From an uncultured Metabacillus sp. (lineage in GTDB: Bacteria > Bacillota > Bacilli > Bacillales > Bacillaceae): DNA of 45,608 nucleotides. Shown here piece after piece: positions 1-45,608 of this stretch. The stretch lies in contig NZ_CANNCR010000035.1 of the NCBI RefSeq assembly GCF_947503125.1, positions 1-45,608 on the forward strand, written 5' to 3'. The notes under the pieces were generated by a model that saw only the letters and a program-made list of their open reading frames with translations, was not told the DNA's origin and made no database searches. The first letter of the stretch is position 1. Each line of letters starts with the position of its first letter. The position numbers and the translations under genes were made by a program.

Positions 1-46
1 CGCTCGAGGTACAAAACTTATTTCATTACGTTTTGTGCCTTGAGCG
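1..46. repeat. imperfect inverted repeat at window edge
   Basis: Bases 1-17 pair with bases 30-46 apart from two positions, leaving a 12-base loop. There is no T tract after either arm, so this is not a convincing intrinsic terminator. It lies downstream of the decayed terC gene. It could be the edge of a repeat continuing outside the window. Confidence 0.5.
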
Positions 47-152
47 AAGCGAAAGGAATGGGTATAAAAATGAAAAACAAAAAAGCAAAGGAGGCCAAGT
101 AACCATTTCGATTTCTCAACCTCCAATAAAACCTCTAATTTCATTTTGCATT

Positions 153-836
153 TTAGCGCGCGCCGACAGTCCCCTTTTCCTTTGCTAAATGTTCGCTAAA
201 TTTACCAATTATAATAACTAAAATAGCTAGGATAATCGGGATGGCAAAGTGAAGGGTATGATTGATTCCCTCTAGGACATGTCCAACAGCCTTATCTTTT
301 AAGATCATTTCACCAGCAGTATATCCTAATAATCCAGCTCCAATCATGACAATAATAGGGAATTTCTCCATAATTGTCATTAAGATCTGACTTCCCCAAA
401 TAATTAATGGAATGCTGATCACTAAACCAAGTATAATCAACAGAATGTTTCCGTTCGCTGCACCTGCCACAGCGACAACATTATCCAAACTCATGACCAA
501 ATCCGCAATAATAATCGTTTTTATAGCTCCCATAAGGTTTGAATTCGCTGCAATGTCTCCCTCTTCTTCACCTTTTAATAGCTTCACTGCAATCCACAGA
601 AGCAATAATCCGCCTATAAAATTTAAGTAAGGAATCATTAATAAATATACGGCCGCAAACGTTAAAGCTACCCTTAGCGCAATCGCTCCAAAAGTACCGA
701 AAAATACTGCCTTCTTTTTATATTGTTCCGGTAAATTACGACAAGCTAGCGCAATGACAACAGCGTTATCTCATCTTAAAACGATATTGATGACAAGGAT
801 TTCTAAAAGATTAAGTATAAAAGCACTACCGTCCAC
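153..836 (-). pseudogene. TerC-family membrane protein (YjbE-like), in-frame stop
   Basis: Reading from GTG at 836 (ribosome site AAAGGTGG seven bases upstream) gives a TerC-family protein of 227 codons, close to the roughly 220 residues of Bacillus YjbE. Codon 22 (771-773) is TGA. It falls in the conserved LSGDNAVV motif of the first helix, here read as LR-stop-DNAVV. After it the frame continues intact through the second motif (DLVMSLDN) and the remaining hydrophobic helices to 153. TerC proteins are integral membrane proteins linked to manganese export and metallation of exported enzymes. The internal ATG at 638 would give a 161-residue product lacking the first helices, which is unlikely to work. 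Whether the stop is a true mutation or a sequencing error cannot be told here. Confidence 0.8.
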
Positions 837-1069
837 TTGAAAACCACCTTTATTCTTTCTATTTTCTCCATTTATCTTATTGCTAATTTCTGATGTATAA
901 GGAAATGGAAGTATACTTTAATTGTATAATAATTCACTAGGTTAATAAAGTATCCGATTGCTTGTAACAAAATCCCTTCTTCAATAAAACTGTACTTTAA
1001 CTTAGCCTATTTAATTTTACTTAGTTTTTCACGTCACTTATTCAATTATCGGAGGCCCGATTGCAAAAC

Positions 1070-1098
1070 AAAAAAAATCCTGCATACCAATACAGGAC
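1070..1098 (-). terminator. intrinsic terminator of the PD40 gene
   Basis: On the minus strand, TCCTGTAT pairs with ATGCAGGA around a TGGT loop and is followed by eight T. It lies about 90 bases beyond the PD40 stop codon. Nothing else was recognised between 837 and 1190. Confidence 0.75.
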
Positions 1099-1190
1099 TT
1101 TTGATCAAACTTACAAATGAACAATACTTTTTATAGATAGACTCATTTCTATTAGAGAGATGCACCCTTTAATAGAAAAATCTTATTCAT

Positions 1191-2200
1191 TTAAGAACGA
1201 ATATATGGAGACCACGCAGGAGAGGTGTCATTTCCTTGTGAATGAGTGAGACGGGTCTGATTTGTTCCGTCCGCATTCATCACATAGATGTTCTCGATCC
1301 CGTTCCGAGTGGATGCAAAGATAATTCTCTGTCCATCCGGCGACCATGCCGGATCATAATCGTTCTTATCTCCATCAGGACTGCATACATAGTCGTCTGC
1401 TGATTGATCGATCAGGCATGTCTCACAGGTTCCATCCAAATTCATGACATAAATATTATACTTCCCGTAGAGACCGCCTGTTGAACGGCAAAATACAATC
1501 TTCTCCCCGTCCGGCGACCACGCGGGACTAGCATCTTTATAAGAGCCCGAGGGCTTGGAAAGAAGGCGGATCTGACCGGTTCCATCGGCATTCATCACAT
1601 AAATTCGGTCCTTTCCTTCACGGTCGGATACAAAGGCGATCTTCTTCCCGTCTGGGGACCATGCTGGCTCTTTGTTATTGGCCGAATCATGGGTGAGAGG
1701 GGTCTGATTCGATCCATCCGCATTCATTATGTAAATCTGAGACATTCTTTCTCTAGTAGATGTGAAAGCAATTTTCTTTCCATCCGGCGACCACGTAGGA
1801 TCAAAGTTTTTGAACGAAGGGTCGGTGAGCAGAATTTGATCCGACCCGTCCGCATTCATCACGTAAATCTGAATATACTTGTCCCTTCGAGATGTAAAAG
1901 CGATTTTCTTTCCGTCCGGTGACCACATAGGGTTAAGATCAACGGATGTATTCGGAATCCGAATTGCTTTGCCTTTTTCGCACTGAACACTACGAATGGA
2001 AAAGCTGAATCATACTCCCCTACACGAAGCCATTTTTTCTGATCTTCCCCACGATCAAGCAACATAAAGAGTGTCTGACATATGGAACATCGATAGATAT
2101 AAGTGTAAGTACTATAACGGGTCGAAACAACCTCTTTAGATAACAATAGGGCGTGAGAATTCTGGCACCCGCATGGACAGTTCAAATTATTTTCAATCAT
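1191..2200 (-). pseudogene. zinc-ribbon plus PD40/TolB-like beta-propeller protein, frameshifted
   Basis: The 5' part (ATG at 2200, ribosome site AAGGGG) encodes about 80 residues with CPCGC near the start and CSIC about 25 residues later, a likely zinc ribbon. The 3' part encodes repeated blocks of the form AWSPDGKKIAF followed by YVMNADG, about five full blocks and a final partial one. These are PD40 (WD40-like) propeller blades as in TolB. The two parts lie in different frames. One extra A in the A5 run at 1974-1978 would join them and run straight into the first blade. The ATG at 1928 starts inside a blade, so it is not a natural start. No signal peptide is visible, so the protein was probably cytoplasmic. 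Its function is unknown. Only the repeat architecture is secure. Confidence 0.7.
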
Positions 2201-2945
2201 ATACACAGCCCCTTCCGGTTTTCGTTATCACTTCAAAGTTTCATTACACGATCCTTCCCTATTTCTTATACAATTATTTCAAAATTCAGTGATTTGAGCA
2301 ATCGCTTTATTCATAACAGATAGGAAAGGTGTTGACAATACCGCCCCTTTTTCGCTGCCAATTTATACTTAAAGTGCAAAAAAATCATCAGATTCGTATA
2401 AAATCTGATGATTTTTGATTGCTTCCAATCAGTGTTATGTTAACTAATGATGAATACATGTGAAAAAGCCAAGCGCTTTCTTAAGAAGGCCTTGGCCATT
2501 TCGTATGTTTCCAGATCTCGTGTCATAACACAGGATAATTAGGTTTCAAAATAGATGACCATAGTTCTAGTACTTATCTTTGAAAAAGGGCTAGAGAATA
2601 ATACCAATAAGAAACGATAGTCTCAATTTTTACAAATCAATTAGGTTAAAAGAATCAAAATGATAAAATACACAATTTCTCCAAATTTACATATTAAATT
2701 TTTAACTATCTTCCAAAAGATTTTAGAAAGGAGAATGTTCATTTGGTCATCTGAGAAAGCAATTAAATTCTCATTATTTTCTAATTATTTTCTAATCTAC
2801 CCCTTATATGAATTTAATTTAACCATTCTAAGATGGGATGGTAAAGAAAGTTTTAGCACATACCAAATAGCGCCACATTAGGAAAAGATGACGATAGAAT
2901 CATAGTTTTAGCAAAAAAATGTAATGGGAAGGAAGGAGAAAATCA
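2201..2945. other. non-coding stretch with orphan hairpins
   Basis: This 745-base gap holds a perfect 15-bp hairpin at 2380-2416, a second hairpin at about 2466-2497 with a minus-strand T tract, and AT-rich sequence up to the carbonic anhydrase ribosome site. An open frame at 2660-2881 has no ribosome site and an unconvincing composition. No gene that these terminators would serve was found, so a deleted gene is possible. Confidence 0.5.
2380..2416. terminator. perfect 15-bp hairpin, orphan bidirectional terminator
   Basis: AAAAATCATCAGATT pairs perfectly with AATCTGATGATTTTT around a seven-base loop, with A and T tracts on the two sides. The sequence just before it (2350-2385) resembles the one before the terminator at 24200. 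No plus-strand gene precedes it. Confidence 0.7.
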
Positions 2946-3542
2946 ATGTCTATTATTTCTAACATTCTAAAGTATAACAAGACTTTTGTTGATCAACATG
3001 GTTATGAAGAATTTCAAACAACAAAGTATCCAGATAAAAAAATGGTGATTCTAACCTGCATGGATACCCGTTTGCTGGAGCTGCTCCCAAAAGCGCTCGG
3101 TTTAAAAAACGGTGACGCAAAAATGATCAAAAACGCCGGCGCTGTAATATCCCATCCCTTTGGCAGCATTATGCGAAGTATTCTTGTATCTATTTACGAA
3201 TTAGGAGCTGAAGAAGTATGTGTGATTGGACATCACGGATGCGGAATGGTCGGCCTTGAACCTTCCTCCGTTCTTGAAGCCGCAAAACAAAATGGGGTTA
3301 GCAAAAATCGGATTGAAACTTTAATGAATGCCGGCATTGATGTATCCAAATGGCTGACGGGTTTTCAATGCGTGGAGAAGAGTGTCCAAAATAGCGTTCA
3401 TTTAATCAAAAATCACCCATTAATGCCAGACAAGATTGCTGTTCATGGTATGGTTATCTGTCCTGTAACGGGGAAATTGGATCTCATCGTGGATGGATAT
3501 AACGATGCCAACGCTAAGAAAACAGAACCAGCCAGTATGTAA
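2946..3542 (+). CDS. beta-class carbonic anhydrase (YvdA-like)
   Basis: A 198-residue protein that interconverts carbon dioxide and bicarbonate in the cytoplasm. The zinc site of the beta class is visible: Cys38 and Asp40-x-Arg42 (CMDTR), then His96 and Cys99 (GHHGCG). Length fits the small Bacillus carbonic anhydrases such as YvdA. The ATG at 2946 follows a GGAAGGAG ribosome site. The SulP transporter starts 137 bases downstream on the same strand, the yvdA-yvdB arrangement known from Bacillus subtilis, so the pair probably hydrates carbon dioxide and moves bicarbonate. After the stop the same frame stays open for about 27 more codons (RERYIDFF...), with no start of its own. That may be a relic. 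Confidence 0.92.
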   Translation: MSIISNILKYNKTFVDQHGYEEFQTTKYPDKKMVILTCMDTRLLELLPKALGLKNGDAKMIKNAGAVISHPFGSIMRSILVSIYELGAEEVCVIGHHGCGMVGLEPSSVLEAAKQNGVSKNRIETLMNAGIDVSKWLTGFQCVEKSVQNSVHLIKNHPLMPDKIAVHGMVICPVTGKLDLIVDGYNDANAKKTEPASM

Positions 3543-3679
3543 AGGGAACGCTATATTGATTTCTTCAAGAAGCAGATTCCGGAAAACCCCTGGAGCATTA
3601 CTGAAATTTACTTGTATTAACTCAATTCAGTTTTATATAGCATAATCACCTTTTAACTATTTCAAATGGGAGGATAGCA

Positions 3680-4948
3680 GTGTCTATGAACTTAGAAGCG
3701 TTCGGAGGATATTCCTTACAAAACTTAAAAAAAGATATGTTATCGGGTATCGTTGTTGGAATTATAGCTATTCCTTTGGGATTAGGGTTTGCTATTGCTT
3801 CTGGAGTAGCTCCCGTCACGGGGCTTTATACAACGATTGTGGCCGGTTTGCTGATATCGATTTTAGGTGGATCCAGATTTCAAATTGGTGGGCCTACCGG
3901 TGCTTTTGTTCCCGTTTTACTCGGAATTGTTTTGCAATTTGGATATGAAAACCTATTAATTTCCGGGTTTATGGCGGGTATATTACTTATCATCTTTGGG
4001 CTATGCAAGGTTGGAAGCTTAATTGAATTTTTCCCCAAGTCTATTATTATTGGTTTCCAGTCTGGTATTGCGGTCATTATTTTCAGCGGACAAATCCCCA
4101 ATTTTCTAGGACTACATACGATTGAGAAACACGAATATTTCCATTTGAATATGAGGGAAATTTTCAGCAACATTCACCAAGTAGGCCTCTTTAGTATCAT
4201 CACTGCACTGCTTTGTTTGCTCATTATTTTGGCTGTGCTGCGTTTTTTTCCAAAAGCAGGAGGTCTTTCCTATTTATTCGGAATCCTTGTCTCAAGTCTA
4301 GCTTCGTCCTTTTTCTTTTCAACTCAAATTGAAACAATCGGTTCGATTTATGGGAAAATACCAAATCAATTCCCTATACCTCATTTTCCTGAGGTGACCA
4401 TAGAAAAAATCCTGGCTCTTTTGCCATCTTCCATTGTTATTGCCATCCTTATAGGATTACAGTCTTTGTTAACGGCTCGAGTTGCGGATGAAATGACTTG
4501 TACAAAGCATAACAGTAAAAAAGAGCTAATTGGTCAAGGAATTGTAAACATGGTTACACCTTTATTTTATGGAATTCCGGCAGCAGGAGAGGTAGCACGA
4601 ACTGTAACAAATATTAAGAATGGCGCCTCTTCACCTATTGCGGGAATCACACATGCTTTATTTGTTTTATTAGTATTGGTATTACTTGCACCCTTTGCTT
4701 CACATGTTGCGCTTGCAAGCCTAGCTCCGGTTTTGATGGTAGTGTCATGGAAGATATGTAAAAAGGAACAATTTGCTAGTATCCTAAAAGAAAAATCGGG
4801 ACATTCATTGGTGTTAATGATTACCTTTTTGTTGACAGTCTTCACTAATTTAACAACGGGAATTGGAGCCGGATTATGCTTTTCTTTCTTACTCTATCTT
4901 AAAGAGAGAATGAAAAATAATCGAACTCAATTAGAGAAGGCCAGTTAA
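3680..4948 (+). CDS. SulP-family anion/bicarbonate transporter without STAS domain (YvdB-like)
   Basis: A 422-residue polytopic membrane protein. The SulP core is clear from the N-terminal block (DMLSGIVVGIIAIPLGLGFA, then GLYTTIVAGLL and GGPTGAFVPVL) and from the later DEMTC and GEVARTVTNIKNGA segments. Typical SulP proteins add a cytoplasmic STAS domain of about 100 residues. This one ends soon after the last helix (RMKNNRTQLEKAS) and lacks it, as do some short Bacillus members. The start is GTG at 3680, seven bases after GGGAGGA. Position after a carbonic anhydrase suggests bicarbonate as substrate, but sulfate or another anion is possible. The unit probably ends at the hairpin at 5109. 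Confidence 0.9.
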   Translation: MSMNLEAFGGYSLQNLKKDMLSGIVVGIIAIPLGLGFAIASGVAPVTGLYTTIVAGLLISILGGSRFQIGGPTGAFVPVLLGIVLQFGYENLLISGFMAGILLIIFGLCKVGSLIEFFPKSIIIGFQSGIAVIIFSGQIPNFLGLHTIEKHEYFHLNMREIFSNIHQVGLFSIITALLCLLIILAVLRFFPKAGGLSYLFGILVSSLASSFFFSTQIETIGSIYGKIPNQFPIPHFPEVTIEKILALLPSSIVIAILIGLQSLLTARVADEMTCTKHNSKKELIGQGIVNMVTPLFYGIPAAGEVARTVTNIKNGASSPIAGITHALFVLLVLVLLAPFASHVALASLAPVLMVVSWKICKKEQFASILKEKSGHSLVLMITFLLTVFTNLTTGIGAGLCFSFLLYLKERMKNNRTQLEKAS

Positions 4949-5000
4949 CGGACTTGATATGACCAATGTTTAAGCCGGATAAGCGAGGGGCATCCTTGCG

Positions 5001-5052
5001 TAAGCTACACTGTACGAATGCAACTTCTTGTCGCACCATAAGTGCAGCTTTA
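5001..5052. repeat. inverted repeat in the yvdB-like/azlD gap
   Basis: TAAGCTACACT (5001-5011) pairs with AGTGCAGCTTTA (5041-5052) with one mismatch and one bulged base. The composition differs from the adjacent AT-rich sequence, suggesting a dispersed intergenic repeat. Genome-wide copies cannot be tested here. Confidence 0.4.
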
Positions 5053-5108
5053 AAATAAAGAGTGATCAAAAATAACCTCGCAAACCCGCATTTTACGTTA
5101 AAGAAAAA

Positions 5109-5149
5109 GAACCTGTTTTGAAAAAAGATTGATCAAAACGGGTTCATTC
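5109..5149 (+). terminator. hairpin after the SulP gene
   Basis: GAACCTGTTTTG (5109-5120) pairs with CAAAACGGGTTC (5134-5145) through eleven Watson-Crick pairs and one G-T pair, followed by ATTCTTTG. It lies 160 bases after the SulP stop. Confidence 0.6.
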
Positions 5150-5254
5150 TTTGTGAAGCTCTATACATTTTTTTATAAAAAAGTATGATCATTCATCCTA
5201 TGATCTGCGCACATATCTACAAGAAAGAAATTCCGAAATTCTTTTACCAAAATT

Positions 5255-5422
5255 TTACTCTTTTAATTTAGAAGTAGGGTTCTAGGAATTAATCCTTCAT
5301 CATGTGTCCATTTAAAATAGTGATTTAATGCAAAGAACTCTATGCCCTAAACTTGAAGGTTTTAAGTGATCTCCTGCCTGTATCAGATACCCTTTTAGTT
5401 TATCCGTAGTAAACTGGCTCAT
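5255..5422 (-). pseudogene. fragment of a tyrosine recombinase (integrase) N-terminal domain
   Basis: From ATG 5422 the minus strand reads MSQFTTDKLKGYLIQAG then DHLKPSSLGHR. After a frame change it reads ALNHYFKWTHDEGLIPR, and after a second one NPTSKLKE followed by a stop. This is the pattern of the SAM-like core-binding domain of XerC/XerD-type recombinases (LKPSTLxHR...ALxxFFxWxxxEGxIxxNP). The catalytic domain with its R-H-R-Y residues is absent, so it is a dead fragment. It abuts the azlD stop codon, which suggests that the azl islet came with, or into, a mobile element. Identification is by pattern only. Confidence 0.55.
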
Positions 5423-5423
5423 A

Positions 5424-5747
5424 TTAAAACAAAAACCTAACAGTAGCCATACATACGATGCCCGCTGTAACTGTAACGGACAAACTCTTCGTCCATATGG
5501 CTACAATAAGAGTTGGTATAATAGCAGCAAGAACACTCCAATCAATCGATAATAATGATTCATTTTCGATGATAAAGTTATCAACGATTAGTGCAGCAAA
5601 AATACAAATAGGAATAAATGAGAGCCATTTGACCACAATTTTCGGGAGCTCAATATTTCTTATAACGATAAATGGAATAATTCTCGGAATAAAGGTTACA
5701 ATAGCACACCCTAAAATGACTAATAAAACGGATAAATTAATACTCAT
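5424..5747 (-). CDS. azlD: AzlD-family branched-chain amino acid export subunit
   Basis: A 107-residue membrane protein with about four hydrophobic helices and the AzlD hallmark TFIPRIIPF near the N terminus. It is the small subunit paired with AzlC for export of branched-chain amino acids and analogues such as azaleucine (family knowledge; compare YgaZ/YgaH). The ATG at 5747 overlaps the azlC stop as ATGA, which fixes the start and implies translational coupling. A longer frame back to 5825 only re-reads azlC and is not used. Immediately downstream is the recombinase fragment, with no terminator seen between them. Confidence 0.9.
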   Translation of the reverse strand: MSINLSVLLVILGCAIVTFIPRIIPFIVIRNIELPKIVVKWLSFIPICIFAALIVDNFIIENESLLSIDWSVLAAIIPTLIVAIWTKSLSVTVTAGIVCMATVRFLF

Positions 5748-6469
5748 TTGTCTTTTACCACTCCAATCGTTGCAACGATTATTGTCGATAAGATGATTGC
5801 TATATAAGATGGAACAAGCATACATAGAACCAGCATCAATAAAACTACATAAACAATTAATGATAGATAAAACTTCAATCTACCATGATCAATATTTTGC
5901 AATTGTAAAACAAGCAATGCCAAAAACATAGCTGTTAAAGAGAAATCTAATCCAAATGCTTCTGGATTTGAAATCCATTTACCAAAGATAGCACCTAACA
6001 TACAAGATAAAATCCAGAATATATAGGCCGTTACATTTAGTCCATTCATCCATTGAGCATTAATAATTTCTCTTTTAGCCATTTTATTAACGGCTACACC
6101 AAATGACTCATCTGTTACAAGAGCTCCAATCCCGATATTTTTCGTTAAAGAATATTTTGTAAAGTGGGGAGCCAATGTCATACTTAATAAAAAATTCCTC
6201 AGATTTACTATGAAAGTTGTAAATAAAATGACTGAAATAGGACTTCCTGATACTAACAGTGCACAAATAATAAATTGAGATGCACCAGCATAAACTAATG
6301 CCGATAAAAGAGTTACTTCTAAAATACTTAGATTTGATGAAGCTCCAACAATTCCCGCAGCAATTCCAATGCTGATATAACCAATTAAAGTAGGAATACA
6401 ATCTTTTACTCCTTGAGAAAATGTAGGGAGAATTTCTTCGCTGTTTATTTCGTTTGCTAATTCATTCAT
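5744..6469 (-). CDS. azlC: AzlC-family branched-chain amino acid exporter
   Basis: A 241-residue polytopic protein of the AzlC family. The N-terminal block (GVKDCIPTLIGYISIGIAAG), the middle VYAGASQFI and the NLRNFLLSMTLAP segment are typical. It forms an exporter with AzlD. The ATG at 6469 follows AAAGGTGG. It is divergent from an XRE-cupin regulator across a 99-base region containing three 20-bp-spaced repeats, so that regulator is the likely controller. Codon use is markedly AT-rich compared with the genes at 7.3-15 kb, consistent with acquisition by transfer. Confidence 0.92.
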   Translation of the reverse strand: MNELANEINSEEILPTFSQGVKDCIPTLIGYISIGIAAGIVGASSNLSILEVTLLSALVYAGASQFIICALLVSGSPISVILFTTFIVNLRNFLLSMTLAPHFTKYSLTKNIGIGALVTDESFGVAVNKMAKREIINAQWMNGLNVTAYIFWILSCMLGAIFGKWISNPEAFGLDFSLTAMFLALLVLQLQNIDHGRLKFYLSLIVYVVLLMLVLCMLVPSYIAIILSTIIVATIGVVKDK

Positions 6470-6486
6470 AGTTGCACCACCTTTTA

Positions 6487-6538
6487 GTCTGTTATGTTAA
6501 ACGTTCGTCTGTTATGCTGTATGCGTGTATGTTATAAT
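6487..6538 (+). promoter_or_regulatory. divergent azlCD/regulator control region with three 20-bp-spaced repeats
   Basis: GTCTGTTATG occurs at 6487-6496 and again at 6507-6516. A third copy, GTATGTTATA, is at 6527-6536. The spacing is exactly 20 bp, so the copies lie on nearly the same helix face. The third copy overlaps a TATAAT -10 box (6533-6538) for the regulator gene; the -35 region is poor. The arrangement fits an operator for the XRE-cupin protein controlling itself and azlCD. This is inferred from position. Confidence 0.6.
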
Positions 6539-6568
6539 AAACATAAAAAAGAGTCAAGGAGATTTTTT

Positions 6569-7120
6569 ATGGAATTCATTCAAGAGGTTATAGCTAATAA
6601 TCTTGCCCAAATGAGAAAAACGCGAGGATTGAGCTTAGATAAGGTAGCAGAACTGACTGGAGTTAGTAAAGCGATGTTAGCTCAAATTGAAAATGGAAAA
6701 TCAAATCCAACTGTCACCACTCTTTGGAAAATTGCAAATGGGTTACAAGTATCTTTTTCAGCATTTTTAAAGGAAAATGATAAGCCGCAAATTGAAAAGA
6801 TAAATATTAATGAACTTAATCCAGTAATTGATAATGATGGAAATTATCTTGTATATTCTATCTTCCCTTATCATCCAGAAAAAAAGTTTGAAATTTTCAC
6901 TGTAGACTTAAAACCTGGTTTTAGTCATGTATCTGAAAAGCATCTAGGGGAGGAATATGTACTTTTACAACGAGGAACACTTACACTTGATATTCAAGGA
7001 GAGAAGTTTGAATTAAATGCTGATGAAACTCTTAAATTTAATGCAAATACTGAACACATTTATATAAATCCAACAGATAAACTGGTTAGATTCTACATAA
7101 TTATTTTTTATCCTGATTAA
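6569..7120 (+). CDS. XRE-family regulator with C-terminal cupin domain
   Basis: A 183-residue protein with an N-terminal helix-turn-helix at about residues 8-62 (LDKVAELTGVSKAMLAQIENGKSNP split over two helices) and a C-terminal cupin at about 105-180 (HLGEEYVLLQRGTL, then NTEHIYINP). Such XRE-cupin proteins bind DNA and sense a small ligand through the cupin. The ATG at 6569 follows CAAGGAGA by six bases; upstream in-frame starts have no ribosome site. Its divergent placement next to azlCD suggests that it senses an amino acid or analogue and controls export. A hairpin at 7126 closes the unit. Confidence 0.88.
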   Translation: MEFIQEVIANNLAQMRKTRGLSLDKVAELTGVSKAMLAQIENGKSNPTVTTLWKIANGLQVSFSAFLKENDKPQIEKININELNPVIDNDGNYLVYSIFPYHPEKKFEIFTVDLKPGFSHVSEKHLGEEYVLLQRGTLTLDIQGEKFELNADETLKFNANTEHIYINPTDKLVRFYIIIFYPD

Positions 7121-7125
7121 TATAA

Positions 7126-7167
7126 TTGAATGAAAAGTTGTGTAAACAATACGCAACTTTCATTCAA
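7126..7167 (+). terminator. hairpin after the XRE-cupin gene
   Basis: TTGAATGAAAAGTTG (7126-7140) pairs with CAACTTTCATTCAA (7154-7167) with one bulged A. The downstream T tract is weak and delayed. It begins six bases after the stop codon. Confidence 0.6.
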
Positions 7168-7238
7168 CTAACCTTCCGTTACTTTATTTTTTCATCTCTT
7201 CAAAAGTGATCTTCAAGAATATGCTCTCCGTAATGTAA

Positions 7239-7346
7239 AACATCGAAAGGGTTGCAATGAGAGTCAAAAATGGTGGTCACGACATTCCAACTGAAGATAT
7301 CATTAGAAGAAATACTACTTCTTTCAAACATCTTTACCACCCTTAA
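7239..7346 (+). pseudogene. C-terminal fragment of a Zeta-toxin-like/AAA ATPase
   Basis: This frame is open for 36 codons and reads NIERVAMRVKNGGHDIPTED then IIRRNTTSFKHLYHP and a stop. The RVxxGGHDIPxxxIxRR segment is characteristic of the C-terminal part of Zeta-toxin-family and related predicted ABC-type ATPases. There is no Walker A region or start codon upstream, so only a tail is left. It overlaps the end of the opposite-strand TupA-like gene by four bases. Confidence 0.6.
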
Positions 7347-8215
7347 TACCTGGATAGATCCAATTTCCCTCCATAGTAAAGGTCATACTCCCTCGGATCG
7401 TAAGCAATAAACCCGCTTCCCGGTGTAAAGGTCAGTTCCCCAAAATAGATCCGATCAGATGTTTGATACAAATCAACTCGAACAAGAGGGAAATCCTTCG
7501 AAAGCGCTTTAGCAATCGCCATCATTTCTTTCAACAGGGCAGGCTTCTCAAGTGGTTCCTCTGACTTCGGGTAGAGCAGCCGAAAGTCCAATGGCTCCCA
7601 TTCGGTTGTAAACAGATCCCGCTTATGCCCGTCAAACCTCTCGCTATCAACCTGGATAAAGAATGGCTCGCCATGAAAGCAGAAAAACTTGTAATCTTTT
7701 AAATCACGGCCTACTTCTCCAATATAGGTTTCAACAATGATTCTCCCTTTAAGAGGCCGATAATTCGGCTCCCCGCTGACATCATAAAAATTCGTCGCAA
7801 GCCAATTTTCACATTTCCGCTGCAATTCCGCTAAATCGAGCTCACGTTTATTCAAAACAATCTCATTCCACCCGGAACCGTGTGTGGCCTTAAGCACAAA
7901 TTGCTCTGGCAGCCTGTCAAAGTTCATTTCCTCGAAGTTTGAATAAACACCCAAAAGAGGGATGACATACTCGTTTCCAACTGACTTCTTAATAAACTCT
8001 CTCACCTTATACTTGTCAACGAAACGTGAGAACTGTTCTAGGTTTCCATGCAGCTTCAGCCACTGGATTTTCTCTGATAATGTCTGAGGATTGTCCAGGG
8101 AACATGGATAGCCATGGTAGTGCTGAAAATAAAATTCAATAAATCGTTTCAAGCCATATTTATTGAAATAGTCCTTTTTGGCGTCTAAGCTTCTAACATT
8201 GATCACATTTTCCAA
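7343..8215 (-). CDS. TupA-like ATP-grasp protein
   Basis: A 290-residue protein of the TupA-like ATP-grasp family. Visible features are the N-terminal block ending in LSEKIQWLKLH, the FVLKATHGSGWNEIV nucleotide-binding segment, the ETYIGEVGRDLKDYKFFCFHG stretch and the acidic VRVDLY...YFGELTFTPGSG metal/ATP site near the C terminus. Family members act in cell-surface polymer synthesis; TupA is linked to teichuronopeptide in alkaliphilic Bacillus. A TTG at 8215, eight bases after AAGGAG, is the likely start. A frame extending to 8260 runs through the ribosome site and an AT-rich promoter-like stretch. It stands alone, without glycosyltransferases or polymerase nearby. Confidence 0.85.
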   Translation of the reverse strand: MENVINVRSLDAKKDYFNKYGLKRFIEFYFQHYHGYPCSLDNPQTLSEKIQWLKLHGNLEQFSRFVDKYKVREFIKKSVGNEYVIPLLGVYSNFEEMNFDRLPEQFVLKATHGSGWNEIVLNKRELDLAELQRKCENWLATNFYDVSGEPNYRPLKGRIIVETYIGEVGRDLKDYKFFCFHGEPFFIQVDSERFDGHKRDLFTTEWEPLDFRLLYPKSEEPLEKPALLKEMMAIAKALSKDFPLVRVDLYQTSDRIYFGELTFTPGSGFIAYDPREYDLYYGGKLDLSRY

Positions 8216-8432
8216 GACCCGCACTCCTTGATTTATTGATTTATAATAATAAGGACACACATAAACTCGATGAATGGCTGCCAGCTTACCTTACAGGCAG
8301 CCTAAATAACATTGTTAAGCATTGCTTTTTTCCTAGTTCGTTACTAGATATATACTCCCCTGATAGGTGATATTCCTTTATGAAATGGTTCGTTAATAAA
8401 CAAAAATTTTTCACTTGCTAATCTAAATCTAT

Positions 8433-9764
8433 TTATTTCATTTTTGCTCTCTGCAACAATCTCTTGATACTATTATTTGCCTCATGTAACACAATACTTT
8501 TATTAATCGTCTTTAAGAGACCATTCTCCATCACAATTTCACCGTTAATAATCGTTGTTTCCACATCTGCACGGGTTGCAGAGTAGACAATTCTTGAAAT
8601 GGGATCAACGCCGTACGAGGGATACGTATGAAAATGATTCAAATTTAATATTGCTAAGTCTGCCTTTTTCCCAACCTCAATGCTGCCAATTTCATTTTCC
8701 ATGCCAACAGCTTTTGCCCCGCCGATCGTTGCCATTTTAAAAACGGTATGTGCATCCATTGCAGTAGGACCGTGGGCAGGTTTTTGAATGAGAGCTGCTA
8801 ATCTCATTTCATTAAACATGTCTAGATTGTTATTACATGGTGCTCCGTCTGCACCTAAACTTAAGGAAACTTGCTCCGATATCATATATGGAGTTTCTGC
8901 TATACCTGATGCTAACTTCAAGTTAGAGCCGGGACAATGACTAACATGAACACCTCGTTCTCGAATGATTTTCTTTTCCTCGTCATCTAACCATATACAA
9001 TGAGCAAGAATAAGGCGGGGATTCGCCAGTCCTAAATGATCTAAATACACAATGTTCCTCATTCCGGTTTCCTTTTGAACAATGTCAATTTCTCCAAGGT
9101 TTTCAGAGGCATGTGTATGAACCATTACATGATAGTGTTCTGAAAGAGATTGAACTTCTCGAAGCAGCTTCTCCGTACAAGACACGACAAATCTAGGAGA
9201 AAACGCATATTTAATCCGGCCATTATCATAGTTGTGCCATTTTTCCAAGAGGTCGACACTTTCTCTAATAGAGTTTTCCGTTTTCTCCTGCAATGGAAGT
9301 GGCACTTCATCGCCTTTGTCCATCATTACTTTCCCGGACAAAGCTCTAATTCCGCTTTCTGCAATTGCTTTAAAAGCATATTCAGTATGATGAACAGTCT
9401 CCATATCAACAATCGTTGTCGTTCCACTCTGGATAAGCTCCCCAATTCCGAGCATGGCAGAATAATAGATTGATTCCTCATCATGTGCAGCCTCTAACGG
9501 CCAAATTCTCTTTTTTAACCAGTCCATTAATTCAAGGTCATCACCTTGGCCGCGGAAGATTGTTTGGCATAGATGAATATGGGTTTGGACAAAGCCCGGG
9601 ATAACTGTCTTTCCTTTTGCATCGATGATTTTATCAGGTTGCGAAACCTCTAGGTTAGGACCAATGTTCATAATGATATCGTCAACGATGTGAAGATCGC
9701 CTATCATGATTTCTTCCTCTTTATTCATCGTCACAATTTCTGCATTTTTAATTAGTAGATTCAT
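8433..9764 (-). CDS. amidohydrolase-family purine/nucleoside deaminase (5'-deoxyadenosine/MTA/SAH deaminase type)
   Basis: A 443-residue zinc amidohydrolase of the COG0402 deaminase group. Metal and catalytic residues are in place: His62 and His64 (THIHLCQ), His219 and Glu222 (HTHASE), His256 (LAHC) and Asp307 (GADG). It most resembles Bacillus proteins named 5'-deoxyadenosine or methylthioadenosine/S-adenosylhomocysteine deaminase. ATG 9764 follows AGGGGG by eight bases and overlaps the end of the small membrane-protein frame by 17 bases. The unit is preceded by a purine riboswitch with a terminator, so its true substrate may be a guanine-like base rather than an adenosine. The reaction class (hydrolytic deamination) is well supported; the substrate is not. 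Confidence 0.88.
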   Translation of the reverse strand: MNLLIKNAEIVTMNKEEEIMIGDLHIVDDIIMNIGPNLEVSQPDKIIDAKGKTVIPGFVQTHIHLCQTIFRGQGDDLELMDWLKKRIWPLEAAHDEESIYYSAMLGIGELIQSGTTTIVDMETVHHTEYAFKAIAESGIRALSGKVMMDKGDEVPLPLQEKTENSIRESVDLLEKWHNYDNGRIKYAFSPRFVVSCTEKLLREVQSLSEHYHVMVHTHASENLGEIDIVQKETGMRNIVYLDHLGLANPRLILAHCIWLDDEEKKIIRERGVHVSHCPGSNLKLASGIAETPYMISEQVSLSLGADGAPCNNNLDMFNEMRLAALIQKPAHGPTAMDAHTVFKMATIGGAKAVGMENEIGSIEVGKKADLAILNLNHFHTYPSYGVDPISRIVYSATRADVETTIINGEIVMENGLLKTINKSIVLHEANNSIKRLLQRAKMK

Positions 9765-9939
9765 AACATATCCCCCTATTTTCATATAAAACGGTATCCA
9801 CGCAATAACCTTGCCGCCAAAATAGACACGACATCCCCTGCTCCTTGCAAAAATTGGCTGCGAACGAGATGGTAAATTCATTGATTAAAAAAACTCCGAT
9901 GACAAATCCGGCAGTTACATATAATATGATGTCTTTCAT
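9748..9939 (-). CDS. small membrane protein in the riboswitch-controlled unit
   Basis: A 63-residue frame starting at ATG 9939, nine bases after AGAGGA. Residues about 4-24 form one transmembrane helix (ILYVTAGFVIGVFLI). The C-terminal half is Cys-rich (Cys at about residues 32, 38, 46 and 58) and not recognised. It overlaps the deaminase start by 17 bases, suggesting coupling. It is the first frame after the riboswitch terminator. A longer version from 9987 lacks a good ribosome site. It could instead be an untranslated leader; homologues would decide. Confidence 0.45.
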   Translation of the reverse strand: MKDIILYVTAGFVIGVFLINEFTISFAANFCKEQGMSCLFWRQGYCVDTVLYENRGICYESTN

Positions 9940-10016
9940 TTCTAAATTCCTCTTAATTGATGCCGCTTCTGCCTTCTTTAGAGTCATCCCATTTCAATCA
10001 CTTTCGTGTATAGGAT

Positions 10017-10063
10017 AAAAAAAGCAACGAGGAAAATATGCTTGTTAAGCAAATTTTCCTCGT
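10017..10063 (-). terminator. riboswitch-associated terminator
   Basis: On the minus strand ACGAGGAAAAT (10063-10053) pairs perfectly with ATTTTCCTCGT (10037-10027). The interior pairs further (GCTT with AAGC). The stem is followed three bases later by seven T. The 5' arm is the same sequence as the 3' strand of riboswitch helix P1, so aptamer and terminator exclude each other. Confidence 0.85.
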
Positions 10064-10128
10064 AGCCAGAAATTTACGGTTTCTAGTAGAGACCCTTAAT
10101 CCGATTATTAAGGTTATACGAGAAAATT
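10052..10128 (-). promoter_or_regulatory. purine (guanine-class variant) riboswitch
   Basis: Read on the minus strand. P1 is AATTTTC-TCGTA with TACGAGGAAAATT (one bulged G). J1/2 has the conserved TATAA. P2 is CCTTAAT/ATTAAGG, seven perfect pairs. L2 is AATCGG. J2/3 is GTCTCTACT (consensus GTTTCTACC). P3 is AGAAA/TTTCT. L3 is CCGTAAAT, an exact consensus match whose CC can kiss the GG of L2. J3/1 is GGCTA. The specificity base (74 in xpt numbering) is C at 10065, the guanine-class choice. Differences from xpt are U48 to C, A73 to G, and a U-G pair closing P3. A promoter lies just upstream and a terminator sharing P1 lies just downstream, predicting an ON switch as in pbuE. Ligand is unproven. 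Confidence 0.88.
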
Positions 10129-10143
10129 AGTTTTATAATCCTA

Positions 10144-10172
10144 ATCATAGTAGCCTTTAAAACTTGATACAA
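10144..10172 (-). promoter_or_regulatory. promoter of the riboswitch-deaminase unit
   Basis: TTGTAT (10172-10167) and TATGAT (10149-10144) are separated by exactly 17 bases on the minus strand. The predicted transcript starts near 10137, about nine bases before the aptamer. Confidence 0.65.
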
Positions 10173-10305
10173 CAACATCGTTAGGTTTTCTCCCTAATGT
10201 TTTAACAATTTCCATTTTTTCATCTTTTCGGTGTATGGAAAGACATTGCTTGTTCCTTCTATAGAAAAAAATGTGTAAGCAATACGAACAACCTAATGGA
10301 TTACC

Positions 10306-10334
10306 TTGAAAACTCCCCTTAAAATCAGTAGTAT
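10306..10334 (+). promoter_or_regulatory. promoter of the 58-residue plus-strand gene
   Basis: TTGAAA (10306-10311) and TAGTAT (10329-10334) with a 17-base spacer. The start codon of the small gene follows about 28 bases later. Confidence 0.5.
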
Positions 10335-10362
10335 ACCGAGTTCATAAAAGGGGTGTTTAACT

Positions 10363-10539
10363 TTGAAACAATATGTATTCACAGTGGAAACAAACGATTG
10401 CAAACGTGAACTTATTTTCAATGCAAATGGGATTGTCGACGCGGTTAATCAGCTAAAGCTAATCATGGACGTGATGCGAAACGAAGGGGAGTTTCAAATG
10501 AAAAGTGTTTACTACAACGGGGTTATGTTTAAGAATTAG
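10363..10539 (+). CDS. 58-residue hypothetical protein
   Basis: A short gene starting at TTG 10363 with the ribosome site AAAGGGGTG and a promoter-like pair upstream. It ends at TAG 10537-10539, just before a hairpin terminator. The product is soluble, with alternating strands and one amphipathic helix (MKQYVFTVET..., VDAVNQLKLIMDVMRNEG, MKSVYYNGVMFKN). It has no motif I recognise. Complete expression signals on both sides make it likely to be real. It sits between the namZ unit and the riboswitch unit, transcribed against both. Confidence 0.6.
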   Translation: MKQYVFTVETNDCKRELIFNANGIVDAVNQLKLIMDVMRNEGEFQMKSVYYNGVMFKN

Positions 10540-10556
10540 TTTTCCAAAATATCGAT

Positions 10557-10590
10557 AAAAGGGCTGAATCACATAGATTCAACCCTTTCT
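10557..10590. terminator. shared terminator of namZ and the 58-residue gene
   Basis: AAAGGGCTGAATC (10558-10570) pairs with GATTCAACCCTTT (10576-10588). The single mismatch becomes a G-U pair in the minus-strand transcript, where the stem also runs into a short T tract. It therefore serves namZ best and probably both genes. Confidence 0.7.
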
Positions 10591-10653
10591 AAACGATTAA
10601 ATCAGGCTGCTCCTCCAAAGGAACTGACCCTATCTTGAGACAACCCAACGTAT

Positions 10654-11892
10654 TTATTTATACATCAAATACTGCTCACGAATCTTCTTAAAACGTATGA
10701 GGTCATCTTGATATTCAGTCACGATGTCAGAAACAGATGCTCCCTCTTCAATCATCGTCCTTACCCAGTCATTGCCGATTAAGCGGCCAAAGTTGTTTAC
10801 TGCAAGAAATTCAAAGTCATCTGGGTACAAATCATGGATCGTCTTGATGATGTGCAAGCCGGTCGGCACAGCTTTAAATGTGTCACAGTTCGTGACATAG
10901 ATTTCCACCCCATGGCTAAGCTTGCCCGCATGCTTTGAAAAAGCAGGTGTGAAGGAGGCAGCTCGGAATGTGACACCGGGCAGGCCTAATGAATTTAATG
11001 TTTCCGCTAGCTCTGTACTGTTTATATATGGGGCGCCGATTAATTCGAATGGCTTTGTCGTTCCCCTTCCTTCAGAGACATTTGTTCCTTCGATTAAGCC
11101 TGTTGCCGGATAAACAATTGTCGTTGACACGGTAGGCATGTTGGGCGATGGCAAGACAAATGGCAGCCCGGTCTCATCATAATCCATTGAGCGTTTCCAG
11201 CCCTTCATTTTTACCACCTTTAGATCTGCGCCAATGTCAAATTCTTCGTTGAACAGCATTGCCAGCTCGCCCACCGTCATGCCATGGATGAGCGGGATCG
11301 GATATAAGCCCACAAAGGAAGAGAATTCCGGCTCAAGCACAGGCCCATCCACCGTAAGCCCGCCTTGAGGGTTCGGTCGGTCAAGAACGATAAATGGAAT
11401 ATCATTTTCTTTCGCTGCTTCCATCGCATAGGCCATTGTGTAAATATACGTGTAATAACGTGTGCCCACATCTTGAATATCAAAGACAAGAACATCAACG
11501 TTTTCAAGCATTTCAGGTGTCGGCTTTCTCGTTTGCCCATACAGGCTGTAAACCGGCAGGCCCGTCTTTTCATCCACATAAAAGTCAACATATTCCCCAG
11601 CCTGCGCATCCCCGCGCACCCCATGCTCAGGTCCATAAAGAGCGGTTAATTCAATGTCCGGATCCTCATGCAGCAAATCGACAATGCTCGTTAACTTTGA
11701 ATCTACTCCGGTTGGATTTGTAATCAGCCCAACCCGTTTCCCCTTTAATAATTCTTTCTGATCACCTAAAAGCACCTCAACGCCAGGGGTAACCTTTTGT
11801 TTTTTCTTTTCTTTCAAGGCTGATACATTGGCAGAGGGAACCATGCTTAAAACCAACATGCCAATTACCATCAATAAAAGCAGCTTTTTCAT
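10654..11892 (-). CDS. namZ: exo-beta-N-acetylmuramidase NamZ (DUF1343, YbbC)
   Basis: A 412-residue secreted protein with an N-terminal signal peptide (KKLLLLMVIGMLVLSMVP...) and the DUF1343 domain: GKRVGLITNPTGVD, LYGPEHGVRGD, VFDIQDVGTRYYTY and LDRPNPQGG. NamZ removes the non-reducing terminal MurNAc from peptidoglycan fragments outside the cell. ATG 11892 follows TAGGAGGGAG by eight bases; an in-frame start at 11925 runs back into nagZ. It is the third gene of an amiE-nagZ-namZ unit with a 14-base gap after nagZ, and a terminator follows at 10557. Together the three enzymes can trim glycan chains and muropeptides to MurNAc, GlcNAc and peptides for uptake. Confidence 0.93.
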   Translation of the reverse strand: MKKLLLLMVIGMLVLSMVPSANVSALKEKKKQKVTPGVEVLLGDQKELLKGKRVGLITNPTGVDSKLTSIVDLLHEDPDIELTALYGPEHGVRGDAQAGEYVDFYVDEKTGLPVYSLYGQTRKPTPEMLENVDVLVFDIQDVGTRYYTYIYTMAYAMEAAKENDIPFIVLDRPNPQGGLTVDGPVLEPEFSSFVGLYPIPLIHGMTVGELAMLFNEEFDIGADLKVVKMKGWKRSMDYDETGLPFVLPSPNMPTVSTTIVYPATGLIEGTNVSEGRGTTKPFELIGAPYINSTELAETLNSLGLPGVTFRAASFTPAFSKHAGKLSHGVEIYVTNCDTFKAVPTGLHIIKTIHDLYPDDFEFLAVNNFGRLIGNDWVRTMIEEGASVSDIVTEYQDDLIRFKKIREQYLMYK

Positions 11893-11906
11893 CGTAACTC
11901 TCCCTC

Positions 11907-13856
11907 CTAGTTTAATTCCTTGCAAGAATTAAGATGCAAGCCATGCCCAAACTCATATAACGTCTCAGATGGATTTGTGACAGATGGGATATCTACTGGC
12001 AATGTTCCCTTCGGTTTTGCTTCGCCAAAGATGACTTCGATGCCCGCCGGAATATTCGGTTGTCTATAACGGTCATTTGAAAAGCCTTTAAATCCGTAAA
12101 CAGCAAGCACCGCCTTTGCTTCTTCAAAATTCGCCACATCATACGGATTTCTTAAACTTATTAACACAAATTTCTTGTTCTTTTCCTGGGCATCCTTCAT
12201 CACTGCTCTTGGAAAGGCGGTTGCCCATTTGCTTGAATCCTGCACGCTGTCATCGATCACCCCATCATTCACGACAGGGTCGTTTTTCACAACATAGGAA
12301 CCTGTAATGACATAGTCAGCTTCATTAATAAGAGAACGAACTTCATCATCAACTGTTTTTCCGGAAAAGTCCATGCCCGTTACCGCAACATTCTTCCATT
12401 TCTTTTTAGCAGCGATTTCTTCAATGCTCCTTGTCATTGCTTCAACCTGATCGGCAAACGGAGCAAGAACTAAAATGCGCTCACCCTTTTTCGGTTTAAA
12501 AGGCAATGTTTTTTCTTCATTTTTAATAAGGGTCACTGCATCCTCTGCCATTTTCTCTTCCTGCTTTAGATGCTTTTTATTTCCTATCACTTGAATCGCG
12601 TTGGCAATCTTCTCATCAAGCGGAGCATCTTCTCGGTCTTCACCAGGCTTATAGATGCCTCGTTTGATTTTCAACTCGAGTATTCTTTCCACCGATTGAT
12701 CGACCTGCTCCAGCGGTATTTCTCCTGTTTCAATTGCTCCCTTCACTGCTTCAAAAACTGATGCTAAATTCTCTTCCATTTCCAGCGAGGTCACTTGTGC
12801 TGGCATCAGCGCGATATCCACACCTGATTTTAAGGCTAAAACAACCGCTTCTTCCTGCCCAAAATGATCAGCAATCGCTTTCATATTTAACGCATCGGTT
12901 ACGACGACACCATTAAAGCCCATTTCTTCCCGTAGCAGGCCTGTTATGACCTTTTTAGATAATGTTGCCGGAACCATGATTTCCTGTCCGTCCTTTTTGC
13001 TGATATAGGTTGTATCATCGAATGCAGGGAATTGAACATGGGCTGTCATCATCATATCAACACCCGCATCGATGGCCTGTTGAAACGGAACGAGCTCAAC
13101 CGAACGCAACCTCTCCTTCTCATATGGTACAAGCGGAAGTCCATAATGACTATCTACCGCGGTATCGCCATGGCCCGGAAAATGCTTGGTTGTTGCTGCG
13201 ACATTCTGGCTTTGCAACCCTTTTATCGTTTGAATGCCAAGCTTTGCAACAAGCTCCGGATTTGAGCTAAAGGAGCGAACACCAATAACAGGATTTTCTG
13301 AGTTATTGTTAACATCAACAACAGGACCAAAATTAACATTGATCCCTAATGCCGCTAATTCCTTTCCGATGATTTTCCCAGTCTGATAGGCGTATTTTTC
13401 ATTTCGCGTGGCTCCTACGGCCATATTTCCAGGAAGATTTGTCCCTGATTGCAGGCGGGTTACAATACCGCCCTCCTGATCGATCGTGATCAACAAGGGA
13501 ATGTCCTTGCTAGCCTCCTGCAACCCGTCAACAAGCTTTACCGTTTGCTCGGTATCTACCACGTTTTCAGCAAATAAAATCACACCGCCTAAATGGTATT
13601 TTTCAATGATGCTTCCAACCTCATCATTCATTTCCGTAAAGCCGGTTGCTTTGGTTTCCCCAGCTTTTTGCCAATTTCGGAAATCCGGCATGAGCATTTG
13701 CCCAACCTTCTCCTCTAGCGACATCTCCTCCACAATTGACTTTACATCAGTTGCCGCTGTTTCTTTAGTGGTTGCTTTTGCTGACGTAAAGCCTGTAAAT
13801 GCTGTCAACGCTAAGGCTGCCGCTAGCCCGGCCGATAACCATTTCTTTTTCTTCAA
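11907..13856 (-). CDS. nagZ: secreted beta-N-acetylglucosaminidase NagZ (GH3, YbbD)
   Basis: A 649-residue glycoside hydrolase family 3 enzyme that removes GlcNAc from muropeptides in the cell wall. The catalytic loop KHFPGHGDT (about residues 224-232) supplies the His/Asp acid-base dyad. The nucleophile is the Asp of [11 protein letters not shown] (about 321). Bacillus NagZ carries an extra C-terminal domain, and the length here agrees. An N-terminal signal peptide is present ([20 protein letters not shown]). The ribosome site GAGAGGTGG fits TTG at 13856 with eight-base spacing; the ATG at 13868 is too close. It follows amiE by 20 bases. Confidence 0.93.
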
Positions 13857-13876
13857 TGTGACATCCACCTCTCACT

Positions 13877-15226
13877 TTACTTATTTTTCTCTAACGCTTC
13901 ATAAATTGCCGTTACAACACTTCCATAGCTTCCTGTTTGAAAAAGGTCACCGATAAACTGATTTGGATTACTTTCAGGATTGACAAGCGGTGAATGCTTT
14001 TTGTTTGTCAGCAGGACGATCCCTAAATCGAATTCAGGATCAATGATCGTCACCGTACCTGTCCAGCCTGTATGACCGTAAGCGCTTTTACTTGCATGCG
14101 GGCCAAACATCCATTCCATGCTGTCATGGCGGTTAAGTCTCCAGCCAAGACCATAAGTAGGATTCACCATAGATGGCTCAGTAAATGTTTTAACGATGTC
14201 CTGATCGAAAAAGGTATGATCGCCATATCCTCCGCCATTTAGCATCACTTGCAGAAGTACGGCTATATCACTAGTTGTAGAAAAAAGGCCTGCGTGTCCC
14301 GATACACCTTCCATGGAGTAGTAAGCCTTTTCATCGTGAACTTCCCCTTGAAGGGTGTATGTGCGAATATTCGGGAACTCAATGACCCCGTCCCTCGTAT
14401 TTCCAAGCAGCTCCGTTGCCGCAAAATCCTTTGGTTTATACCCTTTTTGCAGCGGATTAAACATCGTATGCTTCAATTTAAGCGGCTTATAGATTTCATT
14501 TTCAACATAAACATCCAACGGCAGTCCTGTGATTTTCTCGACAATGGCACCTAACAGCATATAATCGACATCACTGTAAATATTTTTTGTGCCAGGTTCG
14601 TAGATAAGCGGAGTATCGGACAAGAACTTAATTGTTTTTTCCCGTTCTTGTGAATACAAGTCCTTGGCAACCTTCGGATTATGGTATTGCGGATCAGGAG
14701 TAAATCCTGCTGTATGATGGAGCACATCAATAATGCGCAGTGTATCCTTGCCTTTAATCACATCGGTTTCTTTGTCCTTGAACTCAGGAATATATTGCTG
14801 AACAGGTGCATATAGATCAAGCTTCCCTTCAGCAACTAATTTCTGCAAGGCGAAATTTGTCGCGTACATTTTCGTGTTTGATGCAAGGTCAAACATCGTA
14901 ACGTCCTTCATTTTAAGAGGCCTTTTCAACGGTGTATGCCCTGCGAATTTTTGTTTATAGCCGTAGCTTTCCTTTTTTACAATTTTCCCATCCTTAATGA
15001 CGATCAAGGATGCACCAGGAAATCCAGCCGCCACTTCTTTTTCAATTAACTGATCGACTTTTTCCAATTTTTCAGAGGAAAACCCAACATCCTCCGGCTT
15101 TGCAGCTTTTTCTAGAACCTGATGGAGATCAGCTTCATCCTGATTTGACTTCGCTAGCGCTGCTGAAGGCATGATCAATAAGAGCCCGACAGCTGAACAA
15201 AGTACGCAGCGAATCCATTTCTTCAT
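13877..15226 (-). CDS. amiE: secreted serine hydrolase, N-acetylmuramyl-L-alanine amidase AmiE-like (YbbE)
   Basis: A 449-residue exported protein of the beta-lactamase/DD-peptidase fold. It has a signal peptide ending near residue 25 (ALA-KS), the SxxK motif Ser116-Asn-Thr-Lys119, the Tyr217-Ser-Asp motif and a C-terminal HTG triad (GHTGWTG). In Bacillus subtilis the homologue next to nagZ cleaves the peptide from MurNAc. ATG 15226 follows GGGAGGGAG. It is the first gene of the amiE-nagZ-namZ unit. The murQ, murR and murP genes that precede this block in B. subtilis are not here, so the catabolic half must lie elsewhere or be missing. A long AT palindrome sits upstream. Confidence 0.88.
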   Translation of the reverse strand: MKKWIRCVLCSAVGLLLIMPSAALAKSNQDEADLHQVLEKAAKPEDVGFSSEKLEKVDQLIEKEVAAGFPGASLIVIKDGKIVKKESYGYKQKFAGHTPLKRPLKMKDVTMFDLASNTKMYATNFALQKLVAEGKLDLYAPVQQYIPEFKDKETDVIKGKDTLRIIDVLHHTAGFTPDPQYHNPKVAKDLYSQEREKTIKFLSDTPLIYEPGTKNIYSDVDYMLLGAIVEKITGLPLDVYVENEIYKPLKLKHTMFNPLQKGYKPKDFAATELLGNTRDGVIEFPNIRTYTLQGEVHDEKAYYSMEGVSGHAGLFSTTSDIAVLLQVMLNGGGYGDHTFFDQDIVKTFTEPSMVNPTYGLGWRLNRHDSMEWMFGPHASKSAYGHTGWTGTVTIIDPEFDLGIVLLTNKKHSPLVNPESNPNQFIGDLFQTGSYGSVVTAIYEALEKNK

Positions 15227-15270
15227 TGTTTTTCTCCCTCCCCATTTTATGTATCCATCGCCTTATTTTT

Positions 15271-15316
15271 AAAATATAATTTTAAATAAATTTTATATTT
15301 ATTAAAATTATATTTT
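15271..15316. promoter_or_regulatory. long AT-rich inverted repeat upstream of amiE
   Basis: The arm AAAATATAATTTTAAATAAA (15271-15290) matches the reverse complement of 15298-15316 with one base missing, around a 7-base spacer. It lies 45-90 bases upstream of the amiE start and contains TATAAT-like boxes on the minus strand. Position and symmetry fit an operator, perhaps for an RpiR/MurR-type regulator encoded elsewhere. That assignment is inference. Confidence 0.5.
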
Positions 15317-15525
15317 ATAAACTTGATAGTAGCACCCCAAAAATTGAAAAACAAGGTGCTTTTGTCACACTTACATTGTATAAAAATAGTTTAACCAACC
15401 TCATTAAGGAACCGACATCCTTTTTAACAAGTTTAATTAATGTTATCGGTATTGAAATAGAATTTTCAAAACGAAGAACATGTTATAGTGTTGTTCTACA
15501 TGGGGCAACGTCAGGAAAAATAAAA

Positions 15526-15549
15526 GAGACTGCCAAATTTGACAGCCTC
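15526..15549 (-). terminator. terminator of a deleted ABC permease gene
   Basis: GAGGCTGTCAAA pairs with TTTGGCAGTCTC on the minus strand using two G-U pairs, followed by TTTTATTTTT. It lies just after the stop codon of the permease fragment. Confidence 0.75.
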
Positions 15550-15566
15550 AAGTAAAATATTATTCT

Positions 15567-15680
15567 TTAACCAGAATGTAATGCAATTCCATGAGTGAAA
15601 AACCTTTGCAGGAATGGATATACAATTAATGCAGGGATCATCGCTATAAAAATTTCTGCAGCATTCAACAAATTTATCAT
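15567..15680 (-). pseudogene. C-terminal remnant of a carbohydrate ABC transporter permease
   Basis: The minus strand reads [20 protein letters not shown] then [15 protein letters not shown] and a stop. This is the characteristic C-terminal helix of MalG/LplC/YtcP-type sugar permeases ([18 protein letters not shown]). Only about 37 codons remain and no permease body lies upstream. The stop codon and the terminator are kept, so the break is upstream. The rest of the operon was probably deleted. Confidence 0.65.
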
Positions 15681-16243
15681 ATGAGTGTTTATTTCAAATC
15701 ATTAATATAAAACAGGAGCTTTTTTTGAAAAGATGACTCTTACTACTAATATTAAAAATGAGAAATGACCGATGTTTTTCATTGTAATTTCCTCATAATT
15801 TTTCTGAACCTTTTGTGAATTCAAAAATATCACTCTTTTTAAAATATCCAAACAAACATGTGAGGAAATATAACATGAAATTTACACAGGAACTTCTCAC
15901 CAGTTGATTTTCTCAATTTTACATATCCATTTTAAATAACTCAAGACTTTTATTTGCTCTTTTGTAAAAGATTGATGTTTGATCATAGTAAATCGGTTAA
16001 CCTCTTTTAAAGTTATCCAAGCACTCGACTGGTCAAATAGTTAATGCTGCAAAAGTGTCTCCCTGTATGCCAAATGAGCCTTAGAAACGATTCTAGAGGC
16101 TCGTTTTTCTTTTTTCATTTAAAAAAACTTCCCTTTTATAGTGTCCTCTGTTGCGGAAAAGTGCACGATTGCCGAAGATTGATTATTTTATTCTAACTGT
16201 ATTTCGTTAGTACAATAATAGTAAAATTAGACGGTGAAACAGA
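15681..16243. other. AT-rich non-coding stretch
   Basis: No gene or recognisable remnant was found in these 560 bases, apart from a strong plus-strand terminator at 16076-16115 with no gene in front of it. A ten-codon frame at 15874 follows a ribosome-site-like GTGAGGA but has no visible meaning. Confidence 0.4.
16076..16115 (+). terminator. orphan intrinsic terminator
   Basis: GAGCCTTAGAA (16076-16086) pairs with TTCTAGAGGCTC (16091-16102), one bulge, followed by GTTTTTCTTTTTT. No plus-strand gene was found upstream. Confidence 0.75.
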
Positions 16244-16723
16244 TTAGCTAAGGTCAAAGGCATCTTTGTAGGCTTTACGCAAATCAGCTGAGTTATCAGG
16301 CCACTCGACAGGTTTACCGTCAACTATCATCCCAAAGGCATCGAGACATCGATGCCATCCGGCAGCAGTATTGACCGCCATGGATTGATCATCAAAAGTG
16401 TGAGTGAAGATCATTCGGCATCCTTGATCTTCAGATTGCAATTCAATGTGAAGGATGTCATCAATCTCACGGAAAGCAAAGACTCGAGGAGGTTCAAACT
16501 CAGTGATGATCCCTTCATACGTTGAACCTTCACCGTCATCAAAAAAGATAATACCACCAAGTTTAAGTTCCATCTCCCCTGTAGCAAATGGGTACCACTT
16601 AGAAAAGTGAACAGGATCAGTAAGGATTCGCCAGACATTTTCAACCTCTTGATGGGGCAAAAAACGATCAAATCGTAAAGTGTAACGACTTTCGGTTTTA
16701 TGGAAAGTACCGTATTCAATCAT
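16244..16723 (-). CDS. SRPBCC/AHSA1-domain protein
   Basis: A 159-residue single-domain protein of the START-like SRPBCC superfamily (AHSA1 type). Diagnostic segments are VWRILTDPVHFSKWYPFATG, ELKLGGIIFFDDG, EGIITEFEPPRVFAFRE and the C-terminal GWHRCLDAF. Such proteins form a hydrophobic ligand pocket; the ligand and role are usually unknown. ATG 16723 follows AAGGAG by about ten bases. The gene appears to stand alone. A decayed open frame lies upstream of it on the same strand. Confidence 0.87.
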   Translation of the reverse strand: MIEYGTFHKTESRYTLRFDRFLPHQEVENVWRILTDPVHFSKWYPFATGEMELKLGGIIFFDDGEGSTYEGIITEFEPPRVFAFREIDDILHIELQSEDQGCRMIFTHTFDDQSMAVNTAAGWHRCLDAFGMIVDGKPVEWPDNSADLRKAYKDAFDLS

Positions 16724-16914
16724 TGTTTTTTTCTCCTTGTTCCATGTTTTTTTAGATTGCTTGTTCGCTTCCTTTGCTTATTATCATAAAATATTAACAG
16801 CTATTATTCTGTTACTCAAGTCAATTGGAAATAAAATGCGTATGATTTTTACTAACGTTGGATATGTAATCTGCACATGATGTGTTTGCTTCAATCTTTT
16901 TTGATAACACTCTA

Positions 16915-17085
16915 CTATTTACTTATCTCTACAAGAAGCGTATCAATCTCAATTAATGCCTGCGTCCATTTATCTCTTGCTTGATTCCTCTTTTCAACAT
17001 TAGCAAGAAATGAGCTTTTTTCAATGCGTTTTTTAATGATATTTCGATCCAAACATGTTTGATATATAGAAAAAGTATACGGGAT
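16915..17085 (-). pseudogene. unidentified C-terminal gene remnant
   Basis: The frame is open for 56 codons without a start and ends at TAG 16915-16917. It reads DRNIIKKRIEKSSFLANVEK then RNQARDKWTQALIEIDTLLV, a charged helical tail with protein-like composition. I do not recognise the family. There is no ribosome site before the possible TTG. It is most simply the end of a gene whose 5' part has been replaced by the following membrane gene. Confidence 0.35.
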
Positions 17086-17113
17086 TTAAGGTGAATTTAT
17101 AAAGAAACTATAA

Positions 17114-17885
17114 TTAGTAGCGCCGCATAAATTCTGGGAAGAGAATCGAAAGTACAATAAATACAATCTCACCCACTACGAATGCAATGGCCCAGATTAT
17201 TGCTTTGCGTGATGGAGGCGGGCCGTCGCGCAACACTTTGACACCTAGCGGGACTAACGCTATACAAAGTCCAAGTATCAGGAATGGAGACTCGAATCTT
17301 GTGCCTTTAAGGGTGCCCAAGGGTAGGAAGAACATGGAGGCCAATCCTACCGAGCGAATGAGTCCTAATGTGCGTGAACGGTAAGCACCGATTGCCAATA
17401 GTATCCAGCCAACCATCATCATGCCATTAAAATAACGGACGATATGGAATGCGTGGTACGAGTCGCTTACTGCGTTTTTTGCGAGATCAAGGCTTTGTAC
17501 ATTGACGAGTTGGAAGGCCATATGATCAATGCCGCCATGAAAAACACGGCCTATTAGCCCTAAGATTGTAACCATGCCGCCCCAAATTGCTAAAGCGGGA
17601 TATTTCATGCCGATGAATCTTACTAAGGTAATGAATGATCCCAGGCCAGAGGAAGAGACAACCTAGCACAAAGCAACTGTAGGCGGAAGTGATGAGTACA
17701 GGATGATCGGCGTAGGCAGCAAGCTGCGCATCATAGAAAAAATGAAATTGTATCCTAAGAAGAGCGGCCGCTAGTAATAAGAGCGGTCCAATGATTAAGG
17801 AGAGGCCTCCGATCCAGCGCCCGGGGAACCAAAAAGCAGCATCATCTCTTTCAGGGGATGAGTTTTCTTGTATTTTATGATTCAT
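17114..17885 (-). pseudogene. polytopic membrane protein split by a 4-bp tandem duplication
   Basis: From ATG 17885 the protein reads MNHKIQENSSPERDDAAFWF and about three transmembrane helices to FLWPGII. The rest (TLVRFIGMKYPALAIWGG...) lies in another frame and runs to 17114. At the join the minus strand reads ATCATTCATTACC. Removing one of the two CATT copies (17630-17637) restores a continuous 255-residue protein with about six helices. The family is not recognised. Frameshift by CATT duplication is the clear cause of the break. It may be recent, a sequencing artefact, or a reversible slipped-strand change. Confidence 0.75.
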
Positions 17886-18018
17886 AAACACTTCCACCAC
17901 CTAAACTTCGTTTTAATTGTTTTACTCCTTCTTTAATATTCCATATCGCAACACCTAATATGATCAGAGCGAGTAAGATCATGCTGCTGCCAACTACTGT
18001 GAAATTATAACATATCAT
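17875..18018 (-). CDS. possible 47-residue single-helix membrane protein
   Basis: The frame starts at ATG 18018 and has one clear helix (SSMILLALIILGVAIWNI) followed by a basic tail (KEGVKQLKRS). It overlaps the start of the split membrane gene by 11 bases, which is typical of coupled genes. The ribosome site is poor and a TATAAT sequence lies across the first codons, so the real start may be the internal ATG 36 bases later. The reading is tentative. Confidence 0.35.
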   Translation of the reverse strand: MICYNFTVVGSSMILLALIILGVAIWNIKEGVKQLKRSLGGGSVYES

Positions 18019-18263
18019 TAACGGTACCAAACCTTAATCTGCTGAGTTTAAAATAAATCTGGATAGCTCACCACATTTTTGATTAAAGTTCAACTTGATT
18101 GGGTGAGAAGCAAAAAAATTAACCCCATTTTTTATAATAGGGTTAGTTCCTTCTCTCAAAATATTGCAGTGTTTTATTCCATTAACCTGCCCCTTGGTTC
18201 ATCTATCCTTAAACCTCTTTATAGTCATCACATATAAAACCGGCTAATGATAAATGCAATTCT

Positions 18264-18401
18264 TTAAAATGAAGTATCTTCTTGTTCCATTTCTTTTAAC
18301 TTCTTTCTGGTATATTTGTTAGAAGATAATAATAGCAACAGGGATAATAGTAAAGTTCCGCCTCCTATCCCTAACAACCATGGCAGAAAAACAAATTCCA
18401 T
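18264..18401 (-). CDS. 45-residue single-pass membrane protein
   Basis: The ATG at 18401 follows GGGAGGATTTTAT. The product has one long hydrophobic helix (FLPWLLGIGGGTLLLSLLLLL) and a short charged tail (NKYTRKKLKEMEQED). A frame back to 18452 lacks a ribosome site. It follows the bactofilin-like gene by 61 bases on the same strand and may be its membrane partner. Family unknown. Confidence 0.6.
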   Translation of the reverse strand: MEFVFLPWLLGIGGGTLLLSLLLLLSSNKYTRKKLKEMEQEDTSF

Positions 18402-18462
18402 ATAAAATCCTCCCTTATCTTTATATATGGTTTCATAAGTTTTCTTGTCCAAATATCCACGT

Positions 18463-18723
18463 TTATCTTTTATGGATTATATGTCCTTTCACATTACTTG
18501 CAAGTTCTTCTATTTCAGCACCTTCATCGTACAGATTTCCGCTTATTTGCCCTCTAATCAAAGCCTTGGAGAACTTCATTAATGTAACGTTCCCTTTCAC
18601 TGGAGCTATTAACTCTAATTTAGCTCCTGATAAAACGACAACATTGCCCACAATTTCTCCCATAACCGTTGTATCGGCTTCTATAATCACATCACCTATT
18701 TGTTTTTCAAAAGAGAATTTCAA
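18463..18723 (-). CDS. small bactofilin-like (polymer-forming) protein
   Basis: An 86-residue protein made of short beta repeats with a Gly every 8-10 residues: TTVMGEIVGNVVVLSGAKL, APVKGNVTL, ALIRGQISGNLYDEG. This pattern is like the right-handed beta-helix of bactofilins, though shorter than the usual 100-160 residues. The start is TTG at 18723, ten bases after AAAAGGAG. The gene lies downstream of the YtrA-like ABC unit and upstream of a small membrane protein. The fold call is by pattern and the function is unknown. Confidence 0.55.
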   Translation of the reverse strand: MKFSFEKQIGDVIIEADTTVMGEIVGNVVVLSGAKLELIAPVKGNVTLMKFSKALIRGQISGNLYDEGAEIEELASNVKGHIIHKR

Positions 18724-18769
18724 TTATTATGTTCTCCTTTTTAAAAATAAATTAGAAGGAAAAAGATCC

Positions 18770-20017
18770 TTATTCTATATTTAAAGAATTAATACGTAAC
18801 GTGTAATCTTCCTCGCTTTTACTACTATTTGTTGCTTCAATTGCACCTTCATATACTGTTTTCCATGTTTTCAAATCAGCAACCAATATGACTGCCTCTG
18901 TTTTTAAATCTTTATAAGGACTGACAACATACATCCTATTATTTTTGAGTTTGATCGTTGGAGAGCCGCTTTCGTCCAATCGTTCCGGTATGTTGATGTC
19001 GATCGTTTGTTTTGTGGAAAATTTCCCGTTTTCTATTTGATATGGAAGGATTTCAAGACCATTTGCAGTTATATTTATAAAATAAATCGTTGAACCATAA
19101 AGATAAATATTCTCAAAATCCATTTGTTGCTTTTCATTAAATAATTCTTTTTGCTCATTTGTTTCATAATTATATAACGTAAATGTTTGATCGATTTCTT
19201 CTGTACTGGACTCATCACCCTCTTGAACTTCTTTGACTTTTACTTTCTCAATTAACAGATAATGTTGGGGTTGAATAGTTTCTAAATCATTAAAAATAGA
19301 CAGGCGATTCGAGATCGTTGAATTCTCATTTTGTTGACTGCTGCCAGAAGACACGACAATATCATCACCAATTAAAGTTTGACTTTTAAGATCAAATGTA
19401 TAGATGTGGATTTCTTCAACAGTCTCATAACTTTGATTTATAGCTGACTCTATCTGAACAAGTACTTTTAGCTTGTCATCGAGCTTTTGAACATCAACAA
19501 CATATGCAAAGCTATATTCTTTCTGTTTTGGTAGAGTCTCGTTTATTGATGTAACCTCCTTTGATTCTTTGTCTAACACTTCAATTTCAAATGTAAAATT
19601 ACTTTGTCTATGATCTAGTTCATAATAATCCCCTTCGATATTCGCATAAGCTAAATAAGCTTCGTCCTCATAAAACAAAGTCGGATTTAATTCTTTTCCG
19701 CGCATGAAATTTCGATAATTCCGTTGCAGTTGTTTTATTTCAGGTGTATTATATACTCCGTTTAAACTTTCAATATAGGAGAGTTCATTTGTATAGATAG
19801 TTTCCTGTTCATCAATGCGAACAGTATCTTGGTGTATGCCTTGAGTAATATAATCGCCAAAAACACTAAGTTTCTTTCCTTCATCATCACTCCCACTCAC
19901 CTTTTCAATGATAAATTCCGGATTATTACTCATCGCCGTACTTGATTGAATATAAAAGAAACCAATTACGAAAACGGTGATAAGTACAATTGAAATCAGC
20001 TTCCAATATCGATTCAT
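18770..20017 (-). CDS. membrane-anchored extracytoplasmic protein of an ABC unit
   Basis: A 415-residue protein with one N-terminal helix (KLISIVLITVFVIGFFYIQ) and a large Ser/Glu/Thr-rich outer part containing repeated strand pairs such as HIYTFDLKSQTL, FTLYNYETNEQ, NIYLYGSTIYFINI and NRMYVVSPYKDL, suggesting a beta-propeller-like fold. ATG 20017 is seven bases after AGGAG; the ATG at 20023 is too close. It is the last gene of the GntR-ATPase-permease unit, ten bases after the permease, so it probably works with that exporter. No known name can be given. Confidence 0.7.
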   Translation of the reverse strand: MNRYWKLISIVLITVFVIGFFYIQSSTAMSNNPEFIIEKVSGSDDEGKKLSVFGDYITQGIHQDTVRIDEQETIYTNELSYIESLNGVYNTPEIKQLQRNYRNFMRGKELNPTLFYEDEAYLAYANIEGDYYELDHRQSNFTFEIEVLDKESKEVTSINETLPKQKEYSFAYVVDVQKLDDKLKVLVQIESAINQSYETVEEIHIYTFDLKSQTLIGDDIVVSSGSSQQNENSTISNRLSIFNDLETIQPQHYLLIEKVKVKEVQEGDESSTEEIDQTFTLYNYETNEQKELFNEKQQMDFENIYLYGSTIYFINITANGLEILPYQIENGKFSTKQTIDINIPERLDESGSPTIKLKNNRMYVVSPYKDLKTEAVILVADLKTWKTVYEGAIEATNSSKSEEDYTLRINSLNIE

Positions 20018-20027
20018 GTTCATTCTC

Positions 20028-20858
20028 CTAAACTGTTATTTTATTTTTCAATAAATAATGGCTCATCCAAATCGATCCCGCAATAACAATTAGTCCTGTG
20101 ATTAATTCTAGTCCTAATAATTCAATAGGATAAAAATAATTGACTAATAGAAAGGTATGTATAAGCAATGGTGAAAGAAAAACAAAAGCAGATACCAAAC
20201 AATAGATAACGGCAAGAGCAATTCCTTTCCAACGAAAACTTCGTTCAAATAAGATTGCGGTGAATAAAACCATCACAACTAGTAAACCAATACCATAATG
20301 AATGAAAAACTCCATAAATGTTTTCGGAAATAAAATCGTAAACCTGTTATACATAAACGTCTCATGCACTGTGAGATCTGTTCTGAAATCAGCTGGGACA
20401 ATCAATTGTAGGATCTTATTTTCAACTGGCAGTAATAATAGTTGTAATGCGATTAATCCAAAAACCATGATCATAATAGTGGTTACCTTCGCCAGATAAA
20501 GATGAATGCGTGCAGTTGGCAACATTAATAGACGGTAAATGAACGTGTTTTTTCCTATCCAATCGCGATACCAAATAAAAAATAAATAAATTAATAATGT
20601 TACAATACATAAAGCAATTGGTCCTACAAACCAGAAACTGTCAATAATCTGTTGCAAAGACATGCTTCCATATTGATTAAGAAATTCCTCTTGTGATAAT
20701 GATCCCTGATAGATCATTTCATTGACTGTATTCACATAACTTTTTGCTGATACAAAAGCGCCTATTAATTGTGAAATAATAGTGATCCCAATTAAAATAA
20801 AGTACATGTTCGCAAAACGATTAAATTCAAAATGGACTAACTTAAAATACTTGCTCAT
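20028..20858 (-). CDS. ABC-2-type transporter permease
   Basis: A 276-residue membrane protein with about six helices: YFILIGITIISQLIGAFV near the start, FWFVGPIALCIVTLLIYL, and further helices to the end. This is the topology of single-domain ABC-2 permeases in YtrA-type units. Its ATG overlaps the stop of the ATPase gene as ATGA, giving tight coupling. It would form the membrane part of an exporter for an unknown substrate, possibly a cell-envelope-active compound. The family-level call rests on topology and context. Confidence 0.8.
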   Translation of the reverse strand: MSKYFKLVHFEFNRFANMYFILIGITIISQLIGAFVSAKSYVNTVNEMIYQGSLSQEEFLNQYGSMSLQQIIDSFWFVGPIALCIVTLLIYLFFIWYRDWIGKNTFIYRLLMLPTARIHLYLAKVTTIMIMVFGLIALQLLLLPVENKILQLIVPADFRTDLTVHETFMYNRFTILFPKTFMEFFIHYGIGLLVVMVLFTAILFERSFRWKGIALAVIYCLVSAFVFLSPLLIHTFLLVNYFYPIELLGLELITGLIVIAGSIWMSHYLLKNKITV

Positions 20859-21544
20859 CTTTGATACACCTCTCTCATGACATCCACGACAGATTTCCCT
20901 TCATTTTCACGAACGTCTTCTGTTCGGAATTCTTTCAAAACGGTTCCATCATTTAATAAAATCACCTTATCAATTAAATGTTCAATATCATTAATTTCAT
21001 GTGTTGTAATAATCACTCCGCGATTTTCTACAAGATGGCTAGTAAATACATCTGCTATTTGTTCACGACTAAACAAATCGATTCCTGAAAAAGGTTCATC
21101 CATTAAAATAAAATCTACATCAAGTGATAAGCCAAGAAGAATATTTACTTTAGCGACATTCCCTTTTGATAACCTAGAAATCCGTTCATTTTTGCTTAAT
21201 GAAAAAAACTCTAGTAGATCATCTGCTCTTTTTTGATTCCAACCAGAATAAAAATCATCCATAAACTGCATCGCTTCTGAAATTTTCATTTGTGGTAACA
21301 TGGTAATCGCATCTGGAATATAACAAATTTTTTCGTAGCTTTCTTTATGTATTCTTTCTCCATTTATAAGAATCTCCCCATCTTGAATAGGAGTTAATCC
21401 CATGATGGCATTTAAGATTGTTGTTTTACCTGCACCATTTAATCCAATTAAGCAAGTTATTTCCCCTTTATTCGCAGTAAAAGAAACACCCTCTAAAACT
21501 TTCCTTCGTCCAAATTTTTTCGCTATATTCTTAAGTTCAATCAT
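20855..21544 (-). CDS. ABC transporter ATP-binding protein (YtrB/YhcG-like)
   Basis: A 229-residue ATPase with Walker A GLNGAGKTT at residues 34-42, a degenerate signature SRLSKGNVAKVN, Walker B FILMDEPFSGID and a switch His in TTHEIND. The SKGN signature is common in the YtrB/YhcG group of antibiotic- or envelope-linked transporters. It begins 15 bases after the GntR regulator and overlaps the permease gene by four bases. It powers the adjacent permease. Confidence 0.92.
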   Translation of the reverse strand: MIELKNIAKKFGRRKVLEGVSFTANKGEITCLIGLNGAGKTTILNAIMGLTPIQDGEILINGERIHKESYEKICYIPDAITMLPQMKISEAMQFMDDFYSGWNQKRADDLLEFFSLSKNERISRLSKGNVAKVNILLGLSLDVDFILMDEPFSGIDLFSREQIADVFTSHLVENRGVIITTHEINDIEHLIDKVILLNDGTVLKEFRTEDVRENEGKSVVDVMREVYQR

Positions 21545-21559
21545 TTCGATCCCCCAATT

Positions 21560-21922
21560 TCATTGTTCATTTTTATATTTTTGTTTTACTAGTTCTAAAA
21601 CATCATCCAGTGGAACTTGAATAGAACGTATAGATGTTATGAAGGATTCTACAGCATTTAAAATAAGTTCTTCTCTCACTTCACGTAAAACTTGTTCATC
21701 TTTTGTGATACGACTTGGTACATTTCGTTCCGTATAAATCAAACCTTGTTCCTCCATCTCTTTATAAGCTCTTTGAACCGTATTCGGATTAATTTTCAAC
21801 TTGTTTGCCAAATCCCTGCGCGACGGAATTTCTTGACCCGACTCAAGTCGTCCTGTTGCAATCTGCTCTTTAAAATGGCGGATGACTTGTACATAGACAG
21901 GTTCGCGATGATTAAAATTCAT
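21560..21922 (-). CDS. YtrA-subfamily GntR transcriptional regulator
   Basis: A 120-residue protein with an N-terminal winged helix-turn-helix (PVYVQVIRHFKEQIATG, then PSRRDLANKLKINPNTVQRA) and only a short C-terminal helix, the size of the YtrA/YhcF subfamily. ATG 21922 follows AGGAG by eight bases. It heads the ABC unit. Three GTGTATT...AATACAC palindromes lie directly upstream, so it most likely represses its own operon until an envelope stressor or ligand relieves it. Confidence 0.9.
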   Translation of the reverse strand: MNFNHREPVYVQVIRHFKEQIATGRLESGQEIPSRRDLANKLKINPNTVQRAYKEMEEQGLIYTERNVPSRITKDEQVLREVREELILNAVESFITSIRSIQVPLDDVLELVKQKYKNEQ

Positions 21923-21944
21923 AAACCCAACTCCTAAATTCCTT

Positions 21945-22053
21945 TATCAAGTGTACTAACCAATTAATACACACTTGATAAAAAAATATGTAGTTAGTGT
22001 ATTAAACTTATAATACACTAGTAACAAAAATGTGTATCAATACTTCAATACAC
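21945..22053 (-). promoter_or_regulatory. operator region of the YtrA-like unit, three palindromes
   Basis: Three inverted repeats share GTGTA/TACAC half sites. The first pairs TATCAAGTGT (21945-21954) with ACACTTGATA (21971-21980). The second is perfect: TAGTGTATTA (21995-22004), six bases, TAATACACTA (22011-22020). The third is GTGTAT (22032-22037) with ATACAC (22048-22053). This is the expected operator type for YtrA-like regulators. Confidence 0.7.
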
Positions 22054-22107
22054 CAATATATGTATATTTTATCTTCATTTAGCTTCAACTGTCAACATAA
22101 TCATTAA

Positions 22108-22287
22108 GAAACTGATTTCGAAAATCGTTTAGCAGATGAAAATATAACAGAAGTTTCTTTAATCAAGGATGTATTTCACGATACGTTTGGAATGGAAAAA
22201 GCACATTCTTTTCAAGTTAAAGTCGGAGTGAAATCTGCTGGTGCTGTATTCAACAGAGCTATTGTTTTTGCTATTGGTGGGGGATAG
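22108..22287 (+). pseudogene. unidentified C-terminal gene remnant
   Basis: A frame open from just after TAA at 22105 to TAG at 22285. It reads ENRLADENITEVSLIKDVFH then DTFGMEKAHSFQVKVGVKSA and ends AIVFAIGGG. Composition and codon use look like coding sequence, but there is no start codon or ribosome site, and I do not recognise the family. It is probably the tail of a lost gene. Confidence 0.4.
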
Positions 22288-22350
22288 GAGCTATTCAATC
22301 ATTTATTATAAAAAAAGGGTATGTTGTCACCATAACGATGATCAGTAATC

Positions 22351-22387
22351 AAAAAAAAACCCTCGGTATTTGTTTAAACCCGATGGC
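22351..22387 (-). terminator. terminator of the GerAB-like gene
   Basis: On the minus strand CC-A-TCGG pairs with CCGA-G-GG and is followed by nine T. It begins about 27 bases past the stop codon. Confidence 0.75.
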
Positions 22388-22413
22388 TTTTGAATATAGC
22401 ATTATAACTATTA

Positions 22414-23526
22414 TCATGCATTTGATTTGGATCTAACTTTCTTTTTGAAATGATTGCGAATCAAGGTAACAAGCAGCATTAGCAATGGAAAAGCAAAATG
22501 AAAATAAACAGTAACGTAACTGCCAACATAACTACTTTCCTCAATGTGTTCTGAAAAATCGGATGCCCTAATCATTGACCAATAAAGGAGAATACAACCA
22601 ATTGGTAAAATAATCTGTTGATGATTTTTTAGTTTGAACAAATCTACGATACCAATTAAGGCACCATAAAAAAAGATGGATGCTTTGAAAAACACCGTAA
22701 TTAATAAGGTAAAAACAACAATAGCATCCAGTCGTTGTATAAACTCGAAAAGGTTGACTTTTCCAATGGTTGATAACAAAGGAAACGTAGATCTCTCCAC
22801 TTCTTCAACACCAAGAGCAGCGACATTTAAACTTATTGTCCAACTTAAGATAAGACCACTTGAAATTAAGGCAGACAACCATACTTTTTTTACTAATCCG
22901 GAACGATTTAAATAAGGAAGCAGCATCATAAAGACAACCATTTGACCAAAAGGAGCATTGTTAGTCTCTGGAAATGCAGTTATGATTGGTTTCCATCCAT
23001 TTTCAAGAAACGGCTGCAAATTATGAAGATCAACATTACCTGAAATAAGGACGAAAAAATTCCCTATTGCTCCTAACACAAGTAAAATAACAATGAAGAC
23101 CTCTGCTGTTCGCCCTAATACTTCAATTCCTAGATAAAGTACATAACACATCGTAAGAACGAACAAGAGATTGATTGCTAATAACGGTGTTTCTGTCATT
23201 GCCGAGGTAAGCAGCAAATCCCCGAAGTCACGTACATTATCGGCAGCAATCATCAAAAAGTAGAGAATGTATAACAGACCAATGGTCCACCCCAGGTATT
23301 TACCAAATATTTTTCTAGTAAGTCCAGTAAGGGGTAAATTGGGATATTGACGAAATAAAAAGTAGTAAATGAAAAATAAGACAATTCCCCCGAACATTCC
23401 TAAAAGAATGGCCAGCCATGCGTCTTTTTGGGCGGATATTCCATGACTTTCAACCAGTGTAGTCCCCATATCCAATAGAAACATTAAGGCAAATAGTTGA
23501 ATAACACTAATTTTTGCTTTCTCCAT
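22414..23526 (-). CDS. GerAB/ProY-family endospore germination permease
   Basis: A 370-residue protein with ten predicted helices of the spore germination (GerAB) family of the APC superfamily. Matching segments are the N-terminal KISVIQLFALMFLLDMGTTL, the HGISAQKDAWLAILLG block and KYLGWTIGLLYILYFL. GerAB proteins sit in the spore inner membrane and sense germinants together with GerAA and GerAC. Here no gerAA or gerAC partner lies on either side, so it is an orphan. The ribosome site is weak (GAGGGA, 11 bases from ATG 23526). A terminator follows. Confidence 0.9.
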   Translation of the reverse strand: MEKAKISVIQLFALMFLLDMGTTLVESHGISAQKDAWLAILLGMFGGIVLFFIYYFLFRQYPNLPLTGLTRKIFGKYLGWTIGLLYILYFLMIAADNVRDFGDLLLTSAMTETPLLAINLLFVLTMCYVLYLGIEVLGRTAEVFIVILLVLGAIGNFFVLISGNVDLHNLQPFLENGWKPIITAFPETNNAPFGQMVVFMMLLPYLNRSGLVKKVWLSALISSGLILSWTISLNVAALGVEEVERSTFPLLSTIGKVNLFEFIQRLDAIVVFTLLITVFFKASIFFYGALIGIVDLFKLKNHQQIILPIGCILLYWSMIRASDFSEHIEESSYVGSYVTVYFHFAFPLLMLLVTLIRNHFKKKVRSKSNA

Positions 23527-24071
23527 TGTCTAATGGTCCCTCATTCCTTTATCTCAATACATGGTTTGATCTATAAACTTGTTTGACAGTGAGCGCTTAT
23601 ACTTCTTATCTAGTTATTCATCCTCCCCAACTTTGCTATGCTCAATACTTTTAAGGGTCGAGGAATGTATGCTCTATACAAATCTAGTCACCAAAAGCGA
23701 TGTTATTGGTAATTAAAAGGGATTAAATATCCCTTTTTTTCGCTTGTTAAATAAAAGAAGTTAAAAACTCAATTTTGTCTCGAATCTCTATTATATAGAT
23801 CTACACGTTAAAAGGAGAGGGAAAGGAAAAGCTTGATCACAGTGGTTTAGTTCAATACTACGAGAAACTTGCTAATTTTGAAGTAAAAAGGAAACAAGAA
23901 TATGAGCCGAATACTCTTTAAACATGGAAAAGGGACAAATAATTTAACACAAGGTTGAAAACTTATGGAAGATTCAATGGTTATCTGGTGGATGTCAAAC
24001 AAGCAGTACATAACGTGTGTTTAATTTACAGAAAGCATTTGATTGATTATAAGGCGATGTTTTTAATTTTT
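23527..24071. other. non-coding stretch with a possible remnant
   Basis: Contains an open but start-less plus-strand frame from about 23790 to 23922 (KLDHSGLVQYYEKLANFEVK then RKQEYEPNTL and a stop) preceded by GGAGAGGG. I do not recognise it. Another open frame from TTG 23955 has no ribosome site. Nothing else is seen. Confidence 0.3.
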
Positions 24072-24125
24072 CAGCTGATAGGAAACCCGCTGAAAGGTGA
24101 AGGCAAAGGCGCAGTTGCCCCTATC
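24072..24125. repeat. compact three-way-junction-like element
   Basis: GATAGG (24077-24082) pairs with CCTATC (24120-24125) and encloses two hairpins: ACC/GGT, and GGCAA (24102-24106) with TTGCC (24115-24119). CAGC just before the outer stem could also pair with GCTG inside it. On the minus strand it can be read as a short protein-like frame. The shape suggests either a structured RNA or a dispersed intergenic repeat of Bacillaceae. No known riboswitch class matches it. Confidence 0.35.
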
Positions 24126-24161
24126 CTTTATACTTAAAATTGGCCACTACGTCGCTTTCCC

Positions 24162-24198
24162 TTTACGCTCCATTATACTTTTTAAAGTGCAAAAAAAT
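24162..24198. repeat. terminator-associated motif, second copy
   Basis: The block TTTACGCTCCATTATACTT followed by TTTAAAGTGCAAAAAAAT resembles 2350-2385 with small gaps. In both places it runs straight into a terminator hairpin. See the finding on the pair. Confidence 0.45.
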
Positions 24199-24220
24199 AA
24201 TTCCTCTAAAAACGAGGAAT
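24191..24220 (-). terminator. terminator of the GntR/FCD gene
   Basis: ATTCCTC (24200-24206) pairs with GAGGAAT (24214-24220). On the minus strand it is followed by TATTTTTTT. It lies 35 bases after the stop codon. Confidence 0.75.
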
Positions 24221-24254
24221 AGCAAAGGTTTACCATAGGGGAATTTGCGGACTA

Positions 24255-24965
24255 TTAAACTTTCCAATACCGATTATATAAGTTTTGCATATGGTCGGTC
24301 ATTAGTTTGACTGCTTCTTTTTCATTATGTTCTTCTATCGCTTTTATAAGTAATTTATGCTCATGAAAATTAACTTCTCTATAATCAGGTCGAGTTACCG
24401 TACGATCCCGAATAAATTTCCACATTTTTTGCTGTTCCATTGCATTGCTGATCGCTACCATAAAATTAATAAATAAATCATTATGAGAAGCCTTTGCGAT
24501 CCCTTTATGCAATTTTTCATCGGTTTCAGGAACATAGATTCCGGCCTCAGTCTCTTCCTCCATCTTTTTAATAGTAGAACGCAGTTCCTCAATATCCTCC
24601 TCTGTGGCTCTGAGAGCTGCATATTTTACTATAAGCGGCTCGATATTCATTCTTGCTTCGACAATATCCTCCGGGGATACGGCCTCTACTATTATGGCTA
24701 AATTTTGACTTTCAGAAGCTGATTGTTTACTTTTAACATAAACCCCTTCACCTTGGCGGGAATAAATATACCCATTTAACTCTAGTGCACTAAGCGCTTG
24801 TCTAATGGGAGCGCGACTAACACCAAACTGTTCGCAAAGCTCTCTCTCAGCAGGGAGTTTATCACCTATTTCAAATGAACCGGATTGTATTTCTGAAAGA
24901 ATTTGGTTGTAAATTTGGACATATAATTTATTACTAGAAACTGGATTAAATTTAATGTAAACCAC
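24255..24965 (-). CDS. FadR-subfamily GntR regulator with FCD domain
   Basis: A 236-residue regulator. The N-terminal winged helix-turn-helix spans about residues 10-80 (GDKLPAERELCEQFGVSRAP). The C-terminal all-helical FCD ligand domain spans about 95-230, with the usual acidic/His metal site (DEKLHKGIAKASHNDLF and NFHEHKLL). FCD regulators respond to sugar acids and other carboxylates. The start GTG at 24965 has a weak ribosome site, so a few residues may be wrong. It sits beside a dehydrogenase and a GntP permease that share GTATAC operator pairs, so it is their probable repressor. Confidence 0.9.
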   Translation of the reverse strand: MVYIKFNPVSSNKLYVQIYNQILSEIQSGSFEIGDKLPAERELCEQFGVSRAPIRQALSALELNGYIYSRQGEGVYVKSKQSASESQNLAIIVEAVSPEDIVEARMNIEPLIVKYAALRATEEDIEELRSTIKKMEEETEAGIYVPETDEKLHKGIAKASHNDLFINFMVAISNAMEQQKMWKFIRDRTVTRPDYREVNFHEHKLLIKAIEEHNEKEAVKLMTDHMQNLYNRYWKV

Positions 24966-25147
24966 TTCTTTCGATCATTATTTACTTATTTTCAATACAC
25001 TATTTAAACGTTATCATTATACCGATTTCTTTCATTTATAGCAACCACATAGACTCTATAAGACCGATGACCTTATGACTCCAAAAGTAAAGGATAGGGC
25101 ATACCTAATCAGAATATCATGTGATGATAATCAATGTGTGTATACAT

Positions 25148-25179
25148 AAAACAGGCATCCCATTTTGGAATGCCTGTTT
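25148..25179 (-). terminator. terminator of the dehydrogenase gene
   Basis: AAACAGGCATTCC pairs with GGGATGCCTGTTTT on the minus strand around AAAAT. It lies 16 bases after the stop codon. Confidence 0.75.
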
Positions 25180-25194
25180 CATAATAGTGACTAA

Positions 25195-25953
25195 TTAATC
25201 CATATGTGACCCACCGTTAATATCGATTTCCTCACCTGTAATATAAGAAGCTTCTTCTGAAACTAAGAAAGCAATGGTTGATGCAATTTCTTCTGTTTCA
25301 CCTGGTCTGCCCATTGGTATAGCCGAAATAACTTTTTTCGCATCTTCTTCCGGAAGTGATTTCCAAATCTCAGTATTAATAAGACCTGGTGCAACACAGT
25401 TAACAGTAATGCCCTCTGTTGCAACTTCACGAGCTAAGTTTTTAGAGAATCCTAATACAGCAGCTTTAGATGCAGAATAGTGTGCCCCGCCGAATACCCC
25501 TCCTCCTCGTTTAGCAGATACAGAGGAAAGACTTACAATTCTACCAAACTTTTGTTTTTTCATCGTTTCTAGTACAGCTTGTGTACATAAGAATAATCCA
25601 AACATGTTGACATTAAAGATTCTTGTCATATCTTCAAGCGTCATATCTTCAACAGTAACTTTTTGTGAAATCCCCGCATTATTAACAAGAATGTCAATAC
25701 GTCCATACTCCGCTAGTACTTTTTTAACCATCGCATCAACTGATTCTTTGCTCGTTACATTCAGTTCTACTCCTAATGCTTTTCCGCCTTCTTCCTGAAT
25801 TGCAGAAACAGTATCTTGAATTCCATCTGCATTTAAATCAGCAACTACAATAGCTGCGCCCTGTTTTGCAAGTGTTAGGGCAATGGTACGTCCAATCCCT
25901 TTTTTTGAACCGCTTCCTGTAACGACTGCTACTCGATCATTTAATTGAAACAT
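25195..25953 (-). CDS. short-chain dehydrogenase/reductase
   Basis: A 252-residue classical SDR of the FabG type. The cofactor loop is TGSGSKKGIG (residues 12-21), followed by NNAG (91-94), the catalytic Asn near 115, Ser near 143-146 and Tyr159-x3-Lys163 (YSASK). An Asp-rich ADLNADG segment at the end of strand two favours NAD(H). ATG 25953 follows GAGGAGAG. Between a GntP permease and an FCD regulator, it probably oxidises or reduces an imported sugar acid such as a gluconate-like compound. It has its own terminator and upstream operator pair, so it is a separate transcript. Confidence 0.9.
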   Translation of the reverse strand: MFQLNDRVAVVTGSGSKKGIGRTIALTLAKQGAAIVVADLNADGIQDTVSAIQEEGGKALGVELNVTSKESVDAMVKKVLAEYGRIDILVNNAGISQKVTVEDMTLEDMTRIFNVNMFGLFLCTQAVLETMKKQKFGRIVSLSSVSAKRGGGVFGGAHYSASKAAVLGFSKNLAREVATEGITVNCVAPGLINTEIWKSLPEEDAKKVISAIPMGRPGETEEIASTIAFLVSEEASYITGEEIDINGGSHMD

Positions 25954-26098
25954 GCTTATTCTCTCCTCAGATTTAAAAAATGTTATGATTATGCAAGCAA
26001 TTCTTTAGCTGTTTTGATAATATACTTATATGTTTCATCTCTATCATCCCAAATAGGATATTTTTACATTTAAACCTTATAAACTTAATAGATTATCT

Positions 26099-26136
26099 AC
26101 TTGTATACTAAGTTAAGCTGCAATTAGGGTATACAA
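26099..26136 (-). promoter_or_regulatory. paired GTATAC sites upstream of the dehydrogenase
   Basis: ACTTGTATACTAAGT at 26099-26113 is identical to a sequence upstream of the GntP gene. A second GTATAC (26129-26134, GGTATACAAT) lies 26 bp further. Both sit about 150-180 bases upstream of the dehydrogenase start. They are probable binding sites of the neighbouring GntR/FCD regulator. Confidence 0.6.
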
Positions 26137-26263
26137 TAGTCAATTGACACCGTTTACATTTTAACCCTTCTATTAAAAACATTTATGATCTTAAATCCTT
26201 CCCTCATTTTATCAAAAGATTAAAAGGGAGTTACTATTTTCCCAAGGGAAGATCCTTTCTAAA

Positions 26264-27619
26264 TCACAAAAACATGCTGATCACAAGACAAAGAATAAAA
26301 CCCGCAATTGAAATAATGGCTGTAGCAACAGTCCATGACTTTAAGGTTTCTATTTCGGTTAATCCAAAATAACGTTTAATCATCCAGAAAGCTGAATCAT
26401 TCACATGAGAAGTCATGATCGCTCCACAACCAATTGCTACTATAATTAATGCCAGCATTGGCTCTGACACTGGCTGAAGTTTAATAATAGGCAAGATCAG
26501 ACTTGCCGCAGTCACGATAGCAACTGTTCCTGACCCCTGAGCAGCACGAATCAATGCCGCAGTCAAATAGGCAAATACAATAATCGGAAGACTTGATCCA
26601 GCAACAGCATTGGCAATAATGTCACCGATACCTGAGCTTACTAATACTTCGCCGAAAACGGATCCTGCACCGGTAATCAAGATAATTAGACCTGCAGGTT
26701 CGAGAGCTTTTGTCGTAATTTGCTGTATATCAAGCTTGGAATATCCTTTTTTTGTTCCAAATAGATAAATGGTTAATAGAGCAACAATCGTCAAAGCACC
26801 AAAAGGATGACCGATTAAGGTTAAAATCCCTCTGACCATACTGTCTTCTGCTAATACATTTTCTGCAATCGTTTTGGCGACCATCAAAAATAGTGGAAGT
26901 AAGATAATCCACACAACACTTGCAAAACTTGGAATTTCCCTCTTGCTGTCTACTTCTGCTTCTACAGTAGCAGCAACTTCCGATATCGCACGTTCAACGC
27001 TCATTTTTTTAGCTATAAAACTACCAAAAAGTGGCCCGCCAATAATCATTGCTGGTATCCCTACAATGGCTCCAAGTAAAATATGCCATCCTAAATCAAC
27101 TCCTAAGATTGTAGCACCAGCAAGCGCCCCTGAGGCTGGAGGAATTAACGAAAACGTAGTAGCGATCCCTGCCATAAGCGGAAGAACAAAGTATAAGATA
27201 GATTTTTTCGAATTTCGTGCCATACTAAGGATTAAAGGGGCAAAAATAACGATTGCTACTTCAAAGAAGATAGGTACAGCAACAATCATCCCTACAAACC
27301 CTAGTGACCAATTCACTTTACTTTCCCCAAATTTTTTAAAAAGGGTTGAAGCAAGACGTTCAGCACCGCCAGAAACTTTAAGCACTTCTCCAAACATGGC
27401 TCCTAACCCAATAACAACTGCAAGAAATCCAAGGGTACTGCCCATCCCTTTTTCCATGGCCGCATAAATCTCTTGAGGCGGCATTCCAACACCAATACCT
27501 ACAAATATACTAACGAGAAGCAAGGCAAGAACTTCCTGCATCTTTACACGTAAAACTAGAAATAACAAGAGTACAATTGCAAGAACAGCTACAACAATTA
27601 CCGAAACTGAGTCTCCCAA
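26264..27619 (-). CDS. GntP-family gluconate/sugar-acid permease
   Basis: A 451-residue polytopic protein of the GntP family, about 12 helices. Signature parts are LVSIFVGIGVGMPPQEI, FFEVAIVIFAPLI, the glycine-rich GGPLFGSFIAKK, RAAQGSGTVAIVTAAS and GCGAIMTSHVNDSAFWMIKR near the C terminus. The family imports gluconate and related acids with protons. The start is TTG at 27619, seven bases after AGGAGG. With the adjacent dehydrogenase and FCD regulator it forms a sugar-acid uptake module, although no kinase or aldolase is present here. Confidence 0.93.
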   Translation of the reverse strand: MGDSVSVIVVAVLAIVLLLFLVLRVKMQEVLALLLVSIFVGIGVGMPPQEIYAAMEKGMGSTLGFLAVVIGLGAMFGEVLKVSGGAERLASTLFKKFGESKVNWSLGFVGMIVAVPIFFEVAIVIFAPLILSMARNSKKSILYFVLPLMAGIATTFSLIPPASGALAGATILGVDLGWHILLGAIVGIPAMIIGGPLFGSFIAKKMSVERAISEVAATVEAEVDSKREIPSFASVVWIILLPLFLMVAKTIAENVLAEDSMVRGILTLIGHPFGALTIVALLTIYLFGTKKGYSKLDIQQITTKALEPAGLIILITGAGSVFGEVLVSSGIGDIIANAVAGSSLPIIVFAYLTAALIRAAQGSGTVAIVTAASLILPIIKLQPVSEPMLALIIVAIGCGAIMTSHVNDSAFWMIKRYFGLTEIETLKSWTVATAIISIAGFILCLVISMFL

Positions 27620-27990
27620 TATAACCCCTCCTTTTTATATTTGTATACTTGCTGATTTTCATTGGTTCCTATCCTGCACATTTCGATTGAGATTGGGCAT
27701 TCCATTATTTTTTGTACTGGTTTCTGCCTTATCTCTTCCTTAGCGAATGATGTTTCATATTCTTGTCCTAAGCCAAAAAGAGAGAACACCATTTTTAACA
27801 AATGATTACCAAATCCTTTTAATCCATTTTTGAAACCGCTATCATAAAGCATTAAAAAAATAAACCTTAACATAGTTGACAAGATCGGTTAAAAAACGAA
27901 AAACTTATCACATTAAAACTATTATATTATCGCTATCCACCTCCATCATTCAGTAGTTGTTTCCAATCCTGTTAGATTAGAATGTCATAT

Positions 27991-28026
27991 ACTTGTATAC
28001 TAAGTTGACCTAATACATAGTATACA
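27991..28026 (-). promoter_or_regulatory. paired GTATAC sites upstream of the GntP permease
   Basis: ACTTGTATACTAAGT at 27991-28005 repeats 26099-26113 exactly. A second GTATAC (28020-28025) lies 25 bp away. The matching layout in front of both genes marks them as one regulon, most likely of the GntR/FCD protein. Confidence 0.65.
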
Positions 28027-28253
28027 TACGCTATCCAAAATTGTCTATATCTTTTTAACTGTTATTTTTTCATTTTCGGCAGCAGAAGATTATTACCAAC
28101 GGTAAGACATTGCTACACTGCTTCGTATGCTGCGTTATTCGGCTTTATTCATTGTTCAATAGAAGCTATAAATGTTTGTATTTCGACGCTGATGACTTCG
28201 CCAGGCTTTATAAACGATTGGATAACAGCAAATTCCAAGGGCAAAAAGATGAA

Positions 28254-28286
28254 AAGGGATTGAACCTTCTACTGGTTCAATCCCTT
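28254..28286 (-). terminator. terminator of the InhA gene
   Basis: AAGGGATTGAACC (28254-28266) pairs perfectly with GGTTCAATCCCTT (28274-28286). On the minus strand it continues into TTCATCTTTTT. It begins ten bases after the stop codon. Confidence 0.8.
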
Positions 28287-28295
28287 CATGTCATC

Positions 28296-30665
28296 TTATT
28301 TATAAATCAATACCTTACCAACAGACCCATCCCTACTCTCACCAACAACGCGGAATTTCAAGCCTTCTTTTGGCAAAATACGCCCTGCATCAACAAGGCC
28401 TTTGTTGGTGTAATCTTTGCGATCATCAAATAATGGATTTCGCTTTGTATGGTTATCCTTCATTGTTAGACCATTAATACTTGAATAATCCAAGAACATT
28501 TTGCTGGATTTTTGCAGGCTAAATGCAGCGTCATGCAGTTGATAGCGCGCAGCACCGACACTTCCGTCGCTCCAGTAGTTTGCCCGCTGATCAGCATCTA
28601 CGACTCCAAGGAAGCCTTCTCCAGGATGAACGCCTGTCCAGTTATTGTCAAAAGATTTGTCCACATACCAAACAACAAGGCCTTCGTCATATTTCATGAG
28701 ACTTGCGCCGCGGCTAATATGTGCCAAGCCTTTATCAACATCATGATGACTTCTCCATTCTAATAGATAGTAATTTTCAGAATAAAAATACCCTTCATCC
28801 TTTTTAAAGCCAGTTAATGTAAATGCGGAAGCCCCCTCGGCATTATCTGAAACAAGTGTGTTGCCGTCCGCTTTAATGGCAATGTCATCGACATAGAAGC
28901 CTGGCATCGCAACGGCTACATCTGTCCAATAGGTAAATCTTACGTCAATTTTCTTGCCTGCATACGCAGAAAGATCAAAGGCTGCATCAACCCATCCATT
29001 CGAATTTCCTGTAATTCCATGTCCTGGGTTTTGCTCATTCGGATTGGCATCAGTGGTGATATTTCCTTTTACTGTTGCCCATTCGCCTGCGCCCGCTTCT
29101 TTCACTTGAACAGACGCGTAATCCCAATCTGTTTCAATATCATACCAAGCTTTAAAGGTAAGCTGGGCATTTGCTGCATTTGTTAAATCAACAGTCGTGG
29201 TCATCGAATGATTAAGCTCATCACCGCTGCCGCTGAAATATTCATATTTTCCGCTTACCGGCGTGTTGACAACGGTCTTTTTATCAGGCAAGTTGATTCT
29301 GACAGCATCATTATTTACACCCTTTGTTACCGCTTCATCTAATAAAAGCGTTGTTCCTTCTTTCGTGATATATTTCTCATCAATGGTTGTTCCAGTTAAC
29401 CAGTTACCACCATGGGCAGCCTGTAAAAATTCTCTTGCAAATGGGCTGAATCCAGTTGGCTCTGTACCCGGAATTTTTCCTGCCCAGCTGCCCGATGACA
29501 TAATTGACCAGTAGGCAACAGGCTCACCGGCACCACTGTAAATCGTGTCGTACTCATCAGGAAGCCCAAGATCATGGCCATACTCGTGGGCAAACACGCC
29601 CGCCGCGCCATCCTCTGGTTCAATTGTATAATCCCAAGCTCCTAATAAGCCGTCAAAGCGATCACTTTCAGATGTCGCACCTGGCACTGCTACCGGGCCT
29701 GTGCCAAGCTTTGAACGGTGCGACCAAATCGCATCACCTGCAAGCTTGCCCCCGCCAGCTTCCTCACCAACACCGGCATGGATCACCATTAAGTGGTCAA
29801 TAATCCCGTCCGGCTCCGCATATACACCGTCTCCATCATAATCATCGCGATCCCATTGATCATATTGTGTTAGATTGATAGAAGGGTCCTTTGCAGCTTT
29901 TGTCAAAGCCTCGTAAACGAGCTCACGCGGGCGCGCATCATTGCCGTCCGGAGCGGGAACATTTTCCCCATAATAGTTCGCAGGATGATCAGCTGTGTAC
30001 CAGCCAGCTACCTTCCCTTCAACAGTATAGCTGCCGCCTGATTGCTTCTCATAATATTGCTTCATTGAAACAAGGTTTTCTCCATTTGGCCCAGCGTATC
30101 CTTTGTCACCAAAAATCATATCCTGGAAGTGACTAAGCGGATAATTCTCATAAAACATATCTGTTTCTTCTTTTGTAATCGAGCTATTTTGATAGTCAGG
30201 AAAATCAATCGCGAGCACTAACACCTTATCCTTCCGAACCTCACCTGAATAGTCCTCTTCAACCACTAGAGCAACCGACTGTGCTTGTCCAAGCTTATTC
30301 CCTTTTCCATTTTTCAAACCTTGCTTGACCTTCTCCTTTGACCCCTCAAGCTTTTTCATCGGTTTCGGAAGCTTATCCTTAGTGGTAACAGCTTTCTCTT
30401 TGCTTTTCAGGTACTCTTTTAAAACCTTTTCTGCTTGAGACGGTTTAGCGTTCTTCGCAAGCTTCCCTTCCTTTTTCAGCATTTCAATTAATCGTTCATC
30501 ATTAGCAATGCTTACATCTACTGTAGCCCCAAGTGATGGTGCTGTTGCATCCTCTAGCGCCGCCCTTGCAGCCGCCTTCTGAACAGGCGTAAACGCACCA
30601 AAAGCAACCGTGCTCATCCCAAGCGCCACCGCCATCGCCGTTTTTATCATCTTCCCCTGCTTCAA
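28296..30665 (-). CDS. immune inhibitor A family metalloprotease (M6)
   Basis: A 789-residue secreted zinc protease. In order: a signal peptide (MIKTAMAVALGMSTVAFGAF), a charged propeptide rich in Lys to about residue 135, and the M6 peptidase domain with HEYGH at 360-364 followed by DLGLPDEYD. A DRDDYDGDG acidic loop that may bind calcium precedes it at about 272-280. The C-terminal half contains the jelly-roll/MAM-like part (WYDIETDWDYASVQVKE, FYVDDIAI). InhA proteases degrade host defence peptides and extracellular proteins. The start is TTG at 30665, six bases after AAAGGGGAG; the frame back to 30704 runs through the ribosome site. It appears to be a single-gene unit. Confidence 0.93.
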   Translation of the reverse strand: MKQGKMIKTAMAVALGMSTVAFGAFTPVQKAAARAALEDATAPSLGATVDVSIANDERLIEMLKKEGKLAKNAKPSQAEKVLKEYLKSKEKAVTTKDKLPKPMKKLEGSKEKVKQGLKNGKGNKLGQAQSVALVVEEDYSGEVRKDKVLVLAIDFPDYQNSSITKEETDMFYENYPLSHFQDMIFGDKGYAGPNGENLVSMKQYYEKQSGGSYTVEGKVAGWYTADHPANYYGENVPAPDGNDARPRELVYEALTKAAKDPSINLTQYDQWDRDDYDGDGVYAEPDGIIDHLMVIHAGVGEEAGGGKLAGDAIWSHRSKLGTGPVAVPGATSESDRFDGLLGAWDYTIEPEDGAAGVFAHEYGHDLGLPDEYDTIYSGAGEPVAYWSIMSSGSWAGKIPGTEPTGFSPFAREFLQAAHGGNWLTGTTIDEKYITKEGTTLLLDEAVTKGVNNDAVRINLPDKKTVVNTPVSGKYEYFSGSGDELNHSMTTTVDLTNAANAQLTFKAWYDIETDWDYASVQVKEAGAGEWATVKGNITTDANPNEQNPGHGITGNSNGWVDAAFDLSAYAGKKIDVRFTYWTDVAVAMPGFYVDDIAIKADGNTLVSDNAEGASAFTLTGFKKDEGYFYSENYYLLEWRSHHDVDKGLAHISRGASLMKYDEGLVVWYVDKSFDNNWTGVHPGEGFLGVVDADQRANYWSDGSVGAARYQLHDAAFSLQKSSKMFLDYSSINGLTMKDNHTKRNPLFDDRKDYTNKGLVDAGRILPKEGLKFRVVGESRDGSVGKVLIYK

Positions 30666-31051
30666 CCAAATCTCCCCTTTGTCTTTTAATCGAAATCCTA
30701 ACAAAATGAATTTCGACCTTCGAAATAAGGAGTCCTTTTCAATATGGTAAAATGAAGTAATAGTCCCGAATCATTCTATTAAAATAGTACTTTTGACCAA
30801 GGTGAATAATGTCTATTTTTGTAGAAAGAAGGGATAGGTATTATTTTAGACAATTTTTTTGATCACCCTTTTGCTGTTCCAATTATATAAATCACCTATT
30901 ATGATTATAATCTATTACTATATTTATAAATTTTTATCCATTGCTGCTTTTAAGCGTTAACTCACTAGCCTGCATGAACAACTATCTGCTTAGATTTTTC
31001 TACAAAAACGATTACCAGTCTTCGAGCGGCGATTTCACCACTCGAATTCCG
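30666..31051. other. AT-rich intergenic region upstream of InhA
   Basis: The stretch separates the InhA start from the end of the GtrA gene on the same strand and must hold the InhA promoter, but no convincing -35/-10 pair could be chosen. A short repeat TTCGACCTTCGAAAT lies around 30711-30725. No other feature is seen. Confidence 0.35.
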
Positions 31052-31420
31052 TTATTTTTTAAACGTCCACTTTTGATTAAGAGCATAATTAACCACCAAC
31101 CCGCAGCCTGTTGCAAACACCTGGGCAAGCAGCGGCTGCATAGAGAAACGGTCAACAAGCAAATAAAGAAAGAATGTAGTTAAGCAAAGTGTGATCAGAT
31201 TGACAAGAACAAATCGAATGAAAAAATCGGTGTGCCTGCCTGTCCCTGCTGCAAACACCCAGTTTTTATTCCAATAATAGCTGTTGATTACACCTAGACT
31301 ATAGGCAAGGATATTGGCAAAAATATAATCCATTCCGAGCATCACGAGAAGCGAATAGCTGCCAATGGTGATCAATGTATTAAAAATACCTACTGTCCCG
31401 AACTTTAGGAACCTTTTCAT
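31052..31420 (-). CDS. GtrA-family membrane protein
   Basis: A 122-residue protein with four helices of the GtrA family. Typical parts are the start (KRFLKFGTVGIFNTLI), the YSLGVINSYYWNKNWVF loop and the end VVNYALNQKWTFKK. GtrA-like proteins are thought to help transfer lipid-linked sugars across the membrane in surface polysaccharide or teichoic acid decoration. ATG 31420 is eight bases after AGGGG; the longer frame from 31474 lacks a ribosome site. No glycosyltransferase is adjacent. Confidence 0.9.
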   Translation of the reverse strand: MKRFLKFGTVGIFNTLITIGSYSLLVMLGMDYIFANILAYSLGVINSYYWNKNWVFAAGTGRHTDFFIRFVLVNLITLCLTTFFLYLLVDRFSMQPLLAQVFATGCGLVVNYALNQKWTFKK

Positions 31421-31690
31421 GGCATAATCCCCTATAATTGCATTATTTCTATCCATTTTGGGGAATAAATTCATTTTTTAATCAGCATCAAGCTAATCTT
31501 TAAAACTTTCTTAAATTTTCCCTCCCTCACTTTGCAACGCCAGCTTGACTGATACAATAAAAGCAGGGACTCTCAACCTTGCATAAGCACATCATTCATG
31601 CATAGAATGAATAAGAGATTAGGAGAAAACAAGCTGCTAACGACCAGGCTTTTTATAAGTGATAGAAAGATCTAAAAAGGAGGATAACAG

Positions 31691-32617
31691 ATGAATTTAA
31701 TTGATGTACAACCTGTTAAATTTAGCTTTTTTGAAAAGCCGCCAGCATCCTCAATGACACAGGCATTTGTCTACACAAATGCGGAAAATAATTACCTCGT
31801 TGTGAAAAACGGCGACCGCATCTCCCGCAGTGATCTGCGCGCAGGAAAATACAACAAGGTTTATATCGTGAACATGTCGACATTGAATTTTCATTATGAA
31901 AAAGAGGTTCCTTCACAGGATCGCGGCCGCCAATTCCTTGTTGACCTGTCCATTGATTACAAGGTCGTTGACCCGATTTCGCTGATTCAGCAAGATGCCG
32001 GGGAAATTGTCAGCTATATGAAAAAGAAGCTTCCATACTGGTTGGAGGAAATCACTGTTGACTATCCAATCACAGAAGCTAAACGGGTGAAGCGTCATAT
32101 TGAGGACCTGCATGAGCATTCCTCAATGGTTACCGGTCTAAAACAGGTCGGGGTCGCGATTAAGGATATCAATGTTCTTGTCAAGCAAAGCGAGGATGAT
32201 CAAGAGCATGATAAGAAATTCAGAGCCATTGATCAAGAGGATGAATTAGAACTGTACCGCCGTGAGAAAAAACTAAATAAAGCGCGTGTTTTGGCAAAAA
32301 GCATCCAAGAAGCGATTAAATCAGGTGATCTCCTTACCGCATTATTAATCGCTGAGGAAAATCAAGATGCTTTGGCGATTGTGAAGAACCGATTACAGCA
32401 TGAAGAATCTTTCCGCCTTGAAGTCCAGGACCAGGTCAGAAAAATGTTGCTCGATCCTACTGTTAATGAGGCTGAGGTCAAGCAGCAGCTTGCAAAAATA
32501 AGAGCCTATTTCCCGCATGAACCATTGAGTGGAGACATGCCTGATTCACATGAACAAAGCGTGGTTGACCCATATGATGAAACAAGGAATATGTATCAAA
32601 CAACTAAAGGGGAGTAA
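31691..32617 (+). CDS. SPFH/band-7-like protein
   Basis: A 308-residue protein without signal peptide or obvious transmembrane helix. The N-terminal half resembles an SPFH domain by pattern: FLVDLSIDYKVVDPISLIQ (beta strand then xDPxxL) followed by a helix and GVAIKDINVLVKQSED. The second half is charged and helical with coiled-coil character (DQEDELELYRREKKLNKARV). The ribosome site AAAGGAGGA fits ATG 31691. It lies five bases before an SH3-domain membrane protein on the same strand, so the two form a unit. The SPFH call is an inference; a specific role cannot be given. Confidence 0.55.
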   Translation: MNLIDVQPVKFSFFEKPPASSMTQAFVYTNAENNYLVVKNGDRISRSDLRAGKYNKVYIVNMSTLNFHYEKEVPSQDRGRQFLVDLSIDYKVVDPISLIQQDAGEIVSYMKKKLPYWLEEITVDYPITEAKRVKRHIEDLHEHSSMVTGLKQVGVAIKDINVLVKQSEDDQEHDKKFRAIDQEDELELYRREKKLNKARVLAKSIQEAIKSGDLLTALLIAEENQDALAIVKNRLQHEESFRLEVQDQVRKMLLDPTVNEAEVKQQLAKIRAYFPHEPLSGDMPDSHEQSVVDPYDETRNMYQTTKGE

Positions 32618-32622
32618 GAGCC

Positions 32623-33396
32623 GTGGAAACCATTATCAATCAAGTATTTTGGCTTTGGGTCCCACTGTCTTTCCTGCCGGTTTGGTTAAGGATTGCGATC
32701 GTCACCTATTTTGGGATTATCATTGCAAGACCGCTTCTTGTCGGCCTCCTTCCGAAGCTGATTGGGTGGTTCAGCCGCTTTATGAAAAAAGCCATTGAGC
32801 TGCTGTCCTTTCCATTGATGGTATGGATACATCGCTATTTAACAAAAAGAAGACTGTCAGGCTACCACGACATCCCGGCCTGGGTGGATTTTCTGGAAGA
32901 TACATGTGCCATTCTCATAAAAGGCTTTAGCAAAACCGAAGGCCTATCAAAGAAAAAAACGCGGCACAAAGTCCGTCTGAAAAGGACATTTCGATTTGCA
33001 GCATTCGTTCTAGCCATCCTTTTGCCGCTTGCCATTATCAATAACCCAACCCAAGCCTATTCAAAAACATGGCATAAATTTGATGCATGGATGCTGGAAG
33101 AAAAGGTTCAGAAAACCCTCGGTTTTGAGTTCCCGCAACTCCCAGGCAAGCTCCTGGAAACGGTGGAATCGGTCAACCGGACAGAGATGAAGCTTAAGGA
33201 AGAATATGAGGAAGGTGGAAACATCCGCGCCACCCCTTCCCTTAACGGAAAGGTTGTTGCGGAATTAAACACAGATGAAACGATTACCTACTTAGATGAA
33301 GAAGCCACAGATGACAGAGGAATCACCTGGCTTAAGGTTGAAACAGAGTCCGGCACTCAAGGGTGGATATCTGAGAGGATTGTGGAGGAGTCGTAA
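32623..33396 (+). CDS. membrane protein with C-terminal bacterial SH3 domain
   Basis: A 257-residue protein. An N-terminal hydrophobic pair of helices (FWLWVPLSFLPVWLRI, then YFGIIIARPLLVGLLP) is followed by a basic cytoplasmic stretch (KKKTRHKVRLKRT), another helix (FAAFVLAILLPLAII) and an extracytoplasmic part ending in a bacterial SH3 domain at about 195-255 (GGNIRATPSLNGKVVAEL, TWLKVETESGTQGWISERIV). SH3b domains bind cell wall peptides. The start is GTG at 32623, eight bases after GGGGAG, five bases after the SPFH-like gene. The pair may link a membrane microdomain scaffold to the wall. Confidence 0.8.
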   Translation: METIINQVFWLWVPLSFLPVWLRIAIVTYFGIIIARPLLVGLLPKLIGWFSRFMKKAIELLSFPLMVWIHRYLTKRRLSGYHDIPAWVDFLEDTCAILIKGFSKTEGLSKKKTRHKVRLKRTFRFAAFVLAILLPLAIINNPTQAYSKTWHKFDAWMLEEKVQKTLGFEFPQLPGKLLETVESVNRTEMKLKEEYEEGGNIRATPSLNGKVVAELNTDETITYLDEEATDDRGITWLKVETESGTQGWISERIVEES

Positions 33397-33447
33397 TAAA
33401 TCTTAGATCCTTTTATTTTTTTAGCATAATGGAAATATAATTAAAGA

Positions 33448-33532
33448 GAGAAGTGCTCCAACACTTCTCCCTGCAACCTCTACCGTCAGGGTGGTTGTTG
33501 TCATTAGGTATTTTTCTTTTGAGAACCACCCT
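33448..33532. terminator. two hairpins between the SH3 gene and ferritin
   Basis: GAGAAGTG (33448-33455) pairs with CACTTCTC (33462-33469). AGGGTGGTT (33488-33496) pairs with AACCACCCT (33524-33532) around a long T-rich loop. They lie between two convergent genes and probably end both transcripts, although neither has a strong T tract directly after it. Confidence 0.5.
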
Positions 33533-33561
33533 TTACCTTGAGACGGCATTTCTACTTCATT

Positions 33562-34065
33562 CTATCCCTCCGGCACAAACGTCCGTTTCCCAAGCTCATT
33601 ATCAAGCATGAAGAATGCATTGCTATCAGATTCAATCCGCTTGAGCTTTTGAATGAGATTATCAAAGGTTGCTTCTTCTTCAACCTGTTCTTCAATAAAC
33701 CATTTCAAGAAGGTCATTGTCGCATGCTCGCGTTCATCTAAAGCAATATCAGCAAGCTCATAAATCCGGCGGGTTACCTCTTTTTCATGCTGAAGTCCTT
33801 TTTCAAACACATCAAGAACTGAATCAAATTCGTTGTTCGGAGCAGGAAATCCCTCAACAATCGCACGCTCTCCCATATCATTAATAAAGTTATAAAATTT
33901 CATCGCATGATAACGTTCCTCTTCGGCCTGGACAAGAAAGAAGTTGGCAAACCCATCCAAGCTCTCCGCTGAGCAATAAGCTGCCATTCCTAAATAAGAA
34001 TGTGCCGAATAAAACTCATAATTCATCTGTTTGACTAATCCCTTTACCAGCTTTTCACTAATCAT
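33562..34065 (-). CDS. ftnA: ferritin
   Basis: A 167-residue non-haem ferritin that oxidises and stores iron in a 24-subunit shell. Ferroxidase residues line up with E. coli FtnA: Glu17 (YEFYSAHSYLGMAAYC), Glu50 and His53 (EEERYHAMKF), and Glu94. ATG 34065 follows AAGGAGGGATG. It is transcribed alone and is convergent with the SH3 gene. No Fur box was identified upstream by eye. Confidence 0.93.
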   Translation of the reverse strand: MISEKLVKGLVKQMNYEFYSAHSYLGMAAYCSAESLDGFANFFLVQAEEERYHAMKFYNFINDMGERAIVEGFPAPNNEFDSVLDVFEKGLQHEKEVTRRIYELADIALDEREHATMTFLKWFIEEQVEEEATFDNLIQKLKRIESDSNAFFMLDNELGKRTFVPEG

Positions 34066-34279
34066 ACAAACATCCCTCCTTATATAGCCTAGTTTATCAC
34101 ATGCGATTTAATCTTATGAAAAACGACAACTTTTCTTAAGCCTCTACTACTCTACAACATTGCTAATTTTGTGACAATTGCCCGATTTTTCATAGAAAAT
34201 GTCAAATAATTACTCACTTTTCCTCCAACCTAAGATAGAATGGGAAGTGATGAATTATTTATTAAAAAGGGGACCATGT

Positions 34280-34954
34280 ATGTTATACCAGATGAAACTA
34301 TTTAAAGGACTCTTCCAGCCGGGGACCAGCCTTTATCAACTGCAAAAAGCTGAAGCTCTTTCAGGATTGGCTCCGAGACTGTTATGGTTATATCTGCTTA
34401 GTTTAATCAGCTTTGCCATCAGCACCTATTTCGGAATTGGAACAGAGTCCTATTCCGGCGCCATTACAGACAGAACGATTGCCGAATACGAAGCCGGCAA
34501 ACTGCTGCTCCTTGGCGGGGACCTTGCTGCAAGCCTTTTATATACAACACTGTTTATTTGGTTTATCGCCTTTATTTTTTGGCTGATGCTTGATGTTCCA
34601 TACATGAAGGCCGTGATTGTGCAAATGTTCGTCTTTGCGATTCATTTAGTCGGACAAGCGATCACCATCCCGGTGCTTGTTTTCTTTGACTTGAATCAGC
34701 TCAGCAATCCCTTTTCCTTCGGCGTGATCGGCCAATATATAATCGACCATGACTTTTGGCAGCATGTTTTCGGTGCCATTACGCTATTTGACTTTCTAGC
34801 GATCTGCTATCTTTATTATTACCTAAAAAATTTAACCGAAAAGAATAAATTTGGAACACTCATTCTCATCGTATTCGTCTATCTTTTCATCTGGATGATC
34901 ACAGCTTTCATGTCATTTCTTGAGGTTCCTGTTTTGTTAAGGGGGTGGTTGTGA
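34280..34954 (+). CDS. Yip1-domain membrane protein (YknW-like)
   Basis: A 224-residue protein with five or six helices, matching Yip1-type proteins such as Bacillus subtilis YknW: an N-terminal amphipathic KLFKGLFQPG segment followed by LWLYLLSLISFAI, LLYTTLFIWFIAFIFWLML and AICYLYYYL helices. ATG 34280 is seven bases after AGGGG. In-frame ATGs at 34199 and 34250 lack ribosome sites. Its stop shares a base with the next gene's ATG (TGATG). In B. subtilis YknW helps assemble the YknXYZ exporter that protects against the SdpC toxin. Here only the W and X counterparts are present. Confidence 0.7.
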   Translation: MLYQMKLFKGLFQPGTSLYQLQKAEALSGLAPRLLWLYLLSLISFAISTYFGIGTESYSGAITDRTIAEYEAGKLLLLGGDLAASLLYTTLFIWFIAFIFWLMLDVPYMKAVIVQMFVFAIHLVGQAITIPVLVFFDLNQLSNPFSFGVIGQYIIDHDFWQHVFGAITLFDFLAICYLYYYLKNLTEKNKFGTLILIVFVYLFIWMITAFMSFLEVPVLLRGWL

Positions 34955-36240
34955 TGAAACGATGGAAAATCATCTTATTAACGGCTGTAACAATTAGCTT
35001 CATCGGCTTAAATGTCTTTTTAATTGGAAAGGAAGACAGCAAGGTACAACATACCGTTCATGTTGAAAAGTGGACTCGCGTACAGAAGGACGATGTCGTT
35101 GAAACCTTTGAGACCAATGCCGTCATGAAGCCACAGGAAGAAGTTGATGTTTATTTTCATCCTGAAGATAAAGAATTTCAGCGTTTTCTCGTAAAAGAAG
35201 GGGATGAAGTCACAACAGGAACTCCATTGTTAGAATACACAACACCAGAACTGGATCAACTGCGCGAGACACTTGAGGCCGAAAAGGAACAAACAGAGGG
35301 TGAAATTGAAGGAATCGATGACTACATCAGCTCATTGGAAGATTATCAAGCGTCCATCCCCTCTTCCTCAACAGGTGTAGAAGAGACAATGACCACATTT
35401 GAGGAAGACCTGAACTTTGACGAAAATGAGAACTTAAATGAAGATCTGAACATTGATGAAAATGCCTCATCAGATATGATCATCAGTGTGATCCAACAGG
35501 AGATTTACCGACAGGAGCTCGAAAAAAGCAAGCTCGAAGCAGTGGTTGAAAAATATGATAGCCAGCTAAGCCATCTTAACGAGCAAAGTGAAACAGCCGT
35601 CCTTGTCAGTGAAATAGATGGGATTGTCAAAAATGTCGATGACAAGCTTGAAAACCCTGTCGTCACCATCGCCTCTCATACTCTAACAGTAAAGGGTGCG
35701 CTGACAGAAGCACAATTTAAAAAAGCCGAAACAGGCATGAAGTTTACTGCAAATGTGGCAGACGAGAAAAAGCCGCTTGAAGGAACGCTTGGAAAAATTA
35801 GCCCATATCCGGCTAAGGAGCCTGAAATCGGACAGAAAAATCACTACCCTTTTGAAGGCCAACTGACAGAGCAATCAGAAACGGTCGCAATCGGCGCACA
35901 GGCTGCGGTTTCGGTCGTGACAGCGGAAGCAATCGGGGTGCCGACACTCTCCGATCAAGCGCTTCATGGCAAACAAAATAATCTCGGATATCGACTAAAC
36001 GAAAATGGCCGAATCACTAAGCAAACGATTCAAACCGGACTGGGCTTTAACGGTATTCAAGAAATAACCAAAGGTGCCGAACTCGGACAAGTCATGATGC
36101 TTCAACCTGATCGTGTGCCGCAAAACAAAGCCAGCTTTGTAACGGAAATGAAGCCTCGCCGGATTGATAAAGCGGCGTTCAAGGCCCTTTCGAAACGTGA
36201 AAGATGGGAAGCATTTTTGATTGGGTTGGTGGAGAAATAA
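34954..36240 (+). CDS. YknX-like membrane fusion (efflux adaptor) protein
   Basis: A 428-residue protein with one N-terminal helix (IILLTAVTISFIGLNVFLIG), then an adaptor core: a biotinyl/lipoyl-like strand pair (VDVYFHPEDKEFQRFLVKEG, DEVTTGTPLLEY), a coiled-coil hairpin rich in Glu (TLEAEKEQTEGEIEG ... ELEKSKLEAVVEKYDSQLSHL) and a beta-barrel region. An acidic Asn/Asp/Glu insert (about residues 150-175) lies between the hairpin arms. The ATG at 34954 overlaps the upstream stop. The ATPase and permease (YknY, YknZ) expected to follow are absent; a terminator follows at 36337 instead. It may serve a transporter encoded elsewhere. Confidence 0.78.
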   Translation: MKRWKIILLTAVTISFIGLNVFLIGKEDSKVQHTVHVEKWTRVQKDDVVETFETNAVMKPQEEVDVYFHPEDKEFQRFLVKEGDEVTTGTPLLEYTTPELDQLRETLEAEKEQTEGEIEGIDDYISSLEDYQASIPSSSTGVEETMTTFEEDLNFDENENLNEDLNIDENASSDMIISVIQQEIYRQELEKSKLEAVVEKYDSQLSHLNEQSETAVLVSEIDGIVKNVDDKLENPVVTIASHTLTVKGALTEAQFKKAETGMKFTANVADEKKPLEGTLGKISPYPAKEPEIGQKNHYPFEGQLTEQSETVAIGAQAAVSVVTAEAIGVPTLSDQALHGKQNNLGYRLNENGRITKQTIQTGLGFNGIQEITKGAELGQVMMLQPDRVPQNKASFVTEMKPRRIDKAAFKALSKRERWEAFLIGLVEK

Positions 36241-36336
36241 AACTTCAGTTTGATCTGTTTCAAGCATTAAAAATATTTCATTCACTCTAAATTGATCATA
36301 ATTGAACATAAACATTAAATTAAACACTTATTAACT

Positions 36337-36373
36337 GTCCGACTCGCTTAAGAGTTGGACTGTCTCTTTTTTG
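36337..36373 (+). terminator. terminator of the YknW/YknX-like pair
   Basis: GTCCGACTC (36337-36345) pairs with GAGTTGGAC (36352-36360), followed by TGTCTCTTTTTTG. Confidence 0.8.
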
Positions 36374-36407
36374 TTGATTTCAGAATACGCTGAGGTGGAA
36401 ATCCGTC

Positions 36408-36509
36408 GGATGAAAGACAATTCGATTTCACTGCGACTCGGTTTTGTCCTTCATAAGTCTGATGAAAACAAAGTGGTTCCACTGCTGCTCGGTTTTGACT
36501 AGAGCATGA
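36408..36509. repeat. two-copy degenerate tandem repeat, period 51 bp
   Basis: Two blocks share GATGAAA, a variable middle and CACTGCNNCTCGGTTTTG. The matching bases lie 51 bp apart (36430 and 36481), which equals 17 codons. Both copies read as similar peptides in one frame (LRLGFVLHKSDEN, LLLGFD). It looks like a dispersed short repeat, not a gene. No other feature is seen between 36374 and 36713. Confidence 0.5.
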
Positions 36510-36713
36510 CTATTAAACATTTGCAAAGTATTTTTAAAGGTTACGTTTTTGTCCTGTGAATCACAGCTGGAATTAAGATAAAATAATAACGCACAAGGCT
36601 TTTCATTGCAATGAGCGTTTTATACCAATTGCTAATTCTGTTGTGATTTCAACTTGAAGTTTTGTACTCTAAATCGAAATCAAGGTCGGCCTTACTATAC
36701 TTCTCTATTACTC

Positions 36714-37712
36714 TTAACGTATACCAGCCTTGCGAAAGCCATCAAACACATTGATTGCAGCTGAGACCGCAAAGAGGAAAATGCCGCCGCCAATGATCCA
36801 CGCTTTTAATTCATTAGACGTAATCGTAAATAAATCTGTCATATACATAATGAAATCATGACTTAGTATATTTGTATTTAGCAAGATGATGATAAAAACG
36901 ACCGTTCCAATTAGCTGGAGGACCGTATTGCATATGGCCATTTTTCTCGTCCATTGCCCCTTTACCAATTTATAAATGGATAATGCGATTTCCAAACCAA
37001 TTAAAATGACAACGATCGGCCAATACTGAAGCAGAACCTCTTGATTAAAAGCTGGAGCCACCAATTCAAGCCCGTCTCCGCCACCTTCATATACACCTAC
37101 AAGATGGTACGCATAAAAATATAGGGTTGCCCAGATCGCTGTCCACATTAACCCCCCAAATACCTCACATTTCGAAATGGCTTTTTTCTTAGGGATATAA
37201 GCAATATTTTTCAAATCATCAGGAGTCCATTTTTGCAGGCTTGCTGTTAATGGCTGCTGATCGTTTCCTTTATCTATCCTTTCGATAACAGCAAACACAA
37301 CGGTTAACCAAAAAAATGTTTGGATTCCAACTTCAATCATTCTCCATATACCAAACCCGGTAATATCAAGAGCCACATTTATGACTGCTTCCTGACCATT
37401 GTAACCAATAAAATATTCAGCAATTACCGAGATCAAGGAAATGACCGTGGCAATCGGCAAAATCATTTTTAATAACGTCACATATACATCGAAATAACGC
37501 GGTCCAATAAGGTGCATTGGCCGATCTAGATACCCGCTTGCTAATGTGACCGGACTTCCTAATTTTTCAAGCACCGACTTTACATCTTCTTCACTGTAAT
37601 CATCTGGCAGCATATCCTCTATCGTTGACCGTAATTCAAGGGCAATATCCTTACGATTTTTTTCAGGCAGCCTTCTAGTAACCTCCTGAATATAAACGTT
37701 AATTAAATTCAT
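36714..37712 (-). CDS. HAAS/DUF1700-type signalling membrane protein
   Basis: A 332-residue protein that starts with a HAAS-like helical domain (INVYIQEVTRRLPEKNRKDI, then LRSTIEDMLPDDYSEEDVKS and VLEKLGSPVTLASGYLDRP) and continues with about six helices. Such proteins are regularly encoded with PadR regulators. Its ATG at 37712 lies inside the padR gene (14-base overlap) after GGGGGAGG, so the two are translated together. Function is probably signalling or sensing at the membrane. No enzymatic motif is seen. Confidence 0.78.
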   Translation of the reverse strand: MNLINVYIQEVTRRLPEKNRKDIALELRSTIEDMLPDDYSEEDVKSVLEKLGSPVTLASGYLDRPMHLIGPRYFDVYVTLLKMILPIATVISLISVIAEYFIGYNGQEAVINVALDITGFGIWRMIEVGIQTFFWLTVVFAVIERIDKGNDQQPLTASLQKWTPDDLKNIAYIPKKKAISKCEVFGGLMWTAIWATLYFYAYHLVGVYEGGGDGLELVAPAFNQEVLLQYWPIVVILIGLEIALSIYKLVKGQWTRKMAICNTVLQLIGTVVFIIILLNTNILSHDFIMYMTDLFTITSNELKAWIIGGGIFLFAVSAAINVFDGFRKAGIR

Positions 37713-38046
37713 TATCTTCCTCCCCCTTTAATAAGCGATAAAGCTCTTTCGAATTTTTAAGCCATTCCTTTTTCAACTCCAAAAATACCTCTACTCCATA
37801 GTCACTTAACACATAATACTTACGCGGCCTGCTCTCAGATGTATCCCAGCTGCTCGACACCAGCTCCTGTTTTTCTAAGCGGCGAAGCAATGGATATAAG
37901 GTACTCTGATCAATAGCAATGCCTGATCCCTCCAATAACTGGACAAGTGAATATCCATATTGGGGGGTTTGCAATTGGCTTAAAACCGCTAATGTCAACG
38001 TTCCTCTTCTAAGTTCTGTCGTTAATGAATTCAATAACTGACTCAT
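37699..38046 (-). CDS. PadR-family transcriptional regulator
   Basis: A 115-residue PadR-type protein. The winged helix is complete: TLTLAVLSQLQTPQYGYSLV, then IDQSTLYPLLRRLEKQELV and SRPRKYYVLSDYG. A short C-terminal helix would allow dimerisation. ATG 38046 follows GAGGTGGGTG. Three TATG...ATAC repeats lie directly upstream and are probably its operator. The downstream HAAS membrane protein overlaps it, giving a two-gene autoregulated unit. Confidence 0.92.
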   Translation of the reverse strand: MSQLLNSLTTELRRGTLTLAVLSQLQTPQYGYSLVQLLEGSGIAIDQSTLYPLLRRLEKQELVSSSWDTSESRPRKYYVLSDYGVEVFLELKKEWLKNSKELYRLLKGEEDNEFN

Positions 38047-38070
38047 TCACCCACCTCATTTTTATTACTA

Positions 38071-38108
38071 TATGTCATACAGTATATGTCTTATACTATG
38101 CATCATAC
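38071..38108 (-). promoter_or_regulatory. PadR operator cluster
   Basis: Three related imperfect palindromes on the plus strand: TATGTCATAC (38071-38080), TATGTCTTATAC (38085-38096) and TATGCATCATAC (38097-38108). They lie 25-62 bases upstream of the padR start and overlap its likely promoter. Confidence 0.6.
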
Positions 38109-38380
38109 ACTATTGTTGTTACAAAAACAATTGAATTTATAAAATATTATTGAGTTTGTTTGCGCAAAAAAAGAAAACACAATTTAAAAACTGACTAAAA
38201 AGTGGTTTCTTTTGTGTTTCTGGTACTAAATGTCCTTTCAACTATATTACAATTAAAAACAATTTATTTTGATTGACTAAAAAACATCATCTTATTCCTT
38301 AGATGTATCTACGAATTTCGTATTTACCCAGGAAATCGCGATTCTGAAAACACCTATTTATGACTAGGTTAATGTTTATT

Positions 38381-38422
38381 TTGACAAATATAGTTGTCAA
38401 AATGAACATTATCGTTTACAAT
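38381..38422 (+). promoter_or_regulatory. promoter and operator of the XRE/DUF3169 unit
   Basis: TTGACAA (38381-38387) and TTGTCAA (38394-38400) form a perfect inverted repeat with a six-base spacer. TTGTCA (38394-38399) is also the -35 box, 17 bases from the -10 box TACAAT (38417-38422). A repressor on the palindrome would block the promoter. Confidence 0.65.
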
Positions 38423-38443
38423 ACAAATAAGAGGTGATTCCAT

Positions 38444-38647
38444 TTGAAAAGTCGTCTTAAGGAGCTTCGAGCACGTGAAGGATTAAATCAGACCCAGCTT
38501 GCGAAGCTTGCAAAGGTTTCAAGGCAAACAATTAGTTTGATTGAACGTGAAGAATTCATTCCTTCACTTTTAATTGCCGTTCGGATTGCACGTATTTTTA
38601 AGGAACCTGTGGAAAATGTATTTATGTTTGAGGAGGATGAAGTGTAA
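38444..38647 (+). CDS. small XRE-family regulator
   Basis: A 67-residue protein that is only a helix-turn-helix domain (LKELRAREGLNQTQLAKLAK, then VSRQTISLIEREEFIPSLL). The start is TTG 38444 after AAGAGGTG. It is followed with TAATG overlap by a DUF3169 membrane protein, a common pairing in Bacillus. It likely binds the palindrome over its own promoter. Confidence 0.9.
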   Translation: MKSRLKELRAREGLNQTQLAKLAKVSRQTISLIEREEFIPSLLIAVRIARIFKEPVENVFMFEEDEV

Positions 38648-39327
38648 TGAAAAAAGTTTGGATACAATTAATAATAAGTGGTGCAGTTGGATTTATTGTG
38701 GCTATACTTTTGCTAAATTATTTTACATTTGACCTCTCAAATTATGCCGATACAATCGTCATCAGTATTCTTGTCATGATTTTCATCCTTTTGGGACTGA
38801 GTGTATTCCTTTATAAACAAATAAAGAAGCTGAATCATACCCAATTTACAGGGGATGAAGAAGATGAAGCAGATGTATTAATGTATAAGAAATTCATGGA
38901 TTACTCATTTTTTGTTCAGATGAGTAATACACTTTCAATTTTAGCTTTATGTATAACTGTGATTACTTCACAAAAATTAGTCTTCACCATTATAGCAGTT
39001 GTCACATTGATTCTTAGTTATATACTCACTGCTTTAATGACCAGTTTAATGCAACTCGTCTATCCTGAACGGAATCTTCCAAGCATTTCAGAACCGAATT
39101 ATTCAGAAAAGCTCTTGGACATTTCAGATGAAGGTGAAAAACATGTCATGCTAATCGGACTTTACAAAGCTTATCAATTATTAAGTGTTGCTTTAATTTT
39201 CGCCATTGTCCTTTCAACACTCTATTCCCTTTCTACAGGCAACTCCCAGCTTTTCTCTATTATTATCATGAGTATAGTTTTATTGCTTGTGAATGGAAAA
39301 TATTGTTTATCTGTTCGGAATAAGTAA
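38647..39327 (+). CDS. DUF3169-family membrane protein
   Basis: A 226-residue protein with about six helices in three pairs: WIQLIISGAVGFIVAILLLN and ISILVMIFILLGLSVFLY near the start, a middle pair after MDYSFFVQMSNTLSILAL, and a last pair from YQLLSVALIFAIVLS. The acidic stretch GDEEDEADV lies in the first loop. It matches the DUF3169 family, usually encoded behind a small XRE regulator as here. Start and upstream stop share one A. Function is unknown; it may inactivate or sense for the regulator. Confidence 0.8.
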   Translation: MKKVWIQLIISGAVGFIVAILLLNYFTFDLSNYADTIVISILVMIFILLGLSVFLYKQIKKLNHTQFTGDEEDEADVLMYKKFMDYSFFVQMSNTLSILALCITVITSQKLVFTIIAVVTLILSYILTALMTSLMQLVYPERNLPSISEPNYSEKLLDISDEGEKHVMLIGLYKAYQLLSVALIFAIVLSTLYSLSTGNSQLFSIIIMSIVLLLVNGKYCLSVRNK

Positions 39328-39351
39328 TGTAAATCGTTCTGTATTAAAATC

Positions 39352-39394
39352 TGCAAAAACCCCTGCTCTATGATCAAAAAGGGGTATTTTTGCA
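39352..39394. terminator. bidirectional terminator overlapping the end of the MerR gene
   Basis: TGCAAAAACCCC (39352-39363) pairs with GGGGTATTTTTGCA (39381-39394). It ends the plus-strand DUF3169 unit. The right arm encodes the last codons of the minus-strand MerR-type gene, whose stop is at 39374-39376. Confidence 0.75.
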
Positions 39395-40126
39395 GGTTGA
39401 ATTCTTTAAAGATGAATAATCGCTTTTCCCCTCTTCTACCATCGCACATAACCGATATAAATAACTCATCCCGCGCAGTTGTACCTTCACTAAATAATCC
39501 AGGTACATGAGTGATTCTCTTGTGATTCTTATCGCTTCAGCTAGATTATGCTTATCCATTTCAGCTAGTACATCCCTTACCACATCCAATGAGTATACAG
39601 CGTTTTGAAGCGTGCGGATGACTAATAATTTTCTTACATCATTTATCGTATATTTCCGATATCCGTTTTCGGGATCCCGCTCAGGCTCAATTAAACCTTC
39701 CTTTTCCCAGTGTCTTAATGTGGATTTGGCAACACCAATGGCTTCCGCTGCTTCCCTGATTGAATACCAATTCTTTTTCGGCATGGGCTTAACAACTTCA
39801 TCGATCCGATCCTGCTCTAGTATTTTGAGTGCTTGCTCAGCCTTCATTTTATCCTCATATAACTGAGCCTGAATCTCACTTACCTTCCATAATGCCTCTG
39901 TTATGTTCCTTTTCTGAATCATGGGCATAATTTCCCGTACCAGCTTCATACCAAATCCCGCATTCATGGCACGAATACAATCAAAATAAGCTGCATGCTC
40001 CTCTGTATAGATTCGGTACCCATTTTCTCTCCGTTCGGCCTTTGGCACAATTCCCCAGGATTCATAATGGCGCAGAGCGCTTGTACTTATGTTAAGCCTC
40101 TTGGCAATCTCAATTGGTTTATACAT
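39374..40126 (-). CDS. regulator with two MerR-type DNA-binding domains
   Basis: A 250-residue protein with two MerR helix-turn-helix units in tandem. The first is residues 1-70 (EIAKRLNISTSALRHYESWG, NGYRIYTEEHA). The second is about 120-190 (SIREAAEAIGVAKSTLRHWE, NGYRKYTINDVRKL). Each is followed by a helical segment; no Cys-based metal site or drug-binding domain is obvious. ATG 40126 follows GGAGGAATAAAAC. It is divergent from the UvrA-like gene across 146 bases, so it likely controls that gene and itself. The two binding domains on one chain may replace the usual dimer. Confidence 0.88.
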   Translation of the reverse strand: MYKPIEIAKRLNISTSALRHYESWGIVPKAERRENGYRIYTEEHAAYFDCIRAMNAGFGMKLVREIMPMIQKRNITEALWKVSEIQAQLYEDKMKAEQALKILEQDRIDEVVKPMPKKNWYSIREAAEAIGVAKSTLRHWEKEGLIEPERDPENGYRKYTINDVRKLLVIRTLQNAVYSLDVVRDVLAEMDKHNLAEAIRITRESLMYLDYLVKVQLRGMSYLYRLCAMVEEGKSDYSSLKNSTCKNTPF

Positions 40127-40272
40127 GTTTTATTCCTCCAAACATTCTTGTAAAACCTTAAACAACTATGACGGATTGAATCTTATTATATCAACATATA
40201 ACTCCTTTAACATTAGCAATTGCATGAATGTTGTAGAATGGATGTGTAAGTAAAATTTTAGGAGGGAATTAC

Positions 40273-42177
40273 TTGAATCAATTTATCGAAATTAATGGTG
40301 CGCGTGAACATAATCTGAAAAACATTTCACTTCGAATTCCAAAAAATAAGCTTGTCTTACTAACAGGGCCATCAGGTTCCGGAAAATCAACGTTAGCATT
40401 AGATACCCTTCAAAGAGAATGTCAGCGGCAATACATGGAATCAATGGGTATGACAACAGATGCTGTCAGTAAACCCAAGGTAGATTCCATCATTGGATTG
40501 TCCCCTTCAATCAGTATCGGCCAGCACATCACGAACCGTAACCCTCGTTCAACAGTTGGTACCACGACAGATATGTACACCTACTTACGTGTAATTTATG
40601 AAAAGCTCGGAGAACGCCCTTGTCCACATTGCCGAAACAAAATACCTCCACGATTTGATAAGGAAATGTATGAGGAGGATGCTGGTTTTAAACAATTTAT
40701 TGATTGTCCGCATTGCAAACAGCGGGTTGAAAAATTAACACGCAGCCATTTCTCCTTCAACAAACCAGATGGTGCCTGCCCTACCTGTGATGGCCTCGGA
40801 AATGTTGCTGAATTGGATTTCACATCTGTTTTTGATGAGGAAGCTAGTCTAAATGAAGACTGTGTCCGGATTTGGAAAGGTCAATTCCGTGAATATCAGC
40901 TGAATATTTTAAAGGCGGCAGCCGATTATTATGGCATCCCTCTCGACCTTAACCTGCCTTTGAAGGAGTTTACCGACATTCTGAAGGAACTAAGGGACCT
41001 AGGAAATACGGTTTTAGTGATTGAACATGATGAAGAAATGATGCGAGGAGCAGATCATATCATCGACATCGGACCTGGCGCTGGGAAATACGGCGGAAAA
41101 GTCGTTGGCGAAGGAACTGTCCAGCAACTAATGAAACAAGAGCAGTCGATTACAGGTGCATTCTTAAACAAGCCGCTGAGCTCCCATTTCAATCGACGTG
41201 CCGGGAATGGAGAATGTTTAACGATTCACAATGCAACGAAGCATAATTTAAAAAAAATGACCGTTTCTTTTCCGCTAGGAACCTTTATTTCTGTAACTGG
41301 TGTTTCTGGTTCTGGAAAATCGAGTTTAGTTTTTGATGTGCTTTCGTCTGGAAAAAACGGAGCACCTGATGGCTGTGATCGCATAACCGGTTTTGAATTG
41401 ATTGAAAGCATGATTACCGTTGACCAATCACAGCTAACACGTATGCAGCGATCAAATGTCGCAACGTATACAGATGCTTTCACATTCATCCGAAATCTTT
41501 TTTCCTCCCTGCCTGATGCGAAGAAAAACAACTTAAAGCCAAAAGACTTTTCCTTTAACACGCCTGGAGGAAGATGTGAGCATTGCCAAGGACTAGGGTT
41601 TGTAACAACAAACATGCATTTCCTGCCAGATCTTGAAGTAAAATGTCCGGTTTGTCACGGAAAACGATTCAAAGACTTCATTCTTGCCATTACTTATAAA
41701 GGGCAAAGCATTTCTTCGATTCTTGACCTGACAATTGAAGAAAGCCGCCCTCTGTTCAAGGATGTTAAAAAAATCGGATCGATCATTGAGATCTTGTGTG
41801 AAGTAGGTCTAGGCTACCTAAACTGGGGACAGTCGGTGACAACCTTATCTGGCGGGGAAGGCCAGCGTCTGAAATTAGCAAGAGAATTATACAAGCAAAA
41901 CTCGAACCATACCCTTTACTTGCTTGATGAACCGACAACAGGACTTCATCCATCAGATGTAAACAAGCTGCTTCATCTCTTAAACAGACTGGTTGATGCC
42001 GGAAACACGGTTATTGTCGTGGAACATACATTGGAGATGATTCGCGCTTCTGATTGGGTGATTGACATTGGACCAGAAGGCGGAGCAGCTGGCGGACAAG
42101 TTGTTGCTCAAGGGACTCCTGAACAAATTGCTCTTGCTGAAGGATCACATACTGGAAAGTTTTTAACCTTTCACTAA
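40273..42177 (+). CDS. UvrA-like ABC protein with an internal deletion in the first ATPase module
   Basis: A 634-residue UvrA2-type paralogue; relatives are about 750 or more. Module 1 has Walker [10 protein letters not shown] near residue 32 and zinc-binding CPHC, CPHC and CPTC pairs. The text then jumps from [11 protein letters not shown] to [21 protein letters not shown], skipping the signature LSGGE and Walker B with their flanks. The frame is preserved. Module 2 is complete: [39 protein letters not shown]. UvrA2 proteins bind DNA or drug-damaged DNA and some give antibiotic resistance. The start is TTG 40273, seven bases after AGGAGG. A divergent double-MerR regulator is next to it. Whether it is active with one working ATPase site is unknown. 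Confidence 0.85.
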
Positions 42178-42589
42178 AAAATGATAAACGATCAGCTTGC
42201 GCTTATCCACAGTATAAGAATTTTATAATTTCCTGGTGTATAAAAAAGTAAGGTCCTCTCCAACTTTATGTGAGTGGACCTTACTAACTTGCCAAAACCT
42301 TACCACTTCTCATTAATTCGCCTCCTCACATTCGGACATTGCCAAATAAGAATTTATATCTATTAAAACACGTTCTTGTTATAGCGCATATATAACCTTT
42401 ATAACGAAAGATAATGAACTTCCTATGAAAAATTATTCACTTTAAAATGACATAAATAAGGAACAAATACCTACCCTAACATTTGAAAACCCCATCCTAT
42501 AAGGACGGGTTTCTCACAGTTACCATAGCATAAACTTAGGTTTTCTAAGCATTCGACTTAACCGTTACTAGTATGATCTACGTGCTCCT
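42178..42589. other. non-coding gap with two hairpins
   Basis: AGTAAGGTCC (42247-42256) pairs perfectly with GGACCTTACT (42276-42285) and probably ends the UvrA-like transcript. A second stem, AAACCC...TCC with GGA...GGGTTT (42487-42512), lies 75 bases from the end of the CBO0543-like gene. A lone TTATCCACA (42203-42211) is also present. Confidence 0.5.
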
Positions 42590-43096
42590 TTATTTAAATA
42601 CCTCAAAAGGAACCTGAAAATAGGAGATCAGAAAAGCAATAATAAAGATCGAAACAAGATAAGCACGAACTGGATAATAGTGATGTAAGGCGATGACGGA
42701 GAACATCACGATATCAAATAAAAACGAATACCCGATTCCCCACCCATGGTCATATGTGATTCTGCCGGATTGATCTAAAACAAACTCAACCGCTATGTAT
42801 ATGAAGGACCAAATGAAAATATAAACGATGCGCTGAAACCATTTCGAAGGAAAATGGGACAAAAAAAGAAAAACACTAACCGGCATGGTAATAACCGCGT
42901 AAATAATGACGATCATTTTCACGCTAAACAACCAATCAGCATGAAATTCCCATAGGTTATATTCTTGCACGATATATTCATAAAGCAATCCATAAGTAGC
43001 GATAAAAAACATACTTGAATGATATTCTTTCCAGTTTTTCCAATTTCCCCACTTTAAAGAAGCCAAAATCGTTAAAAGCGTGATTGCAAGATGCAT
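42590..43096 (-). CDS. CBO0543-family membrane protein
   Basis: A 168-residue protein with five or six helices and the features of the CBO0543 family: MHLAITLLTILASLKWGNWK at the start, FIATYGLLYEYIVQEYNLW and YDHGWGIGYSFLFDIVMF. ATG 43096 lies nine bases after AAGGG. ATG 43102 is an alternative two codons earlier; the frame back to 43180 has no better signal. Function is unknown. Confidence 0.75.
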   Translation of the reverse strand: MHLAITLLTILASLKWGNWKNWKEYHSSMFFIATYGLLYEYIVQEYNLWEFHADWLFSVKMIVIIYAVITMPVSVFLFLSHFPSKWFQRIVYIFIWSFIYIAVEFVLDQSGRITYDHGWGIGYSFLFDIVMFSVIALHHYYPVRAYLVSIFIIAFLISYFQVPFEVFK

Positions 43097-43242
43097 ACTC
43101 ATTATCCCTTCATTAAACTTTATAAGGTAGTTTCCCCCAATCATCATTTTTTTATTGTTAAGAATGTTGATTATTTGCATGCCGCACAGTAAACTCTTGT
43201 GTAGATTTGAAATAAAGATTTATAAAAAAGATGTACCGGTTT

Positions 43243-43278
43243 ACCCCTTTGGATATGTTCACTAAAGGGGTGTTTTTA
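43243..43278 (+). terminator. hairpin with T tract upstream of the 43512 gene
   Basis: ACCCCTTT (43243-43250) pairs with AAAGGGGT (43264-43271), followed by GTTTTTATAG. No plus-strand gene precedes it, so it is either an orphan or a leader element of the downstream gene. Confidence 0.6.
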
Positions 43279-43511
43279 TAGTGCAAAGGACAAAAGAAAA
43301 GAACATCTGAATTGAAAGATCGATTAGGAACTGTTGAGTGACAAAAAAGTTGTTCCGTTAAAGGGCCAGATTATGAGGTTAATTTTGAAAGAAAATAATG
43401 GTAAAATTAGTAAGAGAGTTTTTGGGAGGTTAACTAATTAATTGAAAGGGTTACTATATCTTGGAGTATGACATTTTAATTTTTTTATGAAAATGCTTTA
43501 GGGAGGGCGAA

Positions 43512-44564
43512 ATGGAACCGAAAATAAATATCAATCATTCAACTCATTTTTCCTTGCTGTCGCGATGGCCACAGTGGACTGGGTATGCCGCAGCTCTATG
43601 GTCCCTAATATACGGGTTACTCGGGCTGTTCTGGTTATTAGGTGGCAAAGGATTTCCATTCGGTAAAAACGATCCAAAGGCAGAAATGATGGGATCATTT
43701 TTATCAAATCTTAATGTTGATTTCGGGGGACCAGTCATTGCCATAGCTGGATTGGTAGGAACAGTAGTAGCTCTAGCGATGGTAATGACATGGGGACGTC
43801 GTTTTCCTCGTACACTATTGCTCTCCTTCGCGTGGATAATGAGTGTGACGCTTATATTTTTAGTTCCAGATTCTCGAATTGCACAGAACTTTGCTTATTT
43901 GTTCTTGCTTCACTTTGATCTGCTGGACTGGAGGGTTGTTAATCAAGTTTATTGTATAGTTGGTGGGTTCATATGGGGCGCTTCTGCAATAGCATACTTT
44001 CGTCTTACACGGGATACTTGCGGCAATTGCGGCAGGAATGACGCTGATAAAGGATCATCAGCAAAAGCAGCAGCAAAATGGGGAAAGTGGTTTACCTATT
44101 TAGCTGTCATTACGGCATTTCCATACGGTATTGTTCGATGGGCGTGGGCCTTAGGTATTCCTTTGGGGACAAACGACTTATCAATGGTTGGGAATGAAGA
44201 CAATTTAATAGCTGAAGCCATATTGGGAGGATTATGTATTGGCGGTGGAATTCTGACCCTTGGGCTTATTCAAAAATGGGGAGTGATTTTTCCACGGTGG
44301 TGTTTATTTCTAGCAGGTAAACAAATTCCAATCTGGTTTGTTATGGTACCTGCTATATTTATGTCTGCTATTATCACGATTACGGGGTTAAAGCTCACTC
44401 CACAAATCATATTTATGATAATGAATGGTTCCATTACACATGAAAATTGGGGACAATTTGTTCCATTTTTGTTCTGGTTACCCTGGGGAATATCTCTAGG
44501 GATAGCAATTTTAGCCTATTATTTAAAAAGAAGGGGAAGATGCAAGCATTGTGGTAGACTTTAA
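43512..44564 (+). CDS. polytopic membrane protein with two CxxC motifs
   Basis: A 350-residue protein with about eight helices, starting at ATG 43512 after AGGGAGGG. Helices are visible at YAAALWSLIYGLLGLFWLL, GPVIAIAGLVGTVVALAMV, and onwards to LPWGISLGIAILAYYL. Two short cytoplasm-facing motifs, TCGNCGR near residue 170 and CKHCGR at the very C terminus, each contain CxxC and could together bind zinc or form a redox pair. The CxxCGR pairs follow two parallel halves, suggesting an internal duplication. I do not recognise a named function. A strong terminator follows. Confidence 0.75.
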   Translation: MEPKININHSTHFSLLSRWPQWTGYAAALWSLIYGLLGLFWLLGGKGFPFGKNDPKAEMMGSFLSNLNVDFGGPVIAIAGLVGTVVALAMVMTWGRRFPRTLLLSFAWIMSVTLIFLVPDSRIAQNFAYLFLLHFDLLDWRVVNQVYCIVGGFIWGASAIAYFRLTRDTCGNCGRNDADKGSSAKAAAKWGKWFTYLAVITAFPYGIVRWAWALGIPLGTNDLSMVGNEDNLIAEAILGGLCIGGGILTLGLIQKWGVIFPRWCLFLAGKQIPIWFVMVPAIFMSAIITITGLKLTPQIIFMIMNGSITHENWGQFVPFLFWLPWGISLGIAILAYYLKRRGRCKHCGRL

Positions 44565-44695
44565 CTCATCATTCTAATGGTTGTTAAAAGACTAAAAGTG
44601 GCGAATTTAGATGAATAATAACCTGTTTACATGAGAGTTTTTATTTTCCTTCAACTTTCTATTAGTTAAAATAGATTTAAAGGGCGCAATCTGCG

Positions 44696-44738
44696 AAAAA
44701 ACCCCACTTTCAATTTTTATTGGAAAATGGGGTTTTTT
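44696..44738. terminator. bidirectional terminator
   Basis: AAAAAACCCCA (44696-44706) pairs with TGGGGTTTTTT (44728-44738), with extra inner pairs. It ends the 43512 gene and the opposite ABC-2 remnant. Confidence 0.85.
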
Positions 44739-44764
44739 ATATCCATCTCTTAAGAATCACATGT

Positions 44765-45192
44765 TCATCCACCTGCATCTTGATATCTATTGACACAGTT
44801 CATAAATATCTTATACGCAACCCAAAGGCAAATCGGACCAATTAATGGAGAAATCCAAGCTCCCCAATTACTAAGTAATCTGGTTGTTTTCGAAAGTAAA
44901 AAGCACTTGGATAATAATTTACAAAAGCAAGTGGCACAAGAAAGATGATCGTTATTTGTACCAAAGTACCATAAACAGAAATAGGGTATGAAATAAAATC
45001 TTTCAGCCGAAAGAATAGACTGAATAAGAACCCTGTTCGTACCACCACAAATGACCAAGCACCTATTATTGATAAGATAGCAGCTTGAATCAACATGGGG
45101 ATCAAGAGAATTCGTAGCAAAATTACACAGAAAATGAATATGCTTACCTTCTCTCTTCTCTTCAATACTTGCCGATGTATTCGCACATCCAA
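44765..45192 (-). pseudogene. decayed ABC-2-type (DUF990-like) permease, C-terminal part
   Basis: One minus-strand frame (from about 45192) reads AWSFVVVRTGFLFSLFFRLK then DFISYPISVYGTLVQITIIF and AFVNYYPSAF, the hallmark end region of ABC-2/DUF990 permeases. The expected final helix (SPLIGPICLWVAYKIF...NRYQDAGG) follows in another frame, so there is a frameshift near 44890. The N-terminal half is missing. Upstream, in the frame of that final helix, a different start encodes a lipoprotein-like signal (FILAGLLIGC) fused by chance. No ATPase gene remains beside it inside the window. Confidence 0.65.
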
Positions 45193-45450
45193 TTAATAAA
45201 CCGGCTAGGATGAATAAGATGCCTGTTGTTGAAACATGTTTTTTAATGTATGTATAAAAACGGTTAAAAATCATACCACGACCCTGATGATGAGTTTTTT
45301 TCAAACTGACTCCCCATAATACGAAATTATTACGATTTACATTTTATCGGAATCATTCCTATTTGGTAAAATTAATAATTTTATAAATTAATTCTTTAAC
45401 AGGAAAAGTATTTGGATTCTGTCGGTGAATTCCAGGATATTTCGGCGGAA

Positions 45451-45530
45451 TTCTGATTTTATCAGCGATTTCCGAATTTTATCGGCGAGTTTCTGATTTT
45501 ATCAGCGATTTCCGAATTTTATCGGCGAGT
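45451..45530. repeat. perfect 40-bp tandem duplication built of 20-bp units
   Basis: Bases 45451-45490 and 45491-45530 are identical. Each 40-bp copy consists of two related halves, TTCTGATTTTATCAGCGAT and TTCCGAATTTTATCGGCGAG. More degenerate units extend left to about 45416. No gene lies between 45305 and the window end; this array is the only structure seen. Confidence 0.85.
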
Positions 45531-45608
45531 TCGGTTTGGCCCCCTTATTTTGGACACCAATCTTTTGTTTTCTCGTTCTCTCTTAGTTTTTCATTTTCTG
45601 TTTTTCCT

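Follow-up and report, generated by a model that had tools for sequence, protein, structure and literature searches.

Organization of the locus

The window analysed here, 45,608 nucleotides long, is contig 35 of the 5.44 Mb genome of an uncultured Metabacillus sp. (G000). RF00167 is the sole RNA family found in it at the gathering cut-offs of Rfam (74.9 bits against a cut-off of 37, E 1.3e-11), which bears out the purine aptamer proposed in an initial annotation of this DNA; four further purine aptamers lie elsewhere in the genome. On the minus strand, in the order of transcription, a promoter-like sequence is followed by the aptamer, an intrinsic terminator, a spacer and a deaminase gene. The stretch marked in the initial annotation, 10017..10172, spans the -35 box through the end of the T-tract. 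The features are as follows:

10144..10172, minus strand: candidate sigma-A promoter TTGTAT-17-TATGAT (sequence reading)
10043..10141, minus strand: purine aptamer, RF00167 match (74.9 bits, cut-off 37)
10117..10126, minus strand: P1 5' strand, 10 pairs with 10064-10055, one of them U-G, formed in the fold of the aptamer alone
10116-10114, minus strand: J1/2, UAA (sequence reading)
10094..10113, minus strand: P2, CCUUAAU/AUUAAGG, with the 6-nt L2 AAUCGG (RF00167 match and fold)
10086..10093, minus strand: J2/3, GUCUCUAC, with U47 at 10092, C48 at 10091 and U51 at 10088
10067..10085, minus strand: P3 with L3 CCGUAAA and the U-G closing pair 10085/10067 (RF00167 match, fold and covariation)
10065..10066, minus strand: J3/1, with G73 at 10066 and the specificity base C74 at 10065
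10017..10066, minus strand: intrinsic terminator, whose 5' arm starts at G73 and includes the P1 3' strand
10023-10017, minus strand: T-tract of the terminator (terminator folds)
9765..10016, minus strand: spacer without a conserved reading frame, including most of the ORF at 9748-9939
8433..9764, minus strand: amidohydrolase-superfamily deaminase P0001, 443 aa, predicted guanine deaminase (NF005557, 733 bits; Q67, R191, F192)

P2, the L3 sequence, C48, G73, C74 and the U-G pair closing P3 all read as the initial annotation described them. The promoter that it also reported is best kept as a candidate. The two boxes match the consensus at 8 of 12 positions and were not listed by a consensus scan; on the other hand, TTGnnn-17-TATGAT recurs at a comparable distance in six of the seven other Metabacillus-type leaders inspected, with TTGTAT as the -35 box in L087, L090, L008 and L091, TTGAGA in L006 and TTGAAC in L007, and is absent only from L092. 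Over 69 leaders the mean best promoter score is 9.14, against 7.37 for shuffled sequences.

Between the terminator and the deaminase lies the small ORF P0002 (9748-9939), which the initial annotation had taken for a small membrane protein turned on together with the enzyme. We reject this proposal: P0002 has no conserved reading frame among the loci searched. It has no family match at the cut-off, and a tblastn search over the deaminase loci returned P0002 itself, a piece of 10 residues in L087 and two chance-level matches. L087 is the closest relative, and the remainder of the frame is lost there. In five of the eight Metabacillus-type leaders (L006, L090, L088 from M. niabensis, L089 from M. 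halosaccharovorans, and L091) the deaminase starts only 58-83 nt past the aptamer match. The P0002 region is most likely a decaying spacer. Upstream of the switch, three further minus-strand ORFs (window 10654-15226) resemble, by eye, a muropeptide-recycling cluster with NamZ/YbbC-like, NagZ-like and beta-lactamase-family members.

Distribution of the aptamer among relatives of the deaminase

A covariance model was built from 34 Metabacillus purine aptamers, one of them the window's own, and used to search 98 loci, each around a relative of the deaminase; the named loci among these are the best 80 of 366 relatives. An aptamer was found upstream of the deaminase and on its strand in 71 of the 98 loci. 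These make 69 distinct loci including the window, since L088 and L089 come from the same genomes as L007 and L008 and were dropped from all counts given as 69. The aptamer-bearing loci belong to the families Bacillaceae and Paenibacillaceae, and the genera include Paenibacillus, Domibacillus, Niallia, Metabacillus, Halalkalibacter, Halalkalibacterium, Alkalihalobacillus, Alkalicoccobacillus, Amphibacillus and Evansella. Within the genus Metabacillus, the aptamer directly precedes the deaminase in 7 of 21 genomes.

The covariance model found no aptamer in the other 27 loci, one of which (L102) is without upstream DNA. They include a Cytobacillus-like clade of 11 that share another gene cluster around the enzyme. 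Control of the deaminase by other means is thus common. On a tree of 85 deaminases, comprising the 69 loci and the 16 named loci without an aptamer (11 aptamer-less loci of the genus being left out), presence or absence of the aptamer changes five times. We also considered a conserved operon partner and rejected it, because even the most frequent neighbour is shared by at most 22 of 78 clustered loci, that is, the 80 named loci minus L058 and L061, where the script missed the deaminase ORF. The five Domibacillus loci that form cluster 17 (for example L055) have a same-strand ORF upstream of the leader, whose product looks, by eye, like the N-terminal domain of regulators of purine catabolism of the PucR type.

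Structure and conservation of the aptamer

Folded alone, the aptamer forms a three-way junction at -18.4 kcal/mol (z -2.5), a value equalled by 6 of 200 shuffles. The helices covary among the relatives: 15 of 22 pairs have changes on both sides, including six of the seven in P2, and 95.2% of cells are paired, a level reached by none of 500 shuffles of an alignment that was itself fitted to the model. All the guanine-type contact bases of RF00167 (U22, U47, U51 and C74) are present in the window. U22 is kept in 69/69 class members, C74 in 71/71, and U47 and U51 in 68/69, the remaining row being unreadable at U51. Positions 48 and 53 excepted, the letters of J2/3 are identical in 68 of 69 rows. 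In L085 (3859-3926, Alkalihalobacillus deserti) P2, P3 and the terminator remain but part of J2/3 is gone, and this switch is perhaps no longer able to bind a ligand.

As controls we used 33 further purine aptamers of the genus, with the window's own (L004) excluded, and the class differs from them. L2, a feature missed by the initial annotation, is 6 nt long in 56 of the 69 class members and 7 nt in 13, whereas it has 7 nt in 32 of the 33 controls and 9 nt in the remaining one. In a xpt/pbuE chimera an overly stable L2-L3 contact is reported to hamper strand exchange (PMC7707468), and our guess is that a short L2, if it weakens this contact, would fit an easier strand exchange. An extra base stands 5' of P3 in 39/69 rows; the usual six bases are found in the window and 25 others, five in 3/69, and 1/69 is unreadable. 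The L2 length, this extra base and G73 are real differences from the other purine aptamers and may affect binding.

A terminator that competes with the aptamer

When the full leader is folded, the terminator forms instead of the aptamer (-34.3 kcal/mol, z -6.5), and none of 200 shuffles does as well. The 5' arm of the terminator includes the P1 3' strand, as the initial annotation had proposed, so that the two structures are mutually exclusive. It follows that a ligand that stabilises P1 should block the terminator. We scored a leader by script as having the ON layout if its terminator has five or more bases of the P1 3' strand in its 5' arm. This layout was found in 67 of the 71 deaminase leaders and in none of the 33 controls, in one of which (L126) the script found no terminator; the ON configuration before a deaminase, a central proposal of the initial annotation, thus holds well beyond the window. 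In the four leaders that the script misses (L040, L051, L061 and L083) J3/1 still pairs with downstream sequence, imperfectly in L040. C74 is paired within the terminator in 70/71 rows. The predicted layout would contradict the OFF control that is usual for guanine-I riboswitches, although the aptamer itself is not defined by the direction of control.

These features suggest how the switch may work. With guanine absent, the terminator hairpin in the growing RNA would pull out the P1 3' strand, then C74 and G73, and once it has formed transcription would stop at the T-tract. Bound guanine, paired with C74, would hold the junction and block strand exchange, and RNA polymerase would continue into the deaminase gene. 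The deaminase so made would remove guanine as xanthine. The pbuE adenine riboswitch of B. subtilis is described in a similar way, in that strand exchange forms the terminator unless the ligand blocks it, and this exchange passes through P1, J3/1 and P3 (PMC7707468). The window class differs from pbuE in having C74 rather than U74, and its pairing is traced from position 73 only, whereas that of pbuE extends into P3.

The core departures and base 73

Three departures from the purine aptamer core, C48, G73 and the U-G pair closing P3, had been singled out in the initial annotation. All are present in the window, and among the aligned leaders they are kept to different degrees, but they are less exceptional than was claimed. 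C48 occurs in 59/69 rows of the deaminase class and also in 7 of the 33 controls, for which reason we reject it as a specificity base. The P3 closing pair, over 66 distinct rows, is UG in 39, CG in 9, UA in 6, another pair in 4 and a gap in 8.

Position 73 is more distinctive: it is G in 65/71 and A in 6/71 class rows, and A in 33/33 controls. J3/1 has two bases, GC or AC, in all 71 rows. In the 71 terminator folds base 73 forms a G-C pair in 60 cases, G-U in 4 and A-U in 6, and is unpaired in 1; the partner is U where the base is A, and C or U where it is G. Fisher's test of base 73 against its terminator partner, with L070 left out and relatedness ignored, gives p 1.6e-6, or p 8.6e-5, relatedness again ignored, when duplicate genomes of the A73 rows are removed. 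On the tree there are only two independent changes at this base, too few for a sign test, with A73 arising in two separate lineages. A terminator that includes base 73 also removes C74, the expected partner of guanine, from the pocket. We therefore reject G73 as a specificity base, because it pairs inside the terminator, although this rests on only two independent changes; from the pairing pattern it looks as if G73 belongs to the terminator rather than to ligand choice. G73 is also found in three Paenibacillus permease leaders (L186, L196 and L198) with terminators that start beyond most of P1, and its presence in leaders without the ON layout counts somewhat against a purely terminator-driven G73. 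For the reading of such variants the rule would be that base 73 may be set by the terminator and not by the ligand.

The same data bear on the idea that the pocket has been reshaped for some other derivative of a purine, such as a methylated guanine, which the enzyme would then remove. The consistent class differences, namely G73, a shortened L2 and the additional base 5' of P3 that many members have, are in keeping with this idea, as are related amidohydrolases described as native N2,N2-dimethylguanine hydrolases (PMC13054789). The guanine-contact bases are kept, however, and it is unexpected for a specificity residue that position 73 tracks its terminator partner and that A73 appears in two lineages. 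We consider this explanation unlikely. A wider form of it, in which a widespread variant of the guanine pocket senses a derivative other than 8-oxoguanine, such as an N-methylated guanine from RNA, and a misnamed hydrolase destroys that ligand, is in our view improbable to the same degree.

The deaminase

Among named relatives, P0001 is nearest to proteins of M. niabensis (90%) and M. halosaccharovorans (89%) and to one from a record labelled Lysinibacillus fusiformis (89%). P0001 matches the NCBIfam model NF005557, named 5'-deoxyadenosine deaminase, at 733 bits (cut-off 522), and stays below the cut-offs of the guanine deaminase model TIGR02967 (253.9 against 375.4) and the 8-oxoguanine deaminase model NF006055 (298 against 532). 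By whole-sequence similarity it is closer to MTA/SAH deaminases, with 229 bits for 4f0r, whereas E. coli GuaD (6ohb) gives 165 bits. It differs from E. coli GuaD in its NCBIfam family and is 33% identical to it over 348 aa; the two share the motifs THIHxxQ, with the Gln after strand 1, GKVMMD, PRF, HTHxxEN (the HxxEN motif) and AHC.

The active site points to guanine. The glutamine after strand 1 is described as a mark of the GuaD cluster and its chemistry (PMC12828455; PMC13054789), and this catalytic glutamine is present, with the Glu, His and Asp that accompany it, in 80/80 named orthologues. Gln67, Arg191 and Phe192 are equal to those of E. coli GuaD in all 80, of which 16 are without an aptamer, and the active-site His, Glu and Asp (metal and proton shuttle) are likewise identical in all of them. 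In the alignment the solved MTA/SAH deaminase 4f0r has Met at position 67 and His-Ala at 191/192. The relatives L108, L110, L162 and L156 have Met plus His-Ser, His-Ala or His-Gly, and score below the cut-off of every NCBIfam model, the nearest being MTA/SAH deaminase or PRK06038; a further relative, L113, has Gln and Arg-Ser. The window's genome holds no other candidate for a guanine deaminase among its PF00383 proteins and its matches to P0001. PF00383 is the domain of the B. subtilis-type guanine deaminase, and the four proteins of the genome that carry it are TadA, ComEB, RibD and cytidine deaminase. No other match to P0001 there is better than 5.9e-5. P0001 is thus a probable guanine deaminase, as judged from its residues.

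The enzyme could instead be a 5'-deoxyadenosine or MTA-type deaminase, with guanine acting as a proxy for purine excess. The equivalog name of NF005557, matched at 733 bits, and the overall similarity to MTA/SAH deaminases argue for such an activity; against it, the GuaD glutamine and the Arg-Phe pair are invariant in the 80 orthologues and are absent from 4f0r and from L108, L110, L156 and L162. There is also a precedent for a misleading overall similarity, which need not imply a likeness to P0001: the rice enzyme OsGDA1, suggested by similarity to be a SAH deaminase, is reported to be active on guanine, less so on 2'-deoxyadenosine, and inactive on 5'-deoxyadenosine, MTA and SAH (PMC8360030). 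We regard a 5'-deoxyadenosine or MTA-type activity as very unlikely.

Comparison with other purine riboswitch classes

In architecture and in the contacts U22, U47, U51 and C74, the window class resembles guanine-I (RF00167, the xpt type of B. subtilis). It differs in its predicted ON rather than OFF control, in G73 (65/71), in an L2 one base shorter (56/69) and in its gene, which encodes a deaminase and not a function of biosynthesis, salvage or uptake. An adenine riboswitch, defined by U74, is rejected because C74 is found in 71/71 rows; 2'-dG-III, with C73 and a nucleoside hydrolase gene, is likewise rejected since position 73 is G or A in 71/71 and the gene encodes an amidohydrolase.

A switch that turns on a deaminase brings to mind the 8-oxoguanine riboswitch. 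A 2023 paper reportedly describes that class as restricted to Paenibacillaceae, with ON control and an 8-oxoguanine deaminase downstream. We surveyed 104 genomes of the family around P. pectinilyticus (G021). An 8-oxoguanine deaminase (NF006055 above cut-off) was found in 17 of them, and a purine aptamer in 14 of these 17 loci; in 14/14 the aptamer has GGGGCTCTAC, without U47. We take these aptamers before NF006055 enzymes to be the published 8-oxoguanine class. The window RNA might belong to this class, since both share a common plan, an ON layout (reportedly so in the case of the 8-oxoguanine riboswitch) with an amidohydrolase deaminase downstream. They differ in other points: the presumed 8-oxoguanine class lacks U47 in 14/14 and precedes NF006055 enzymes, whereas the window class keeps U47 in 68/69 and P0001 scores 298 against the NF006055 cut-off of 532. 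Residues 191/192 are Arg-Phe in P0001 but Cys and Ser in the G021 8-oxoguanine deaminase, which does have the Gln. G021 moreover carries both units, one of the window class and one with a U47-less aptamer and an 8-oxoguanine deaminase. Membership of the 8-oxoguanine class is highly improbable, and we reject it on U47, the model score and the different enzyme. The suggestion in the initial annotation that the ligand is a damaged or waste base does not fit the ordinary guanine-pocket contacts, nor Arg191 and Phe192, which are not the residues of an 8-oxoguanine deaminase. We do support, by inference, its further suggestion that the ligand and the deaminase substrate may be one and the same compound. 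The 8-oxoguanine class is mentioned in the concluding remarks of PMC9295807, and the 2023 paper is cited in PMC11625349.

Guanine-II and xanthine-II are, according to PMC9295807, also rare Bacillota relatives of guanine-I with predicted ON control, and differ from the window class in J2-3 and J3-1 insertions and, for xanthine-II, in U51G. Both are rejected here, as no J3/1 insertion (71/71) and no U51G (U51 in 68/69, one unreadable) is found. Xanthine-I (the NMT1 motif) is of unrelated architecture and senses xanthine and uric acid (PMC7373994); the same source describes guanine-deaminase-like amidohydrolases under the control of another riboswitch class.

Four Paenibacillus genomes gave 27 purine-aptamer matches, 26 of them above cut-off. 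L193 has an adenine-type aptamer (U74) before an adenine deaminase (TIGR01178, 539 bits, cut-off 472.5), and L199 is of the 8-oxoguanine type; full terminators are seen by eye in both. L203 and L207 are xanthine-II types, before a dioxygenase-like gene and allB, and L209 is a guanine-II type before a phosphoribosyltransferase-like gene (gene names by eye/Pfam). By eye all three have a long J3/1, in contrast to the two bases of the window class. Strain DMB5, whose genome (G024) is among those used here, supplied the xanthine-II RNA that was tested in PMC9295807.

Other Paenibacillus leaders suggest still more arrangements. L200 (1501-3098), L197 and L202 have C74 aptamers with G73 and, by eye, an ON-like terminator before a FAD-dependent protein, which could be a further purine-breakdown enzyme; in L200 it has a match to PF21688 but none to an NCBIfam model at E 1e-20. 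L208 and L210 have a much enlarged P2/L2, with A73 and C74, and a terminator that by eye looks ON-like; the gene that follows encodes a putative transporter, possibly for purine export. The L208 protein is an EamA match (PF00892), and the L210 aptamer, at 35 bits, is under the Rfam cut-off. Purine aptamers also precede a permease in L186, L196, L198 and L204, three of the four with G73, the L186 protein matching Xan_ur_permease (PF00860). Their terminators start 11-18 bases past position 73, beyond most of P1, and these leaders look OFF.

Discussion

We consider it probable that the window RNA acts as a transcriptional ON riboswitch, sensing guanine and controlling the gene of a guanine deaminase. 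The aptamer, the terminator that excludes it, their conservation, the contact bases and the residues of the enzyme are read from sequence and folding; from these we infer that guanine is the ligand, that its binding antiterminates and that the enzyme deaminates guanine. The class is most likely a reversed form of a well-known switch, sensing guanine and not damaged bases. A literature search, with most subscription journals outside its scope, found no guanine riboswitch on a guanine deaminase, which weakly suggests that the combination is new.

Should this reading be correct, a pocket for guanine that has long been classed among OFF switches serves at 69 distinct loci to induce guanine breakdown. 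The name 5'-deoxyadenosine deaminase would have to be corrected for at least this branch of NF005557. In Paenibacillus, a matching set would be completed, with adenine, 8-oxoguanine and guanine switches each controlling a deaminase of its own.
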